From Pseudonocardia sp. C8 (GTDB lineage Bacteria > Actinomycetota > Actinomycetes > Mycobacteriales > Pseudonocardiaceae), in contig NZ_JACMTR010000002.1 of the NCBI RefSeq assembly GCF_014267175.1, positions 1,973,001 to 2,037,000 of the forward strand: a stretch of DNA of 64,000 nt. The letters run 5' to 3'. The number at the start of each line of letters is the position of its first letter. Position 1 is the stretch's first letter. Shown here in pieces: positions 1 through 64,000 of this stretch. Made by a program: the position numbers and the translations under genes. The notes beneath the pieces are model-generated. The model made no database searches and was not told where the DNA came from. It was given only the letters and a program-made list of their open reading frames with translations.

Positions 1-293
1 AGCTGGGCACCCTGGTCTACTTCTGCGCGAACCGGTGCGCGATCGACGACCCGCTCGCCGAGCGGGCCCCGATGCTGGACCGGATCGCCCAGCGCCGGGC
101 CGGGGCGGGCCCGGTGACGCGCGCGCTGCTGGACCTCAACTACCTGTTCCTCGAGCCCGCGCCCCACCACCGCGGCACGACCCGGCTGGTGTCGCGGCCC
201 GGCCACCACCGTGACGGTGTGAACGTCGGCACCGCGTGGTCCGGCCCGGAGAACCTGCTCCTGGTCCCGGCGGGCCGAGTACCGGCGGGCTGA
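1..293 (+). CDS. 3' end of an unrecognised protein (partial)
   Basis: An open frame enters from the left edge (first full codon at base 3) and ends at TGA 291-293, giving about 96 C-terminal residues. It has a hydrophobic/Cys-containing start ([12 protein letters not shown]), then an Arg/Ala-rich stretch and a segment with [12 protein letters not shown] do not recognise the family. It lies 34 bp upstream of hisD in the same direction, but hisD appears to have its own promoter, so operon membership is not implied. That it is coding is inferred from the open frame and the GC bias at third codon positions. Confidence 0.5.
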
Positions 294-3384
<3,091 letters not shown>

Positions 3385-3388
<4 letters not shown>

Positions 3389-5469
3389 GGCAGCAACGCG
3401 TCCAGCGTGATCGGCAGGTCGCGCACCCGGACGCCGGTCGCGTGCCACACCGCGTTCGCGACCGCGGCCGCCGTGCCGACGATGCCGATCTCGCCGACCC
3501 CCTTGGCGCCCATCGGGTTCACGTACGGGTCGTGCTCGTCGATCCAGTCCGCCCGCAGGTCGGCGACGTCGGCGTGGGCCGGCACGTGGTACTCGGCCAG
3601 GTCGTGGTTGACGACGTGCCCGGTGCGCGGGTCGAACACGCCGTGCTCGTGGAGCGCCATGCCCAGGCCCATGGTCATGCCGCCGGTCAGCTGCGAGCGG
3701 GCCAGCCGCGGGTTGATCACGCGGCCGACCGCGAACGTGCCGTACAGCCGGGGCACCCGGATCTCGCCGGTGTCGGCGTGCACCGCGACCTCGGCGAACT
3801 GCGCCCCGAACGCGGACATCGCGTACCGGTCCGCGGCGTCGTTCGCCGGCACCTCGGCCCGGGCGGTGTCGCCGTCGGCGGGTGCGTCGCCGTACTTGGC
3901 CCGGAACTCGCGGGCCGCGGCGACGACGGCCGACCCCCAGGTCGCCGTCCCGGTGGAGCCGCCGGCCACCGACGCCGTCGGGTACGCGGTGTCGCCGATC
4001 CGGACGTCGACCTCGTCCAGCGGAACGCCCAGCGCGTCCGCGGTGATCTGGGCGAGCGAGGTCCAGGTCCCGGTGCCGAGGTCGGCGGCCCCGATCCGGG
4101 CCACGTAGCGCCCGCCCTCCCGGGCGATCTCCACCTCCGAGGTCGGCATCCGCGCGGTCGGGTACATCGACGCGGCCACCCCGGTGCCGCGCCACCAGCC
4201 GCCGTGGAGCCGGGTCGCCGGCCGCGGGTCCCGCGCGGCCCAGCCGAACTCCTCGGCCCCCCGGTGCAGGCAGGCGATCACGTTCCGGGACGAGTACGGC
4301 AGCCCGGTCTGCGGGTCGGTCGTGGGCTCGTTGCGCTCGCGCAGCTCGATCGGGTCGATCCCGAGCTCGTGCGCCAGCTCGTCCATCGCGACCTCCGGCC
4401 CGAACATGCCCGGACACTCGCCCGGTGCCCGCATCCAGGACGGGATCGGCACGTCGAGTGCCGCCGTGCGGTGCGTGACGCGCCGGTTCGGGGCGGCGTA
4501 CATGCTCCGCGCCGGGCCGCCGGACTGCTCGGCGAACTCCTTGATCCGCGAGGTCTGCTCGACGACGTCGACCGCGATCGCGTCCAGCCGGCCGGTGCGG
4601 TCCGCACCCAGCCGCACCCGCTGGATCGTCGGGGTGCGGTAGCCGGCCAGCGCGAACATCTGCTGGCGGGTGAGGGCCAGCCGGACGGGGCGCCCCGGCA
4701 CGGCCCGCGCCGCCATCGCCGCGACGACCGGGTTCTGATGCGGGACACCCTTCGACCCGAACCCGCCCCCGACGTACGGGCACACCACCCGCACCTGCCC
4801 GGGATCCAGGCCCAGCACGGTGCTGACCGTGTCCCGCACGGTGTGCACGCCCTGCGTGGAGTCCCAGAGGGTCAGCGACCCGGCCCCGCCGTGGCCCGTG
4901 GGTTCCCACAGCGCCGTGGTGGCGTGCGGCTCCATCGGGTTGTTGTGCTCCCACGGCGTCGTGTAGGTCCGGTCGAGCGTGACGGCGGACGGGGCCGCGT
5001 CGACGTCGCCCTGGACGGTGTCCGCCGGGTCGGCCTGCTCGGGCGGGTAGAGGTCGTCCCGGTCGGCGGCGAACCGGGTGTCGGCCCGTTGCGCGTCGTA
5101 GCCGACGTCGACGAGATCGGCCGCGTAGCAGGCCTGCTCGAAGGTCTCGGCGACCACCGCGGCGACGACCTGGCCGCGGAAGTGCACGGCGTCGTCCTGC
5201 AGGATCGCGTACTCGGCGTCGGAGGTGTCGGCCAGCCGTTCGGCGTTCGCCGGGGTCAGCACCGTCAGCACGCCGTCGGCCGTCTCCGCGACGGCCGGGT
5301 CGACCCGGGTGGCCCGGCCCCGGGCGACGGAGGCCTGCACGATCCGGCACCAGACCGGGTTCTCGACCGGGGAGTCGTCGGCGTAGGGCGCCGTCCCGCG
5401 CACCTTCTGCGCGCCGTCGCGCCGTTCCGGGGCGGTGCCGACCGCCCGCGGGGTGAAGGTCTCGGTCAT
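3385..5469 (-). CDS. molybdopterin-binding (large) subunit of an aldehyde/xanthine oxidoreductase, PaoC-like
   Basis: Catalytic Mo-cofactor subunit of a three-subunit xanthine oxidase-family hydroxylase, probably oxidising aldehydes or N-heterocycles. About 694 residues from the ATG at 5469 ([11 protein letters not shown]), near the PaoC/YagR size. Recognisable stretches are [13 protein letters not shown] (Mo-pterin glycine loop), [13 protein letters not shown], and [21 protein letters not shown] near the C-terminus, the region of the catalytic Glu in this family (KGVGE). It is the last gene of a small-FAD-large operon on the minus strand, 2 bp after the FAD subunit. The longer open frame upstream of 5469 overlaps the FAD gene and is not used. 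Substrate cannot be told from sequence. Confidence 0.9.
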
Positions 5470-5471
5470 GG

Positions 5472-6470
5472 TCAGGCCTCCTCTCGGGCGAGGTCGCGCA
5501 GCGTGGCGGTCAGCGTCCGCGCCAGCAGCGGGATCTTGAAGGCGTTCCCGCCGTCGATTCCGTCCTGCGGGTGGGCGTCGGCGAGTTCGGCCTCGGCGGC
5601 CGCACGGAACGCGTCGTCGGACGGGGTGGCGCCGCGCAGCGCCTCCTCGGCGCGGTACGCCCGCCACGGCGCGTGCGCCACGCCGCCGAACGCGATCCGC
5701 GCGTCGGTGATGCTCCCGCCGGTCACTTCCAGCGCGGCGGCCACGGAGACCAGCGCGAACGCGAACGACGCCCGGTCGCGGACCTTGCGGTAGTCGGAGC
5801 GTGCGGCGATCGGCAGTTCCGGGAGCACGATCGCGGTGATCAGCTCACCGTGCCCGAGCTCGGTGTCGCGCTCCGGCGCGTCCCCGGGCAGGCGGTGCAG
5901 GCCGGTGAACGGGATAGTGCGCTCGCCGTCCGGGCCGAGCACCTGCACTCGGGCGTCGAGCGCGGCGAGCGCGACCGCCATGTCCGACGGGTGGGTGGCG
6001 ATGCAGTGCTCCGAGGCGCCGAGGATCGCGTGCTGGCGGGTCGCGCCGCCGATCGCGGAGCAGCCGGTGCCGGGGCTGCGCTTGTTGCACGGCGTCGTGA
6101 CGTCCTGGAAGTAGACGCACCGGGTGCGCTGCAGCGGGTTCCCGCCGACGGTGGCCATGTTGCGCAGCTGGGCCGACGCGCCGGAGAGCAGCGCCCTCGC
6201 CAGCACCGGGTACCGCGCGCGGACCCGCTCGTCGGCGGCCAGGTCGGCGTTGGTGACGCCCGCGCCGATCCACAGGCCGCCGCCGTCGTCGCGGATCTCG
6301 GTCGACACGAGCCCGGTGACGTCGACCAGCAGGCCGGGTTCGGCGACGCCGAGGCGCAGGTGGTCGACCAGGTTGGTGCCCCCGCCGAGGAACGCGGCGT
6401 CCGGCCGGCCGGCGACGGTGGCCACGGCGGTCGCCGGATCCTGCGGGGCGCGGTAGTCGAACGGTCTCAT
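5472..6470 (-). CDS. FAD-binding (medium) subunit with extra Fe-S cysteines, PaoB-like
   Basis: FAD subunit of the same oxidoreductase, relaying electrons from the Fe-S clusters to the acceptor. 332 residues from the ATG at 6470 (MRPFDYRAP). The FAD-binding AFLGGGTNLVDHLRLG and ATVGGNPLQRTRC segments are clear. A Cys-rich insertion (RCVYFQDV, PCNKRSPGTGC, HCIATHPSDM) closely resembles the [4Fe-4S]-binding insertion of E. coli PaoB/YagS and separates it from ordinary xanthine dehydrogenase FAD subunits. The start overlaps the stop of the 2Fe-2S gene by 1 nt (TGATG). Confidence 0.9.
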   Translation of the reverse strand: MRPFDYRAPQDPATAVATVAGRPDAAFLGGGTNLVDHLRLGVAEPGLLVDVTGLVSTEIRDDGGGLWIGAGVTNADLAADERVRARYPVLARALLSGASAQLRNMATVGGNPLQRTRCVYFQDVTTPCNKRSPGTGCSAIGGATRQHAILGASEHCIATHPSDMAVALAALDARVQVLGPDGERTIPFTGLHRLPGDAPERDTELGHGELITAIVLPELPIAARSDYRKVRDRASFAFALVSVAAALEVTGGSITDARIAFGGVAHAPWRAYRAEEALRGATPSDDAFRAAAEAELADAHPQDGIDGGNAFKIPLLARTLTATLRDLAREEA

Positions 6471-7000
6471 CACGCCCCCTCCCGCTCGTGGGCGACCCGG
6501 GCCACGGCGGCTCGGATGCCGGGGTAGGCGCCGCAGCGGCACAGGTTGCCGCTCATCCGTTCCGCGATCTCGGCGTCGTCGAGCTCCGGGGTACCGGTCA
6601 GGTCCCCGGTGACGGCGCTGGGCCGGCCGCGGTCGAGCTCGTCGAGCATGCCGACCGCCGAGCACACCTGCCCGGGCGTGCAGAAGCCGCACTGGAAGCC
6701 GTCCTCGGCGACGAAGGCCCGGTGCACCGGGTGCTCCCCGGCCGATGCGTCAGGCAGGCCGGCGAGCCCGTCGGCGGTGACGACGTCCGCGCCGTCCCGG
6801 GTCACGGCCAGGGTCAGGCAGGACAGCACGCGCGTGCCGTCGACCAGGACGGTGCACGCCCCGCACTGGCCGTGGTCGCACCCCTTCTTCGGGCTGGTGT
6901 TGCCCAGGCGCTGCCGGAGGGCGTCGAGCAGCGAGGTCCGGGGATCGACGAGGACCCGCCGGGTGGTCCCGTCGACCCGCAGCGTCAGTTCGTGGTCCAT
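6470..7000 (-). CDS. 2Fe-2S (small) subunit of the aldehyde/xanthine oxidoreductase, PaoA-like
   Basis: Electron-transfer subunit with two [2Fe-2S] clusters. 176 residues from the ATG at 7000 ([11 protein letters not shown]). The plant-type ferredoxin cluster motif is [18 protein letters not shown] with a fourth Cys in VLSCLTLA. The second, helical cluster domain has [11 protein letters not shown] and CRCGAYPGI. No Tat or Sec signal is visible, so this version probably stays cytoplasmic, unlike periplasmic E. coli PaoA. First gene of the operon; it faces a long inverted repeat (7061-7125) that separates it from divergent hisH. Confidence 0.92.
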
Positions 7001-7060
7001 GCCCGGCCGCTTTCCCGGACCGGCCGCGCTCAACCCTCCCTCCGGGCAGCGGACGATCCC

Positions 7061-7125
7061 ATGATCGACCGTTGAGGAGTGCGGCGTTCGCGAGCCGGGC
7101 GCTGCGCTCCACAACGGTCGATCAT
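7061..7125. repeat. imperfect 26-bp inverted repeat (hairpin) between divergent operons
   Basis: Arms 7061-7086 and 7100-7125 match at 23 of 26 positions around a 13-nt loop. The outermost part, ATGATCGACCGTTG, is perfect. It sits between the divergent starts of the oxidoreductase operon (7000) and hisH (7189). It could be a transcriptional insulator, a regulator site or a mobile palindromic repeat; I cannot tell which. Confidence 0.7.
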
Positions 7126-7176
7126 CACCGGTGCGTGGCCCGGGCGGCCGTCGTCACCGGCCGCGCGTGCGGTGTC

Positions 7177-7182
7177 TACGCT
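7177..7182 (+). promoter_or_regulatory. -10 box of a probable leaderless hisH promoter
   Basis: TACGCT lies 6 nt before the hisH GTG, so transcription would start at the start codon. It implies that hisH is transcribed apart from hisDCB, from which it is separated by 3.8 kb on this strand. Confidence 0.45.
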
Positions 7183-7188
7183 GGCGGG

Positions 7189-7821
7189 GTGGCACGCATC
7201 GTCGTCCTCGACTACGGCTCGGGAAACCTCCGCTCCGCCGAGCGGGCGCTGGAACGCGTCGGGGCGGACGTCACGGTCACGTCCGACTTCGACGCCGCGG
7301 TGGGCGCGGACGGCCTGGTCGTCCCGGGGGTCGGCGCGTTCGCGGCGTGCATGAAGGGCCTGCACGCCGTCCGCGGGCCGCAGATCATCGGTCGCCGGCT
7401 GGCCGGCGGGCGTCCGGTCCTCGGCATCTGCGTCGGCATGCAGGTGATGTTCGAGCGCGGTGTCGAGTTCGGGGAGGACACCCCGGGCTGCGGCGAGTGG
7501 CCGGGCACGGTCGAGCGGATCCACGCCGACGTCCTGCCGCACATGGGCTGGAACACCGTGCGGATCCCCGAGGGCAGCACCCTGTTCGCCGGGCTCGACG
7601 ACGACACCCGCTTCTACTTCGTGCACTCGTTCGGCGTGCGCCGCTGGGAGCTCGAGGAGTCGCACGCGATCGCGCCGCCGCGGGTGACCTGGACCCACCA
7701 CGGTGAGGACGTCGTCGCGGCCGTCGAGAACGGCCCGCTGGCGGCGACCCAGTTCCACCCGGAGAAGTCCGGCGACGCGGGCGCGGCGGTCCTGGAGAAC
7801 TGGCTGAAGTCCCTGTCCTGA
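7189..7821 (+). CDS. hisH: imidazole glycerol phosphate synthase glutaminase subunit HisH
   Basis: Class-I glutamine amidotransferase that supplies ammonia to HisF. 210 residues from the GTG at 7189 ([16 protein letters not shown]). The nucleophile Cys is in [12 protein letters not shown], and the catalytic His-Glu pair is in [12 protein letters not shown]. The ATG-initiated frame further upstream would add about 39 unrelated residues crossing the hairpin repeat and is rejected. Two unrelated genes separate it from priA/hisF. Confidence 0.96.
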
Positions 7822-7867
7822 CCGGGTTGCACCCTCGCATTCAGCTCCGGTCTCGCGGATCGGTGGC

Positions 7868-7873
7868 TACGCT
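7868..7873 (+). promoter_or_regulatory. -10 box of a probable leaderless promoter for the DUF3558 lipoprotein
   Basis: TACGCT lies 6 nt before the GTG at 7880, the same geometry as at hisH and priA. No Shine-Dalgarno sequence is seen before the GTG. Confidence 0.45.
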
Positions 7874-7879
7874 CGACGG

Positions 7880-8467
7880 GTGCCGATCGGTGGGGGAGCC
7901 GTGCCCCGGCCCCGCGCCGTCGTCCCGAGGGGGCTGGCCCTGGCGGTGCTCGCCGCGATGCTGGTGGCCGGGTGCGGCGGTCCGCCCCCCGGGCCGCCCG
8001 ACCCGTTCCCACCACGGCCGGAGGTACTGGACATCGAGCGGCTGGAGCCGTGCGGATTGTTGAGTCCCCAGGCCCGAGCCGTGTTCCAGGTCGACGAGGG
8101 TCGTTCGGGCACAGCGCAACTCCGGGGTGTGACGACTCGTGCCTGCGGCTGGGGCAGCCTCGACACGCCGTTCGACTACAGCGTGCAGCTGATTCCCCAG
8201 GACGCAGCGCAGGCCGTGGGCGCTGCGGGTACAGTCCTCGGTTCTGTGGAGGGGTACGGAACGGTCCGGCACACGGATCGCGAGGAGACCTTTCCCCTCT
8301 GCGAGATCCTCGTCGACGTCAACGAGGGCCAGCTGCTTCGGATTCAGGTGCAGACGGTCGAGCGCCGCCGTGACAACGGAGCGGCATATCCGATCGAGCA
8401 AGTCTGTGGGCAGGCCGAGCTGGCCGCAGCCGACGCCGTCCGGTCGGCACGTGCTGCCACATCGTGA
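7880..8467 (+). CDS. DUF3558-type secreted lipoprotein
   Basis: 195-residue predicted lipoprotein. A basic N-terminus (RPRAVVPRG) is followed by a hydrophobic core and the lipobox LVAGC with the acylated Cys near residue 32, then a Pro-rich linker. The globular part has Cys residues near 58, 88 and 142 and a late VCGQAELAA motif, the pattern of the actinobacterial DUF3558 family. Function unknown; in many Pseudonocardiales such genes neighbour WXG100/PE-like small proteins, as here. GC content is visibly lower than in the his genes around it, which suggests a later insertion into the his locus. Confidence 0.75.
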   Translation: MPIGGGAVPRPRAVVPRGLALAVLAAMLVAGCGGPPPGPPDPFPPRPEVLDIERLEPCGLLSPQARAVFQVDEGRSGTAQLRGVTTRACGWGSLDTPFDYSVQLIPQDAAQAVGAAGTVLGSVEGYGTVRHTDREETFPLCEILVDVNEGQLLRIQVQTVERRRDNGAAYPIEQVCGQAELAAADAVRSARAATS

Positions 8468-8543
8468 GGGTGCCGGATTCGCAGTCGTGATCGTGTCGAC
8501 GCGATGGCGGCCGCGATCACGGGGCGAGCCCTACTTTGAGCTG

Positions 8544-8915
8544 ATGACGATACCTGCGAACGTTCCTCGTGGAACCGCCTCGGACGGCCTGATGACTCAA
8601 GTCGGTCCGGAGAACGTGCTGGCGGTGCACGCCCTGCTTCGAGCACAGGCGGAGTCGATGGCCGCCGCCCTACGCGCGGCGAACTGGCTGCAGGCCATTC
8701 CGCGGTGTGGCGACGACGTGGTGTCCGTCGACGCGCAGGCACTGTTCCAGCAGAAGATCAACGCGATTCTCGATGTCCATCACGCGCACGTAGACGAGAT
8801 TCGCGAAGCCGCGGACCGGCTCCGCGAAGCAGCACTGCAGTACCGCTATACCGAGTCTGACATCATCGGTGCCCTTGCCCCTGCCCGCGAACAGCTCGGC
8901 CTCCCCGGAGCCTGA
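8544..8915 (+). CDS. small helical protein, possible type VII (ESX) secretion substrate
   Basis: 123 residues from the ATG at 8544 ([10 protein letters not shown]). It is almost entirely predicted helix, with an Ala-rich first half (residues about 30-50) and an amphipathic second helix ([22 protein letters not shown]). Near the C-terminus YRYTESD contains the YxxxD/E signature of type VII substrates. It follows the DUF3558 lipoprotein by 76 bp. An in-frame extension to 8370 exists but overlaps the lipoprotein gene. Homology to the PE/EspC families is inferred from size, helicity and motif only. Confidence 0.6.
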
Positions 8916-8961
8916 CGGCGACCCCGGAGTGCCGCCGGACGGGCGGTGCGGAGGCCCTGGC

Positions 8962-8967
8962 TACCCT
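8962..8967 (+). promoter_or_regulatory. -10 box of a probable leaderless priA promoter
   Basis: TACCCT lies 6 nt before the GTG of priA. It gives the hisA-hisF-hisI segment its own promoter downstream of the inserted lipoprotein pair. Confidence 0.5.
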
Positions 8968-8973
8968 GGCCCG

Positions 8974-9720
8974 GTGAGTTTCACGTTGCTGCCCGCGGTG
9001 GACGTCGTCGACGGCCAGGCCGTCCGGCTGGTGCAGGGCGAGGCCGGCACCGAGACCGGCTACGGCTCGCCCCTGGAGGCGGCGCTGACCTGGCAGCGCG
9101 ACGGCGCGGAGTGGGTCCATCTGGTCGACCTGGACGCGGCGTTCGGGCGAGGCTCGAACGCCGAGCTGCTGGCCGAGGTCGTCGGGAAGCTGGACCTGTC
9201 GGTGGAGCTGTCCGGCGGCATCCGCGACGACGAGTCGCTCGAGCGCGCGCTGTCGACCGGCGCCGCCCGCCTCAACCTCGGCACCGCCGCGCTGGAGCAG
9301 CCGGAGTGGTGCGCGAAGGTGCTCGCCGAGCACGGTGACCGGATCGCGATCGGCCTGGACGTCAAGGTGATCGACGGCCGGCGCCGGGTCGCGAGCCGGG
9401 GCTGGACCACCGACGGCGGCGACCTCTGGGAGACCCTGGCGCGCCTGGACCGCGACGGCGCCGCCCGCTACGTCGTCACCGACGTCTCCAAGGACGGCAC
9501 CCTGCAGGGCCCGAACGTCGAGCTCCTCACCGAGGTCGCGAACGCCACGAACGCCCCGGTCGTCGCGTCCGGCGGCATCTCCGAGGTCGCCGACCTGGTG
9601 CGGCTGGCCGAGGTGGCGGCCAGCGGGGTCAACATCGAGGGTTCGATCATCGGCAAGGCGCTCTACGCCGGCCGGTTCACGCTGCGCGAGGCCCTCGCGG
9701 CCGTGCGGGAGGTGGGGTGA
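8974..9720 (+). CDS. priA: PriA, bifunctional HisA/TrpF isomerase
   Basis: (beta-alpha)8-barrel that isomerises ProFAR for histidine synthesis and, in actinobacteria, phosphoribosylanthranilate for tryptophan. 248 residues from the GTG at 8974. Catalytic Asp in LLPAVDVV and the second Asp in [10 protein letters not shown] are present, as are the phosphate loops VELSGGIRD and VVASGGIS. The residues RGW in [11 protein letters not shown] correspond to the Arg/Trp loop that distinguishes PriA from plain HisA. No trpF is seen beside trpC in this window, consistent with the dual role. The GTG was chosen because it matches the family N-terminus and the leaderless promoter spacing. Confidence 0.95.
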
Positions 9721-9722
9721 GC

Positions 9723-10529
9723 ATGGGTGTCGCGGTCCGCGTGATCCCCTGCCTGGACGTCGACGCCGGGCGCGTCGTCAAGGGCGTCAACTTCAAGGAG
9801 CTCCGGGACGCCGGCGACCCGGTCGAGATGGCCCGCGTCTACGACGCCGAGGGCGCCGACGAGCTCACCTTCCTCGACGTCACGGCGTCGTCCTCGGAAC
9901 GCGGCACGATGATCGACGTCGTGCGGCGCACCGCCGAGCAGGTGTTCATCCCGCTGACCGTCGGCGGCGGGATCCGGACCCCGGACGACGTCGACCGGAT
10001 GCTCCGGGCCGGCGCCGACAAGGTCAGCGTCAACACGGCCGCGATCGCCCGGCCGGAGCTGCTGCACGAGATGTCGCGCCGGTTCGGCTCGCAGTGCATC
10101 GTGCTGTCGGTCGACGCCCGGCGGGTGCCCGAGGGCGGTGCCGATGCGCGCTCCGCCTGCGCTCCGCGCTCCAAGCCCCAGCCGTCCGGCTACGAGGTGA
10201 CCACGCACGGCGGCCGCCGCTCCGCCGGGGTGGACGCCGTCGAGTGGGCCGCCCGCGGCCAGGAGCTCGGCGTGGGGGAGATCCTGCTGAACTCGATGGA
10301 CGCCGACGGCACCCGCGCCGGCTTCGACCTGGAGATGATCGAGGCGGTCCGGAAGGTCGTGGACGTGCCGGTGATCGCGTCCGGTGGGGCGGGCTCCGTG
10401 GAGCACTTCACGCCGGCCGTGCGGGCCGGGGCCGACGCCGTGCTGGCCGCGAGCGTCTTCCACTTCGGCACGCTGCGGATCGGCGAGGTCAAGGACGCGA
10501 TGCGTGCCGGCGGGGTGGAGGTCCGATGA
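9723..10529 (+). CDS. hisF: imidazole glycerol phosphate synthase cyclase subunit HisF
   Basis: Cyclase half of IGP synthase, converting PRFAR plus HisH-derived ammonia into IGP and AICAR. About 268 residues. Catalytic Asp in [11 protein letters not shown] and Asp in [10 protein letters not shown] are present, as are phosphate loops VGGGIRTP and VIASGGAG. The start is either ATG 9723 (chosen: GGGAGG at 9707-9712 is well spaced) or GTG 9717, which overlaps the priA stop. Odd: the loop after [13 protein letters not shown] carries about 12 extra residues ([13 protein letters not shown]) before [11 protein letters not shown], encoded by a GCGCTCCGC direct repeat. Confidence 0.95.
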
Positions 10530-10933
10530 GCAGCGCCGACGTCCGTGGTGAGGCGCCGGACGGGGCGCGGGTGCCGGCCGGCGGGTCCGCGCTCGACCCG
10601 GCGATCGCGGCGCGGCTCAAGCGCGACGCCGACGGCCTGGTCTGCGCGGTCGTCCAGTCGCGCGCCGGTGAGGTGCTGATGGTCGGCTGGATGGACGACG
10701 AGGCGCTGCACCGCACGCTGACCACCGGCCGGGGGACCTACTGGTCCCGTTCCCGCCGCGAGTACTGGGTCAAGGGCGGCACCTCCGGCCACGTCCAGCA
10801 CGTGCACGAGGTGCGGCTGGACTGCGACGGGGACGCCGTGCTCGTCGTCGTCGACCAGGAGGGACCGGCCTGCCACACCGGTACCCGGACCTGCTTCGAC
10901 TCCGACGTCCTGCTGGCCGCCGACGACCGGTAG
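10526..10933 (+). CDS. hisI: phosphoribosyl-AMP cyclohydrolase HisI
   Basis: Zn/Mg-dependent hydrolase opening the adenine ring of PR-AMP in step three of histidine synthesis. 135 residues with the [19 protein letters not shown] motif and the metal-binding LDCDGDAVL and CHTGTRTCF cysteines. No HisE (PR-ATP pyrophosphohydrolase) domain is fused. ATGA overlap with hisF. It ends 12 bp from the stop of the convergent universal stress protein gene. Confidence 0.96.
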
Positions 10934-10945
10934 CCACACCCGCGG

Positions 10946-11917
10946 TCACGGCCAGGGGTCCGGGGCGCGCAACCCGGTCCACCAGGCCGAACGGGATCCC
11001 CGCCACGGCCCGGCCCCGGGCCGGGACGCGGGACCGACCGGGGCCGCCTGCACGATCATGAGCGGGCAGGGGCTGCGCGGCAGCAGGGCGCGGGCGACCG
11101 CACCGGGCGCCGTGCCACGCAGCCCGCGGTCCCCGGCGCCGACGACCAGGAGGGCGGCCCCGCGGGACCGGGCCTGCAGCATCGGCGCGGGCTCGCCGCG
11201 GGCGAGCACGGCGTGCACCGGCACGTCCGGGAACTCGGCGCAGCGGTGGCCGAGCGCGTTCTCGAGGGTCCAGCGGGCGTGCTCCTCGGCCAGGACGGCG
11301 GTGCCGCTGACCCCCTCGAGGTCGGCAGCACGGTCGGGCGTCCAGGCGTGCACGGTCATCAGCGGGACGCCGCGCTGCCGGGCGGCCGCGAACGCGTACC
11401 GGATCGCACCGTCGTCCGGGGTGGGACCGATCCCCACCACGACCCGGGGGACCGACCGCTCCGGGGCGTGGGCGTCGGCCGGTGGCCGGACGACGACGAC
11501 CGGACCGGGGGCGCGCGCGGTGACCTGCGCGGACAGTGAGCGGTGGAGCACCCGGCGCAGCCCGGTCCGGGAGCGGCGGCCGAGCACGAGCAGGTGCGCG
11601 CCGCGTGCCTCGTCGAGCACGCCCCGGACCCGACCGGCGTGCCGGGCCCGGGTCGTGATCGGGATGTCGGAGGCGACCGCGCGGGCCCGCTCGGCCGCCT
11701 CCCGCAGGATCGCGGCGGCCGCAGCCCGCGCGGTGTCCGGGTCGGCGGCCGGGAGACCGGTGCCGCACGGGTCGGCGGGGGGCGGCGGACGGAAGGCGTG
11801 GACGATCCGCAGGGGCCGGCCGGTGGTCGCCGCCTCGGCGCTCGCCCACTCGACCGCGTGCAGGGCCGCGGCCGCCCCGTCGACCGCGACGACGACGGGT
11901 GCCCGCCCGCGGCTCAC
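10946..11917 (-). CDS. tandem universal stress protein (two Usp domains)
   Basis: Cytoplasmic stress protein of about 323 residues with two Usp repeats: VVVAVDGAAAALHAVEWA at the start of domain 1 and VVVGIGPTPDDGAIRYAF at the start of domain 2. The nucleotide-loop regions (LLVLGRRSRTGLRRVLHRS and LLVVGAGDRGLRGTAPGAV) are degenerate relative to the GxxG-x9-G(S/T) consensus, so ATP binding is uncertain. The start is GTG 11917, which overlaps the stop of a 22-codon upstream ORF (GTGA). Two tandem palindromes lie upstream (12021-12051), suggesting repressor control. Confidence 0.85.
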   Translation of the reverse strand: MSRGRAPVVVAVDGAAAALHAVEWASAEAATTGRPLRIVHAFRPPPPADPCGTGLPAADPDTARAAAAAILREAAERARAVASDIPITTRARHAGRVRGVLDEARGAHLLVLGRRSRTGLRRVLHRSLSAQVTARAPGPVVVVRPPADAHAPERSVPRVVVGIGPTPDDGAIRYAFAAARQRGVPLMTVHAWTPDRAADLEGVSGTAVLAEEHARWTLENALGHRCAEFPDVPVHAVLARGEPAPMLQARSRGAALLVVGAGDRGLRGTAPGAVARALLPRSPCPLMIVQAAPVGPASRPGAGPWRGSRSAWWTGLRAPDPWP

Positions 11918-11982
11918 GCCCGCCGCCCCGGTCGCCGGGGCACGGGAGCGCGGAGCGCCGGATGTGCACGGTCGCTGGGCAT
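11914..11982 (-). CDS. 22-residue upstream ORF coupled to the universal stress protein
   Basis: ATG at 11982 preceded by GGAGG with good spacing, ending in TGA that overlaps the GTG of the stress-protein gene. The peptide is Arg/Pro-rich (begins MPSDRAHPALRAP) with no recognisable motif. The strong ribosome-binding site belongs to this short ORF, so the main gene, which lacks its own, would be translated by coupling. An alternative is a sequencing or natural frameshift joining the two frames. Confidence 0.45.
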   Translation of the reverse strand: MPSDRAHPALRAPVPRRPGRRA

Positions 11983-12020
11983 GGCAGGAACCTCCGTCGG
12001 AACCCGACCCTGACAATTCG

Positions 12021-12051
12021 TATCGTAACACGATATGTCGTGCCACGACAT
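12021..12051 (-). promoter_or_regulatory. two tandem operator-like palindromes upstream of the stress-protein gene
   Basis: TATCGTAACACGATA (12021-12035, perfect around a 3-nt centre) abuts ATGTCGTGCCACGACAT (12035-12051, perfect around 1 nt). Both contain TCGTNNNACGA, so they look like two copies of one operator. On the minus strand TACGAT within the first copy is a plausible -10 box. The regulator is unknown. Confidence 0.6.
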
Positions 12052-12079
12052 GCCGCCGGGGCAGGGGTCGACGAGGAGG

Positions 12080-13756
12080 TCAGCCCGTGACGTGGGCCTC
12101 GGCCCGCGACCGCTCCACCAGGTGCGGGTAGTGCAGGTCGAACGCCGGGCGCTCGGAGCGGATCCGGGGCAGCTCGGTGAAGTTGTGCCGCGGCGGCGGG
12201 CAGGAGGTCGCCCACTCCAGCGAGTTGCCGAAGCCCCACGGGTCGTCGGCGCTGCAGACCCGGCCGAACCGGTAGCTCTTGAACACGTTGTAGACGAACG
12301 GCAGCGTCGACGCGCCGAGCACGAACGCGCCGACCGAGGAGATCGTGTTGAGCGTCGTGAACCCGTCGGTGGCCAGGTAGTCGGCGTAGCGGCGCGGGTA
12401 GCCCTCGTTGCCCAGCCAGTGCTGCACCAGGAACGTCAGGTGGAACCCGACGAAGGTGAGCCAGAAGTGGACCTTGCCGAGGGTCTCGTCGAGGAACCGG
12501 CCGGTCATCTTCGGGAACCAGAAGTAGATCCCGCCGTAGGTCGCGAACACGATCGTGCCGAACAGCACGTAGTGGAAGTGCGCGACCACGAAGTAGGTGT
12601 CCGACACGTGGAAGTCCGCCGGCGGCATCGCGAGCAGGATCCCGGTGAGCCCGCCGAACAGGAACGTCGCCATGAACCCGACCGCGAACAGCATCGGCGT
12701 CTCGAACGTGAGCTTGCCCCGCCACAGCGTGCCGATCCAGTTGACGAACTTGATGCCGGTCGGGATGGCGATCAGGAACGTCATGAGCGAGAAGAACGCC
12801 AGCAGGACCGCGCCGGTCGCGAACATGTGGTGGGCCCACACCGCCACCGACAGCGCCGCGATCGCCAGCGTCGCGAACACCAGGCTCTTGTAGCCGAAGA
12901 TCGGTTTGCGGGAGAACACGGGAAGGATCTCGGTGACGATGCCGAAGAACGGCAGCGCCACGATGTAGACCTCGGGATGGCCGAAGTACCAGAACAGGTG
13001 CTGCCAGAGGATCGTGCCGCCGTTCACCGGGTTGAACACGTTCGCCCCGAGGTGCCGGTCGGCGGCCAGCCCCATCAGCGCGGCCGTGAGGATCGGGAAC
13101 GCGATCAGGATCATGATCGCGGTGACGAAGATGTTCCAGGTGAAGATCGGCATCCGGAACATCGTCATGCCGGGCGCGCGCAGGCAGACGATCGTCGTGA
13201 CGAAGTTGACCGCGCCGAGGATCGTCCCGACACCCGCCACGGCCAGGCCCATGATCCACAGGTCGCCGCCGACGCCGGGCGAGCGGACCGCGTCGGAGAG
13301 CGGGGTGTAGGCGAACCAGCCGAAGTCGGCGGCGCCGCCGGGGGTCACGAACCCGGCCATGACGGTGAGCCCGCCGAACAGGAACAGCCAGTACGAGAAC
13401 GCGTTCAGCCGGGGGAACGCGACGTCCGGGGCGCCGATCTGCAGCGGCACGATGTAGTTGGCGAACCCGAACAGGATCGGGGTCGCGTAGAGCAGCAGCA
13501 TGATCGTGCCGTGCATGGTGAACAGCTGGTTGTACTGCTCGCTGGACAGGAACTGCAGCTCCGGCCGGGCCAGCTCGGCCCGGATCAGCAGCGCCATCGC
13601 ACCGCCGGCCATGAAGAACGCGAAGGACGTGACCAGGTAGAGGATCGCGATGTCCTTCGGGTCCGTGGTGCCCAGCATCCGGAGGAACCGGGATCCCTTG
13701 GCCCCGCGGCGCGCCTGCGGGTGGGGGATGATCGGAACCGGTTTGAGCGTGGTCAT
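12080..13756 (-). CDS. ctaD: cytochrome c oxidase subunit I CtaD
   Basis: Heme-copper catalytic subunit of the aa3-type terminal oxidase, in the cytoplasmic membrane; reduces O2 and pumps protons. 558 residues with the usual 12 membrane segments. Ligand motifs are visible: [13 protein letters not shown] (heme a His), [14 protein letters not shown] (CuB His with the cross-linked Tyr), HHMFATG (two CuB His) and HFHYVLFGT (heme a3/a His). The ATG at 13756 has GGAGGG 8 nt upstream and gives [15 protein letters not shown], a typical actinobacterial N-terminus. Subunits II and III are not nearby. Confidence 0.96.
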
Positions 13757-13826
13757 CGCAGGACCCTCCGGGCGCGTCCGAGCCGAACACGTGGCCGGTG
13801 GCGACCCGCAGCCGGCGGGCCGGCGG

Positions 13827-14771
13827 TCACTGCGGCCGATGGTCCCGCAGGCGGTGGGCGGGCACAAGTCGTGCCGGCGGCTCCGGCGGCGCGCTGGTCG
13901 CCCACCGCAGCCCGGCGGTGATCGCCAACCCGCCGGCCCGGACGACGGTGGCCTCGGCGACCGGCAGCCACGGCAGCCGCAGCGGCGCCCGCGCCCAGCG
14001 CGGCAGCAACCCGACCGACGCGGCCGCCAGCACGCCGTACGGCACCCGAGCGGCCAGCGGCAGCGGCGGCTCCCACAGCAGGAACCGGGCCGCGTCCCGG
14101 GCCTCCGGGGTGCCGCACAGCTCCGGCCGGTAGCCCTCGAGCTGCGCGGCGAGCCCGGCGACCGTCTCCGGCGGGTCCGGCACGCCGAGCGCGCGGGCGA
14201 CGCGTGCGGTGTCGGCGACGTAGCGGTCGCGGCCGGCCGCGTCGAGCGGCTCGTGGCCGTAACGGTCGTGCGCGGCGAGGAAGCTGTCGATCTCGGCGAC
14301 GTGGACCCAGCGCAGCAGGTGCGGGTCGGACGCCGCGTAGGGACGGCCGTCCGGTGCCGTCCCGCGGACCGAGGCGTGCACCCGCCGGACCCGCTCGATC
14401 ACCCGCTGCGCCTCGGCGGCCGGACCGAACGTCGTCGCGGCCAGGAAGTACGACGTGCGCTGCAGCCGTCCCCACGGGTCCCCGCGGAAACCGGAGTGCC
14501 CGGCCACCCCGGCCATGGCGAGCGGGTGCAGCGACTGCAGCAGCAGCGCCCGCAGCCCGCCGACGAACATCGACGCGTCGCCGTGCACCCGGCGGATCGG
14601 GGCGTCGTCGGCGAACCACCGCGGCCCGGCCGCGTGCACCCGGGACCGGCGGCGGCCCGGCCCCTCGCCCGCACCGGCGACCCGGGCGAACACGGCCGCG
14701 CCGGCCCGCGACCGCAGGGTCGCGAGCCGGGCGGTGACGGGGCCCGGGAGCAGGGCGGTGAGGTCGCTCAC
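13827..14771 (-). CDS. DUF2236 (MpaB-like) oxygenase-family protein
   Basis: About 314 residues from the GTG at 14771 ([11 protein letters not shown]). It has the DUF2236 hallmark region [28 protein letters not shown] (residues about 55-85) followed by [19 protein letters not shown] and a later [13 protein letters not shown] stretch. Members include fungal MpaB and rubber oxygenase Lcp relatives; the His residues are thought to bind heme, but function here is unknown. It lies 70 bp upstream of ctaD on the same strand and may be cotranscribed with it. Confidence 0.8.
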
Positions 14772-14875
14772 GGCTCCAGTCTCCGGAAACGCCCGGGATT
14801 CCGCACCGTGCCGGGCCGCCGGTCGCCCCGATGGCCCCGGCGGCCCCGGGCGGCCGGTCGACCCGGACCCGCCGG

Positions 14876-15829
14876 TCACGCCCGGGCCGTGGCCGGGCCG
14901 GGCGCCGGGGCGTCCGCGGTGCGGCCGGGCGCGGAACCCGACACCGCGAGCAGTCCCGCCACCGCCAGCGCGAACCCCGCCAGCAGGCCGCACACGTGCC
15001 CGAGCCCGGCCGCGGGGGACGAGCCCCCCATCGACAGCTCGGTTGCCCCCATGGTGACCGCGACGGCGTACAGCCCGGTCGCGAACGCCACCGCGCTGCC
15101 GGTCCACGCGGCCGTCACGACGACCCCGCCCGACCGGCCGCGGGCCAGCAGCAGCACCCCGGTCACGCCGGCCAGCACCAGTGCCGCGGGCACCACGGCC
15201 GCGACCAGGGCGACCGGGTCACCGGTCAGCCCGGTGTGGAGCAGCTGCAGTCCCGCGGCGAGTACCCCGGTCACCGCGCCGCCCCCGGCGGTCGCCCGCA
15301 GCAGCGGCCGCACCGGCTCCGGCGCCGCGCCGGGCGCCGCCAGCCGGGCGCCCCACCGCTCCCGGGCGTACAGCGCGAACGACAGCAGCAGGCACAGGCC
15401 CTGCACGGTGAACCCGCCGTAGACCATCGGCCGCACCCAGCCGGCCAGACCGGGGTCGCCGGCGTCGGGCAGCGCGAGCGTCAGCGGCAGCGACACCAGC
15501 GCGATCGGGACGAGCAACCCGGTCGCGACCCAGGCGGGCAGCAGCACCGGCAGCGCGGGTGCCCGGAGCGCCGCCCGGCTGCCCAGCGCGGCCGCCAGCG
15601 CGATCACGCACACGTCGAGCAGCAAGGTGATCGCGTTCATCGCCGGCATCCCGGCACCCGCCACGGCGCGCAGGTCGGTGATCCCGACGGGGTTCCCGGT
15701 GAGCCAGGCGAGCTTCATCGTGACGTAGGGGAGGGTGGCGAGCGCGGCGACCGCGCCGAGCGCGCGGCGGGCCGTGAGCGTGCCGCGGACGTCCTGTGTG
15801 GTCATGCCCTGAGTGGTCATGGCGGTCAC
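14876..15829 (-). CDS. integral membrane protein of unknown function (about 8 membrane segments)
   Basis: About 317 residues from the ATG at 15829 (other in-frame ATGs lie at 15820 and 15805). Roughly eight hydrophobic segments are spread over the whole length; the loops are short and there is no soluble domain. I do not recognise a family. It is transcribed divergently from a NarL-type sensor kinase with a perfect palindrome in the 100-bp gap, so it is a likely output of that two-component system. Confidence 0.7.
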   Translation of the reverse strand: MTAMTTQGMTTQDVRGTLTARRALGAVAALATLPYVTMKLAWLTGNPVGITDLRAVAGAGMPAMNAITLLLDVCVIALAAALGSRAALRAPALPVLLPAWVATGLLVPIALVSLPLTLALPDAGDPGLAGWVRPMVYGGFTVQGLCLLLSFALYARERWGARLAAPGAAPEPVRPLLRATAGGGAVTGVLAAGLQLLHTGLTGDPVALVAAVVPAALVLAGVTGVLLLARGRSGGVVVTAAWTGSAVAFATGLYAVAVTMGATELSMGGSSPAAGLGHVCGLLAGFALAVAGLLAVSGSAPGRTADAPAPGPATARA

Positions 15830-15878
15830 GCTGCCGGGCCCGGGGCCGCCGCGGCCTCCCGCCGGCGAGGGGACCGCC

Positions 15879-15894
15879 TCCCTCGCAGGAGGGA
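15879..15894. promoter_or_regulatory. palindrome TCCCTC-N4-GAGGGA in a divergent promoter region
   Basis: Perfect 6+4+6 inverted repeat between the membrane-protein gene and the sensor kinase. The position fits an autoregulatory site for the adjacent LuxR-type response regulator; this is inference from position and symmetry only. Confidence 0.4.
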
Positions 15895-15929
15895 ACGCCG
15901 GCCGGGCCGGTTCTGCGACGATCGTGGTC

Positions 15930-17198
15930 GTGACGGGGTGGCTGCGACGGGCGCTGTCGGCGCGGACCTACCGCCGCGTGCTGCACGTGCTGCTGGGGGC
16001 CGTGGTCGTGCTGCCCTACCTGGCCGCCGGCTGGGTGCTGGCGCTCACCGCCGCCGCGGGCGCCGGGACCGGCGCCATGATCGTCCTGACCGTGCCGGTC
16101 GTGCTGATCGGGGCCGGGGTCACGGTGCTGCCCGGGGTGCGGGAGCTGCTGGGGGCGGCCGCCCGGACACTGCTCGACGCCGACCTCCCGGACGAGCCCG
16201 CCAGCGTCCGGGTGCCGCTCGCGGCCCGGCTCCGGGCCGCGGGCTGGTTGCTGCTGTGCGCCGCGCTGGGGGCGGCCGCCGCGGTCGTGGTGCTGTTCGT
16301 GGTGCCGATCGCGATCGCGATGGTGCTCGCCCCGTGGCAGCCGTACCCGCCGCTGCCCACCGGGGCCTCGGCCTGGTGGGCCCCGCCGCTGGGCCTGCTG
16401 CTGGTGCCGGCCCTGCTCGTGGCGCTCGCCGGCGCCGGGACGGTGCAGGGGCGGCTGGCACCGTGGTTCCTCGGCCCTGACGCCGAGCAGCGGCGGGCCG
16501 CCGGGCTGGCCGCGGAGCTGGCCGACGCCCGGCGCCGCGCCGACCGGCAGGCCGAGCGGGCCCGGCTGGCCCGCGAGCTGCACGACTCGGTCGGGCACGC
16601 GCTGACCGTCACCACCCTGCAGGCCGGCGCGGCCGCCGAGCTGCTCGGGACCGACCCGGCGTTCGCCCGCCGCGCACTGGAGACGATCGCCGAGACCGGT
16701 CGCGCGGCCCTCGACGACCTCGACCACGTCCTGGGCGTGCTCCGCGAGGACGACGACACCCGCAGCCCGGAGCCGGTCCGCGACCTCGAGTCGCTGGACG
16801 CCCTGGTCGCCGGGGCACGCGCCGCGGGCCTCGAGCTGCGGGCCGAGTGGGACCCGGCGGCCGGCGTGCCCGCGGCGGTGTCCCGGGAGGCCTACCGGCT
16901 CGTGCAGGAGGGCCTGACCAACGCACTCAAGCACGCCGGGCCCGGCCCGGCCGAGCTGTGCCTGCGCCGCACCGCGGACGGCCTGGAGCTGCGGATCGTC
17001 AACGCGGCCGGTGCGGCGGTACGGCGGCGCGGGCGCGGCCTGGCCGGGTCCGGCGAGCGGGTCGCGCTGCTCGGCGGCACCCTCCGGGCGGGCCCGGACG
17101 GCGACCGCTGGGTCCTGCACGCCACGCTCCCGGCCGGGAACCCGCCCGGATCACCCGCCACGGCGCGGCGCGACGACGACCGCGGGCCGGCGCGGTAG
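15930..17198 (+). CDS. NarL-type sensor histidine kinase (HisKA_3)
   Basis: About 422 residues from the GTG at 15930 (VTGWLRRALS; GTG 15924 is an alternative). The N-terminal half has four hydrophobic segments of the kind found in actinobacterial Sensor-domain kinases. The dimerisation/phosphoacceptor motif ARLARELHDSVGHALT places the phosphorylated His at residue 218. The ATPase region has LVQEGLTNALKHA (N box) and a shortened G box (RGLAGSGERVALLGG). Its response regulator follows 32 bp downstream. Confidence 0.9.
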   Translation: MTGWLRRALSARTYRRVLHVLLGAVVVLPYLAAGWVLALTAAAGAGTGAMIVLTVPVVLIGAGVTVLPGVRELLGAAARTLLDADLPDEPASVRVPLAARLRAAGWLLLCAALGAAAAVVVLFVVPIAIAMVLAPWQPYPPLPTGASAWWAPPLGLLLVPALLVALAGAGTVQGRLAPWFLGPDAEQRRAAGLAAELADARRRADRQAERARLARELHDSVGHALTVTTLQAGAAAELLGTDPAFARRALETIAETGRAALDDLDHVLGVLREDDDTRSPEPVRDLESLDALVAGARAAGLELRAEWDPAAGVPAAVSREAYRLVQEGLTNALKHAGPGPAELCLRRTADGLELRIVNAAGAAVRRRGRGLAGSGERVALLGGTLRAGPDGDRWVLHATLPAGNPPGSPATARRDDDRGPAR

Positions 17199-17230
17199 GA
17201 CGGATACCGGGCGGTGTCGGGGGGAGGACG

Positions 17231-17887
17231 ATGACGACCGGGGTGCTGCTGGTCGACGACGAGGAGCTGGTCCGCGCGGGCCTGCGGGCGGTGCTCGACG
17301 CCGATCCCGGCCTCACCGTGCTGGGCGAGGCCGCCGACGGCGCCGAGGTCCCGGGGCTGGTCGCCCGGCTCCGCCCGGACGTCGTGCTGATGGACGTCCG
17401 GATGCCGGCCGTCGACGGCATCACCGCGACCCGCGAGGTGCTCCGCCGCCCGGACCCGCCCCGGCTGCTGGTGCTGACCACGTTCGGCCACGACCGGTAC
17501 GTCTACGACGCGCTCCGCGCCGGGGCCACCGGTTTCCTGCTCAAGCGGACCCCGCCCCGGGAGATCGTCCGCGCCGTGCACACCGTCGCCGCGGGGGAGT
17601 CGCTGCTGTTCCCGGCCGCCGTCCGCGAGCTCGTCGCCGGGTTCGCCCCGGGCGGCGGGGACCGGCTGGCCGCCGCCGGGCTCACCGCGCGGGAGGGCGA
17701 GGTGCTGCGGCTGATGGCCCGCGGCCTGTCCAACGCCGAGATCGCCGCCGAGCTGTACCTGGGCGTCGAGACCGTGAAGACGCACGTCGCCGGGGTACTC
17801 GCGAAGACCGGGTCCCGGGACCGGACCCAGGCCGTCGTCGCCGCCTACGAGTCCGGGTTCGTCGACCCCAGGTTCCCGGTCAGGTAG
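17231..17887 (+). CDS. NarL/FixJ-type response regulator
   Basis: 218 residues from the ATG at 17231, with GGGGAGGA just upstream. Receiver domain 1-120 with the phosphoacceptor Asp at 55 (VVLMDVRMP) and Lys in FLLKRTPPRE. LuxR-type HTH near 150-210 (LTAREGEVLRLMARGLSNAEIA, TVKTHVAGVLAKT). Partner of the kinase upstream. Its last 43 bases overlap the 3' end of the convergent tetR gene. Confidence 0.93.
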   Translation: MTTGVLLVDDEELVRAGLRAVLDADPGLTVLGEAADGAEVPGLVARLRPDVVLMDVRMPAVDGITATREVLRRPDPPRLLVLTTFGHDRYVYDALRAGATGFLLKRTPPREIVRAVHTVAAGESLLFPAAVRELVAGFAPGGGDRLAAAGLTAREGEVLRLMARGLSNAEIAAELYLGVETVKTHVAGVLAKTGSRDRTQAVVAAYESGFVDPRFPVR

Positions 17888-18483
17888 CGCTGCAGGGTCG
17901 GGGCCACAGTGGCCACGACCTCCTCCCGGGGTGCCGAGGCCAGCGGTTCCATCCGCACGACGTAGCGCATCATCGCCAGCCCGATCAGCTGCGAGGCGAC
18001 CAGCGCGCCCCGCTCGGCGGGGCGGTCCGGGGCCACGCGGCCGACCACCGGCTGGATCATCACCCGGGTCAGGAACTCGCGCAGCATCCGGGCCGCCACC
18101 TCGTGCGCGGTGACGCTGCGCAGCATGGCCGCCATCGCGCCGCCCGAGGCGGCGCCGTCCCACACCATGAGGAAGCGGGTGACGATCCGCTCGGCGATCC
18201 GGTCCGGGTCCCCGCTCAGCACGGCGGCCCGGACGGCCGTGGGGTCGACGGGGATCTCGAGGGTGGCGACGAACAGCTTCTCCTTACCGCCGAACCAGTG
18301 GTTCACCATCGCCGGGTCGACCCCGGCGCGCTCGGCGATCCGGCGCACGGTTGCGCCGTCGTAGCCGCGCTCGGCGAACTCCGCGCGGGCGGCGTCGAGC
18401 AGGCCGGCGCGGGTGTCGGAGCCGCCCGACCGGCGCCCCCGACGCCGGCGGGGAGCCTCGGGTCCGACCGGTTGCGCGCTCAT
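17845..18483 (-). CDS. TetR-family transcriptional regulator
   Basis: 212 residues. N-terminal HTH at about 25-70 ([39 protein letters not shown]), then a ligand-binding helical domain with a [32 protein letters not shown] stretch typical of the TetR C33 type. The ATG at 18483 is overlapped (ATGA) by the last of three repeat-encoded micro-ORFs, so translation may be coupled to them. Divergent from trpE; targets unknown. Confidence 0.88.
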
Positions 18484-18588
18484 GTGTCGGCCGGGGCGCG
18501 CACGCCGTCGGTGTTCATGCGCCGGCCCTGGCGAGCAAGCCGTCGGTGTTCATGCGCCGGCCCTGGCGAGCAAGCCGTCGGTACTCAT
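18480..18588 (-). repeat. 35-bp tandem repeat encoding a chain of ATGA-linked micro-ORFs ahead of tetR
   Basis: On the minus strand four ATGs occur at 18588, 18553, 18518 and 18483 (the tetR start), exactly 35 bp apart. Each of the first three opens a 12-codon ORF ending in TGA that overlaps the next ATG by 4 nt. Predicted peptides are [24 protein letters not shown] and [12 protein letters not shown]. The first two repeat copies are nearly identical and the third is diverged. It could be a leader-peptide relay, or a replication-slippage duplication of a start region. Confidence 0.75.
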
Positions 18589-18644
18589 GGGTCCATCTTC
18601 ACCCGCCCGTCCGTGGCCGTCGACGGCCGGGGAGAATGAGCTGC

Positions 18645-20222
18645 ATGACCCGGAGCCCCGGCATCACGTCCGTCCCCGCGGCCGCCGCGCTCGGGGCGGT
18701 GAGCCCGACCCGCGAGGAGTTCCGCGAGCTCGCCCGCGCGCACCGGGTCATCCCGGTGACCCGCCGCCTGCTGGCCGACGACGAGACCCCGGTCGGCGTC
18801 TACCGCAAGCTGGCCGCCGGCCGCAGCGGCACCTTCCTGCTCGAGTCCGCGGAGAACGGCCGCTCCTGGTCGCGCTGGTCGTTCGTCGGGGCCCGCAGCG
18901 CCGCCGCGCTGACCGCCGTCGACGGCGAGCTGCACTGGAGCGGTGAGGTCCCGGACGGCCTGCCCACCGGGGGTGATCCGCTCGATGCATTGCGCACGGT
19001 CGTCACCGAGCTGCACTCCGAGCCGCTGCCCGGGCTGCCCCCGCTGACCGGCGGGATGGTCGGCTACCTGGGCTACGACGTCGTCCGCAGGGTGGAGCGG
19101 ATCGACGACCCGGACGAGCCGGCCGTCGACGACCTGCGGCTGCCCGAGCTGGTGATGCTGCTGGCCACCGACCTGGCCGCGCTCGACCACCACGAGGGCA
19201 CGATCACGCTGATCGCGAACGCGATCAACTGGGACGCCTCGGACGAGCGCGTCGACCAGGCCTACGACGACGCCGTCGCCCGGCTGGACCGGATGACCGG
19301 CGAGCTGGCCGCACCGGCGGCGAGCACGGTCGCCGTCTACACCCCGGGCGAGCCACGGTTCACCCGCCGCCGCACCCCGGCCGAGCACCACGCCGCCGTC
19401 GAGGAGGCCAAGGAGCAGATCCGGGCCGGCGAGGCGTTCCAGATCGTGGTGTCGCAGCGGTTCGAGATGCCGTGCGCCGCGGACCCGCTGGAGGTCTACC
19501 GGATCCTGCGGACCACCAACCCCAGCCCGTACATGTACCTGCTGCGGCTCGAGGACGCCGCGGGCGGGCCGCCGTTCTCCATCGTCGGGTCCAGCCCGGA
19601 GGCGCTGGTCACCGTGCTCGACGGGCGCGCCACCACGCACCCGATCGCGGGCACCCGCTGGCGCGGGGCGACCGACGAGGAGGACCAGCTGCTGGAGAAG
19701 GACCTGCGCGGCGACGAGAAGGAGCGCGCCGAGCACCTGATGCTGGTCGACCTGGGCCGCAACGACCTCGGCCGGGTCTGCGAGCCGGGCACCGTCACGG
19801 TCCGGAACTTCTTCGAGATCGAGCGCTACAGCCACGTCATGCACCTGGTGTCGACGGTGACCGGGCTGCTGCGGGCCGGCCGGACCGCGTTCGACGCCGT
19901 CGTGGCCTGCTTCCCGGCCGGCACCCTGTCCGGGGCGCCGAAGGTCCGCGCGATGCAGGTCATCGACCGGCTGGAACCCACCCGCCGCGGCCAGTACGGC
20001 GGCATCGTCGGGTACCTCGACTTCGCCGGGAACGCCGACACGGCGATCGCCATCCGCACCGCGTTGATCCGCAACGGGACGGCGTACGTGCAGGCGGGCG
20101 GCGGGATCGTCGCCGATTCCGACCCGGTCGCCGAGGACACCGAATGCCTCAACAAGGCCCGGGCGGTGCTGTCCGCCGTCGCGGCCGCGGGATCGCTGCG
20201 GCCCCCGGAGGCGTCCTCGTGA
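18645..20222 (+). CDS. trpE: anthranilate synthase component I TrpE
   Basis: Converts chorismate to anthranilate with glutamine-derived ammonia; first committed step to tryptophan. About 525 residues. The feedback-inhibition motif LLES ([10 protein letters not shown]) is intact near residue 65, so Trp inhibition is expected. Catalytic-domain motifs: [55 protein letters not shown] and [12 protein letters not shown]. Start ATG 18645 or 18636. No Trp-rich leader ORF is visible upstream. No trpG (component II) in the window. Confidence 0.95.
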
Positions 20223-20845
20223 CGGCGCCCGGCCCGGACCGCACCGACCGGCGCACGGCCGGGATCGTGGTGCTCGGCCTGCTGGCCGGCGCCGCAGCGC
20301 TGTGGGGGGCCGGGTCGGCGCCGTGGTTCACCGTCGGCGTGCCGACGGCGACCCGCGGCACCGTCTCCGTGTCCGCGACCGGTGCCCAGCTGCAGCCGGT
20401 GGTCACCGCGGTCGCGGCGCTGCTCGTCGCCGCGGTGGCGGCGCTGGTGGCACTGTCCGGCATCGCCCGGCGGCTGCTGGGCGTGCTTGTCGGCGCCGGC
20501 GCGCTCGCCGTCGTCGGGCTGACGCTGCGCCTGGTCGCGGTCCCGCCGACGGCCGCCGAGCTCGCCTCCGCGCGGGCCGGGCTGAACGCGCCGAACGCGC
20601 CGCAGGGCGTGGGCGCCGTGACCGCCACGCCGTGGCCGTGGCTGGCCGTCGCGGGCGGGGTGCTGGCGCTGGCCGCCACCGTGCTGCTGGTGGTGCGGGA
20701 ACCACGGCTGCCCCGGCTCGGCGCCCGCTACGCCGCCCCCGGGGCGCGGGAGGGGGCCGCGGACACCGACCCCGACCGCGCCGCGTGGGAGCGGCTCGAC
20801 GCGGGCGGCGACCCGACCGTCGGCCCTCGTGAGGGGGAGAACTAG
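20219..20845 (+). CDS. Trp-operon-associated membrane protein (TIGR02234 type)
   Basis: 208 residues from GTG 20219, overlapping the trpE stop (GTGA). Four hydrophobic segments: [60 protein letters not shown] and [19 protein letters not shown], then a polar acidic tail. It matches by position and topology the conserved membrane protein found between trpE and trpC in actinobacteria; its role is unknown. Confidence 0.85.
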
Positions 20846-20894
20846 CATGTCGCCGACGACGGGGCGGTCCGCGAGCGGAGGAGGACTCGGCACG

Positions 20895-21737
20895 ATGGCG
20901 CAGCAGAACGGGACCGACGGCCGGGTGCCGAGCGTCCTGGAGTCCATCGTGGAGGGTGTCCGCGAGGATCTCGCCGAGCGGGAGAAGGCCGTCGACCTGG
21001 AGGAGGTCAAGCGGCTCGCCGCGGCGGCCCCGCCGCCCCGCGACGCGATGGCCGCGCTGCGCGAGCCCGGGGTGGGCGTCATCGCCGAGGTGAAGCGGGC
21101 CAGCCCCTCGAAGGGCGCGCTGGCCGACATCCCGGACCCGGCCGAGCTGGCCGCGATCTACGCCGACGGCGGCGCCCGCGTCATCAGCGTGCTGACCGAG
21201 CAGCGCCGGTTCGGCGGGTCGCTGGCCGACCTCGACGCGGTCCGCGCCCGGGTGGACGTCCCGCTGCTGCGCAAGGACTTCATCGTCAGCCCGTACCAGG
21301 TCCACGAGGCCCGCGCGCACGGCGCCGACGTCGTGCTGCTGATCGTCGCCGCGCTCGAGCAGCCGGTGCTGGAGTCGCTGCTCGACCGGGTCGAGTCGCT
21401 CGGGATGACGCCGCTGGTCGAGGTGCACACCGAGGAGGAGTGCGACCGCGCGCTGGAGGCGGGGGCGACGCTGATCGGTGTCAACTCGCGCAACCTGCAC
21501 ACGCTCGAGGTGAACCGCTCGGTCTTCGGGCAGATCGCGCCCGGCCTGCCGTCCAACGTGATCAAGGTGGCCGAGTCCGGCGTCCGCGGCCCGGGTGACC
21601 TGCTCACCTACGCCGGGTGGGGCGCCGACGCGGTGCTCGTCGGCGAGGGCCTGGTGACCAGCGGTGACCCGGCGGCGGCGGTCCGGGGCCTGGTCGCGGC
21701 GGGCTTCCACCCGTCCTGCAGCCGGACCGGCGCCTGA
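20895..21737 (+). CDS. trpC: indole-3-glycerol phosphate synthase TrpC
   Basis: Ring-closing decarboxylase converting CdRP to indole-3-glycerol phosphate. About 280 residues; an upstream ATG at 20847 with GGGGGAGA in front would give 296. Motifs: [13 protein letters not shown] (catalytic Lys), [36 protein letters not shown] and VAESGVRG. trpB and trpA, which normally follow in actinobacteria, are absent: the next gene, lgt, starts 3 bp after the stop. Confidence 0.95.
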
Positions 21738-21740
21738 GCC

Positions 21741-22655
21741 GTGCTCGCCACCCTCGCCGCCGCCGTCCCCGCCACCATCCCCAGCCCGGACCGGGGGGTC
21801 TGGCACCTCGGGCCGATCCCGATCCGGGCGTACGCGCTCTGCATCATCGCCGGCATCGGGATCGCGCTGTGGTGGGGCGAGCGCCGCCTGGTGGCCCGTG
21901 GCGGGCGTCCCGGCACGGTGCTCGACGTCGCCGTGTGGGCCGTCCCGTTCGGGCTGGTCGGCGGCCGGCTCTACCACGTCGCGACCGACTGGCACGTCTA
22001 CTTCGGACCCGGTGGAGACCCGCTGGGTGCGCTGCAGATCTGGAACGGGGGCCTCGGCATCTGGGGCGCGATCGCGCTCGGCGGCGTCGGCGCCTGGATC
22101 GGGTGCCGCAGGCACGGGGTCCCGCTGCCGATCTTCGCCGATGCCGTCGCCCCCGGGATCGTCGTCGCGCAGGCCGTCGGGCGGCTCGGGAACTGGTTCA
22201 ACCAGGAGCTCTACGGCGAGCCGACCACGCTGCCGTGGGGTCTGGAGATCTACCGGCGGGTGGACCCGGCGACCGGCCTGGAGGACGCGCTCGGCGGGGT
22301 CGCGCTCGACCCGACGCCGATCGCCGTCGTGCACCCGACGTTCCTCTACGAGCTGGTGTGGAACCTCGCCGTCGCCGCGGTCGTGGTGCTCGCCGACCGC
22401 CGGTTCCGGCTCGGCCACGGCCGCGCGTTCGCGGTCTACGTCGCGGGATACACGCTCGGCCGGTTCTTCATCGAGATGATGCGCACCGACCCGGCCACCC
22501 GGGTGCTGGGGGACCTGCGGATCAACGTCGTGGTCTCCGCGGTCGTGTTCGCCGGTGCGGTGGCCTACCTCGCGCTCGCGCCGAAGGGCCGGGAGGAGTT
22601 CGCCCAGCCGGACCCGCCCGCCGGGTCCGAGACGACCGAACGCGAGGACGCGTGA
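21741..22655 (+). CDS. lgt: prolipoprotein diacylglyceryl transferase Lgt
   Basis: Membrane enzyme that adds diacylglyceryl from phosphatidylglycerol to the lipobox Cys of prelipoproteins (two predicted substrates lie in this window). 304 residues, seven membrane segments. The signature QAVGRLGNWFNQELYGEPT with essential Arg/Asn/Glu residues and the HPTFLYELVWN motif are intact, with GRFFIEMMRTDP near the C-terminus. GTG start. The stop overlaps the next gene. Confidence 0.95.
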   Translation: MLATLAAAVPATIPSPDRGVWHLGPIPIRAYALCIIAGIGIALWWGERRLVARGGRPGTVLDVAVWAVPFGLVGGRLYHVATDWHVYFGPGGDPLGALQIWNGGLGIWGAIALGGVGAWIGCRRHGVPLPIFADAVAPGIVVAQAVGRLGNWFNQELYGEPTTLPWGLEIYRRVDPATGLEDALGGVALDPTPIAVVHPTFLYELVWNLAVAAVVVLADRRFRLGHGRAFAVYVAGYTLGRFFIEMMRTDPATRVLGDLRINVVVSAVVFAGAVAYLALAPKGREEFAQPDPPAGSETTEREDA

Positions 22656-23290
22656 GCGCCTTCGCCGGGTTCGGCGACGGCGCGGTCGAGTTCTACGACG
22701 GCCTGCTCGCCGACAACTCGAAGGCGTACTGGACCGACAACCGCACGGTCTACGAGAACGACGTCCGCGGGCCCATGCTCGCGCTGCTCGCCGACCTCGA
22801 ACCCGAGTTCGGCGAGGGCAAGGTGTTCCGCCCGTACCGCGACGTCCGGTTCTCCGCCGACAAGACCCCCTACAAGACGCACTGCGGCGGCTACGCGGCC
22901 CCGTTCTACGTCGAGGTCTCCGCCGAGGGGATGCTCGCCGCGGGCGGCTACTACGCCATGACCCCCGACCAGCTGACCCGGTACCGGGCGGCGGTCGACG
23001 ACGAGCGCCGCGGCGAGGACCTCCGGGCCCGGCTGGCCGCCGCGCAGGCCGCCGGGCTCACCGTCGGTGGGGAGACCCTCAAGACCCGCCCGCGCGGCAC
23101 CGACCCGGACCATCCACGGCTGGACCTGCTGCGGCACAAGGGCCTGTACGTGTCACGGCGGTGGCCGCCGGACGACGTCCTGCACGGGCCGCGGTCCCGG
23201 GACCGGGTGCGGACGGTGTGGCGGGCGGCGCGGCCGCTGACCGAGTGGCTGGCCGACCATGTGGGGCCCGCGGAGCAGCCGCGCCGCTGA
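22652..23290 (+). CDS. DUF2461 (TIGR02453) family protein
   Basis: 212 residues, cytoplasmic, function unknown. Family features: FYDGLLADNSKAYWTDNRTVYE at the start, FRPYRDVRFSADKTPYKTHCGGY near residue 60, GGYYAMTPDQLTRYR, and LKTRPRGTDPDHPRLDLLRHKGLYVSR in the second half. GTG start overlapping the lgt stop, so it ends the trp-lgt transcription unit. Confidence 0.85.
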   Translation: MSAFAGFGDGAVEFYDGLLADNSKAYWTDNRTVYENDVRGPMLALLADLEPEFGEGKVFRPYRDVRFSADKTPYKTHCGGYAAPFYVEVSAEGMLAAGGYYAMTPDQLTRYRAAVDDERRGEDLRARLAAAQAAGLTVGGETLKTRPRGTDPDHPRLDLLRHKGLYVSRRWPPDDVLHGPRSRDRVRTVWRAARPLTEWLADHVGPAEQPRR

Positions 23291-23294
23291 CGTT

Positions 23295-23480
23295 CGCGCT
23301 GCTGACCCGCGCGCCGCTACCCCCGCGCTGCTGACCCCGCGCTGCTACCCCCGCGCGCCGCCGCGGCTCCGCCGGGCGCCACTCGGCCGGGCGCCACTGC
23401 GCGGGGCACCGCTCCGCCCAGCCCCACGCTGTCGGGCGCCACGCTGCCGGCACCGCTCGGGCAGGCCCCGCTCTGCCGGG
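23295..23480. repeat. degenerate 14-16 bp tandem repeat, low complexity
   Basis: Downstream of the DUF2461 gene the sequence cycles through variants of GCGCCACTCGGCCGG and CGCGCTGCTGACCCC. Both strands are open by composition alone. No homologous domain or convincing start is visible; I read it as non-coding slippage-derived repeat. Confidence 0.5.
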
Positions 23481-23586
23481 TGCCCGTATCGGATGCCGGG
23501 CCCGGTCGCCCACCGTGGGCCGAGACCAGTGTCAGCATCGTCAGCACCAGCGCCCTCGAGCGCCGGCGGCGAGCCCGGGAGCGACC

Positions 23587-24300
23587 GTGCTGATCGGCGC
23601 GGCGATCGAGGCGCACGTCGTCGCCCCCGCTGGGGCGGATGCGTGCTGGTCGAGCTGGGGTCTCGGGCGCTGAGATGCACGGTGGCGCCCCCGGGCGGGT
23701 CGGAATCGTGCTGATCGAACGTCGTGCGCCCCTCGAGGCGCACGATGTCGTCTCCGGCAGGGCGGATGCGTGCTGATCGACGTGGGGCTGGTGGGCGAGG
23801 CGCACGTTGTCGTCCTCGGTCGGGCAGATTCGTGCTGATCGAGTCCGGCGGGGCGTGCGAGGTGCACGTTGTGGTCGCCGGTGGGGCGGATGCGTGCTGA
23901 TCGACCGGGGGCTCGGGCGTGAGATGCACGGTGGCGCCCCGGGCGGGGCGGAATCGTGCTGATCGAACGTCGTGCGCCCCTCGAGGCGCACGATGTCGTC
24001 TCCGGCAGGGCGGGTGCGTGCTGATCGACGTGGGGCTGGTGGGCGAGGCGCACGTTGTCGTCCTCGGTCGGGCAGATTCGTGCTGATCGAGTCCGGCGGG
24101 GCGTGCGAGGTGCACGTTGTCGTCCCCGCCGGGGCGGATGCGTGCTGATCGACCTGCGCCGGGTGCGCGACAGGCACGTTGGCGCCCGTACCGGGGGCGG
24201 AACCGTGCTGATCGATCTGGTGCGAACTCCGTGATGACTACGTTGCCGTCCCTAGCGGGGCGGATCCGTGCTGATCGATCGGGGAGGGCGCGCGGGGTGG
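23587..24300. repeat. about 12-copy, 62-bp hairpin repeat array
   Basis: GTGCTGATCGA (or a one-base variant) begins units at 23587, 23643, 23708, 23770, 23832, 23894, 23956, 24018, 24080, 24142, 24205 and 24268. Spacing is 62 bp in most, 56-65 at the ends. Each unit has a 15-18 bp variable stretch, then a conserved part whose ends GCACG and CGTGC pair around an inner C-rich/G-rich stem (clearest at 24112-24145). Four consecutive units are duplicated as a block with few differences (23708-23955 versus 23956-24203). No ORF in it looks coding. Confidence 0.85.
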
Positions 24301-24409
24301 GCGTATCGACCCTTCTGGGCGTGTGGGGGTCGCGAACCCTCCGATCCTCCGCCGTTCTCGCCCCGGTCGGCCCTGGAGATCCCCGGCCGGGTCCGCGAGA
24401 CTCCTCCCG

Positions 24410-25450
24410 GTGGAACGCCAGTCGAAGACCGGCCGTCGCCGCCGGTGGACCCGCACCGCCGCGGCCGTCGTCACCGCCGGGCTGCTCGCCGCCGGATGCG
24501 CGGGCCCGTCGCCGGCGCCGGCGGCCCCCGCGGCGCCGGACGGCCCGGTCGCGCAGCGGGTCGCCTCGACCGCGACCGGTGCTGGCGCCGCCGTCCACCT
24601 GGAGGCGTTGCAGCGCATTGCCGACGGGGCAGGCGGGAACCGCGCCTCGGGCGGGCCCGGCTACGAGCGGTCGGTGGACTACGTCGCCGGCGTGCTGCGC
24701 GACGCCGGGTTCGAGGTCACGACCCCCGAGTACGACGCGGGCGACGGCCGCCGGTACCGCAACGTCGTCGCCCGCACCCGCGGTGGTGACCCGGGGGCGG
24801 TCGTGCTCGGCGGCGCGCACCTGGACTCGGTCCCGGAGGGGCCCGGCATCAACGACGACGGCACCGGCGTCGCCGCCCTGCTGGAGACCGCGATCCGGAT
24901 CGGGGCCGCGCCGGGCACGCGCAACACCCTCGCGTTCGGGTTCTGGGGGTCCGAGGAGGACGAGCTGCAGGGCTCCACCGGCTACGTCCGCGGCCTGACC
25001 GGCGCCGAGCGGGACGCGCACCTGCTCTACCTCAACATCGACATGGTCGGCTCCCCGAACGGCGGCTACTTCGTGCAGGGCGGGGTGGGTGACGGCCCCG
25101 AGGCGACCGGCCCGGACGGCTCGGGGGCCGTCGCGCGGGTGCTCGCCGAGGAGCTGGCCGCGACCGGCGTGCAGGCCGAGCCGATCGCGTTCACCGGCGA
25201 CGACGAGGCCCCGTTCGCCGAGGCCGGCATCCCGGTCGCGGGCGCGGTCACCGGCGACGACGAGACCAAGACCGCTGCCCAGGCCGAGCGCTGGGGCGGC
25301 ACCGCCGGTGCGGTGTACGACGCCTGCTACCACGCCGCCTGCGACGACCTCGGCAACGTCGACCGGGAGCGGCTGGACCGCTACACGAAGGCGATCGCGG
25401 GGACGCTCGCCCGGTTCGCCGACACGGCGGGACGCCCGGCCGGGCCGTGA
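24410..25450 (+). CDS. secreted M28-family aminopeptidase, lipoprotein
   Basis: Zn-dependent aminopeptidase anchored outside the cell. 346 residues from the GTG at 24410. An Arg-rich N-terminus and hydrophobic core end in the lipobox LAAGC (Cys about 27), then a Pro/Ala linker. Metal-ligand motifs of M28: GGAHLDSV (His/Asp), GINDDGTG (bridging Asp), GSEEDELQGS (catalytic Glu/Glu), YLNIDMVGSP (Asp) and a late YHAACDD (His). An Arg-Arg pair before the core leaves Tat export possible. It stands alone downstream of the hairpin array. Confidence 0.88.
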   Translation: MERQSKTGRRRRWTRTAAAVVTAGLLAAGCAGPSPAPAAPAAPDGPVAQRVASTATGAGAAVHLEALQRIADGAGGNRASGGPGYERSVDYVAGVLRDAGFEVTTPEYDAGDGRRYRNVVARTRGGDPGAVVLGGAHLDSVPEGPGINDDGTGVAALLETAIRIGAAPGTRNTLAFGFWGSEEDELQGSTGYVRGLTGAERDAHLLYLNIDMVGSPNGGYFVQGGVGDGPEATGPDGSGAVARVLAEELAATGVQAEPIAFTGDDEAPFAEAGIPVAGAVTGDDETKTAAQAERWGGTAGAVYDACYHAACDDLGNVDRERLDRYTKAIAGTLARFADTAGRPAGP

Positions 25451-25604
25451 GCCGCCCGGTCCCGCCGCCGACTCCGCCCCGGTCCAGTCCGCCGCGTCGC
25501 CGAGTCCGCCGCGCCGCCGAGACCACCGCGCGGCCGACCCCGCCCCGCCGCCGACACCACCGCGCCGCCGACACCACCGCCCCGGCCGGCCCTCCGCCGC
25601 GCTC
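25451..25604. repeat. degenerate GCCGCCGACNCC-type low-complexity spacer
   Basis: 154 bp between two convergent genes made of imperfect 15-18 bp repeats of CCGCC/GCCGAC motifs. No gene seen. It may act as a structured bidirectional termination region, but no clear single hairpin stands out. Confidence 0.35.
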
Positions 25605-25967
25605 TCAGCCGAGCCGCGACCGCGTGCCGCGGCCCGCCCGGGCACCCCGCCGCCGCGCCACGATCGCAGCCACGCCCAGCCCGAGCGCCGCGCCGGTGAC
25701 GTCGACCAGGCCGTCCACCACGTCGCCGGTCCGCCCGATCGGCAGCAGCGCCTGCAGCACCTCCGAGGCCGCCGCGTAGCCGACCAGTCCGCCCACCAGC
25801 GGCCACACCCGGAAGCCCGCGGCGCACCCGGTCAGGCCGAGCAGCGCGAACACCAGCAGGTGCACGACCTTGTCGGTCCCCGGCGGCGCCGTCGGCACCC
25901 CGGACGCCGGGGCGAACAACACCACCAGGCTGAGCAGGACGGCGAGGACGAACGGCTGGACACGCAC
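25605..25967 (-). CDS. VanZ-like small membrane protein
   Basis: About 120 residues from the GTG at 25967 (VRVQPFVLAVLL). Four hydrophobic segments with the VanZ-family motifs DKVVHLLVFALLG and SEVLQALLPIGRTGDVVDGLVDVTGAALG. VanZ relatives are linked to teicoplanin resistance and envelope functions; role here unknown. Divergent from pyk. Confidence 0.8.
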   Translation of the reverse strand: MRVQPFVLAVLLSLVVLFAPASGVPTAPPGTDKVVHLLVFALLGLTGCAAGFRVWPLVGGLVGYAAASEVLQALLPIGRTGDVVDGLVDVTGAALGLGVAAIVARRRGARAGRGTRSRLG

Positions 25968-25992
25968 CCGTCCAGTCTGCTCCACCCGCCGA

Positions 25993-26033
25993 TCCGGAAA
26001 CCGGCCACCGCCCGTCGGGGTTCCGGAAACCGG
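25993..26033. promoter_or_regulatory. pair of TCCGGAAACCGG direct repeats between vanZ-like gene and pyk
   Basis: The 12-mer occurs at 25993-26004 and again at 26022-26033, 29 bp apart, in the divergent promoter gap just upstream of the pyk -10 box. It looks like a two-site operator; the regulator is unknown. Confidence 0.4.
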
Positions 26034-26051
26034 ATCGTTCCAGATCGGCGC

Positions 26052-26057
26052 TACCCT
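26052..26057 (+). promoter_or_regulatory. -10 box of a probable leaderless pyk promoter
   Basis: TACCCT lies 7 nt before the pyk GTG, with no Shine-Dalgarno sequence between. Confidence 0.5.
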
Positions 26058-26064
26058 GTTCGCC

Positions 26065-27489
26065 GTGACACGTCGAACCAAGATCGTTTGTACCATCGGT
26101 CCGGCCACCGCCACCCCGGACCGGATCCGTGACCTCGTCGACGCCGGGATGGACGTGGCCCGGCTCAACTTCAGCCACGGTGACCGCGAGGACCACAAGC
26201 GCGTCTACGACATGGTCCGTGCCGCCGCCGACACCAGCGGCCGCGCCGTCGGCATCCTCGCCGACCTGCAGGGCCCGAAGATCCGCCTCGGCCGTTTCGC
26301 CGACGGCCCGACCGAGTGGAAGACCGGCGAGGAGGTGCGGATCACCGTCGAGGACGTGCCCGGCACCTACGACCGCGTCTCCACCACCTACAAGGGGCTC
26401 GCCCAGGACGCCCGGCCCGAGGACCGGCTGCTCGTCGACGACGGCAAGGTCGGCCTGCGCGTCGTCGCCGTCGAGGGCGACGACGTCGTCTGCCGCGTCA
26501 CCGAGGGTGGCCCGGTGTCGGACAACAAGGGCCTCTCCCTGCCCGGCATGAACATCTCGGTGCCGGCACTGTCCGACAAGGACGTCGCCGACCTGGAGTT
26601 CGCGCTGTCGCTGCGGGTCGACGTCATCGCGCTGTCGTTCGTGCGCAGCCCCGCCGACATCGACCTCGTCCACAAGATCATGGACAGCTCCGGCCTGGGC
26701 CGGATCCCGGTGGTCGCCAAGCTGGAGAAGCCGGAGGCCGTCGACAACCTCGAAGCCATCGTCCTCGCCTTCGACGGCATCATGGTCGCCCGTGGCGACC
26801 TGGGCGTGGAGCTGCCGCTGCAGAACGTGCCGCTGGTACAGAAGCGGGCCGTCCAGATCGCCCGGGAGAACGCGAAGCCGGTCATCGTGGCCACCCAGAT
26901 GCTGGACTCGATGATCACCAACTCGCGCCCGACCCGGGCCGAGGCCTCCGACGTGGCGAACGCGGTGCTCGACGGCACCGACGCCGTCATGCTCTCCGGC
27001 GAGACCAGCGTCGGCCGGTACCCGATCAAGACGGTCCGGACGATGGCCGAGATCGTCGAGGCCGTCGAGGCCGGGCCGGCGAGCGTCCCGCCGCTGAACC
27101 ACGTGCCGCGGACCAAGCGGGGCGTGCTGTCCTACGCCGCGCGCGACATCGGTGAGCGGCTCTCGGCGCGGGCACTGGTCGCGTTCTCCCAGTCCGGTGA
27201 CACCGTGCGGCGGCTCGCCCGGCTGCACACCCGGCTGCCACTGCTGGCGTTCACCCCGGAGCCGGCGGTGCGCAGCCAGCTGGCGATGACCTGGGGCGTC
27301 GAGACGTTCCTCGTCGACAAGGTCGACTCCACGGACGCCATGGTCCGCCAGGTCGACCACGCGATCCTGTCCATCGGCCGGTTCAAGCCGGGCGACCTCG
27401 TCGTGATCGTCGCCGGGTCGCCGCCCGCCACGGTCGGGTCGACGAACCTGATCCGGGTGCACCGGCTGGGCGAGGACGACCACGCCTGA
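26065..27489 (+). CDS. pyk: pyruvate kinase
   Basis: Transfers phosphate from phosphoenolpyruvate to ADP in the last step of glycolysis. 474 residues from the GTG at 26065 (VTRRTKIVCTIGPA). Motifs: ARLNFSHGDRED (substrate Arg/Asn), ILADLQGPKIRLG, the catalytic Lys in VVAKLEKPEAVDN, IMVARGDLGVELP (Mg-binding), and ATQMLDSMITNSRPTRAEASDVANAVLDG. The C-terminal allosteric domain is complete. Mycobacterial pyruvate kinases of this type are activated by sugar phosphates and AMP. Confidence 0.97.
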   Translation: MTRRTKIVCTIGPATATPDRIRDLVDAGMDVARLNFSHGDREDHKRVYDMVRAAADTSGRAVGILADLQGPKIRLGRFADGPTEWKTGEEVRITVEDVPGTYDRVSTTYKGLAQDARPEDRLLVDDGKVGLRVVAVEGDDVVCRVTEGGPVSDNKGLSLPGMNISVPALSDKDVADLEFALSLRVDVIALSFVRSPADIDLVHKIMDSSGLGRIPVVAKLEKPEAVDNLEAIVLAFDGIMVARGDLGVELPLQNVPLVQKRAVQIARENAKPVIVATQMLDSMITNSRPTRAEASDVANAVLDGTDAVMLSGETSVGRYPIKTVRTMAEIVEAVEAGPASVPPLNHVPRTKRGVLSYAARDIGERLSARALVAFSQSGDTVRRLARLHTRLPLLAFTPEPAVRSQLAMTWGVETFLVDKVDSTDAMVRQVDHAILSIGRFKPGDLVVIVAGSPPATVGSTNLIRVHRLGEDDHA

Positions 27490-27514
27490 TCGCCGTTCGG
27501 CATACTCGGCGACC

Positions 27515-28435
27515 GTGACCGCCGAGCCCGCCCCTCGCACGCCCGCGTCCACCGAGATCGCCGCCGACGGCGAGCCGCGTGGCCAGGCCGTCCTCGACGA
27601 CCTGGTCGCGTTGCTCGACCTGGAGTGGCTGGAGGACAACCTCTTCCGCGGCGTCAGCCCCCCGGTCTCGCTGCCCCGGGTGTTCGGGGGCCAGGTCGCC
27701 GCGCAGGCGCTGGTCGCGGCCGGCCGGACGGTGTCCCAGGACCGCCCGGTGCACTCGCTGCACGCGTACTTCATCCGGCCCGGCGACCCGCGCATCCCGA
27801 TCGTCTACGAGACCGAGCGGGTGCGCGACGGCCGCTCCTTCACGACCCGCCGCGTACTGGCCATCCAACGCGGCGAGCCGATCTTCTCGCTGTCGGCGTC
27901 GTTCCAGCTCGCCCAGGAGGGGCTGGTGCACACCGAGCCGATGCCGGCCGGGGTGCCGGCCCCGGACGACGTCGACGACCTCGGCACCCGGGCGGTGCGC
28001 GGCGACGGCGGCTGGATGGCGGGCCTGCCCCGGCCGCTGGACATCCGGCTCATCGACGAACCGCCGTGGTCCCGGCACCGGGCCGGTGCCTCCGACGACC
28101 CGGTGCGCCTGTGGCTGCGCGCCGACGGCACGCTGCCCGACGACACGCTGCTGGGGGTGTGCGTGCTCACCTACGCCAGCGACCTGACGCTGCTCGGCTC
28201 GGTGCTGGCCCGGCACGACGTGACCGAGGCCCGCCCGCAGATGGCCAGCCTGGACCATGCGATGTGGTTCCACGGGCCGTTCCGCGCCGACGAGTGGCTG
28301 CTCTACACCTGCTACTCGCCGGCGGCGTCCGGCGGGCGCGGGCTGGCCACCGGCCGGTTCTTCACCGCCGACGGCCGCCTGGTCGCGACGACCATGCAGG
28401 AGGGCCTGGTGCGGGTGCCGCGGGGGCGCGCGTGA
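27515..28435 (+). CDS. tesB: acyl-CoA thioesterase II (TesB)
   Basis: Hydrolyses medium- to long-chain acyl-CoA. 306 residues, double hot-dog fold: N-terminal half with LFRGVSPPVSLPRVFGGQVAAQALVAAG and HSLHAYFIRPGD, C-terminal half with ASLDHAMWFHGPFRADEWLLYTCYSPAASGGRGL, which contains the Asp of the TesB catalytic triad. GTG start; the stop overlaps the start of the dienelactone hydrolase gene (GTGA). Confidence 0.95.
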   Translation: MTAEPAPRTPASTEIAADGEPRGQAVLDDLVALLDLEWLEDNLFRGVSPPVSLPRVFGGQVAAQALVAAGRTVSQDRPVHSLHAYFIRPGDPRIPIVYETERVRDGRSFTTRRVLAIQRGEPIFSLSASFQLAQEGLVHTEPMPAGVPAPDDVDDLGTRAVRGDGGWMAGLPRPLDIRLIDEPPWSRHRAGASDDPVRLWLRADGTLPDDTLLGVCVLTYASDLTLLGSVLARHDVTEARPQMASLDHAMWFHGPFRADEWLLYTCYSPAASGGRGLATGRFFTADGRLVATTMQEGLVRVPRGRA

Positions 28436-29142
28436 CGGTCGAGGCGGACGTCGCCGTCGGCAGCGTCAACGGCGGCCGGCTGCCCGGGTTCCTGGTCCGG
28501 CCCGAGTCCGACGACCCCGGCCCCGCGCTCGTGATGGTCTACGAGCTGCACGGGATGACCCCGGAGATGCGGCGGATCGCCCGTGAGCTCGCCAGGGCGG
28601 GCTACACGGTGCTGATCCCGGACCTGTTCGCCCGCGGCCCGGTGAAGCCGCTGTGCGTCGCCGCGACCATGGCCACGATGGCCACCGGACGCGGTGCGGC
28701 ACTGGGTGACTGCGAGTCCGCACGGCGCTGGCTGGCCGCCCAGCCCACCGTGGACCCGGACCGGATCGGCGTCGTCGGGTTCTGCATGGGCGGCGGGTTC
28801 GCGCTGCTGCTGTCGCAGACCGGGCTGTACCGGGTCGCCGTGCCGTTCTACGGCCGCACCGCGGTCCGGGTGGAGCCGGTGTGCCCGGTCGTGGCCAGCT
28901 TCGGCGGCCGGGACCGGGAGTTCACCGACGGCTACCCGGAACGCCTGGAGGCCGACCTGGCCGAGCGCGGCGTCCCGCACGACGTGAAGGTCTACCCGGA
29001 TGCCGGCCACTCGTTCATGACCCGGACGCCCGGGATCACCGGGGCGCTCGCGCGGCGGCTGCCGATCCGTGCGGACTTCCACGAGCCGTCCGCCACCGAC
29101 GCCACGCAGCGGATGCTCGCCTTCCTGCGCACCCATCTCTGA
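28432..29142 (+). CDS. dienelactone hydrolase family protein
   Basis: 236-residue alpha/beta hydrolase. Nucleophile elbow GFCMGGG carries Cys instead of Ser, as in dienelactone hydrolases; the acid is probably the Asp of FGGRDREF and the base the His of DAGHSFM. Substrate unknown. GTG start overlapping the tesB stop. A run of about 20 bp separates it from the sulfhydrylase gene. Confidence 0.88.
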   Translation: MTVEADVAVGSVNGGRLPGFLVRPESDDPGPALVMVYELHGMTPEMRRIARELARAGYTVLIPDLFARGPVKPLCVAATMATMATGRGAALGDCESARRWLAAQPTVDPDRIGVVGFCMGGGFALLLSQTGLYRVAVPFYGRTAVRVEPVCPVVASFGGRDREFTDGYPERLEADLAERGVPHDVKVYPDAGHSFMTRTPGITGALARRLPIRADFHEPSATDATQRMLAFLRTHL

Positions 29143-29161
29143 GGCCAGGCAGGATGGGGGT

Positions 29162-30502
29162 GTGAGCGAGCAGCGAGACGGCGACCGTGCCTGGGGCTTC
29201 CGCACCCGCGCCGTGCACGCCGGCAGCGTCCCGGACGCGGCGACCGGGTCGCGGGCCGTGCCGATCCACCAGACCACCAGCTACGTGTTCCAGGACACCG
29301 ACGACGCCGCCGCGCTGTTCGCGCTGCAGAAGTACGGGCTGGTCTACTCGCGGATCGCGAACCCGACGGTCGCCGCGCTGGAGGAGCGCCTCGCCAGCCT
29401 GGACGGCGGCATCGGTGCCGTGTGCACGGCCAGCGGCCAGGCCGCGGAGTTCCTCACGTTCGCCGCGCTCGCCGGCGCCGGCGACCACGCCGTCGCCGCG
29501 GCCGGGCTGTACGGCGGCACGATCACCCAGCTCGACGTGACGCTGCGCCGGTTCGGGGTCGACACGACGTTCGTCCCGGGCACCGACCCGGCCGACTACG
29601 CCGCCGCGATCCGCCCGGAGACGAAGTTCGTGTTCGCCGAGGTGATCTCCAACCCGGGTGGGGAGGTCGCCGACATCGCCGGGCTGGCCGAGGTCGCGCA
29701 CGCGCGCGGGATCCCGCTGATCATCGACGCGACGCTCGCGACCCCCTACCTGTGCCGCCCGCTGGAACACGGCGCCGACATCGTCATCCACTCGGTCACG
29801 AAGTTCCTCGGCGGGCACGGCACGACCCTCGGCGGCGTGGTGGTCGAGGCCGGCACGTTCGACTGGGGCAACGGCAACTTCCCGGGCATGACCGAGCCGG
29901 TGCCGTCGTACGGCGGGCTGAGCTGGTGGGGCAACTTCCAGGAGCTCGGCTTCCTCACCAAGCTGCGCGCCGAGCAGCTGCGCGACGTCGGTGCCACGCT
30001 CTCGCCGCACTCGGCGTTCCTGCTGATGCAGGGCGTGGAGACGCTGCCGCAGCGGATGGAGCAGCACGTGGCGAACGCCCGGCACGTGGCGGAGTGGCTG
30101 GCGGCCGACCCGCGCGTCTCGTACGTGACCTACGCGGGTTTGCCGTCGCACCCGCACCACGAGCGGGCCCGCCGCTACCTGCCGGACGGCCCCGGCGCCG
30201 TCTTCGCGTTCGGGGTGGCCGAGCGGGACCGAGCGAGCGGGAGCCGGCGCGGCGGCCGGGAGGCCGGTTCCCGGTTCATCGAGTCGGTGCAGCTGTGCAG
30301 CCACCTCGCGAACGTCGGCGACGCCCGCACGCTCGTCCTGCACCCGGCGTCGACCACCCACCAACAGCTCACCGCCGAGCAGCTGGACCGCGCGGGCGTG
30401 CCCGCGGACATGATCCGGATCTCGGTCGGGCTCGAGGACCCGGAGGACATCGTGTGGGACCTCGACCAGGCGCTGACGGCGGCCCAGAAGGAGACCTCGT
30501 GA
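29162..30502 (+). CDS. metY: O-acetylhomoserine (thiol)-lyase / sulfhydrylase
   Basis: PLP enzyme of the Cys/Met metabolism class that makes homocysteine from O-acetylhomoserine and sulfide. 446 residues from the GTG at 29162. Motifs: GFRTRAVHAG at the N-terminus, IANPTVAALEERLASLDGG, PLP Lys in HSVTKFLGGHGTT, and LVLHPASTTHQQL. Odd: after FAFGVA there is an Arg/Ser-rich insertion (ERDRASGSRRGGREA) before the conserved RFIESVQLCSHLANVGD; most relatives are shorter here. The insertion is encoded by a GAGCGGGA direct repeat. Confidence 0.92.
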   Translation: MSEQRDGDRAWGFRTRAVHAGSVPDAATGSRAVPIHQTTSYVFQDTDDAAALFALQKYGLVYSRIANPTVAALEERLASLDGGIGAVCTASGQAAEFLTFAALAGAGDHAVAAAGLYGGTITQLDVTLRRFGVDTTFVPGTDPADYAAAIRPETKFVFAEVISNPGGEVADIAGLAEVAHARGIPLIIDATLATPYLCRPLEHGADIVIHSVTKFLGGHGTTLGGVVVEAGTFDWGNGNFPGMTEPVPSYGGLSWWGNFQELGFLTKLRAEQLRDVGATLSPHSAFLLMQGVETLPQRMEQHVANARHVAEWLAADPRVSYVTYAGLPSHPHHERARRYLPDGPGAVFAFGVAERDRASGSRRGGREAGSRFIESVQLCSHLANVGDARTLVLHPASTTHQQLTAEQLDRAGVPADMIRISVGLEDPEDIVWDLDQALTAAQKETS

Positions 30503-30978
30503 CCTGGGAGAACCCGCCGGCGTGGCGGCGCATGCAGATCCTGCAGGACACCCGGACGGTCGCCGTCGTCGGTGCGTCGCCGAACCCGTCGCGGGCCAGC
30601 AACTTCGTCGCGACCTACCTGCTCGCCTCCACCGGGTTCGAGGTGTACTTCGTGAACCCGAACGCGACGGAGATCCTCGGCCGGCCGGTGTACCCGTCGC
30701 TGGCGGAGCTGCCCGTCGTGCCGGACCTCGTCGACGTGTTCCGCCGGCCCGAGGACCTCTCCGGCGTGCTGGACGAGGTGCTCGCCCTGCCCGGGCGGCC
30801 GCACACGTTCTGGCTGCAGTTCGGCCTGTTCGACGCCGATCTCGCCGCCCGGGCCGAGGCCGCGGGCCTCGAGGTCGTGATGGACCGGTGCCTGAAGGTC
30901 GAGCACGCCCGCTTCGCCGGCGGGCTGCACCTCGCCGGGTTCAACACCGGGGTGATCAGCGCCCGCCGGCGCGGCTGA
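30499..30978 (+). CDS. CoA-binding domain protein
   Basis: 159 residues with a Rossmann CoA-binding domain (CoA_binding_2): TVAVVGASPNPSRASNFVATYLL, VYFVNPNATEILGRPVYPSL and a C-terminal VMDRCLKVEHARF with the conserved Cys found in this family. Function unknown. GTG overlaps the stop of the sulfhydrylase gene, so they are probably coexpressed. Confidence 0.85.
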   Translation: MTWENPPAWRRMQILQDTRTVAVVGASPNPSRASNFVATYLLASTGFEVYFVNPNATEILGRPVYPSLAELPVVPDLVDVFRRPEDLSGVLDEVLALPGRPHTFWLQFGLFDADLAARAEAAGLEVVMDRCLKVEHARFAGGLHLAGFNTGVISARRRG

Positions 30979-31128
30979 GCCGGCCGGGCGCACGGCCTGG
31001 GCCGCGCGGGGCAGCAGCCGGGGGCGGCCGTCGTCAACCGTGGCGATATCGGGCCGGTTCCGGTGACATGCCGCGCCGGCCGGTCCACCGTGTCCGCTGT
31101 CACATCGCCGCCCGGACCGGAGTGCGCC

Positions 31129-32306
31129 ATGACCGCGACCGTCGATCACGCCCACATCGGGGACCTGCGCGCCCGGATGACGGGCACCGTGCTGGGCCCG
31201 GCCCGGTGGCACGCCGGGTCCGGGTCGGCGGCGGCGCGCTGTTGCGGGACATGGACGCCGCCACCCAGGAGCACGGCCTCGCCGTGCCCGCCGGGGAGAT
31301 CGGGCACACCGGTGTCGCCGGGCTGACCCTCGGCGGCGGGATGGGCTGGCTGACCCGCCGGGCCGGGCTCACGATCGACAACCTGCTCGCGGCGCAGGTG
31401 GTGCTCGCCGACGGTGGCGTGGTCCGGGCCGACACCGAGGAGCATCCCGACCTGTTCTGGGCGCTGCGCGGGGGCGGGGGCAACTTCGGGATCGTCACCG
31501 AGTTCGAGTTCGCGGCCGTCCCGGTCGGCCCGATCGTCTCCTTCGGCCTGTTCTTCTTCGGCCTCGACGACGGCGCCGCGGTGCTCCGCGCGGCCCGCGA
31601 GACCATCCCGCACCTGCCGCCGACGGTCGGGTTCCAGATCATCGCGGTGACCGCGCCGCCCGCGCCGTTCGTGCCGGCCGAGGTCCAGCACCGCCTGGGC
31701 TGGGCGATCGCCGTCGTCGGGACCACGGGCTCGACACCGGACCCGGAGGCCGAGCAGGTGCACGAGCGGGTGCGTGCGACGTTCCCGGAGCGGCTCTTCG
31801 AGTTCTGCACGCCGATGCCGTTCACCGCGCTGCAGCAGATGTTCGACGAGGGCAACGCCTGGGGCATGCACGCCTACGACAAGAGCTGCTCGGTGGCGAC
31901 GCTCACCGAACCGGCGATCGAGGTGCTCGCCGAGCACGTCGCCCGCAAGGTGTCCCCGATGTCGGTGGTGCACCTCTACACCCTCGACGGCGCCTACTCG
32001 GCCGTCGCCGAGGACGCGACCGCGTTCGGCGGCGGCCGCAGCCCGCGGCTGACCGTGTTCCTGATCGGGCTGTCGCCGGACGGGGCCGGGCTGCCCGCCG
32101 AGCGGGCGTGGGTGCGTGCGTTCCACCGGGCGCTGCTGCCGCACGCGATCGGGACCGGGATGTACGTCAATGCGATGACGGCCGACGACGCCGACCGGCT
32201 CCGTGCGACCTACGGCGACAAGTACGACCGCCTGGCCGAGATCAAGGCCGTCTACGACCCGGCCAACCTGTTCCACCGCAACGCCAACATCCCGCCGGCC
32301 GGCTGA
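31129..32306 (+). pseudogene. FAD-linked oxidase (BBE type), internal deletion and frame change
   Basis: Normal relatives have about 450 residues. Here the ATG at 31129 begins the usual N-terminus (MTATVDHAHIGDLRARMTGTVLGP), but by about 31215 the sequence jumps, in another frame, to RVRVGGGALLRDMDAATQEHGL. That loses roughly 75 residues, including the GGGH flavinylation loop and the start of the FAD-binding domain. The rest is intact: GHTGVAGLTLGGGMGWLTRR, DLFWALRGGGGNFGIVTEFEF, and the BBE end YDPANLFHRNANIPP. No single frame gives a full-length enzyme. Confidence 0.8.
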
Positions 32307-32652
32307 CCTCGTCGTCGCAGGTCGTTCCGGAAATACGGATTCAACCTCCTCTCTTCGGGTGAGAATTCGCCGATAATTGACCGGTTCCAGTATCTGCACG
32401 GAGTGTCGGACGTGGCCCGGGAATCTTGCTCCGTTCGACGGATCGGGTACGGGCCATCGGGGCAGTTTAGCGATCATTTCGACGTCATCGCCTGTCGCGG
32501 ACCCCGGCGCCGACTTCCGGTCGGATTGCGGCCCCGGAGTGCGCCCATAGAATGATGAACAGCCGCATCCGATCATGAGGTGGATCGCGGAAAACTGATC
32601 TCTGCGGCACCCGGGCGCTGGAGATCATCATTCGTTCTGGAAGTGAGGCGCC
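32307..32652 (+). promoter_or_regulatory. AT-richer upstream region of the gas-vesicle operon
   Basis: 346 bp without a gene and clearly less GC-rich than its surroundings. The best promoter candidate is TTGCGG (32526-32531), a 16-bp gap and TAGAAT (32548-32553), which would give an mRNA leader of roughly 95 nt before the first ATG. GGGTAC at 32445-32450 resembles the -10 of stress (SigB-type) promoters, but no convincing partner box was found. No terminator for the pseudogene was recognised. Confidence 0.45.
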
Positions 32653-33465
32653 ATGGTGTCGGCCGGAAAGGTGGGGCTCGCCGTACTCGGGGGGTACGTC
32701 CTCGGGCGCACCCGGAAGATGAAACTCGCGATCATGCTGGGCGGTGCGCTCGCCGGCCGGAAGCTGGACCTCACACCGTCCGAGCTGCTGGCCCGGGGTG
32801 CGAAGCTCGCCGCGGGCTCGCCGGAGGTGGCCCGCCTGCGTGACGCGGTCAGCCATCGCCTGATCGACGCGGGCAAGGACGCGGCACTCGCGGCCGCCGC
32901 GACCCGGATGGAGTCGCTGACCGACTCGCTGGTCGAGCGGGTGGAGAACCTCGGCAAACCGGTCGAGCAGGTCGCCGGGACCGCCGGGGACACCGCAGGC
33001 GCCGCGGCGGAGAAGGTCGGCGACTCGGCGGGCGCGGCCGCGGAGTCCACGGCGAAGGGGCTCGGGCGCGCCGGCCGGCGGTCCCGGCGGGGTGAGGAGC
33101 CCGCGGACACCGCCGACGACGCCGACACGGCCGACGCCGACGTTTCCGACGCCGAGGCCGACGAGACCGGCTCGGACGGCACCGGCTCCGAGGAGAGTGG
33201 CTCCGACGAGGCCGGCTCCGGCGAGGGTGGCGACGGGACCACGGCCGGCCGGGGGAAGGCCCCTGCTCGCCGGCGCCCGGCCCGCTCGTCGTCGACCTCC
33301 GCGGCGGCGTCCTCCGGGAAGGCGTCCTCCTCGACGGCGTCCTCCGGGAAGGCGTCCGGGACGCGGTCGCGCAGCCGCGCGAAGGCCCCGGCGACCCCGT
33401 CGAAGGGGCGCGGGACCGGCACCCGTTCCACGACCCGGCGGAAGGGCGGTGGCAACGATGGCTGA
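32653..33465 (+). CDS. gas-vesicle cluster protein with basic histone-like tail (possible GvpY counterpart)
   Basis: 270 residues. N-terminal hydrophobic segment GKVGLAVLGGYVLGRTRKMKLAIMLGG, then an Ala-rich helical region to about 135, an acidic Asp/Glu/Gly/Ser stretch (150-200) and a Lys/Arg/Ser/Ala tail resembling histone H1 tails (ARRRPARSSS, SSGKASSSTASSGKASG; a 30-bp direct repeat at 33307/33337). Position at the head of the operon and the N-terminal pattern match unnamed proteins of Streptomyces gvp clusters; equating it with GvpY is tentative. ATG start; the stop overlaps the next gene. Confidence 0.75.
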   Translation: MVSAGKVGLAVLGGYVLGRTRKMKLAIMLGGALAGRKLDLTPSELLARGAKLAAGSPEVARLRDAVSHRLIDAGKDAALAAAATRMESLTDSLVERVENLGKPVEQVAGTAGDTAGAAAEKVGDSAGAAAESTAKGLGRAGRRSRRGEEPADTADDADTADADVSDAEADETGSDGTGSEESGSDEAGSGEGGDGTTAGRGKAPARRRPARSSSTSAAASSGKASSSTASSGKASGTRSRSRAKAPATPSKGRGTGTRSTTRRKGGGNDG

Positions 33466-34525
33466 CACGGACACCGGACGGTCGTCCGCGTCCGCGCAGC
33501 TCCCGATGGACCGGTTGAAGGACGCGGCGCAGGCCTTGCTCACGGTGGTCACCGAGCGCGCCGTCGCTGCCGCGGCGGACCGGGTCGACGCCCTGTCCGA
33601 CCGGCTCGGCGAGGTCGCCGACAACGGGGGCGTCGGGCTCGGCTCGGCCCTGGGTGGCGGCCGCGCCCTGCTGCAGGGCGACAACCCGATCACCGGTGCG
33701 GTGAAGGGTGGCCTGTCCGCGGTGAAGGACAAGGCCGCGGAGGCCGTCGGACTCGGCGGCGGTTCCGGTGGCGGTTCCGGCGGGGAACGCGGCAAGTTCA
33801 AGTTCACCAACATCGTCGAGGAGATCGACGTCGGGGTCCCGGTGCGGATCGCCTACGACCAGTGGACACAGTTCGCCGACTTTCCGAGCTTCATGAAGAA
33901 GGTGCACAGCGTCGAGCAGGAGGCCGACGAGAAGACGGTGTGGAAGGCGCAGGTCTTCTGGTCGAAGCGGACGTGGAACGCCACGATCATCGAACAGGTG
34001 CCCGACAGCCACATCATCTGGCGATCCCAGGGCGTGAAGGGATATGTCGACGGGATCGTCTCCTTCCACGAGCTGACGCCGACGCTGACCAGGGTCCTGC
34101 TGGTCCTGGAGTACTACCCGGTCGGATTCTTCGAGAAGACCGGAAACATCTGGCGTGCGGTGGGCCGGCGGGCCCGGCTGGAGTTCAAGCACTACCGGCG
34201 GCACGTCATGGTCTCCTCGCTGCTGCACCAGGACGAGCTCGAGGGCTGGCGGGGCGAGATCCGGGACAGCGAGGTCGTCAAGACCCACGAGGAGGCGCTC
34301 GAAGAGGAGGAGCGTGCCGCCGAGGAGAACGGGTACGACGAGGACCCGTACGACGCGGACGACGACTACGACGACGACTACGACGAGTACGACGACACCG
34401 ACCGCGGCGGCCGGGAACATGCCGACGACGCCGACGAGGACGACATCGATGAGGACGAGACCGACTACGCCGACGAGGACGAGGCCGACGAAGTCGATCG
34501 CGACGAGGAGGTGGTGACCCGGTGA
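33458..34525 (+). CDS. SRPBCC-domain gas-vesicle cluster protein with acidic tail
   Basis: 355 residues. Residues 1-100 are helical and Ala-rich, joined by a Gly/Ser linker ([12 protein letters not shown]) to an SRPBCC/START-like domain at about 115-260 ([55 protein letters not shown]). The last 75 residues are almost only Asp, Glu and Tyr ([12 protein letters not shown]). Such SRPBCC proteins are a fixed member of actinobacterial gvp clusters (probably what is called GvpZ in Streptomyces). It overlaps the genes on both sides. Confidence 0.85.
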
Positions 34526-34905
34526 CGGTCAGCCAGCGCCCGGACAGCCGGGTCGAACGCGTCCCGCAGGGAGACCTCGCGCAGGTCATCGACCTGATCC
34601 TGGAGAAGGGACTGGTCATCGACGTGTTCGTCAAGGTCTCGCTGGTCGGGATCGAGATCCTCACGATCGACGCCAGGGTCGTCGTCGCGAGCGTGGACAC
34701 CTACCTGCGCTTCGCGGAGGCGACGAACCGGCTGGACCTGCACGAGAAGGGTGGCAAGGACCTCGGCGAGATGGTCGGCGGGATCACCCAGAACGCCACC
34801 GAGGGCGGCGCGAAGGGCAAGACCCGCGGCGCCCTGGAGGCCGGCAAGGAGAAGTTCGACGAGTTCCGCGGCGAGCGGCGCCCCAAGGAGGAGAAGCGCA
34901 GGTGA
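34522..34905 (+). CDS. gvpA: gas vesicle structural protein GvpA
   Basis: Main shell protein that polymerises into the gas-permeable ribs. 127 residues. The conserved core at about 17-70 reads [50 protein letters not shown], with the two amphipathic helices and beta hairpin of the family. A charged, Lys/Glu-rich tail follows, as in Streptomyces GvpA and longer than in cyanobacteria. GTG start overlapping the upstream stop. Confidence 0.93.
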
Positions 34906-35678
34906 GCGGGACGACGACGGCGACCGGAACCTACGTGTACGGCGTGGTCGCGGCCGGGGCGGAGATCCCCGCCGACCTCGCCGCGGTGGGCGGCGCCGGT
35001 GAGATCACCCTGATCGACCACGGCGACCTGGCGGCAATCGTCAGCGACATCCCGACCGACCGGCCACTCGGCCGGCCCGACGACCTGAAGGCGCACGAGC
35101 GGGTGGTCGACGCGGTCGCCGCGGAGCGGACGGTCCTCCCGATGCGGTTCGGCGGGGTGGTCCGCGACGACCGGGCCGTGGTCTCCGAGCTCCTCGAACC
35201 GCACCACGACTTCTTCGCGGACGCGTTGCGGCAGCTCGACGGCCGAGTGCAGTTCGTCGTGAGCGGGCGCTACGACCAGGATCTCCTGCTGGCCCGCATC
35301 GTGGAGCGGAACCCCACCATCGCCGAGCTCAGCCGGGAGCTGCGGGACACCGACCCCGACGCCACGCATTTCGAGCGGATCAAGCTGGGAGAGCAGATCG
35401 CGGCCGAGGTCGACCGGGAGCGCGAGGCCGACGCCGGCACCGCGGTCGAACTCCTCGAGCCGTTGTGCGAGGGGATCGTGGTGAAGCAGGCCGGCGGTGA
35501 GGACGGAGCGCTGCACCTCGCGGTGCTGGTCCGCCGGGACCGGCAGGCCGAGTTCGACGACGCCCTCGAGGCGCTCGCGAACGAGTGGGGCGAGCGGGTG
35601 ACGCTGCAGCTCATCGGCCCGGTCGCGCCGTTCGACTTCCTGCCCGAACCCGAGCAGGAGGCCGGGGTGGAGGCGTGA
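34902..35678 (+). CDS. gvpF: gas vesicle protein GvpF
   Basis: 258-residue accessory protein of the GvpF/L family, thought to bind GvpA and chaperone or seed assembly. It begins [11 protein letters not shown], has [12 protein letters not shown] near residue 85, and [16 protein letters not shown] and PFDFLP-type end ([10 protein letters not shown]). GTG overlaps the gvpA stop by 4 nt. It pairs with the second GvpF/L-family gene at 37804. Confidence 0.92.
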
Positions 35679-35679
35679 G

Positions 35680-35922
35680 ATGGGGCTGATCACCGGACTG
35701 CTGACGCTGCCGCTGGCCCCGGTCCGCGGGGTCGTCTGGGTCGCCGAGCAGATCGAGCAGGAGGTCGACCGGGAGATGAACGACCCGGCGGTCGTCCGCC
35801 GGAAGATCGACGACGTCGAGCGGGAGTACGAGCGGGGGGAGATCGACGAGGCCGAGCGTGACGCCCGCCAGGACGAGCTGCTGCAGCGCCTGATGCCGCG
35901 GGACGGGGGCCCGGGTGTCTGA
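35680..35922 (+). CDS. gvpG: gas vesicle protein GvpG
   Basis: 80-residue accessory protein. It has the family start MGLITGLLTLPLAPVRGVVWVAEQI and an acidic coiled helix REYERGEIDEAERDARQDELLQRL. It starts 2 bp after gvpF and its 3' end overlaps gvpO by 8 nt. Confidence 0.93.
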   Translation: MGLITGLLTLPLAPVRGVVWVAEQIEQEVDREMNDPAVVRRKIDDVEREYERGEIDEAERDARQDELLQRLMPRDGGPGV

Positions 35923-37102
35923 CGGCCCGAGCCGCGGAGACATGTCCGGGGCCTCCCGCCGCCGGTCGTCCGGGGACGACGCCGGCTCCCCCCGGCCGCG
36001 GGCACGGTCCCGGCGCGACGAGCCGGACCCGGATCCGGAACGGCAGCCGCGCTCGGAGCGGCCGCTGCGCCGGAGGCCCGACGAATCCCGCCGCGCCCGG
36101 CCGCGCCGGGACTCCGGCGAACCGGACCGGGACCGGGAACGCAGGCCGGCTGACGGGTCCGGCCGTACCCGGGCGCGTCGGGAGTCCGGCTCGGACGGGG
36201 CCGGTGGTACGCGGGCGCGTCGGGAGTCCACCTCGGAGGAGCCGGGCCGTCCTCGGCGGCGCCGTGAGTCCGGCGAGCCGGGCCGGGATCGGGAGCACCG
36301 GAAGCGCGACGGTCCCCGCCGGACGTCGGAGCGCCGCACGCCCGATGAGCCGAGCCGGGAGCGCGGGCCGACGCGCAGCCGCCGCGCGCCGGCCGAGGCG
36401 CGGGAGGGTTCGGAGCGGCGGTCCCGGGGGGAGGCCGAGGCGGAGGAACAGGAACCGACGCCGAGGCGCCGCACGCCAGGCCGGTCGGCTGCGCGGCGGC
36501 GCCGGGAGCCCGATGAGGCTCGCGGCCGGCCGGGGGAGCGGGCCGACCCGGACGACGCCGTCGAGGATCTCGAGGATGAGGACCGCGCCGGCGAGGACCG
36601 TGTCGACGAGGAGGTCGCGACGGAGGACCTCGAGGACGAGGACGTCGACGACGAGACCGCCGCTGACGAGACCGCCGCCATTGAGGACGCCGCCGACGAG
36701 GACACCACTCACGAGACCACTGAGGACACCACTGACGAGACCTCCGCTGAGGCCAGCGATCACGAGGAGGCCGAGGACGCCGATCAGGAGGACGCCGACC
36801 AGGAGGACACCGACCGCGACGGCACCGAACCGGCCCGACCCCGCCGCCTCGGCGCCCGTGCCGTCGCCCGCGCGGCCGTCGAGCAGATTGCCGAGATGAC
36901 CGGCCGGACCCCGGAGGGGGTCACCTCGGTGGCCCGCAGCGAGGACGGCTGGTCGGTCGAGGTCGAGATGGTCGAGGTGCGCCGGATCCCGGACTCCGCC
37001 GACGTCCTCGCGGTCTACCAGGCCGACCTCGATGCCGACGCCGAGCTCATCGGATACCGGCGGATGCGCCGGTACAACCGGGGTGCCGGGGGCGACGCGT
37101 GA
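35915..37102 (+). CDS. gvpO: GvpO with about 300-residue charged disordered N-terminal extension
   Basis: The last 85-90 residues are a normal GvpO domain: RAAVEQIAEMTGRTPEGVTSVA, GWSVEVEMVEVRRIPDSADVLAVYQ, and ELIGYRRMRRYNRG. Before it lie about 200 residues dominated by Arg, Glu, Asp, Ser and Pro with repeated TRARRES/PRRRRESGEP units, then about 90 residues of Glu/Asp/Thr repeats (DEDVDDETAADETAA, EDTTDETSAE). Usual GvpO proteins are about 100-180 residues. GTG 35915 overlaps the gvpG stop; ATG 35942 is an alternative. Confidence 0.88.
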   Translation: MSDGPSRGDMSGASRRRSSGDDAGSPRPRARSRRDEPDPDPERQPRSERPLRRRPDESRRARPRRDSGEPDRDRERRPADGSGRTRARRESGSDGAGGTRARRESTSEEPGRPRRRRESGEPGRDREHRKRDGPRRTSERRTPDEPSRERGPTRSRRAPAEAREGSERRSRGEAEAEEQEPTPRRRTPGRSAARRRREPDEARGRPGERADPDDAVEDLEDEDRAGEDRVDEEVATEDLEDEDVDDETAADETAAIEDAADEDTTHETTEDTTDETSAEASDHEEAEDADQEDADQEDTDRDGTEPARPRRLGARAVARAAVEQIAEMTGRTPEGVTSVARSEDGWSVEVEMVEVRRIPDSADVLAVYQADLDADAELIGYRRMRRYNRGAGGDA

Positions 37103-37797
37103 GCAGCAGTGCATCGGGTAACCGCGGGAACGTGAACGAGACCGTGCGATGGGACTCCGGGGCGCAACCCGCCGTGGAACGCCGGGGTGAGAGCGCCAAC
37201 CTCGCCGACATCCTGGAACGCGTCCTCGACAAGGGCATCGTGATCGCCGGGGACATCCAGGTGAACCTCCTGGACATCGAACTGCTGACGATCAAGGTGC
37301 GGCTGGTGGTGGCGTCGGTCGACCGGGCGAAGGAGATGGGGATCGACTGGTGGGAGCGTGACCCGACGCTCTCGGCGGGCCGGCAGGACCTGGAGGACGA
37401 GAACGCCCGGCTCCGCCGGCGTCTCGAGGCGCTGGAGGCCGGCGGCGGCCGCGACGAGCTCCCGGCCGGCGCCGGGGACGGCGTGTCCGGGCGGGAGGAC
37501 CCGGCGACGGGTTCGCGGCGCGAGGAAGAGGCCGCGCCCACCGGCTTGCGGCGGGAGAACGCGCGCACCGGTTCCCGGCGCGAGGACGCGCCCGCCGGCT
37601 CCCGGGACGGCACCCCCGCGCGCGAGACGGTTCCCGCCAGTTCCCGTACCGGCAGCTCCCGGCGCAAGGACGCCGCCACCTCCCGGGACGGCGGCGGGCG
37701 GCGCAGCGACTCCAAGGCGGCCAAGGACACCAAGGACACCAAGGAGGCCCCCGCCCGCTCCCGTGACAGCGGTACCCGCCGTCCCCGGAAGGGATGA
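37099..37797 (+). CDS. gvpJ: GvpJ with long basic/serine tail
   Basis: Minor GvpA-family protein, proposed to initiate or cap the vesicle. 232 residues; core at about 33-88: NLADILERVLDKGIVIAGDIQVNLLDIELLTIKVRLVVASVDRAKEMGIDWWE, the GvpJ-specific ending. Then a short coiled coil (DENARLRRRLEALEA) and about 125 residues of Arg/Ser/Glu repeats of the GSRRED type. GTG overlaps the gvpO stop. Confidence 0.9.
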   Translation: MSSSASGNRGNVNETVRWDSGAQPAVERRGESANLADILERVLDKGIVIAGDIQVNLLDIELLTIKVRLVVASVDRAKEMGIDWWERDPTLSAGRQDLEDENARLRRRLEALEAGGGRDELPAGAGDGVSGREDPATGSRREEEAAPTGLRRENARTGSRREDAPAGSRDGTPARETVPASSRTGSSRRKDAATSRDGGGRRSDSKAAKDTKDTKEAPARSRDSGTRRPRKG

Positions 37798-37803
37798 TCA
37801 CGC

Positions 37804-38571
37804 GTGTCCACCCGCTCCGAGTCGCTGGTCTACGTCTACGCGGTCTGCCGCGACGACCCGGCGCTCCCCGCGGATCTGGCCGGGGTGGCGGGCGGCCCCC
37901 TGCACACGGTCGAGTTCGGTGACCTGCGGGCCGTCGTCGGTCTCGTGCCCGCCGCGGACTTCGGTGCCGGCCGCATCGACGAGCTCCTCCAGGACCTCGA
38001 CCGGCTCGCCGAGGTCGCCCGTGCCCACCACCGGGTGGTGGAGGCGGTCGGGGGCGCCGTCGACGTCGCCCCGCTGTCCCTGGCCACCGTGTTCGGTGAC
38101 GAGGACCGGGTCCGGGAGGTGCTCGGCGAGCGGCACGACGAGTTCGCCGCCCTCCTCGGCGAGCTGCACGGCCGCGTCGAGTGGGGTGTCAAGGCCTGGG
38201 CGGCGCAGGCGCAGGGACCGGAGGCGGACTCCGGGCGACCGGCGTCGGGCACCGAGTACCTGCGCCGCCGCCGCGCCGCGCTCGGTGCGGCCGAGCGGCA
38301 CACCGACGACGCCGTCCGCGCGGCCGGCCGGCTGCACGACACGGTCGCGGCGGCGTCGGTCGCGGCCCGGCGGCACCGGGTACACGACGCGGCCCTCACC
38401 GGGCGCCGGGAACCGATGGTGCTCAACGCGGCCTACCTGGTCGATGCGGGTGCCACCGAACAGTGGCGGCAGGTGGTCGACGAGGCCGACGCGGACGGGT
38501 TGCTCGTCGAGGTGACCGGCCCGTGGGTGCCCTACTCGTTCGCCGAGATCACGACGAGGGCGGCCTCATGA
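37804..38571 (+). CDS. gvpL: gas vesicle protein GvpL (GvpF/L family)
   Basis: 255 residues. Family features: VYVYAVCRDD at the start, GDLRAVVGLVP, HHRVVEAVGGAVDVAPLSLATVFGD, EWGVKAW and VTGPWVPYSFAE near the end. Second GvpF/L paralogue of the operon. The GTG start is separated by 6 bp from gvpJ; the stop overlaps gvpS. Confidence 0.92.
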   Translation: MSTRSESLVYVYAVCRDDPALPADLAGVAGGPLHTVEFGDLRAVVGLVPAADFGAGRIDELLQDLDRLAEVARAHHRVVEAVGGAVDVAPLSLATVFGDEDRVREVLGERHDEFAALLGELHGRVEWGVKAWAAQAQGPEADSGRPASGTEYLRRRRAALGAAERHTDDAVRAAGRLHDTVAAASVAARRHRVHDAALTGRREPMVLNAAYLVDAGATEQWRQVVDEADADGLLVEVTGPWVPYSFAEITTRAAS

Positions 38572-38786
38572 CCGAGCCGGTCAGGGGGACCGAGCCGGTC
38601 GGACCGCTCGCGGACCGGGAGATCGCCCTCGTCGACCTGCTCGACCGGCTCCTGGCGGGCGGTGTCGTCCTCACCGGCGACGTCACGATCTCGCTCGCAG
38701 GGGTGGATCTCGTCCGCGTCTCGCTCCGGGCACTGATCACCTCGATCGCGCCCGCCGACGACGCCGGGACGGGGCCGGTCCGGTGA
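38568..38786 (+). CDS. gvpS: small GvpA-family protein GvpS
   Basis: 72 residues consisting of little more than the GvpA-type core: IALVDLLDRLLAGGVVLTGDVTISLAGVDLVRVSLRALITSI. Position between gvpL and gvpK matches gvpS of Streptomyces. ATG overlaps the gvpL stop (ATGA). Confidence 0.88.
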   Translation: MTEPVRGTEPVGPLADREIALVDLLDRLLAGGVVLTGDVTISLAGVDLVRVSLRALITSIAPADDAGTGPVR

Positions 38787-39100
38787 GCGCCGACGAGACG
38801 CCCGGGTCGAGGCCGGCGCGGCCGTCCGGCCGGGTCGAGATCGACCGCGAGTCGGTCGAGCGGGACCTGATGAAGCTGGTCCTCACGATCGTCGAGCTGC
38901 TGCGCCAGCTGATGGAGCGGCAGGCGCTGCGCCGGGTCGAGCAGGGCGACCTCACCGAGGACCAGGTCGAGGACCTCGGGACGGCGCTGATGCACCTGGA
39001 GTCCGCGATGGACGAGTTGACCGAGCGCTTCGGGCTCACCGCCGAGGACCTCAACATCGAGCTCGGCCCGCTCGGCCCGCTGCTCCCGCGGGACCGGTAG
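38783..39100 (+). CDS. gvpK: gas vesicle protein GvpK
   Basis: 105 residues: DRESVERDLMKLVLTIVELLRQLMERQALRRVEQGDLTEDQVEDLGTALMHLESAMDEL is the complete GvpK core. GTG overlaps the gvpS stop. Last gene of the operon; gvpN is not present, as in other actinobacterial clusters. No clear terminator before mdh. Confidence 0.93.
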   Translation: MSADETPGSRPARPSGRVEIDRESVERDLMKLVLTIVELLRQLMERQALRRVEQGDLTEDQVEDLGTALMHLESAMDELTERFGLTAEDLNIELGPLGPLLPRDR

Positions 39101-40168
<1,068 letters not shown>

Positions 40169-40183
40169 CCGTGAGGCCGGCCT

Positions 40184-40244
40184 GAGCAAGCCCCGGCCCG
40201 TGGTCGATCGGCTCCGCTGCGACAGCGGGTCGGGGCTCGTGCTC
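40184..40244. terminator. imperfect hairpin between convergent mdh and HNH genes
   Basis: Left arm 40184-40199 (GAGCAAGCCCCGGCCC) pairs with right arm 40227-40244 with one mismatch and a 2-nt bulge around a 27-nt loop. It lies just after the mdh stop and about 90 bp before the HNH stop. There is no U-tract, as is common for actinobacterial terminators. Confidence 0.5.
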
Positions 40245-40331
40245 GCGGTCAGGGTCATTCGGCGCTCGCCGCTGCGGTGAGGACCTCGTCGGCGCGCACG
40301 AGGTTCTCGCGTCCGCGATCGGTGCGGTTGA

Positions 40332-42599
40332 TCAGAACGGCGGTGGCTCGTCGTCCGGCTTCGGTTTCGGCTGTGGCGGTGGTGGCAGGGGCGGGTTCGT
40401 CGCCGGGCGTTGCAGCAGCGGTGTGTCGTGCTTTCGCAGGTCCCGGTCGGTCTCGGCGGCGCTCTGTTCGCCCGGTTGCTCGTGCTCCTGCGACTCGGGC
40501 GCGGTCGGCTCGGGGTCGGGGAGGTCGGGGCGGACGGGTTCGCCGCGGGTGCGGTAGGTGCGTCCCAACGGGCTGGTCCAGCAGAACCGGCCGGGTTGGG
40601 GTTGGGTCAGGGTCCAGCCGCGGTGTTTGTCGGCGTGGTGGCGGCCGCAGGCGGGTCCGATGTTGGCGGGCACGGTGGGTCCGCCGTGGTCGTGGTCGGT
40701 GGTGTGGTCGAGTTCGGAGCGTCGGGCTGGGCGGGTGCAGCCGGGGCCGATGCAGGTGCGGTCGCGGACGTGGATGTGGGTGGCCAGTGGTCCGCGGGCG
40801 AACCGGGCGGTGGGGTCGGCGTCGAGCCGGGCGTGCCGGGTGTCGCGGTCGGCCCAGGCGTGGGCGATTTCGGCCAGCAGTGGGTGCCAGTCGGCCAGCT
40901 GGGGGTCGGTGGCGTAGCGGTCGAGCTCGTCGAGGCTGATGTGGAGTTCGACGACTCCGCCGCGCACCGGCGGCGGTGTGCCCGGTGCGCCTGGCGTCCT
41001 CGGTGTCTGCGGCGTGCCCGGTGGTTTCGGGCCGTTCGGGTTGTTCGGGGCGCGGGTGCGGGGGCGGCGGCGCAGGGGGCCGGCCAGCATGAGGTAGCCG
41101 TCGGGGTCGGTGATGGCGAAGATCCAGCGGGCGCCGCGGTGTTGGGTGGTGGCGGTGGTGCGGGCGGTGTGGGCGGTGATCGGGCCGAGGCCGGGGATGT
41201 CGCCGGGGCGGTCGTCGCGGCCGGCGAGGGTGCCGAGTCCGACGCGGAGTTCGATGCCTTCGCGGGTGGCGACCCGGTCGTGCGCCCACCGGTCCTGGGC
41301 CGGCTGTTCGGCCGCGGGCGGGTCCCCGGCCGGGCCGGTCGACGGCCCGCCCGCAGGACTCGACCCGGTCCCGGTGCCGGCCGAGTCGCCGGTGCCCGAG
41401 TCGCCGGGACCGGAGTCGGCGGCCGAGTGGACGTCCGTCTCGGAGTAGCCGTCGGAGTCGGCGTCCGAGTCGACATCCGCCTCGGTGTCGGACCCGGTAT
41501 CGGCGGCGTTGGCGTCGGCAGCGGAGCCAGCGCCGCCCACGGCGTCGGCGTCGGTGTCGGGGTGGGTGCTGGTGTCGGTGCTGGAGTCGGTGTCGACGGT
41601 CCGGTCGCCGGAATCCTCGACAAGGGTGCCGGCCGAGTCGCCGTTGCCGGCGCCGGACTCACTCACGTCAGATTCCCCGAGGCCGGACTCGCCCGCGCCG
41701 GACTCGCCGTCGTCGGTGTCGGCCGTGTCGGTGGGCTGGTCTTCCGGGCGGGGGGAGGCCAGGAGCCGGTCGATGATCTCGGCCTCGGTCAGGCCGTGGA
41801 AGGCGCCGTCGAGCATCCCCAGATACAGGTCCGTGCTGATCTGGGCCAGGGTGCCGGGGTGTCCGGCCCGCCGGCAGGCGGCGGCCAGCCGGTCCAGGCG
41901 GGCGGCCGCGGCGGCGGCTTCGTCGGCGGGCAGCCCGGTGCCGGTCAGGGTGGCGGTGCCGGTGTGCGGGTCCAGGTAGAGCGCCAGGCCGCGGGCCTGC
42001 ACGGCGCGCTGGTAGCGGCGCCGCCGCAGCGCGGGGTTCAGGTGCAGCAGGGCCCGGTAGAGCCGGTCGCGCAGCTGGGCGGTGGTCCACCCCGGCGCCT
42101 GGGGCAGGAACCGGTCGCACAGCTTCCGGGCCTGCTCGGCGGTGAGGTCCCCGGTGGCGGGGTCGAGGTGGTCGACCAGCACCCGGGCCTTGGCCAGGTC
42201 GATCCGACCCTCCTCGAGCGCGGTGAACACCCACGGCAGCCGCTGGCACAGGGTGGTGGCGAACCCGAGCTCGCGCTCGGCGCGGGCCCGGGTCCAGGTC
42301 AGCCCGGCCGCGATCTCCCCGGCCGCCCACTCGAACTGGTCCTCCGACCGCACAACCGCCTCGGCCCGAGAGGCGGTGTTCTCGGGCAGGTCGGCGACCG
42401 CGGCCGCGTGGCTGATCTCCACCAGCCCGGCGTAGAACCCGGCGTGCTCGTGGGCCAGCTGGCGGTCCCGGGCCTGCAACACCTCGACCAGCCGGTCGTT
42501 GGGCAGCTTCTCCCACGGCAGTTCGGCCAGGACGGCGGCGAGTTCCGGGCCGGGCGGCAAGCCTGCTGCCCGGTCGATCAGCTCCACCACCTCGGCCAT
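40332..42599 (-). CDS. DUF222/13E12-family HNH endonuclease-like protein
   Basis: 755 residues from the ATG at 42599. The N-terminal DUF222 domain (about 1-330: FYAGLVEISHAAAVADLPENTASRAEAVV, AAGLTWTRARAERELGFATTL, ARVLVDHLDP) is followed by an Asp/Ser/Thr/Gly-rich low-complexity linker (about 350-490). The HNH domain near 640-685 has CIGPGCTRPARRSELDHTTDHDHGG and CGRHHADKHRGW. The tail is Pro/Lys-rich. An SOS-box-like palindrome lies directly at the promoter. Family members are multicopy in mycobacteria (13E12 repeats) and DNA-damage induced; activity is unproven. Confidence 0.88.
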   Translation of the reverse strand: MAEVVELIDRAAGLPPGPELAAVLAELPWEKLPNDRLVEVLQARDRQLAHEHAGFYAGLVEISHAAAVADLPENTASRAEAVVRSEDQFEWAAGEIAAGLTWTRARAERELGFATTLCQRLPWVFTALEEGRIDLAKARVLVDHLDPATGDLTAEQARKLCDRFLPQAPGWTTAQLRDRLYRALLHLNPALRRRRYQRAVQARGLALYLDPHTGTATLTGTGLPADEAAAAAARLDRLAAACRRAGHPGTLAQISTDLYLGMLDGAFHGLTEAEIIDRLLASPRPEDQPTDTADTDDGESGAGESGLGESDVSESGAGNGDSAGTLVEDSGDRTVDTDSSTDTSTHPDTDADAVGGAGSAADANAADTGSDTEADVDSDADSDGYSETDVHSAADSGPGDSGTGDSAGTGTGSSPAGGPSTGPAGDPPAAEQPAQDRWAHDRVATREGIELRVGLGTLAGRDDRPGDIPGLGPITAHTARTTATTQHRGARWIFAITDPDGYLMLAGPLRRRPRTRAPNNPNGPKPPGTPQTPRTPGAPGTPPPVRGGVVELHISLDELDRYATDPQLADWHPLLAEIAHAWADRDTRHARLDADPTARFARGPLATHIHVRDRTCIGPGCTRPARRSELDHTTDHDHGGPTVPANIGPACGRHHADKHRGWTLTQPQPGRFCWTSPLGRTYRTRGEPVRPDLPDPEPTAPESQEHEQPGEQSAAETDRDLRKHDTPLLQRPATNPPLPPPPQPKPKPDDEPPPF

Positions 42600-42602
42600 G
42601 AA

Positions 42603-42618
42603 TCGAACATACGTGCGA
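42603..42618 (-). promoter_or_regulatory. LexA (SOS) box overlapping a leaderless promoter
   Basis: TCGAACATACGTGCGA differs from the actinobacterial SOS box TCGAAC-N4-GTTCGA at one position. On the minus strand it contains TATGTT, which lies 6 nt before the ATG at 42599, so transcription would start at the start codon and LexA binding would cover the -10 box. Confidence 0.65.
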
Positions 42619-42897
42619 CCCCCGACAGAACCGGGCCGCAGGCGGCCATGGTGCGGAAGTTCACCCGGACGGCCTAGCCGATGGGAGAGAGCGAGCGGCT
42701 CGGAGATCACGGCCCACGCGGCTGGAGGCCGACCGGTGTCGTGGCCACGCAGCGTCCGTGGCCCCCGGCGCGGGCGCCGAGGCGGCACCGTGCCGGTACG
42801 ACGGCCGCCGAGTCGGCCCCGCGCCAGCACGAGCCGCGTACCCGGGCCACGCCCCGGGGACCGGGTCGAAAGCGCCGCCGGTGGAACCCCGGAGCGC
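42619..42897. other. intergenic gap upstream of the HNH gene
   Basis: About 280 bp between the HNH promoter and the stop of treZ. Very GC-rich with several short inverted repeats (for example around 42757-42775) but no supported gene, RNA or repeat family. Confidence 0.4.
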
Positions 42898-44640
42898 TCA
42901 GGTGGCGATCCGGCAGATCGCGAACGCCTCCGCGGGCACGGTGAACGAGTCGTCCTCGCTGCGGGTCGGCTCCGACGCCAGCAGGATCCGGGTGATCGTC
43001 GCGCCCAGCGAGAGCGTCACCGGCTCGGAGCCCAGGTTGACCACCACCCGCATCGCGCCCCGGTTCACGACCAGGGTGCGCGCGTGCTCGTGGACGTCGA
43101 CCACGACCGAGTCCAGCCACGGGTCGGACAGCTCCGGCCAGGCCCGGCGCAGCGCGATCAGCTCGCGGTGCATGCGCAGCAGCGTGGCGTGCGGTTCCTG
43201 CTCCGGCTCGGTCCAGTCGAGCCGCGAGTCGGTGAAGGTCGACTCGGCGTTCGGGTCCGGGACCTCCGCGGCCGCGTCCCAGCCGTGCTCGGCGAACTCG
43301 GTGCGCCGCCCCTCGCGGACCGCCCTCTGCAGTCCCGGATCCGGGAACCGGGAGAAGAACTGCCACGGCGTGCGCGCGCCCCACTCCTCGCCCATGAACA
43401 GCATCGGCGTGAACCCGGAGGTGAACAGCAGCGCCGCCCCGCACGCCAGCAGGCCGGGGGACAGGGTGTGGGTGAGCCGGTCGCCGGTGGCCCGGTTCCC
43501 GATCTGGTCGTGGTTCTGCAGGTAGGTGACCAGCCTGGACCCGGGCACGCGGGTGGTGTCGATCGGCGCGCCGTGGCTGCGCCGCCGGAATGACGACCAG
43601 TTGCCCTCGTGCAGGAACCCGCGGGTCAGGACGTGGGCGAGCCCGTGCAGCCCCGCCTCGGCGAAGTCGCCGTAGTAGCCCTGACCCTCGCCGGTCAGGA
43701 CGGCGTGCAGGCAGTGGTGGACGTCGTCGGCCCACTGCGCGGTCAGCCCGTAGCCGCCGGCCTCCCGTGCGGTGATCAGCCGCGGGTCGTTGAGGTCGGA
43801 CTCGGCGATCAGCGACAGCGGCCGGCCGACGTGGCACTCCAGCGCGGCGACCTCGACGGCCAGCTGCTCGAGGACGTGCTGGGCCCGGGTGTCGCGCAGC
43901 GCGTGCACCGCGTCGATCCGGAGGCCGTCGACGTGGAAGTCGCGCAGCCACATCAGCGCGTTGTCGATCACGAACCGGCGGACCTCGTCGGAGCCGTGGC
44001 CGTCCAGGTTCAGCGACGGGCCCCAGATGTTGGATCCGGCGAAGTAGGGCCCGAACCGGTCGAGGTAGGCCCCCGACGGTCCCAGGTGGTTGTAGACGAC
44101 GTCCAGCACGACCCCGAGGCCGCGGGCGTGGCAGGCGTCGACGAACCGCTTGAACGCGTCCGGGCCGCCGTAGTTCTCGGTGACCGCGTACCAGCCGACC
44201 CCGTCGTAGCCCCAGTTCACCGGCCCGTCGACGGCGTTGACCGGCAGCACCTCGACCAGGTCGACGCCGAGCGAGACGAGGTGGTCGAGCCTGCTGATCG
44301 CGGAGTCGAACGTGCCGCCGTCGGTGAACGTGCCGATGTGCAGCTCGTAGAGCACCGAGCCGGCCAGGGTACGGCCGGTCCAGCCGTCGTCGGTCCACCA
44401 GAAGGAGTCGTGGTCGTACACCCGGGACCGGCCGTGGACGCCGTGCGGCTGCCAGCGCGAGCGAGGGTCGGGGAGCGGGGTGTCGTCGTCGAGCACGAAC
44501 GCGTAGTCGGTGCCGTGCCCGTGGTCGGGCAGCTCGGTCCGCCACCACCCGCCGGGCGCGGGGTCGAGCGCGATCCGGTCGTCGCCGACCAGGACGCCGA
44601 CCCGGTTCCTGTCAGGGGCCCACACCGCGAACTCCGTCAC
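42898..44640 (-). CDS. treZ: malto-oligosyltrehalose trehalohydrolase TreZ
   Basis: Releases trehalose from the chain end made by TreY. 580 residues from the GTG at 44640 (VTEFAVWAPDRNRVGVLV). N-terminal CBM48/E-set, then a GH13 barrel: VEVLPVNAV, VLDVVYNHLGPSG, nucleophile Asp in GLRIDAVHAL, acid Glu in LIAESDLNDPR, and LQNHDQIGN. C-terminal beta domain complete. It lies 222 bp downstream of treY on the same strand; together with treX it forms the glycogen-to-trehalose pathway. Confidence 0.95.
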   Translation of the reverse strand: MTEFAVWAPDRNRVGVLVGDDRIALDPAPGGWWRTELPDHGHGTDYAFVLDDDTPLPDPRSRWQPHGVHGRSRVYDHDSFWWTDDGWTGRTLAGSVLYELHIGTFTDGGTFDSAISRLDHLVSLGVDLVEVLPVNAVDGPVNWGYDGVGWYAVTENYGGPDAFKRFVDACHARGLGVVLDVVYNHLGPSGAYLDRFGPYFAGSNIWGPSLNLDGHGSDEVRRFVIDNALMWLRDFHVDGLRIDAVHALRDTRAQHVLEQLAVEVAALECHVGRPLSLIAESDLNDPRLITAREAGGYGLTAQWADDVHHCLHAVLTGEGQGYYGDFAEAGLHGLAHVLTRGFLHEGNWSSFRRRSHGAPIDTTRVPGSRLVTYLQNHDQIGNRATGDRLTHTLSPGLLACGAALLFTSGFTPMLFMGEEWGARTPWQFFSRFPDPGLQRAVREGRRTEFAEHGWDAAAEVPDPNAESTFTDSRLDWTEPEQEPHATLLRMHRELIALRRAWPELSDPWLDSVVVDVHEHARTLVVNRGAMRVVVNLGSEPVTLSLGATITRILLASEPTRSEDDSFTVPAEAFAICRIAT

Positions 44641-44862
44641 GGGTCTGATCCTTCCGCACGCACCGCGGCGCCCGCGCGCCCGGGCGGGCGTGCGCCCGCT
44701 CACCCGCGGGCGGCCCGGAGCTCCCGACGGGAGAACGTGCCCGGACCGTCCCCGTCGAGGTGCGGCCCAACGCGAACTGTCGATCTCCGGTGAACCGTGA
44801 GCTGCATCTCGGCGGGATTCCGGGCGGTGTGCGAGGTGGGCCGGGCGAGCGAGGGCGGGAAG

Positions 44863-47229
44863 TCAGGCCGGGCGGACCAGCAGCGCGACCGGGTAGCGGG
44901 CCAGGAGGTCCGCCAGGCGCGGCGCCGCGCCACCCACCGGCCGGTCCGCGATCATGTCGTGCCAGTCGTCGAACCCGCCGGGCAGCGGCAGGGTGGTGTC
45001 GCCCCACCCGCCCCGCCGGGCCAGCCCCCCGGGCAGCCGGGTCGCGACGGCCACGAGCGCACCGCCACCGCGGGAGAACGCGACCGCGTGCTCGGCGGCC
45101 TCCCCCTGGGCGGGCAGCGCCCCGTACCCGGTGAACAGCTCCGGCCGGTACCGGCGCAGCCGGGCGGCCGTGGCGGTGACCAGCAGCTTCGCCGCGCCGC
45201 CTGCGTCGACCGGTGGGCGCTCGCCGTCGTCGATCCGGGCCAGCAGCCGTTCCCGGACGGCGAAGTCGACCGGGCGCCGGTTGTCCGGGTCCACCAGCGA
45301 GTACTCGAACAGCTCGGTGCCCTGGTAGACGTCCGGGACGCCCGGCCCGGCCAGCTGCAGCAGCTTCTGGCCCAGCGAGTTCGACCACCCCGGCCCGGCG
45401 ATCTCGCCGACGAACGCCTCGACCTCGGCGACCAGCTCGGGATCACCCAGCACCGCCGACGGCCACGCGGCGATCGCGGCGTCGACGGCCTCGACGGCGT
45501 CGGTGTGCGAGGTGACCAGCTTGGCCTCCTTCGCCGCCTTCGTCAGGTAGGACGCCAGCCGGTCGGCCGGGATCGGCCACGCCCCGACCAGCGACTGCCA
45601 GGCCAGCAGCTCCAGCGACCGGTCCGGCAGCGGGTGGCGCACCGACCAGCGGCGCACGTGGGCCGCCCAGTCGGTGGGCCGCTCGGCGAGCACCGCGAGC
45701 CGCGCCCGCACGTCCTCGGAGCGCTTGGTGTCGTGGGTGGACAGCGTGGTCATCGTCCGCGACCGGCCCGCCTCCCGGCGCGCCAGGCCGGTGTGGAACT
45801 CGGCGGGCGTGACACCGAACCGGGCCGGGTCACCGCCGACCTCGTTGAGCGCGACGAACCGGTTGTAGCGATAGAACGCGGTGTCCTCGACGCCCTTCGC
45901 GGTGACCATCCCGGACGTCTGCTGCAGCCGGGTCGCGTACTCCGAGCCCGGGTCGCCGACCAGGCCGGCGTGCAGGGCGGTGAGGATCGCGCCCAGGTCG
46001 GGGCGGTGGGTGCGGGCCACCGACACCGCGGTGTCGGTCGCGGCACGCCCCTCGGCGATCTCCGGGGTGAGGTAGGAGCGGTACACCGGGAACGCGCAGA
46101 GGAACTCGGCCACGGCGTCGTGCAGGTCTCCCGCGGTGACGTCGGCGAGGTCGAGCCCGGTCAGCGCGGTGTCGGCGCCCGGGCCGGCCCGGAACGCGTC
46201 GGCGATCCGGCGGACCTCGGCGACCAGGATCCGCTCGGTGACCAGGTGCCGGCCGTCGTCCTCTGTCGCGTGCGCGGCCCGCTTCTCCCCGGTGTGCTCG
46301 GCGGCGAACTGGGTGAGCAGCCCGGCGCCGTCCGGGTCGACGAACACCCCGCACACCTCCCGCAACGCCTCGTAGCCGGACGTGCCGTCCACCGGCCACG
46401 ACACGGGGATGTCCTCACCCACGCCGAGGATCTTCTCCACGAGCAGCCAGTGCCCGGGCCCGATCTCGGCCCGCAGCCGGCGCAGGTACGCCCCGGGGTC
46501 GGCCAGGCCGTCCGGGTGGTCGACCCGCAGCCCGATGATCGTGTCGTCGGAGCGGAGCAGGCGCAGCACGAGGTCGTGGGTGTCGTGGAAGACCACCGGG
46601 TCCTCGACCCGCACCGCGGCCAGGTCGGACACGTCGAAGAACCGCCGGTAGGTCAGCTCGGCCGTCCCGCGCCGCCAGGAGACGAGCCGGTAGTGCTGGC
46701 GGTCGTGCACCTCCTGCGGCGTGCCGCCCTCGGTGCCGGGGGCGACCGGGAACCGGTGCTCGTGGTAGTGGATCTCGCCACCGACCACGGAGAGCTTCTG
46801 GAGCGCACCCTCCTCGTCGGCGTCGAGGACCGGCAGCAGCAGCTTCCCGGCGCCCCAGTCGATGTCGAAGTGCCGGGCCCACCGCGACGCGGGCCCGTGC
46901 GTGAGCACGTCCCACCACCAGGGGTTCTCCGCCGGCCGCGCCACGCCGACGTGGTTCGGCACGATGTCGAGCAGCAGCGTCAGGCCGTGCTCGCGCAGCG
47001 TCGCGAGCAGCGCCCGCAGCCCGTCCTCGCCGCCGCGCTCGGCGGAGATCCGGGTGGGGTCGACGACGTCGTAGCCGTGGTTGGAGCCGGCACTCGACTC
47101 CAGCAGCGGGGAGGCGTACAGCGCCCCGGTCCCGAGCCGGTCGAGGTAGCCGACCAGCGCCCGCGCGTCGGCGAACGTCCGGTCCTTCGAGAACTGCAGC
47201 CGGTAGGTGGAACCCGGAAGGCGGTGCAT
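44863..47229 (-). CDS. treY: malto-oligosyltrehalose synthase TreY
   Basis: Intramolecular transglucosylase that turns the reducing-end alpha-1,4 bond into the alpha,alpha-1,1 bond. 788 residues from the ATG at 47229. Motifs: STYRLQFSKDRTF at the N-terminus, LYASPLLESSAGSNHGYDVVDPT, LLDIVPNHVGV, LRVDHPDGLADP (nucleophile Asp), LLVEKILGVGEDIP (acid Glu), GTSGYEAL, and TLSTHDTKRSEDVRARL. It starts 12 bp after treX. Confidence 0.96.
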   Translation of the reverse strand: MHRLPGSTYRLQFSKDRTFADARALVGYLDRLGTGALYASPLLESSAGSNHGYDVVDPTRISAERGGEDGLRALLATLREHGLTLLLDIVPNHVGVARPAENPWWWDVLTHGPASRWARHFDIDWGAGKLLLPVLDADEEGALQKLSVVGGEIHYHEHRFPVAPGTEGGTPQEVHDRQHYRLVSWRRGTAELTYRRFFDVSDLAAVRVEDPVVFHDTHDLVLRLLRSDDTIIGLRVDHPDGLADPGAYLRRLRAEIGPGHWLLVEKILGVGEDIPVSWPVDGTSGYEALREVCGVFVDPDGAGLLTQFAAEHTGEKRAAHATEDDGRHLVTERILVAEVRRIADAFRAGPGADTALTGLDLADVTAGDLHDAVAEFLCAFPVYRSYLTPEIAEGRAATDTAVSVARTHRPDLGAILTALHAGLVGDPGSEYATRLQQTSGMVTAKGVEDTAFYRYNRFVALNEVGGDPARFGVTPAEFHTGLARREAGRSRTMTTLSTHDTKRSEDVRARLAVLAERPTDWAAHVRRWSVRHPLPDRSLELLAWQSLVGAWPIPADRLASYLTKAAKEAKLVTSHTDAVEAVDAAIAAWPSAVLGDPELVAEVEAFVGEIAGPGWSNSLGQKLLQLAGPGVPDVYQGTELFEYSLVDPDNRRPVDFAVRERLLARIDDGERPPVDAGGAAKLLVTATAARLRRYRPELFTGYGALPAQGEAAEHAVAFSRGGGALVAVATRLPGGLARRGGWGDTTLPLPGGFDDWHDMIADRPVGGAAPRLADLLARYPVALLVRPA

Positions 47230-47241
47230 GTCGGGTGCGCC

Positions 47242-49404
47242 TCAGCCCTTCGATCGCAGGACGAGCAGGGAACGCGCGGGCAGGGTCAGCACCGAGCCCG
47301 CGGAGACCGGGGCGAGGTCACCACCGTTGTGGACGGCGCCGGACGGCGGGTGGACCTGGCCCGCGTGGGTGTCGACGACGATCTCCCAGGCCGCGCCGAA
47401 CTCGGCCGGTGGCAGGGTGGCGTCGATGTCTCCCCAGTAGGAGTTGAAGCAGAGCAGGAACGAGTCGTCGGTGATCCGCTGGCCGCGCTGGTCGACGTCG
47501 GCGATCTGCTCGCCGTTGAGGAACACGACGACGGCCCGGCCCAGGTCGTTGTCCCAGTCCTCCTCGGTCATCTCTCGGCCGGCCGGGGTGAACCAGCCGA
47601 TGTCGGCGACGTCCTCGCTGGTGGAGGAGCGGCCGATCGGGCGGCCGGCGAAGAACCGGCGGCGGCGGAACACCGGGTGGGCGTGCCGCAGCGCCGCGAC
47701 GCCCGCGGTGAACGCGGTGAGGTCGTCGTACTTGCCGGCCAGCTCCCAGTCCATCCAGGAGATCTCGTTGTCCTGGCAGTAGACGTTGTTGTTGCCGCCC
47801 TGGGTGCGGCCGGCCTCGTCGCCGTGCAGCAGCATCGGGGTGCCCTGCGACAGCAGCAGGGTGGCCAGGAAGTTGCGCTGCTGCTGAGAGCGCAGTGCCC
47901 GGATCGTCGCGTCGTCGGTGGGGCCCTCGACGCCGCAGTTCCAGGACCGGTTGTGGCTCTCGCCGTCGTTGCCGTCCTCGCCGTTGGCCTCGTTGTGCTT
48001 CTCGTTGTAGGAGACGAGGTCGGCGAGGGTGAAGCCGTCGTGCGCGGTCACGAAGTTGATCGACGCCGAGGGACGGCGGCCGTCGGCCTGGTAGAGGTCC
48101 GAGCTGCCGGTGATCCGGGACGCGAACTCGCCGAGCGTGCCGGCCTCGCCGCGCCAGAAGTCGCGGACGGTGTCGCGGTACTTGCCGTTCCACTCGGTCC
48201 ACAGCGGCGGGAAGTTGCCGACCTGGTAGCCGCCGGGTCCGACGTCCCACGGCTCGGCGATCAGCTTGACCTGCGAGATCACCGGGTCCTGCTGGACCAG
48301 GTCGAAGAACGTGGACAGCCGGTCGACGTCGTAGAACTCGCGGGCCAGCGTCGAGGCCAGGTCGAACCGGAACCCGTCGACGTGCATCTCGGTCACCCAG
48401 TACCGCAGCGAGTCCATGATCAGCTGCAGGGTGTGCGGGCTGCGGACGTTCAGCGAGTTGCCGGTGCCGGTGTAGTCCATGTAGTAGCGCGGGTCGTCGT
48501 CGACCAGCCGGTAGTACGCGTGGTTGTCGATCCCGCGGAACGACAGCGTGGGGCCCATGTCCGAGCCCTCGGCGGTGTGGTTGTAGACGACGTCGAGGAT
48601 CACCTCGATGCCCGCGGCGTGCAGGTCGCGGACCATCGCCTTGAACTCGGGCACCTGCGACCCGGCCCGGACCGAGCCGGAGGCGTAGGCGTGGTGCGGG
48701 GCCAGGAAGCCGATCGTGTTGTAGCCCCAGTAGTTCGACAGGCCCTTCTCGATGAGGTGGTGATCCTGCACGAACTCGTGCACCGGCATGAGCTCGACGG
48801 CGGTCACGCCGAGCCGCCGGTAGTGCTCGATCATCGCCGGGTGGGCCACGCCGGAGTAGGTCCCGCGCAGCTCCTCCTCGATCTCGGGATGCCGGGTGGT
48901 GAGCCCGCGCACGTGCGCCTCGTACACCACCGTCTCGTTGTACGGGATCTTCGGGGGGCGGTCCGAGCCCCAGTCGAAGTACGGGTTGACGACGACGGAC
49001 TTCGGCACGTGCGGCGCCGAGTCGGTGTCGTTGCGCGAGTCCGCGTCGCCGAAGTTGTAGCCGAACACCGCCTCGTCCCAGTCGACCGGGCCGTCGACGG
49101 CCTTCGCGTACGGGTCGATGAGCAGCTTCTGCGGGTTGCACCGCAGCCCCTGGGACGGGTCGTAGGGTCCGTGGACCCGGTAGCCGTAGCGCTGGCCGGG
49201 CTCGATCCCGGGCAGGTAGCCGTGCCAGACGAAGCCGTCGACCTCGGTGAGCCGCACCCGGGTCTCGGTCAGCCCGCCCTCGTCGTCCGGGTCGAACAGG
49301 CAGAGCTCGACCGACTCGGCGACCTCGGAGAACAGGGCGAAGTTCGTGCCGGTGCCGTCGTAGCTGGCACCCAGCGGGTAGGCGTGCCCGGGCCAGGGCT
49401 GCAT
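47242..49404 (-). CDS. treX: glycogen debranching enzyme TreX/GlgX
   Basis: Isoamylase-type hydrolase of alpha-1,6 branches, supplying linear malto-oligosaccharides to TreY. 720 residues from the ATG at 49404 ([19 protein letters not shown]). CBM48 at about 10-110, then the GH13 barrel: [27 protein letters not shown] (nucleophile Asp), [16 protein letters not shown] (acid Glu), [18 protein letters not shown] and [20 protein letters not shown]. First gene of treX-treY-treZ, so the three run in pathway order on the minus strand. Confidence 0.96.
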
Positions 49405-49539
49405 AGCTTCCGGTCCTCTCCTCGCGACCCGGCCACCGGCCGCGTGCGCACTCAACCTATCGGGGCGGGCGCCATTGCCGCAGACTCCCTCGATCCTCCC
49501 AGGGGCCGGACGCGCGACGAGGCACTAGGGTCCGCGGAT

Positions 49540-49965
49540 GTGAGCACCGTCTTCACGAAGATCATCGAAGGTGAGATCCCCGGGCGTTTCGTCTGGGCCG
49601 ACGACCAGTGCGTCGGCTTCCTGTCGATCAACCCGCTCGGGCCCGGCCACACCCTGGTCGTGCCGCGGGCCGAGATCGACCAGTGGGTGGACGCCGACCT
49701 CGAGCTGAGCACCCACCTGACCGAGGTCGCGCGGGCCATCGGGCTCGCGGTGCGCAAGATCTGGTCGCCGCCACGGGTCGGGCTGATGGTGGCCGGGTTC
49801 GAGGTACCGCACCTGCACGTGCACGTCTTCCCGGCCTGGGACATGCGTGCCTTCGACTTCGCGAACGCCGCGACCGACGTCGACGCCGCCGAGCAGGACG
49901 GGCACGCCGAGGCGCTGCGGTCCGCGCTGCGGGCGGCCGGGCACGGCGACCAGGTGCCGGAGTGA
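49540..49965 (+). CDS. HIT-family nucleotide hydrolase
   Basis: 141 residues from the GTG at 49540 (VSTVFTKIIEGEIPGRFVW). The histidine triad is HLHVHVF in FEVPHLHVHVFPAWD, with GPGHTLVVPRAEI before it. Acts on nucleoside phosphoramidates or dinucleoside polyphosphates; specificity not predictable. TAGGGT 8 nt before the start suggests another leaderless or near-leaderless transcript. Divergent from treX. Confidence 0.92.
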   Translation: MSTVFTKIIEGEIPGRFVWADDQCVGFLSINPLGPGHTLVVPRAEIDQWVDADLELSTHLTEVARAIGLAVRKIWSPPRVGLMVAGFEVPHLHVHVFPAWDMRAFDFANAATDVDAAEQDGHAEALRSALRAAGHGDQVPE

Positions 49966-50026
49966 TCCGGCAGCGCGGGGCCGGGGCCGCGGGCGTGCCG
50001 TCCCGGGCGCAGCGGGGACCGGTCCC

Positions 50027-50623
50027 GTGCAGCTGATCCTGGTCCGGCACGCGCTGCCGGAACGGGTCGCCCACACCGACGGCACGCACGCCGACCCCGG
50101 GCTGACACCGGAGGGGCACGCGCAGGCCGCGCGGCTGGTGAGCGCGCTCGCCGGGGAACCGCTCGCGGCCCTCTACACGAGCACGATGCGGCGGGCCGCC
50201 GAGACCGCGGCCCCGCTGGCCGCCGCCCGCGGTCTGGTCCCGGTCGCCCGGGCCGACCTGCGCGAGTACGACGCCGAGCGCCCGGAGTACGTGCCGGTCG
50301 GGCAGCTGGCCGGGGCCGACCCGGTGGCGTGGGAGCGGATGCGGGCCGGGGAGCTGCCCGACCACGTCGACGCCGCGGCGTTCACCCGGCGGGTGCACCA
50401 CGCGCTCGAGGAGATCGTCGCAGCGCATCCGGGGCGGGCGACCGCCGTCGTCGTCGCGCACGCCGGGGTGGTGAACGCCTACCTGGCGACCATCCTGGGC
50501 ATCGACCGGCTGCTGCCGTTCCCGCTCGACCACACCGGGATCACCCGGGTCCTCTGCGCCCGCGACGGGCTGCGCAAGGCGCGGACGGTGAACGAGCTGT
50601 CGCACGTCGCCGACCTGCTGTGA
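50027..50623 (+). CDS. histidine phosphatase (phosphoglycerate mutase-like) family protein
   Basis: 198 residues from the GTG at 50027 (VQLILVRHALPERV). The phosphohistidine motif is VRHALPE, an RHG variant with Ala instead of Gly, with a second catalytic His in VVVAHAGVVNA and the acid Glu in LREYDAERPEY. It could be a phosphatase or a cofactor-dependent mutase; substrate unknown. 61 bp downstream of the HIT gene on the same strand. Confidence 0.88.
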   Translation: MQLILVRHALPERVAHTDGTHADPGLTPEGHAQAARLVSALAGEPLAALYTSTMRRAAETAAPLAAARGLVPVARADLREYDAERPEYVPVGQLAGADPVAWERMRAGELPDHVDAAAFTRRVHHALEEIVAAHPGRATAVVVAHAGVVNAYLATILGIDRLLPFPLDHTGITRVLCARDGLRKARTVNELSHVADLL

Positions 50624-50769
50624 CTCCCGCAGGTGACCGTCCGGCGACGGACGGTGCCGTACCCTGACCGTGACGGACCCGTTCGGACGCCCGAGCGCGC
50701 CCGGATCGATCCGTTCTTCGCCGTTCGCCGCCGTCGGTGCGCCGTCCGGCGGCACATGCGTGCGCTGAC

Positions 50770-50798
50770 CTGACGTTCGGCGGACGAATACTTACGCT
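50770..50798 (+). promoter_or_regulatory. candidate promoter of the MFS gene
   Basis: CTGACG (50770-50775) and TACGCT (50793-50798) with a 17-bp gap. The predicted leader is about 52 nt and contains GAAGGGA before the ATG at 50857. Confidence 0.4.
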
Positions 50799-50856
50799 CG
50801 ACGAAAATCCCGGCCGGCCCCGCCGGTCTCCGCCGACGTCGAAGGGATCCGCGCGG

Positions 50857-52131
50857 ATGACTGTGACCGGCAGCGGGGACGCGGCGCGCGGGGGCGACCC
50901 GGCCGCGAGCCCGTTCCGGATCGCGGACTTCCGCGCGCTCTGGACGGCCGAGGTGCTGTCCACGGCCGGCGACCAGGCCACCCGCGTGGCGCTCACCGTC
51001 CTGGTGCTGGAGCGGACCGGGTCGGTGGCCACGTCCGCGACCGTCTACGCCCTCACCTTCCTTCCCGCCCTGCTCGGCGGGCTGCTGCTGGGGCACCTGG
51101 CCGACCGGTTCCCGCGCCGCGCGGTGATGGTCGCCGCCGACCTGGCCCGGGCCGGGCTGGTCGCGCTGATGGCGGTGCCCGGGCTCCCGCTGCCCGCGCT
51201 CGGCGCGCTGCTCGTCGTCGCGGTGCTGCTCGGCGGGCCGCACACCGCGGCCCGGTCGGCGCTGCTGCCCGACCTGCTCCCCGGGCCGCTGCTGGCGCGG
51301 GGGATCGCGCTGCGCCAGGTCTCGGCCCAGGTCGCCCAGGTCGCGGGGTTCGGCGGGGGCGGCCTGCTGGTCGCGTGGCTGACGCCGGCCGGGGCACTGC
51401 TGGCCGACGCCGGCACGTTCGTCCTGTCCGCGCTGGTCGTCGCCGTGGGGGTGGGCGCGCGCTGTGCGGTCCTCCGGGTCGGCGGGCCGGCCCGCGCCGC
51501 GCGGGTGTCCGCGGGCCGGTGGTTCGGCGGTGCCCGCGCCGGCCTGGCGCTGGTGCTGGGCTGCCCCCGGCGGCGCTACCTGGTGGCGGCCGCCTGGCTG
51601 ATCGGGATCTACATCCTGCCCGAGGCACTCGCCGCCGCGTACGCGTTCGCGATCGGTGCCGGGCCGGTCGAGGCCGGGCTGCTGATGGCGGCCGACCCGG
51701 CGGGCAGCGTGCTGGGCGCGGTGGCGTTGACGGTCGCGCCGCCGCTCGGGGAGCGATGGCTGATCCCGTTCGCGGTGGGGGCGGCGGTGCCCCTGGTGCT
51801 GACGCCGTTCGCGCCCGGCCTGTGGGCGGCGGTGGCGCTGTGGGCGCTCTCCGGGGCCTGCGCGACGGCCTGCTTGATCCAGGCGCAGTCGGGTTTCGCC
51901 CGGGCGACGCCGAGCGCGCTGCGCGGCCGGGCGACGGGTGTCGCGTCGGCGGGTCTGGTCGCCAGCCAGGGCGCCGCCGTGCTGCTGGGCGGCGTGCTGG
52001 CTCAGTGGACGGACCCGGCGGCCGCGCTCGCCGTCTTCGGGGCCGCCGGTGCGGTGTTCGCGCTCGCCGGTCTGCGGTGCCTCCGGGTGCCGGCGGCACC
52101 GGGAGGGCTCGCTCCGGGGACGGCCGGGTGA
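50857..52131 (+). CDS. major facilitator superfamily transporter
   Basis: 424 residues with about 11-12 hydrophobic segments. The MFS loop 2-3 motif is GHLADRFPRRAVM near residue 85. FRIADFRALWTAEVLSTAGDQATRVALTVLVL at the N-terminus and the overall pattern match MFS_3/enterobactin exporter-like permeases. Drug or siderophore export is possible; no neighbour indicates the substrate. ATG start with GAAGGGA upstream. Confidence 0.88.
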   Translation: MTVTGSGDAARGGDPAASPFRIADFRALWTAEVLSTAGDQATRVALTVLVLERTGSVATSATVYALTFLPALLGGLLLGHLADRFPRRAVMVAADLARAGLVALMAVPGLPLPALGALLVVAVLLGGPHTAARSALLPDLLPGPLLARGIALRQVSAQVAQVAGFGGGGLLVAWLTPAGALLADAGTFVLSALVVAVGVGARCAVLRVGGPARAARVSAGRWFGGARAGLALVLGCPRRRYLVAAAWLIGIYILPEALAAAYAFAIGAGPVEAGLLMAADPAGSVLGAVALTVAPPLGERWLIPFAVGAAVPLVLTPFAPGLWAAVALWALSGACATACLIQAQSGFARATPSALRGRATGVASAGLVASQGAAVLLGGVLAQWTDPAAALAVFGAAGAVFALAGLRCLRVPAAPGGLAPGTAG

Positions 52132-52180
52132 GCCCGCCGCAGGGCCCCGGCACGCCCGGGCAGGGTCACGGGGTGGGTGC

Positions 52181-52201
52181 TCACCAGCCGCGGTTGCGCA
52201 T
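52181..52201 (-). CDS. hexapeptide micro-gene MRNRGW
   Basis: ATG CGC AAC CGC GGC TGG TGA on the minus strand, with GGGAGG 6 nt before the ATG. It lies between the end of the MFS gene and the start of the first GGDEF gene, from which it points away. The same peptide with one change (MRNWGW) occurs twice upstream of the second GGDEF gene. Too short for gene finders; coding status is inferred from recurrence, ribosome-binding site and context. Confidence 0.5.
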   Translation of the reverse strand: MRNRGW

Positions 52202-52298
52202 GCCGGCACCTCCCGTCCCCCGTCGAGCCGGAATCGTGGCTCTCTGCAACATCGCTGACCTCAGGGTACCCGTTCGGGTGATGAGTGGCGGTCAGGTT

Positions 52299-52311
52299 GT
52301 ACGGTCCGTAC
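52299..52311. promoter_or_regulatory. 13-bp palindrome in the GGDEF-1/hexapeptide divergent region
   Basis: GTACGGTCCGTAC is a perfect inverted repeat. It overlaps the second of two GTACCCGTTCG direct repeats (52265-52275 and 52308-52318). It lies between the divergent hexapeptide gene and GGDEF gene and could control either. Confidence 0.45.
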
Positions 52312-52354
52312 CCGTTCGTCGGGCGCGTCACACTCCTTCTTGGGTGATCGTGTG

Positions 52355-53674
52355 ATGGGGATACGCCGTCCGGGTGGCGCGACCGGGTTGCCGATCCTGG
52401 GCCTGCCCCGCCCGATGCTCGCCGTGTTCGCGGTGGTCGTGCTCGGCGCGGCCGCGCTGCTCGTCGGTGGGGCCACGACGCTCCCGCCCGACGGGACGAC
52501 CGGGACGGCGCTGCTGGGCGCGCTGGGCCTGATCGCCCTCGGCGTGGTGCACACCGAGGCCGCCACCGGCATCGAGCGGGTCCGGCGGGGCGTGGCGGAC
52601 TCGTCCTACTTCGACCTGTCCAGCGTGTGGACCTTCGCCGGTGCCCTGCTGGTTCCACCGGCCCTGGCCGGGGTGGTGGTGCTGGGTGTCTACGGGCACC
52701 TGTGGTGGCGGGTGTGGCGCCCGGCGGGGGCCCCGCTGTACCGGCACGTGTACACCACCGCGACGGTCGTGCTCGCCGCGTTCACCGCGGCGGCGCTCGT
52801 CGCGCCGGACCAGATCGCCGCCGCGGCCGGTGCCGGCCGCGGCAGCATGCTGGCGGGGTACGGCTGGCTGCTGGTGGCGATGGTCGTCTACGTCCTGGTC
52901 AACCAGGTGCTGGTGGCGGTGGCGCTGGCGCTGAGCTCCGGCCGGCGGTTCGCGTGGCGGGGCCTGCTCGGCGACGGCGACGACCACGTGCTGGAGGGCG
53001 CCACGCTCTGCCTGGCGGTGCTCGCCGCCCTGGCCGCCGTGCGCCAGCCCGCGCTGGTGCTGCTCGTGCTCCCGCCGCTGCTCCTGCTGCACCGTGCGGT
53101 GCTGATCCGCCAGCTGGAGGAGCGCGCCAACACCGACGCCAAGACCGGGCTGCTCACCGCGGCGGCCTGGCGGGGCCGGGCGCACCGGGCGCTGGCCCGC
53201 GCCCGGCGCCAGCGCGGAGCCGTGGCGGTGCTGATCCTCGACCTGGACCACTTCAAGTCCGTCAACGACGGCTACGGCCACCTGGCCGGTGACGAGGTCC
53301 TGTCCGCGGTGGCCGGCGCGCTGTCCGCCCAGGTGCGGGACGCCGACCCGGCCGGTCGGTTCGGCGGCGAGGAGTTCGTCGTGCTGCTGACCGGGCTCCC
53401 CGAGGGGGCACAGGGCCTGGAGCTCGCGCACGCGGCCGCCGAGCGGATCCGGCGGACCGTGCGGGAGCTCGTCGTGCAGGTCGAGGCCCCGGTCGGGCCG
53501 CTCACGATCACCGATCTGTCGGTGTCGGTCGGCGTCGCGCTGTCCGGGCTCGACGGTGACGTCCTCGACGAGCTCATGCAGGTCGCCGACTACGCGCTCT
53601 ACGCGGCCAAGCGCGCCGGGCGCAACCGGGTGCGGCTGGGCCGGGCGGAGGCCGATCCGGGCGCGGAGGCCTGA
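52355..53674 (+). CDS. membrane diguanylate cyclase (GGDEF protein 1)
   Basis: 439 residues from the ATG at 52355 (GTG 52352 is possible). The N-terminal membrane domain has about six segments with the sequence VVHTEAATGIERVRR near 65 and SVWTFAGALLVPP near 90. The GGDEF domain begins near 255 (DAKTGLLTAAAW, LDLDHFKSVNDGYGHLAGD); the active site GGEEF is at 337-341 and the inhibitory RxxD (RDAD) lies exactly five residues before it, so an active, product-inhibited cyclase is expected. Paralogue of the convergent gene at 53732-55093 over its whole length. Confidence 0.9.
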   Translation: MGIRRPGGATGLPILGLPRPMLAVFAVVVLGAAALLVGGATTLPPDGTTGTALLGALGLIALGVVHTEAATGIERVRRGVADSSYFDLSSVWTFAGALLVPPALAGVVVLGVYGHLWWRVWRPAGAPLYRHVYTTATVVLAAFTAAALVAPDQIAAAAGAGRGSMLAGYGWLLVAMVVYVLVNQVLVAVALALSSGRRFAWRGLLGDGDDHVLEGATLCLAVLAALAAVRQPALVLLVLPPLLLLHRAVLIRQLEERANTDAKTGLLTAAAWRGRAHRALARARRQRGAVAVLILDLDHFKSVNDGYGHLAGDEVLSAVAGALSAQVRDADPAGRFGGEEFVVLLTGLPEGAQGLELAHAAAERIRRTVRELVVQVEAPVGPLTITDLSVSVGVALSGLDGDVLDELMQVADYALYAAKRAGRNRVRLGRAEADPGAEA

Positions 53675-53731
53675 GCTCCGCCGGCCCGGTGACGCTCTGC
53701 CGGGACCGGCGAGGTGCGGTCCGGGGGAGGG

Positions 53732-55093
53732 TCAGCCGGTCGCGGTCTCGGCGTCGCCGGTCTCCCGGAACGGGTGCGGCCCGATGCGCACGGCGTTCCG
53801 GCCGGCGCGCTTGGCCGCGTAGAGCGCCGAGTCGGCGACCTCGAGCAGCGCCGTGATCCCGCTGCCGTCCTCGGGGTACACGGCTCCGCCGATCGACACC
53901 GTGATGCCCGGGCGGTGGGGCCGGGCCGGGGCCCCCTCCGGCACCCCCGGGTCGTGGGTGCCCGCGTCCACCGGCTCCGCGGCGACCCGCCGCCGGAGCC
54001 GCTCGGCGATCTGCCGGAGCTCGTCGTGCCCGTCGTGGCCGTCGGGCCCGGCCAGCCGGGGGAGCAGCACGACGAACTCCTCGCCGCCGAACCGGCCGAC
54101 GAGGTCGTGGTCGCGCAGCTCCTCGCGCAGCACCCGGGCGGTCGCGGCGAGCACCCGGTCGCCGTAGAGGTGCCCGTGCGTGTCGTTGATCTCCTTGAAG
54201 TGGTCCAGGTCGAGGATCAGCAGGGCCGCCCGGTGCCGGCCCCGCTCGGCCAGCTGCAGCGCCTGCGCGCCGCGCAGCTGCCAGGCGGCGTGGTTGAGCA
54301 GGCCGGTCTTGGCGTCGTGGTCGGCCTTCTCGCGCAGCTGCCGGACGAGGATCGTGCGGTGCAGGGCGATGATCGGCGGCATCGCCAGCAGCGCGACCGG
54401 GGGTCCGCCGGCGAGCAGCGCGCCCGCGGTGAGCGCCCCGAGGCAGAGCGTCGCCAGCTCCAGGGCGAGCTCGTCGCCGCCGAACAGGATCCGCATGATC
54501 GGGGTGTCGGGTGCGGTCATCGCCACCACGCCGAGCACCAGGCAGGTGTTCACGACGGTGTAGGTGAGCAGGGTGAGCAGCAGCGCCACGGCGCCGGGGA
54601 GGGTGCCGTAGAGCTCGCCGGGCCGGGTGGCGGCGAGCACCCCGGCCGCGGCGTGCACCGCGAGGACGACGGTGGCCGTGCTGTAGACCTCGCGGTACAC
54701 CGGCCGCCGGTCCGGCGGGGGCACGGGGCGCAAGACGCGCAGGTACATGTGGGTGTAGACGACGACCACCACGAGCGCGCCCAGCACCGGTGGCAGCAGC
54801 AGCGCGGACGCGAACGTCCACACCGAGGTCAGGTTCACGTGGTGGGTCTCGGCGGTGTAGCGCCGGACGCGCTCGACCCCGGCGATGATCTCGGTGTGCG
54901 CGACTCCGGCCACCGTCAGGGTGGCCAGCAGCACGACCGTGTCCCCGTCGAGCCGCGGCACGTTCAGTGCCCCGGCGACGACGAGTGCCAGCGCGAGGAG
55001 CTCCACCGCGAGGACCGCGCCGAGCAGGCGGGGTGGGATCGACCACACGGGCCACCGGGTCACCTGGCGCAGGCGAACCGGGGGCGGGGCCAT
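53732..55093 (-). CDS. membrane diguanylate cyclase (GGDEF protein 2)
   Basis: 453 residues from the ATG at 55093, with GGAAGGGGGA upstream. It has the same architecture as the convergent paralogue: VAHTEIIAGVERVRR and SVWTFASALLLPPVL in the membrane domain, then DAKTGLLNHAAW and LDLDHFKEINDTHGHLYGD. Active site GGEEF at 336-340 with RDHD five residues before it (I-site). It has a longer His/Asp/Gly-rich insertion after the active site (about 350-395). The C-terminal signature ADSALYAAKRAGRN is intact. The open frame continuing upstream to 57631 is antisense to dxs and not coding. Confidence 0.9.
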   Translation of the reverse strand: MAPPPVRLRQVTRWPVWSIPPRLLGAVLAVELLALALVVAGALNVPRLDGDTVVLLATLTVAGVAHTEIIAGVERVRRYTAETHHVNLTSVWTFASALLLPPVLGALVVVVVYTHMYLRVLRPVPPPDRRPVYREVYSTATVVLAVHAAAGVLAATRPGELYGTLPGAVALLLTLLTYTVVNTCLVLGVVAMTAPDTPIMRILFGGDELALELATLCLGALTAGALLAGGPPVALLAMPPIIALHRTILVRQLREKADHDAKTGLLNHAAWQLRGAQALQLAERGRHRAALLILDLDHFKEINDTHGHLYGDRVLAATARVLREELRDHDLVGRFGGEEFVVLLPRLAGPDGHDGHDELRQIAERLRRRVAAEPVDAGTHDPGVPEGAPARPHRPGITVSIGGAVYPEDGSGITALLEVADSALYAAKRAGRNAVRIGPHPFRETGDAETATG

Positions 55094-55475
55094 GCCGTCC
55101 CCCTTCCGGTCGTGCGCGGTGATGCGCCACCCGGCCCCGCAGGGAGCCCGGCCGCCGACGTACGGGACCGATCCTAGCCTGCGGCGTCGCGGTCCGTGAT
55201 CGATGCCGCTCCGGGGCGGGGTCCCCGCTGCTCGGCCGGGCGGCCCGGTCACGCTGTGTGATCTCCGGCGCGAGAACGGCCGGTGCGTGAATGGGCAATG
55301 GTGTGCGCCCGATTGTCTGCCCGGCCGGGGTGGGTGATTATTCGTCCGGCGCCCGGCGGGAATGTTGTCCGGGCGCGGGTTCGGGCGCGGGGAAATCCCT
55401 TGCCCGACACATGCATGGCACACTATGTGTGCACCTGGACGTGCGGATGTCGTGCGATCGCGGAAAGGGGGAGCC
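55094..55475. other. upstream region shared by GGDEF-2 and the MRNWGW micro-genes
   Basis: 382 bp without a longer gene; the part from about 55250 is less GC-rich than its surroundings. It contains the palindrome at 55418-55432. TTGCCC (55400) and CACTAT (55421) form a weak candidate promoter for the micro-genes. A 97-codon open frame across the region has no ribosome-binding site or family match. Confidence 0.4.
55418..55432. promoter_or_regulatory. 15-bp palindrome upstream of the MRNWGW micro-genes
   Basis: GCACACTATGTGTGC, perfect 6-bp arms around TAT, 43 bp before the first micro-ORF. An operator-like position; the binding protein is unknown. Confidence 0.5.
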
Positions 55476-55496
55476 ATGCGCAACTGGGGGTGGTGA
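55476..55496 (+). CDS. hexapeptide micro-gene MRNWGW, copy 1
   Basis: ATG CGC AAC TGG GGG TGG TGA, preceded by GGAAAGGGGGAG at good spacing. It is divergent from GGDEF protein 2. Copy 2, 93 bp downstream, encodes the identical peptide with different codons (CGT, GGT), and both share GAAAGGGG before the start. Synonymous divergence with a conserved peptide argues that it is translated and selected. Confidence 0.6.
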   Translation: MRNWGW

Positions 55497-55568
55497 ACGC
55501 GGCGGCGTACGACGCCGATTCGCATTCTCGGAGAGTCCTGACAACGATCTTCGAAAGGGGAGCTCGCG

Positions 55569-55589
55569 ATGCGTAACTGGGGTTGGTGA
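55569..55589 (+). CDS. hexapeptide micro-gene MRNWGW, copy 2
   Basis: ATG CGT AAC TGG GGT TGG TGA, preceded by GAAAGGGGAGC. Same peptide as copy 1. A strong hairpin (55617-55667) follows 27 nt after the stop and may end the transcript before dxs. Confidence 0.6.
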
Positions 55590-55616
55590 GACAGGTGCGC
55601 CGCTGCGACGGCCTGC

Positions 55617-55667
55617 GGACCGCGGCGACGGCTCCGCCCCGGCGAGGGCGGGCCGTCCGCCGCGTCC
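55617..55667 (+). terminator. long GC hairpin after the micro-genes (terminator or attenuator)
   Basis: Four stem segments (GGAC/GTCC, GCGGC/GCCGC, GACGGC/GCCGTC, CCGCCC/GGGCGG) separated by single-nt bulges give about 21 bp around a 6-nt loop. No U-tract follows. It lies between the hexapeptide ORFs and dxs. Confidence 0.5.
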
Positions 55668-55816
55668 GGCCGCTCCGCGGCGCCGATGCTCGTTCCGCCG
55701 GCGCTCCTCTCGGGTCGGCCCGGGTACCCGTCCGTAGAGTGGGACCGACGAGTCGATGCCGGACCGCCGCGGTGCTGAGTCGCCCGCGCGTGCGTCCGGC
55801 GGCGAGGAGGCAGCAC

Positions 55817-57775
55817 GTGACGACGAACGGGGGGCTCGCCGGGATCCGGCGACCGGCCGACCTGCGCGCCCTGTGCACGGAGGAGCTGGCGTCGCTCGCG
55901 GCGGAGATCCGCGGCTTCCTGATCAGGGCGGTGTCGCGCACCGGTGGACACCTCGGGCCCAACCTGGGTGTGGTCGAGCTGACCCTCGCCCTGCACCGGG
56001 TCTTCGACTCGCCGCACGACACGCTGATCTGGGACACGGGCCACCAGGCGTACGTGCACAAGCTGCTCACGGGCCGGCAGGACGGCTGGGAGCGGCTGAA
56101 GAAGACCGGCGGGCTGTCCGGCTACCCGAGCCGGGCCGAGTCCGAGCACGACCACGTGGAGTCCAGCCACGCGTCGTCCTCGCTGTCCTGGGCGGACGGC
56201 ATCGCGCGGGCGAACGCGCTGGCCGGCCGTGACCAGCACGTGGTCGCGGTGATCGGGGACGGGGCACTGACCGGGGGGATGGCCTGGGAGGCCCTCAACA
56301 ACATCGCGTCCGGTGTCGACCGCAACCTGGTGATCGTGGTCAACGACAACGGGCGGTCGTACTCGCCGACGATCGGCGGGCTGGCCGACCGGCTCGCCTC
56401 GCTGCGGCTGCAGCCCGGCTACGAGCGGGTGCTCGAGGCCGGGAAGCGGACCGTGCGCGGCACCCCGGTCGTGGGGCCGGCCATCTACGCCGGCCTGCAC
56501 GCGTTCAAGGCCGGGGTGAAGGACGCGCTGAGCCCGCAGGAGCTGTTCGCCGACCTGGGCCTGAAGTACTTCGGCCCGGTCGATGGCCACGACATCGCCC
56601 AGGTCGAGTCGGCGCTGCGCCGGGCGAAGCGGTTCGGCGGGCCGGTGATCGTGCACGCGGTGACCCGCAAGGGCAACGGCTACCCGCCGGCCGAGAACGA
56701 CGAGGCCGAGCAGATGCACAGCCCGGCCGCGTTCGACCCGGAGACCGGGACGCCCACCGGGGAGCCGAAGACCGGGTGGACCGACGTGTTCGCCGAGGAG
56801 ATCGTCGAGCTGGGCGAGCAGCGCGCCGATGTCGTCGCGATCACGGCGGCGATGCTCGGCCCGACCGGGCTGGCGCCGTTCGCCGCCGCTCACCCGGACC
56901 GGTGGATCGACGTCGGCATCGCCGAGCAGCACGCCCTGGCCACCGCGGCCGGGCTGTCCCGGGCCGGGATGCACCCGGTCGTCGCGCTGTACTCGACGTT
57001 CCTCAACCGCGGATTCGACCAGCTGCTGATGGACGTCGGCCTGCACGGCGAGCGGCTCACGCTGATGCTCGACCGCTCCGGGGTCACCGGCAGCGACGGG
57101 CCGTCGCACAACGGCATGTGGGACCTGTCGCTGCTGGGGATCGTGCCCGGCATGCGGGTCGCCGCCCCGCGCGACGAGGCGACGCTGCGCGAGGAGTTCC
57201 GCGAGGCCGTCGCGGTGACCGACGGGCCGACGGCGGTGCGCTACCCGAAGGGCTCGGTGATCGGCTCGGTGCCGGCGGTGCGCCGGCTCCCCGGGCGGGC
57301 CGGGGTCGACGTGCTGCACGAGCCGGGCGGGGACACCGCCGGGGACGCCCAGGTGCTGATGGTGTGCGTCGGCGCGTTCGGCGCGCTCGGTGTCGCCGCC
57401 GCGAAACGGCTCGCCGACCAGGGCGTGGGCGTCACCGTGGTGGACCCGCGCTGGGTGCTGCCGGTGCCGCGGGAGCTGCTCGCCCTCGCCGCCGACCACC
57501 AGCTCGTCGTGACCGTGTCCGACTGCGGCACGCACGGCGGCTTCGGCTCGGCGCTGTCCGACGCGTTGCGGGCGGCCGACGTCGACGTCCGCCAGCGGGA
57601 CCTCGCCCTGCCGCAGGCCTACCTGGAGCACGGCAGCCGCGACGACGTCCTCGCCGCGGCCGGGCTGACCGAGCAGGACGTGGCCCGGCGGATCACCGAG
57701 TGGGCCGCCGCGGCGGCGCCCTCGGAGACCGGCGCCGGCGCGGAGGCCGAGCTCGACGCGGAACGGGCACGCTGA
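55817..57775 (+). CDS. dxs: 1-deoxy-D-xylulose-5-phosphate synthase Dxs
   Basis: Thiamine-diphosphate enzyme joining pyruvate and glyceraldehyde 3-phosphate; entry to the MEP isoprenoid pathway. 652 residues from the GTG at 55817 with GGAGG upstream ([19 protein letters not shown]). Motifs: [55 protein letters not shown] (ThDP), [16 protein letters not shown], and [21 protein letters not shown] near 55735 may be its -10 box. TGATG junction with the next gene. Confidence 0.96.
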
Positions 57776-58470
57776 TGCGCGTGATCGTCGTCGAGGACGA
57801 GCCGGCGATGGCCGACGCGGTCGCGCGCGGCCTGCGCCGGGACGGGATGGCCGTCGACGTCGCCTACGACGGCGACGAGGGTTCGGAGAAGCTCTCGGTC
57901 ACCCGGTACGACGTCGCCGTCCTCGACCGCGACCTGCCCGGGCGCAGCGGCGACGAGCTGTGCGCGGAGCTGGTCGCGGCCGGCGGCACCACCCGGGTGC
58001 TGATGCTGACGGCGTCCGGCACGCTCGCCGACAAGGTCGACGGCCTGTCCCGGGGCGCCGACGACTACCTGGCCAAGCCGTTCGACTTCCCGGAGCTGGT
58101 GGCCCGGATCCGGGCGCTCGGCCGCCGCGCCACGCCCGCCGTGCCGCCGACCCTGGTGGCCGGTGACCTGGTGCTCGACCCGGCGCGGCGGACGGTCACG
58201 CGGGCCGGCCGGCCGGTCGAGCTGACCCGCAAGGAGTTCGGGGTGCTCGAGGTGCTGCTCGCCGCCGGCGGCGCGGTCGTCTCCAGCGAGGAGCTCCTGG
58301 AACGCGTGTGGGACGAGCACGCCGACCCGTTCACCACCACGGTGCGGGTCACCGTGATGACCCTGCGCAAGAAGCTCGGCGAACCCGGGTTGATCGACAC
58401 GGTGGTCGGGGCGGGCTACCGGGTCCCCGACGCCCTCGCCGACGGCCCGCCCGGGACCGCGGCGGGCTGA
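57775..58470 (+). CDS. OmpR-type response regulator
   Basis: 231 residues from the ATG at 57775, overlapping the dxs stop by 1 nt. Receiver domain 1-115 with the phosphoacceptor Asp at 51 (VAVLDRDLPG), Thr/Ser in LMLTASG and Lys in YLAKPFDFPEL. Winged helix at about 135-220 (VELTRKEFGVLEVLLAAGGAVVSSEELLERVWDEH, VGAGYRV). The kinase follows 3 bp downstream. Confidence 0.94.
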   Translation: MRVIVVEDEPAMADAVARGLRRDGMAVDVAYDGDEGSEKLSVTRYDVAVLDRDLPGRSGDELCAELVAAGGTTRVLMLTASGTLADKVDGLSRGADDYLAKPFDFPELVARIRALGRRATPAVPPTLVAGDLVLDPARRTVTRAGRPVELTRKEFGVLEVLLAAGGAVVSSEELLERVWDEHADPFTTTVRVTVMTLRKKLGEPGLIDTVVGAGYRVPDALADGPPGTAAG

Positions 58471-58473
58471 GCC

Positions 58474-59703
58474 GTGCCGCGCCGCCGTCGCGGTCTCCGG
58501 CCGCGGCTGACCCTGCTGGCCACCGGGCTGGTCGCCGTGGTGGCGGCCCTGCTGCTGTGGCTGGGCTGGATGCTGGTCGGCGCGGCCGTCGCGGGGACCC
58601 CCGCGCTGCCCGGCACGGTCGTCGTGAACGGGGTGCCGGTGCCGGCCGAGACCGCCCGGGACGCGATCGCCGCGGCAGCCCGTGCGGAGGTGCTCCGGGC
58701 CGGGCTGATCGCGTTCCCGCTGGTCGTCGTGGCCGGGGCGGTGGCGGCGTGGGTGCTGGTCGGGCGGGTGCTGGACCCGCTGCGGCGGGTCGTCGACACC
58801 GCCTCTCGGCTGTCCGCGAGCTCGCTGGACGAGCGGGTCGCCCTCGCGTCCGCCCGGGGCGAGGTGGCCGAGCTGGCCGCGGCGTTCGACGCGATGCTCG
58901 ACCGGCTGCAGGCCGCGTTCGACGCGCAGCGCCGCTTCGTCGCCAACGCCGGGCACGAGCTCCGGACCCCGCTCGCCGTGCTGCGCACCGAGATCGACGT
59001 GACCCTGCAGGACCCGGGCGCCGACGCGGCCGAGCTGCGCCGGATGGCCGAGGTCGTCCGGGACGCCGGCCGGCGCTGTGACGAGCTCGTCACCGGCCTG
59101 CTCCTGCTCGCCCGCACCGAGGCCTCGGGCCCGCTGGCCGGAGCCGACCGGGCGACCGTGGACCTGGGCACGGTCCTCGCCGCCGAGCTGGACGCGATCG
59201 CCCCGGATGCCGCGGCGCGGGCACTGGTGGTGCGGACCGACACGCGGCCGGTCGCCGTCGGCGGGGAGGAGGTGCTGCTGCGGCGGCTGGTGGCGAACCT
59301 CCTGGAGAACGCCGTGCGGCACAACCGTGACGGCGGCTGGATCGAGGTGGGGTGCGCCGGCACGCCGGACGGGTGGGTCGGGCTGCGGGTCGCCTCGTCC
59401 GGGCCGGAGCTGGGCCCGGGGCAGGTCGCGGAGCTGTTCGAGCCGTTCCGCCGGGGCCCGGTGGCCCGCACCGCGCACACCCGGGGGTCGGGCCTGGGCC
59501 TGTCGATCGTGCGGGCGGTCGCGACCGCGCACGGGGGAACCGTGGTGGGCGAGCCGGTGCCCGGTGGCGGGCTGGAGGTCCGGGTGACCCTGCCGGACGG
59601 GCGGGGCGCCGGCGAGCGTGGGGGAGACGTACCGGGCTCCGCGGGTGCGCCCGGCGGCGCCCGACGTGCGACGCAGGCCGTGCCCGGCGACCGGGAGCGC
59701 TGA
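58474..59703 (+). CDS. sensor histidine kinase (HAMP, HisKA, HATPase)
   Basis: 409 residues from the GTG at 58474. Two membrane segments (about 12-40 and 76-98) flank a short extracytoplasmic loop of only about 35 residues, so sensing may be intramembrane. HAMP at about 98-150, phosphoacceptor H161 in RFVANAGHELRTPLA, N box LLENAVRHN, and G2 box SGLGLSIVRAV. Its C-terminal 30 residues are Gly/Arg-rich and probably disordered. Partner of the OmpR-type regulator. Confidence 0.93.
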   Translation: MPRRRRGLRPRLTLLATGLVAVVAALLLWLGWMLVGAAVAGTPALPGTVVVNGVPVPAETARDAIAAAARAEVLRAGLIAFPLVVVAGAVAAWVLVGRVLDPLRRVVDTASRLSASSLDERVALASARGEVAELAAAFDAMLDRLQAAFDAQRRFVANAGHELRTPLAVLRTEIDVTLQDPGADAAELRRMAEVVRDAGRRCDELVTGLLLLARTEASGPLAGADRATVDLGTVLAAELDAIAPDAAARALVVRTDTRPVAVGGEEVLLRRLVANLLENAVRHNRDGGWIEVGCAGTPDGWVGLRVASSGPELGPGQVAELFEPFRRGPVARTAHTRGSGLGLSIVRAVATAHGGTVVGEPVPGGGLEVRVTLPDGRGAGERGGDVPGSAGAPGGARRATQAVPGDRER

Positions 59704-59708
59704 CCGGG

Positions 59709-60830
59709 TCAGCGGGTGTCGAGCACCGGCTCCAGCAGCGGGGCGAGCAGCTCGATCTGCCACGGCCGCGCCCCACCGGCGGCCAGCGCGCCGCGGACCT
59801 CGCCGTCGACCGGCGGCTCCCAGCACATCCGGCGCAGCAGGTCGGGCTGCAGCAGGTTCTCCACCGGCACGGTGTACTCCTCGGACACCTCCGCCAGCAC
59901 CGCCCGGGCCCGGGTCAGCCGGTCGGCGGCCTCCGGGGCCCGGTCGGCCCAGCGGGACACCGGGGGCGGGCCGTCGGTGGGCGCGGACCCGCGGGGCAGC
60001 TCGGCCTCGGGCAGCTCCGCGGCGCGGCGCAGCGCGTCGAACCAGTACGCGGCCAGCCGTCGCTGGGAGCGCCCGCGGAACACCGGCAGCGCGGCCAGCG
60101 CCTCCGCCGAGGCCGGGTTCCGCACGGCGGCGTCGACGATCGCGGCGTCGGGCAGCACCCGGCCAGGCGCGATGTCCCGCTCGGCGGCCAGCGTGTCGCG
60201 GGCCTGCCACAGCTCCCGCACCGCCGCGAGTGGGCGGGGCCTGCGCACCTTGTGGATCCCCGACGTCCGCCGCCACGGCTCGGCCCGCGGCGCGGGCGGC
60301 GGCGCGGTGCGGACCGCCTCGAACTCCTGGCGGGCCCACTCGAGCTTGCCCTGGGCGTCGAGCAGACCGGTGAGGACGTCCCGCAGCTCGATCAGCACCT
60401 CGACGTCGAGCGCGGCGTAGACCAGCCAGTCCTCCGGGAGCGGCCGCCGGGACCAGTCGGCGGCGCCGTGGCCCTTCTCCAGGGACAGCCCGAGCAGGTT
60501 CTCGACCATCGGGCCGAGACCGACCCGGGGGAGCCCGGCGAGCCGCCCGGCGAGCTCGGTGTCGAACAGCGATGCGGGTCGCAGGTCCAGCTCGGCGAGG
60601 CAGGCAAGGTCCTGGGAGGCCGCGTGCAGCACCCATTCCGGTCCGTCGAGCGCGGCGGCGAGGGGAGCGAGGTCGCCGCGCAGGGCGATGGGGTCCACGA
60701 GTGCGGTGCCGGCGCCGGCCCGGCGCAGCTGCACCAGGTAGGCGCGCTGGGAGTAGCGGAAGCCGGAGGCGCGCTCGGCGTCCACGGCGACCGGACCGGT
60801 ACCGGCGGCGACGGTCTCGGCGACCGCCAC
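59709..60830 (-). CDS. RNase D-like 3'-5' exonuclease with HRDC domain
   Basis: DEDD-family ribonuclease. From the GTG at 60830 the product has 373 residues: exonuclease motifs DAERASGFRYSQRAYLVQL (D-x-E), LHAASQDLACLAEL and WLVYAALDVEVLIELRDVL (Tyr/Asp), then an HRDC-like region near 200-290. Odd: the codons before 60830 still read as the conserved family N-terminus (PLLSPADGLPPVVESPAAL), but no ATG, GTG or TTG lies in frame before the upstream stop at 61017-61019. A CTG start (60881 or 60884) or a small indel is possible. Confidence 0.85.
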   Translation of the reverse strand: MAVAETVAAGTGPVAVDAERASGFRYSQRAYLVQLRRAGAGTALVDPIALRGDLAPLAAALDGPEWVLHAASQDLACLAELDLRPASLFDTELAGRLAGLPRVGLGPMVENLLGLSLEKGHGAADWSRRPLPEDWLVYAALDVEVLIELRDVLTGLLDAQGKLEWARQEFEAVRTAPPPAPRAEPWRRTSGIHKVRRPRPLAAVRELWQARDTLAAERDIAPGRVLPDAAIVDAAVRNPASAEALAALPVFRGRSQRRLAAYWFDALRRAAELPEAELPRGSAPTDGPPPVSRWADRAPEAADRLTRARAVLAEVSEEYTVPVENLLQPDLLRRMCWEPPVDGEVRGALAAGGARPWQIELLAPLLEPVLDTR

Positions 60831-60967
60831 GAGGGCGGCCGGGGACTCGACGACCGGCGGGAGGCCGTCGGCGGGACTCAGCAGGGGAACCGGATCGGGT
60901 GAACCGTCCGGGGACGGATCACCGGGCGGCCGGAATCCCGTACCGCCTGTGGTCCGCGCTCCCTGGT

Positions 60968-61714
60968 TCAGCGAATGACCCCCGCACGCATCGCCAGCGC
61001 GACCATCTGGGCGCGGTCACCGGTGCCGAGCTTGCGCCCGATCCGGGAGAGGTGGCTCTTCACGGTCAGCGCCGAGAGGCTCAGCGCCTCACCGATCTCC
61101 TTGTTGGACTGGCCGTCCGCGACGAGCTGGAGCACCTCGACCTCGCGGGCGGAGAGCTCGCGCGGGGTGTTGTCGGTGCCTGGCACCCGGGATCCGGTGG
61201 CGAGCAGCGGCGCGACCGTCGGGTCAGCGTAGACGCCGCCGTCGAGCACCCGCTTGACCCCGTCGGTCACCACCGACGGCGAGGCCGACTTCAACAGGTA
61301 CGCCTGGGCGCCGGCCTGGAAGGCCGACCGGACCGCGTACGGGTCGTCCGAGGACGCCAGCACGACCAGCCGGTTCCAGCCCAGCGAACGGAGCTCGCTG
61401 ACCAGGTCCAGGCCGCTGCCGTCGGGCAGGGTGAGGTCGAGGATCGCGAGGTCGCACGGTCCGGACGCGTGTGCGCGGGCCCGGGCCTCGGTCACCGAGG
61501 CGGCCTCGTGGACGGTGCCCGCCCCCATCGAGCGGAGCCGGCCCGCGATCGCCTCCCGGAGCAGCGGGTGATCGTCCACGACGAGAACCGTGAACAGCTC
61601 CTCCCGCGGCTGCGGCACGATCCCCGGCGAGAGCACGGCTCCACCGATCGGAGCGCCACCGGCGGTGGAGCTGCCGGAACTCTGCGCCGGAACTTGCTGG
61701 CCAAGTACAGCCAC
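60968..61714 (-). CDS. LuxR-type response regulator
   Basis: 248 residues from the GTG at 61714 (AGGAAGG 7 nt upstream). A 40-residue polar N-terminal extension precedes the receiver domain, whose phosphoacceptor Asp is D93 (LAILDLTLPDGSG) and Lys is in YLLKSASPS. LuxR HTH at about 185-245 (LSAREVEVLQLVADGQSNKEIGEALSLS, TVKSHLSRIGRKL). No cognate kinase is adjacent, so it is an orphan regulator in this window. Confidence 0.9.
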   Translation of the reverse strand: MAVLGQQVPAQSSGSSTAGGAPIGGAVLSPGIVPQPREELFTVLVVDDHPLLREAIAGRLRSMGAGTVHEAASVTEARARAHASGPCDLAILDLTLPDGSGLDLVSELRSLGWNRLVVLASSDDPYAVRSAFQAGAQAYLLKSASPSVVTDGVKRVLDGGVYADPTVAPLLATGSRVPGTDNTPRELSAREVEVLQLVADGQSNKEIGEALSLSALTVKSHLSRIGRKLGTGDRAQMVALAMRAGVIR

Positions 61715-61946
61715 GTCGTCAACCTTCCTGGAGTCGGTCGTCCGTCCCCGACCAACACCGGAACCCGAGGGACGGAGAGTGGCGCTCGGCCGCCCGGGTG
61801 GGTGCCATGCGGGAGATGGTATCCCTCCATGCGGCCTAACGTCCCGTGTGCAGTCGAACTTCTGGCATGGAAAGTTACATGGCTGTGGGTGCGGTCCCAC
61901 CCGGACGGGTGACGTTTTCCCCCTCTGTGCCCTTGACCTGCGGGTA

Positions 61947-62552
61947 TCAGCCGGGTGACCGGCTGAGAGGGACGGCGCCGACCGGCGGAAGGCCCGCCGC
62001 GGTCGCCACCAGGGCACCGAACGCGACGGCGTGTCGGGCAAGATCGGCGTCGCTCTCCGTAGGCGTCCAGGAGGCGCGCAGCTCGACGTCGTCCTCCCGC
62101 GGAGGGTCGTCGCCGTCCTCGCTCAGGCCGCCGAACCGGACCGACGACGTCTGGGTCACCGTCCCGCCCAGCGCGGTGTACCCGGCGCCGGCGTGCTCCA
62201 GCGCGTCGGTCAGCCAGGACCACCCGATCCGGGGCAGCATGTCGTCGCCGAGCTGGCCGGGCTCCAGGCGGGCCTGGACGAAGCAGACCAGGCGGAAGGT
62301 GCCCTGCCAGCGTTCCTGCCCGTCCGGGTCGTGCAGCAGGATCAGGCGTCCCGAGGTGTCCGGCTCGTCGAGGTCGTCGGTGCCGTCGCCGCGGTGCCCG
62401 ATGTCGGCCTCGACGCTCGTCGCCCAGCTGAACGGGGCGAGCCGGGGCGGGGCCTCCAGCGGGCGCACCACGAGCTCCGGGCGCGGCGCCACCGACGCCA
62501 GCGACGACACGGCCCGGCGGAACGGCGGTGGTGAGGAGTTCGGGTCCGGCAC
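61947..62552 (-). CDS. DUF3000 family protein
   Basis: 201 residues from the GTG at 62552 ([15 protein letters not shown]). Actinobacterial family of unknown function, usually beside hemE as here. Conserved blocks: [54 protein letters not shown], and [40 protein letters not shown] start at 62648 would add 32 residues but overlap hemE. Confidence 0.88.
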
Positions 62553-62646
62553 GGCGGGGAACTCTAGGACGCCCCGGGCGGGCGACCTGGTAGGCGCGCC
62601 GGGCGCCTGCGCGCCGGCCGCGGCCGCGTGCGAGGATGAGCGGGTC

Positions 62647-63756
62647 ATGACTGCAGGCACCGTCACCCCAGCGACCGACGTCCCGGCACGCCGTGCAGAT
62701 GGGCGTTCCGCATCCGCTCCACGCCGCGACCTGAGCGGATCCCCGTTCCTGGACGCGGCGCACGGTCGCCGCCCGTCGCGGCTGCCGGTGTGGTTCATGC
62801 GCCAGGCCGGGCGGTCGCTGCCCGAGTACCGGGCCCTGCGGGCGGGCAACGGGATGCTCGAGGCCTGCCTGACCCCCGAGCTCACCTGCGAGATCACCCT
62901 GCAGCCGGTGCGACGGCACGGGGTCGACGCGGCGATCCTGTTCTCCGACATCGTGGTGCCGCTGTACCTGGCCGGTATCGGGGTCGACATCGTCGCGGGG
63001 ACCGGGCCCGTCGTGGAGCACCCGGTGCGCACCGCGGCCGACGTCGAGGCGCTGCCCGAGCTGGAGCCGGGCCAGGCCGACCGGGTGGCGGAGGCGATCG
63101 CGCTGCTGCTGCCCGAGCTGGGGGGCACCCCGCTGATCGGGTTCGCCGGGGCGCCGTTCACGCTCGCGTCCTACCTCGTCGAGGGCGGCCCCAGCCGCAA
63201 CCACGAGGTCACCAAGGCGATGATGCGCTCGCAGCCCGGCGTCTGGCACGCGCTGATGGCGAAGCTGTCCCGGCTCACCGGGGCCTTCCTGCAGCGCCAG
63301 GTCGCGGCCGGTGTCGACGCGGTCCAGCTGTTCGACTCGTGGGCAGGTGCCCTGTCCGAGCGGGACTACCGCGAGTTCGTGCTGCCGCACTCGTCGGCCG
63401 TGCTCTCCTCGCTCGCCGGGTCCGGGCTGCCCAGGATCCACTTCGGTGTCGGCACCGCCGAGCTGTACGGCGCGATGACCGAGGCCGGCGCGGACGTCAT
63501 CGGCGTCGACTGGCGCACCCCGCTCGACGTCGCCGCCGCCCGGGCCGGGGGTGCGGTCCCGGTGCAGGGCAACCTCGACCCGGCGGTGCTGTTCGCCGGC
63601 CGCGACGCGATCGACGCCGAGGTCCGACGGATCGCCGCGGAGGGCACGCGGTGCCCGGGGCACGTGTTCAACCTGGGCCACGGCGTGCTGCCGCAGACCG
63701 ACCCGGACGTCATCACCCGCACGGTCGAGGCGGTCCACGCCCAGCCGGTCGGGTGA
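62647..63756 (+). CDS. hemE: uroporphyrinogen decarboxylase HemE
   Basis: Decarboxylates uroporphyrinogen III to coproporphyrinogen III in heme synthesis. 369 residues from the ATG at 62647. Motifs: [20 protein letters not shown] (substrate Arg), [16 protein letters not shown] (catalytic Asp), [26 protein letters not shown] and [13 protein letters not shown] (His). About 30 extra N-terminal residues are low complexity. The stop overlaps the next gene (GTGA). Confidence 0.96.
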
Positions 63757-64000
63757 CCGCGCCGGTCTCCGTCGCCGTCGTCGGCGGCGGGATCTCCGGG
63801 CTCGCCGCGGCGCACCGGCTGCGCACCCTGCTCGGGGACTCCGCCGAGATCACCGTGCTCGAGCAGCGGGACCGGCTCGGCGGGGTGCTGCACACCGTCG
63901 ACCTGGCCGGGGAGCCGTTCGACGTCGGCGCCGAGGCCTTCCTCGCCCGGCGGCCCGAGATGCCGGCGCTGCTCCGCGAGATCGGCCTGTCGGCATCGCT
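63753..64000 (+). CDS. hemG: protoporphyrinogen oxidase (partial, runs off the window)
   Basis: 82 residues seen from the GTG at 63753. The N-terminus [24 protein letters not shown] is an FAD dinucleotide-binding motif, followed by [35 protein letters not shown], typical of the HemY/HemG-type coproporphyrinogen/protoporphyrinogen oxidase that follows hemE in actinobacteria. Whether it uses copro- or protoporphyrinogen cannot be judged; the symbol is by family convention. Confidence 0.88.

Follow-up and report, generated by a model that had tools for sequence, protein, structure and literature searches.

The MRNWGW gene pair and its neighbourhood

The window, i.e. the whole stretch of 64,000 nucleotides from Pseudonocardia sp. 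C8 that was analysed, contains two open reading frames on the same (+) strand, 93 bp apart from start to start, both encoding MRNWGW and both closed by a stop codon after six codons (TGA at 55494-55496 and 55587-55589; Table 1). Rereading of the sequence confirmed what an earlier note on this DNA had reported: the two genes differ exclusively at the third codon positions of Arg and Gly, and each is preceded by a GAAAGGGG-type site. That a chance match is unlikely, as the same note had argued, was borne out by the controls. The exact pattern matched only these two genes in the window; when up to three mismatches were allowed, three matches were obtained (the third being the MRNRGW gene), compared with a mean of 0.02 in 100 shuffles. 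The MRNWGW genes also form the only pair of micro-ORFs in the window (5-9 codons, preceded by a ribosome-binding site) that encode the same peptide, and no such pair occurred in 100 first-order Markov windows.

Table 1. Features of the locus, in window coordinates.
Feature	Position	Strand	Remarks
MFS permease	50857..52131	+	module-linked subfamily; PF07690 + PF05977
MRNRGW micropeptide gene	52181..52201	-	divergent from GG1
GG1, paralogous membrane diguanylate cyclase	52355..53674	+	proposed MRNRGW receptor; possible TTG start at 52340
GG2, membrane diguanylate cyclase	53732..55093	-	proposed MRNWGW receptor; predicted S-component-like TM domain 1-255, GGDEF about 255-436
ACGTGCGGATGT, upstream of gene 1	55439..55450	+	first six bases invariant at six orthologous loci
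Gene 1 ribosome-binding site, purine-rich	55463..55473	+	read from sequence
Micropeptide gene 1, MRNWGW, ATGCGCAACTGGGGGTGGTGA	55476..55496	+	orthologues in five other genomes
Gene 2 ribosome-binding site, purine-rich	55553..55562	+	read from sequence
Micropeptide gene 2, MRNWGW, ATGCGTAACTGGGGTTGGTGA	55569..55589	+	synonymous copy
dxs (TIGR00204)	55817..57775	+	next gene downstream of array; neighbour, outside module

The pair is divergent from GG2, encoding a membrane diguanylate cyclase (PF00990, E 2.6e-37), and GG2 is convergent with its paralogue GG1. On the GG1 side lie the divergent MRNRGW gene and, beyond it, the gene for an MFS permease, the order being MFS, MRNRGW, GG1 and then, mirrored, GG2 and the two MRNWGW genes; one permease in the window would serve two receptor loci. 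At the place equivalent to that of MRNRGW, loci L017, L018, L020, L021, and L141 carry a single (M/V)RNRGW gene, L060 carries two copies, and L019 and L123 have MDNRGW there. The genome itself contains three matches spanning the TM domain of these cyclases, each with its own divergent micropeptide locus; at the third, six (M/V)RNWNW copies adjoin a third cyclase paralogue. The sequence ACGTGCGGATGT upstream of gene 1 is possibly a promoter or a regulator site. A perfect palindrome, GCACACTATGTGTGC (55418-55432), also lies upstream of the array; it was dropped as an operator candidate, the aligned orthologues being without it.

The exact MRNWGW pattern was found in 6 of 100 related genomes (including its own), all of one genus, Pseudonocardia, and when GTG starts were allowed it was present as a pair in all six. 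In an alignment of the six orthologous loci, the variable bases of the reading frames were the first base of the start codon and the Arg and Gly wobbles, and nothing else, at a mean column identity of 65% across the whole aligned region. The peptide is thus kept while its codons vary, in agreement with the earlier proposal that the peptide itself is selected. Judged by exact MRNWGW alone, the gene seemed rare; looser patterns revealed one member of a large family.

Micropeptide arrays beside membrane diguanylate cyclases

With residue 5 loosened, (M/V)RNWxW genes were found in 13 of 60 Pseudonocardia genomes, the reversed pattern giving 0 matches. Arrays are uniform in x, save for one R copy within an H array, and x varies between loci of one genome (G, N, T, H, E, and D were seen). 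Besides that of the window, 20 such loci were examined (15 tandem, 5 single-copy), and at all 20 a gene for a membrane diguanylate cyclase of one family lies 0.3-2.7 kb away. The search of related genomes proposed in the earlier note thus returned the pattern with synonymous variation near GGDEF genes, and the suggestion of a signalling peptide is supported as well. The receptor nearest one RNWHW array (L049:6828-7550, about 2 kb off) has only 10 residues after the TM match in an open frame and appears to be a broken or mis-sequenced cyclase. A further homologue, containing an in-frame TAG beside an intact one (G196:C3:297816-298325), is probably a decaying copy.

In a reverse scan, the DNA around TM-domain homologues was searched for any ORF of 5-9 codons that is preceded by a ribosome-binding site and repeated nearby. 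Divergent arrays, each with 2-22 copies for one peptide of 6-8 residues, were called at 89 of 157 unique receptors, same-strand arrays at none. This set mixes receptor-first and array-first loci: arrays were present at 31 of the 78 receptors that entered the set through the receptor search alone, at 57 of the 77 that entered through an array, and at 1 of the 2 in the window. Receptor-first sampling outside Pseudonocardia yielded arrays at 19 of 37, again none on the same strand. Single candidate genes accompany 26 of the 68 receptors that have no array, all of them on the divergent strand. Altogether, 49 distinct peptides occur in 116 peptide-receptor pairs, mostly of the form M-R-[N/D]-x-x-W-(x)(x). 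Array peptides include RNKSW (up to 22 copies), RNRAW, RNHNW, RNHSWT, RDNTWT, RDTTWS, RDNNWTR, RDKIW, RGNSWD, and RANSWD, from Pseudonocardia, Amycolatopsis, Saccharothrix, Jiangella, and Phytoactinopolyspora (names available for 80 of 93 loci). Peptide length was 6-8 residues in all 92 arrays (scanner range, 5-9), and Trp occupies position 6 in all 27 heptapeptide arrays, in all 9 octapeptide arrays, and in 53 of the 56 that encode hexapeptides.

A census of Pseudonocardia gave at least 158 receptors in stretches from 59 of 60 genomes; for genome G020, there was no receptor match among the matches listed. Of the receptors listed, 60 have arrays, 24 have single genes, 34 lie close behind another receptor, and for 40 no peptide was called; the receptor strand itself yielded no array and one single-gene candidate among them. 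A micropeptide locus was recognised by pattern in at least 51 of 59 genomes, or at least 55 of 59 with four genomes whose arrays (MGKDWN, SKDWN) were missed by the pattern, the single-peptide pattern having been designed with the peptides found up to then in view. Where several loci were called in a genome among the receptors listed, each locus has a peptide of its own (20 of 20 genomes). At L261, L291, L282, and L295, arrays of MGKDWN and (M/V)SKDWN adjoin a receptor and an MFS gene; Arg-2 is therefore not universal. In L163, L176, and L225, three to six SNKSW copies are mixed into RNKSW arrays, possibly as antagonists or drifting copies. Some Pseudonocardia have four consecutive receptor genes (L131, L133, L134, L135, L136), some of which are preceded by an array or a single peptide gene; a multi-input relay is possible.

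Towards the margins of the family, the pattern of three heptapeptide copies gave 0 matches in 396 genomes of the phylum, compared with 2 control matches in one genome; this list held family f1 as G000 only and was without f34 (Jiangella-type) genomes. Matches to the collection pattern in other phyla had no receptor and no Arg-2 arrays. A pattern match in Dactylosporangium (L174) was rejected, being without array and without receptor. Some receptor homologues, those of family f31 among them, have no called peptide, and distant homologues (L117-L121, L156, L157, L159; mostly f31) yielded no micropeptide gene; their sensor domain may serve another ligand.

Across 92 arrays (551 copies), adjacent copies are 95% identical within the ORF, compared with 47-50% in the flanks. 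Their codon differences comprise 295 synonymous and 70 non-synonymous ones, random expectation being 16% synonymous, although the excess is inflated by the scanner's limit of one residue difference. A purine-rich site precedes 543 of the 551 copies, partly by construction. That the peptides are under selection is well supported by these comparisons. The arrays could instead be repeat elements of DNA or RNA with no role for a peptide, whether CRISPR-like, protein-binding, or structured as RNA. Their tandem layout is compatible with this, some arrays look recently duplicated (e.g. MRGKNW in L133, with a fixed 61-bp spacing), and one genuine CRISPR array passed the DNA pattern (L243:700-1500, beside cas-type genes recognised by eye; its repeat encodes MRNHAWLH). 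We nevertheless regard the idea as barely tenable, given that third bases vary with the peptide unchanged, flanks differ, spacing is irregular (median 67 nt, no reading-frame phase), starts alternate between ATG and GTG (317 and 231, plus 3 TTG), and an Rfam search of the window returned zero matches. The L243 case is a caution for micro-ORF scans in general.

Receptor domains, co-divergence, and the linked permease

In the three receptors of the genome itself, GGDEF was the only domain recognised by Pfam, and their sensor domain matched no Pfam family and no PDB sequence. It is a multi-helix membrane domain without tetratricopeptide repeats. A fold search with the full-length model gave only GGDEF-containing structures among the 50 matches listed, and the TM domain was therefore modelled alone; its predicted fold resembles ECF S-components. 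Of 148 receptors with sufficient sequence, 147 carry the GG(D/E)EF motif (the exception being L161), and the inhibitory site (I-site) is found in 107 of 108, so that the output is taken to be c-di-GMP, as judged from these motifs.

Peptide distance correlated with TM-domain distance (Mantel r 0.74, 0 of 2000 permutations) over the 116 pairs and 49 peptides, i.e. for those of the 157 receptors with a called peptide. Receptors more than 80% identical have a common peptide in 93-100% of pairs; below 50% identity, the fraction rounds to 0.00. The two receptor domains were compared in 108 of the 116 pairs, selected by GG(E/D)EF motif and length (seven cut or short receptors and L161, with its variant motif, were left out). 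Controlling for GGDEF left r at 0.49 for the TM domain, whereas controlling for the TM domain left -0.02 for GGDEF. By these sequence distances, the peptide tracks the TM domain and not the GGDEF domain; common descent would account for part of the raw correlation, but not easily for the contrast between the domains. Peptide-linked divergence falls mainly in two loops predicted by charge to be cytoplasmic, and not in the predicted outer loops.

In 64 of 107 loci, an MFS permease gene is found no more than 1 kb past the array (convergent in 57, codirectional in 7; nine of the 116 loci, with less than 700 bp beyond the array and no match, were left out), and the same linkage was seen at 1 of the 39 receptors for which no micropeptide had been called. 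Of eight MFS proteins tested, seven matched PF05977, six of them over the cut-off (window protein, 46.2 vs 27 bits). Module-type MFS genes occur in 48 of 60 Pseudonocardia genomes, as a single copy in 46. In 45 of the 48, the best match and a receptor are on the same contig and no more than 5 kb apart; in the remaining three, it is on other contigs than the receptors listed. RNWxW loci mostly have no adjacent copy; the genome under study has one such MFS (at E 1e-10). From its gene linkage, the permease probably exports the peptide.

The earlier note had also considered a Trp-sensing leader. This is unlikely, because the arrays are divergent from the cyclase gene and, in 57 of the 64 loci having an MFS gene, convergent with it, because the genes downstream are unrelated between loci (dxs, threonylcarbamoyl-AMP synthase), and because the peptide sequence tracks the receptor. 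A related idea is that the minigenes are solely an intracellular gauge of translation or Trp-tRNA supply, nascent or dropped-off peptides acting on the cyclase and the permease merely clearing them. It would suit leaderless products, the Trp codon that comes sixth in 89 of the 92 arrays, and the stop codons (TGA in 547 of 551 copies; TGA-only in 90 of 92 arrays, compared with 118 of 148 receptor genes that end in TGA). However, 49 receptor-matched peptides would be surprising for a sensor of Trp or ribosomes alone, and RNREY contains no Trp; we consider the idea improbable.

The other reading offered earlier, a product resembling the biarylitides, was not supported. These five-residue RiPP precursors (MRYYH according to the earlier note) likewise stem from genes of a few codons that evade automatic detection, and minimal genes with an exporter-like permease adjoining could suggest an ultra-short RiPP or antimicrobial peptide whose cluster is regulated by the cyclase. 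The bridge in biarylitides is formed by a dedicated P450 (PMC13417212). In contrast, none of the 16 PF00067 matches of the genome is inside the window (that nearest the RNWNW array is ∼64 kb away), the peptide genes come in several copies, and their recurring partners are the diguanylate cyclase and the MFS permease. Among the best 25 neighbour clusters by spread, only these two stood out across lineages, and no modifying enzyme was recognised in them (family libraries were run on part). A RiPP thus seems very improbable. The microcin C precursor MccA is a heptapeptide gene and likewise a minimal gene for a whole peptide, but no adenylating MccB-type partner was recognised among those 25 clusters.

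A putative micropeptide signalling module

We propose, as the rather likely interpretation, a three-part signalling module of minigenes, cyclase receptor, and MFS permease. Tandem minigenes would each yield one leaderless peptide of 6-8 residues, here fMRNWGW, copy number setting the dose. The peptide would act as the specific ligand for the membrane diguanylate cyclase encoded in the opposite direction, binding the cyclase's S-component-like TM domain and switching the GGDEF domain, so that c-di-GMP would report the peptide level. That level would be set by the permease moving the peptide across the membrane, probably by export and perhaps subsequent uptake, like export-and-return pheromones. 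From sequence analysis come the genes, their divergent pairing, conservation of peptide over DNA, TM co-divergence, the linked permease, and intact GGDEF motifs; on this footing, the existence of a module is near certain and the ligand mechanism likely, while we infer that the genes are translated in vivo, that the peptide binds as a ligand, which way it is transported, and how it affects activity.

Binding at the cytoplasmic face is preferred because peptide-linked divergence is found mainly in the two predicted cytoplasmic loops. The peptide might instead be an extracellular pheromone, exported by the permease and bound by the receptor from outside, i.e. quorum sensing through c-di-GMP. The secretion-type Pfam match of the linked permease, the fact that no two called loci of a genome share a peptide, and the S-component-like predicted fold would fit (in ECF S-components, vitamins are bound at the outer face). 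Still, charge places the presumed ligand-side loops in the cytoplasm, and it is in two of these, not in the predicted outer loops, that the divergence lies, which makes this version rather unlikely. A more tentative proposal is a class of micropeptide ligands from tandem minigenes translated directly at 6-8 residues, controlling c-di-GMP through an inverted S-component-like domain bound cytoplasmically, with several insulated channels per genome and one shared MFS peptide permease.

In its workings, the module may resemble the RRNPP peptide-receptor pairs. In Rgg/SHP, ComR/ComS, and other RRNPP pairs of Bacillota, a small peptide gene likewise adjoins the receptor gene and the peptide code varies with the receptor; the peptide gene of Rgg/SHP is often divergent from that of the receptor. 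RRNPP propeptides comprise 10-100 residues and are mostly SEC-exported, and the receptors are proteins of 250-500 residues with tetratricopeptide repeats (PMC10075063). The present ORFs, in contrast, have 6-8 codons, too few for a signal sequence, and are repeated up to 22 times; their receptor, in Actinomycetes, belongs to the membrane diguanylate cyclases and is without tetratricopeptide repeats. Membrane-sensor diguanylate cyclases of the MASE type also combine a multi-TM domain with GGDEF, and the predicted TM fold resembles that of ECF S-components, but here the sensor has no Pfam family or PDB sequence match and a gene-encoded candidate ligand adjoins. The module has neither the defining features of RRNPP systems nor the P450 of the biarylitides, and searches by terms in the open-licence PMC literature yielded no account of such a system.

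If true, peptide signalling in Actinomycetes would be wired directly to a second messenger, c-di-GMP, which governs development in related bacteria, and the ligands would, to our knowledge, be among the shortest directly gene-encoded peptides. The 49 natural peptides with their receptors would be ready, cheap material for synthetic-peptide and receptor-swap tests. Because genes this short fall under the usual length limits of annotation, other c-di-GMP enzymes may have ligands that went unnoticed.
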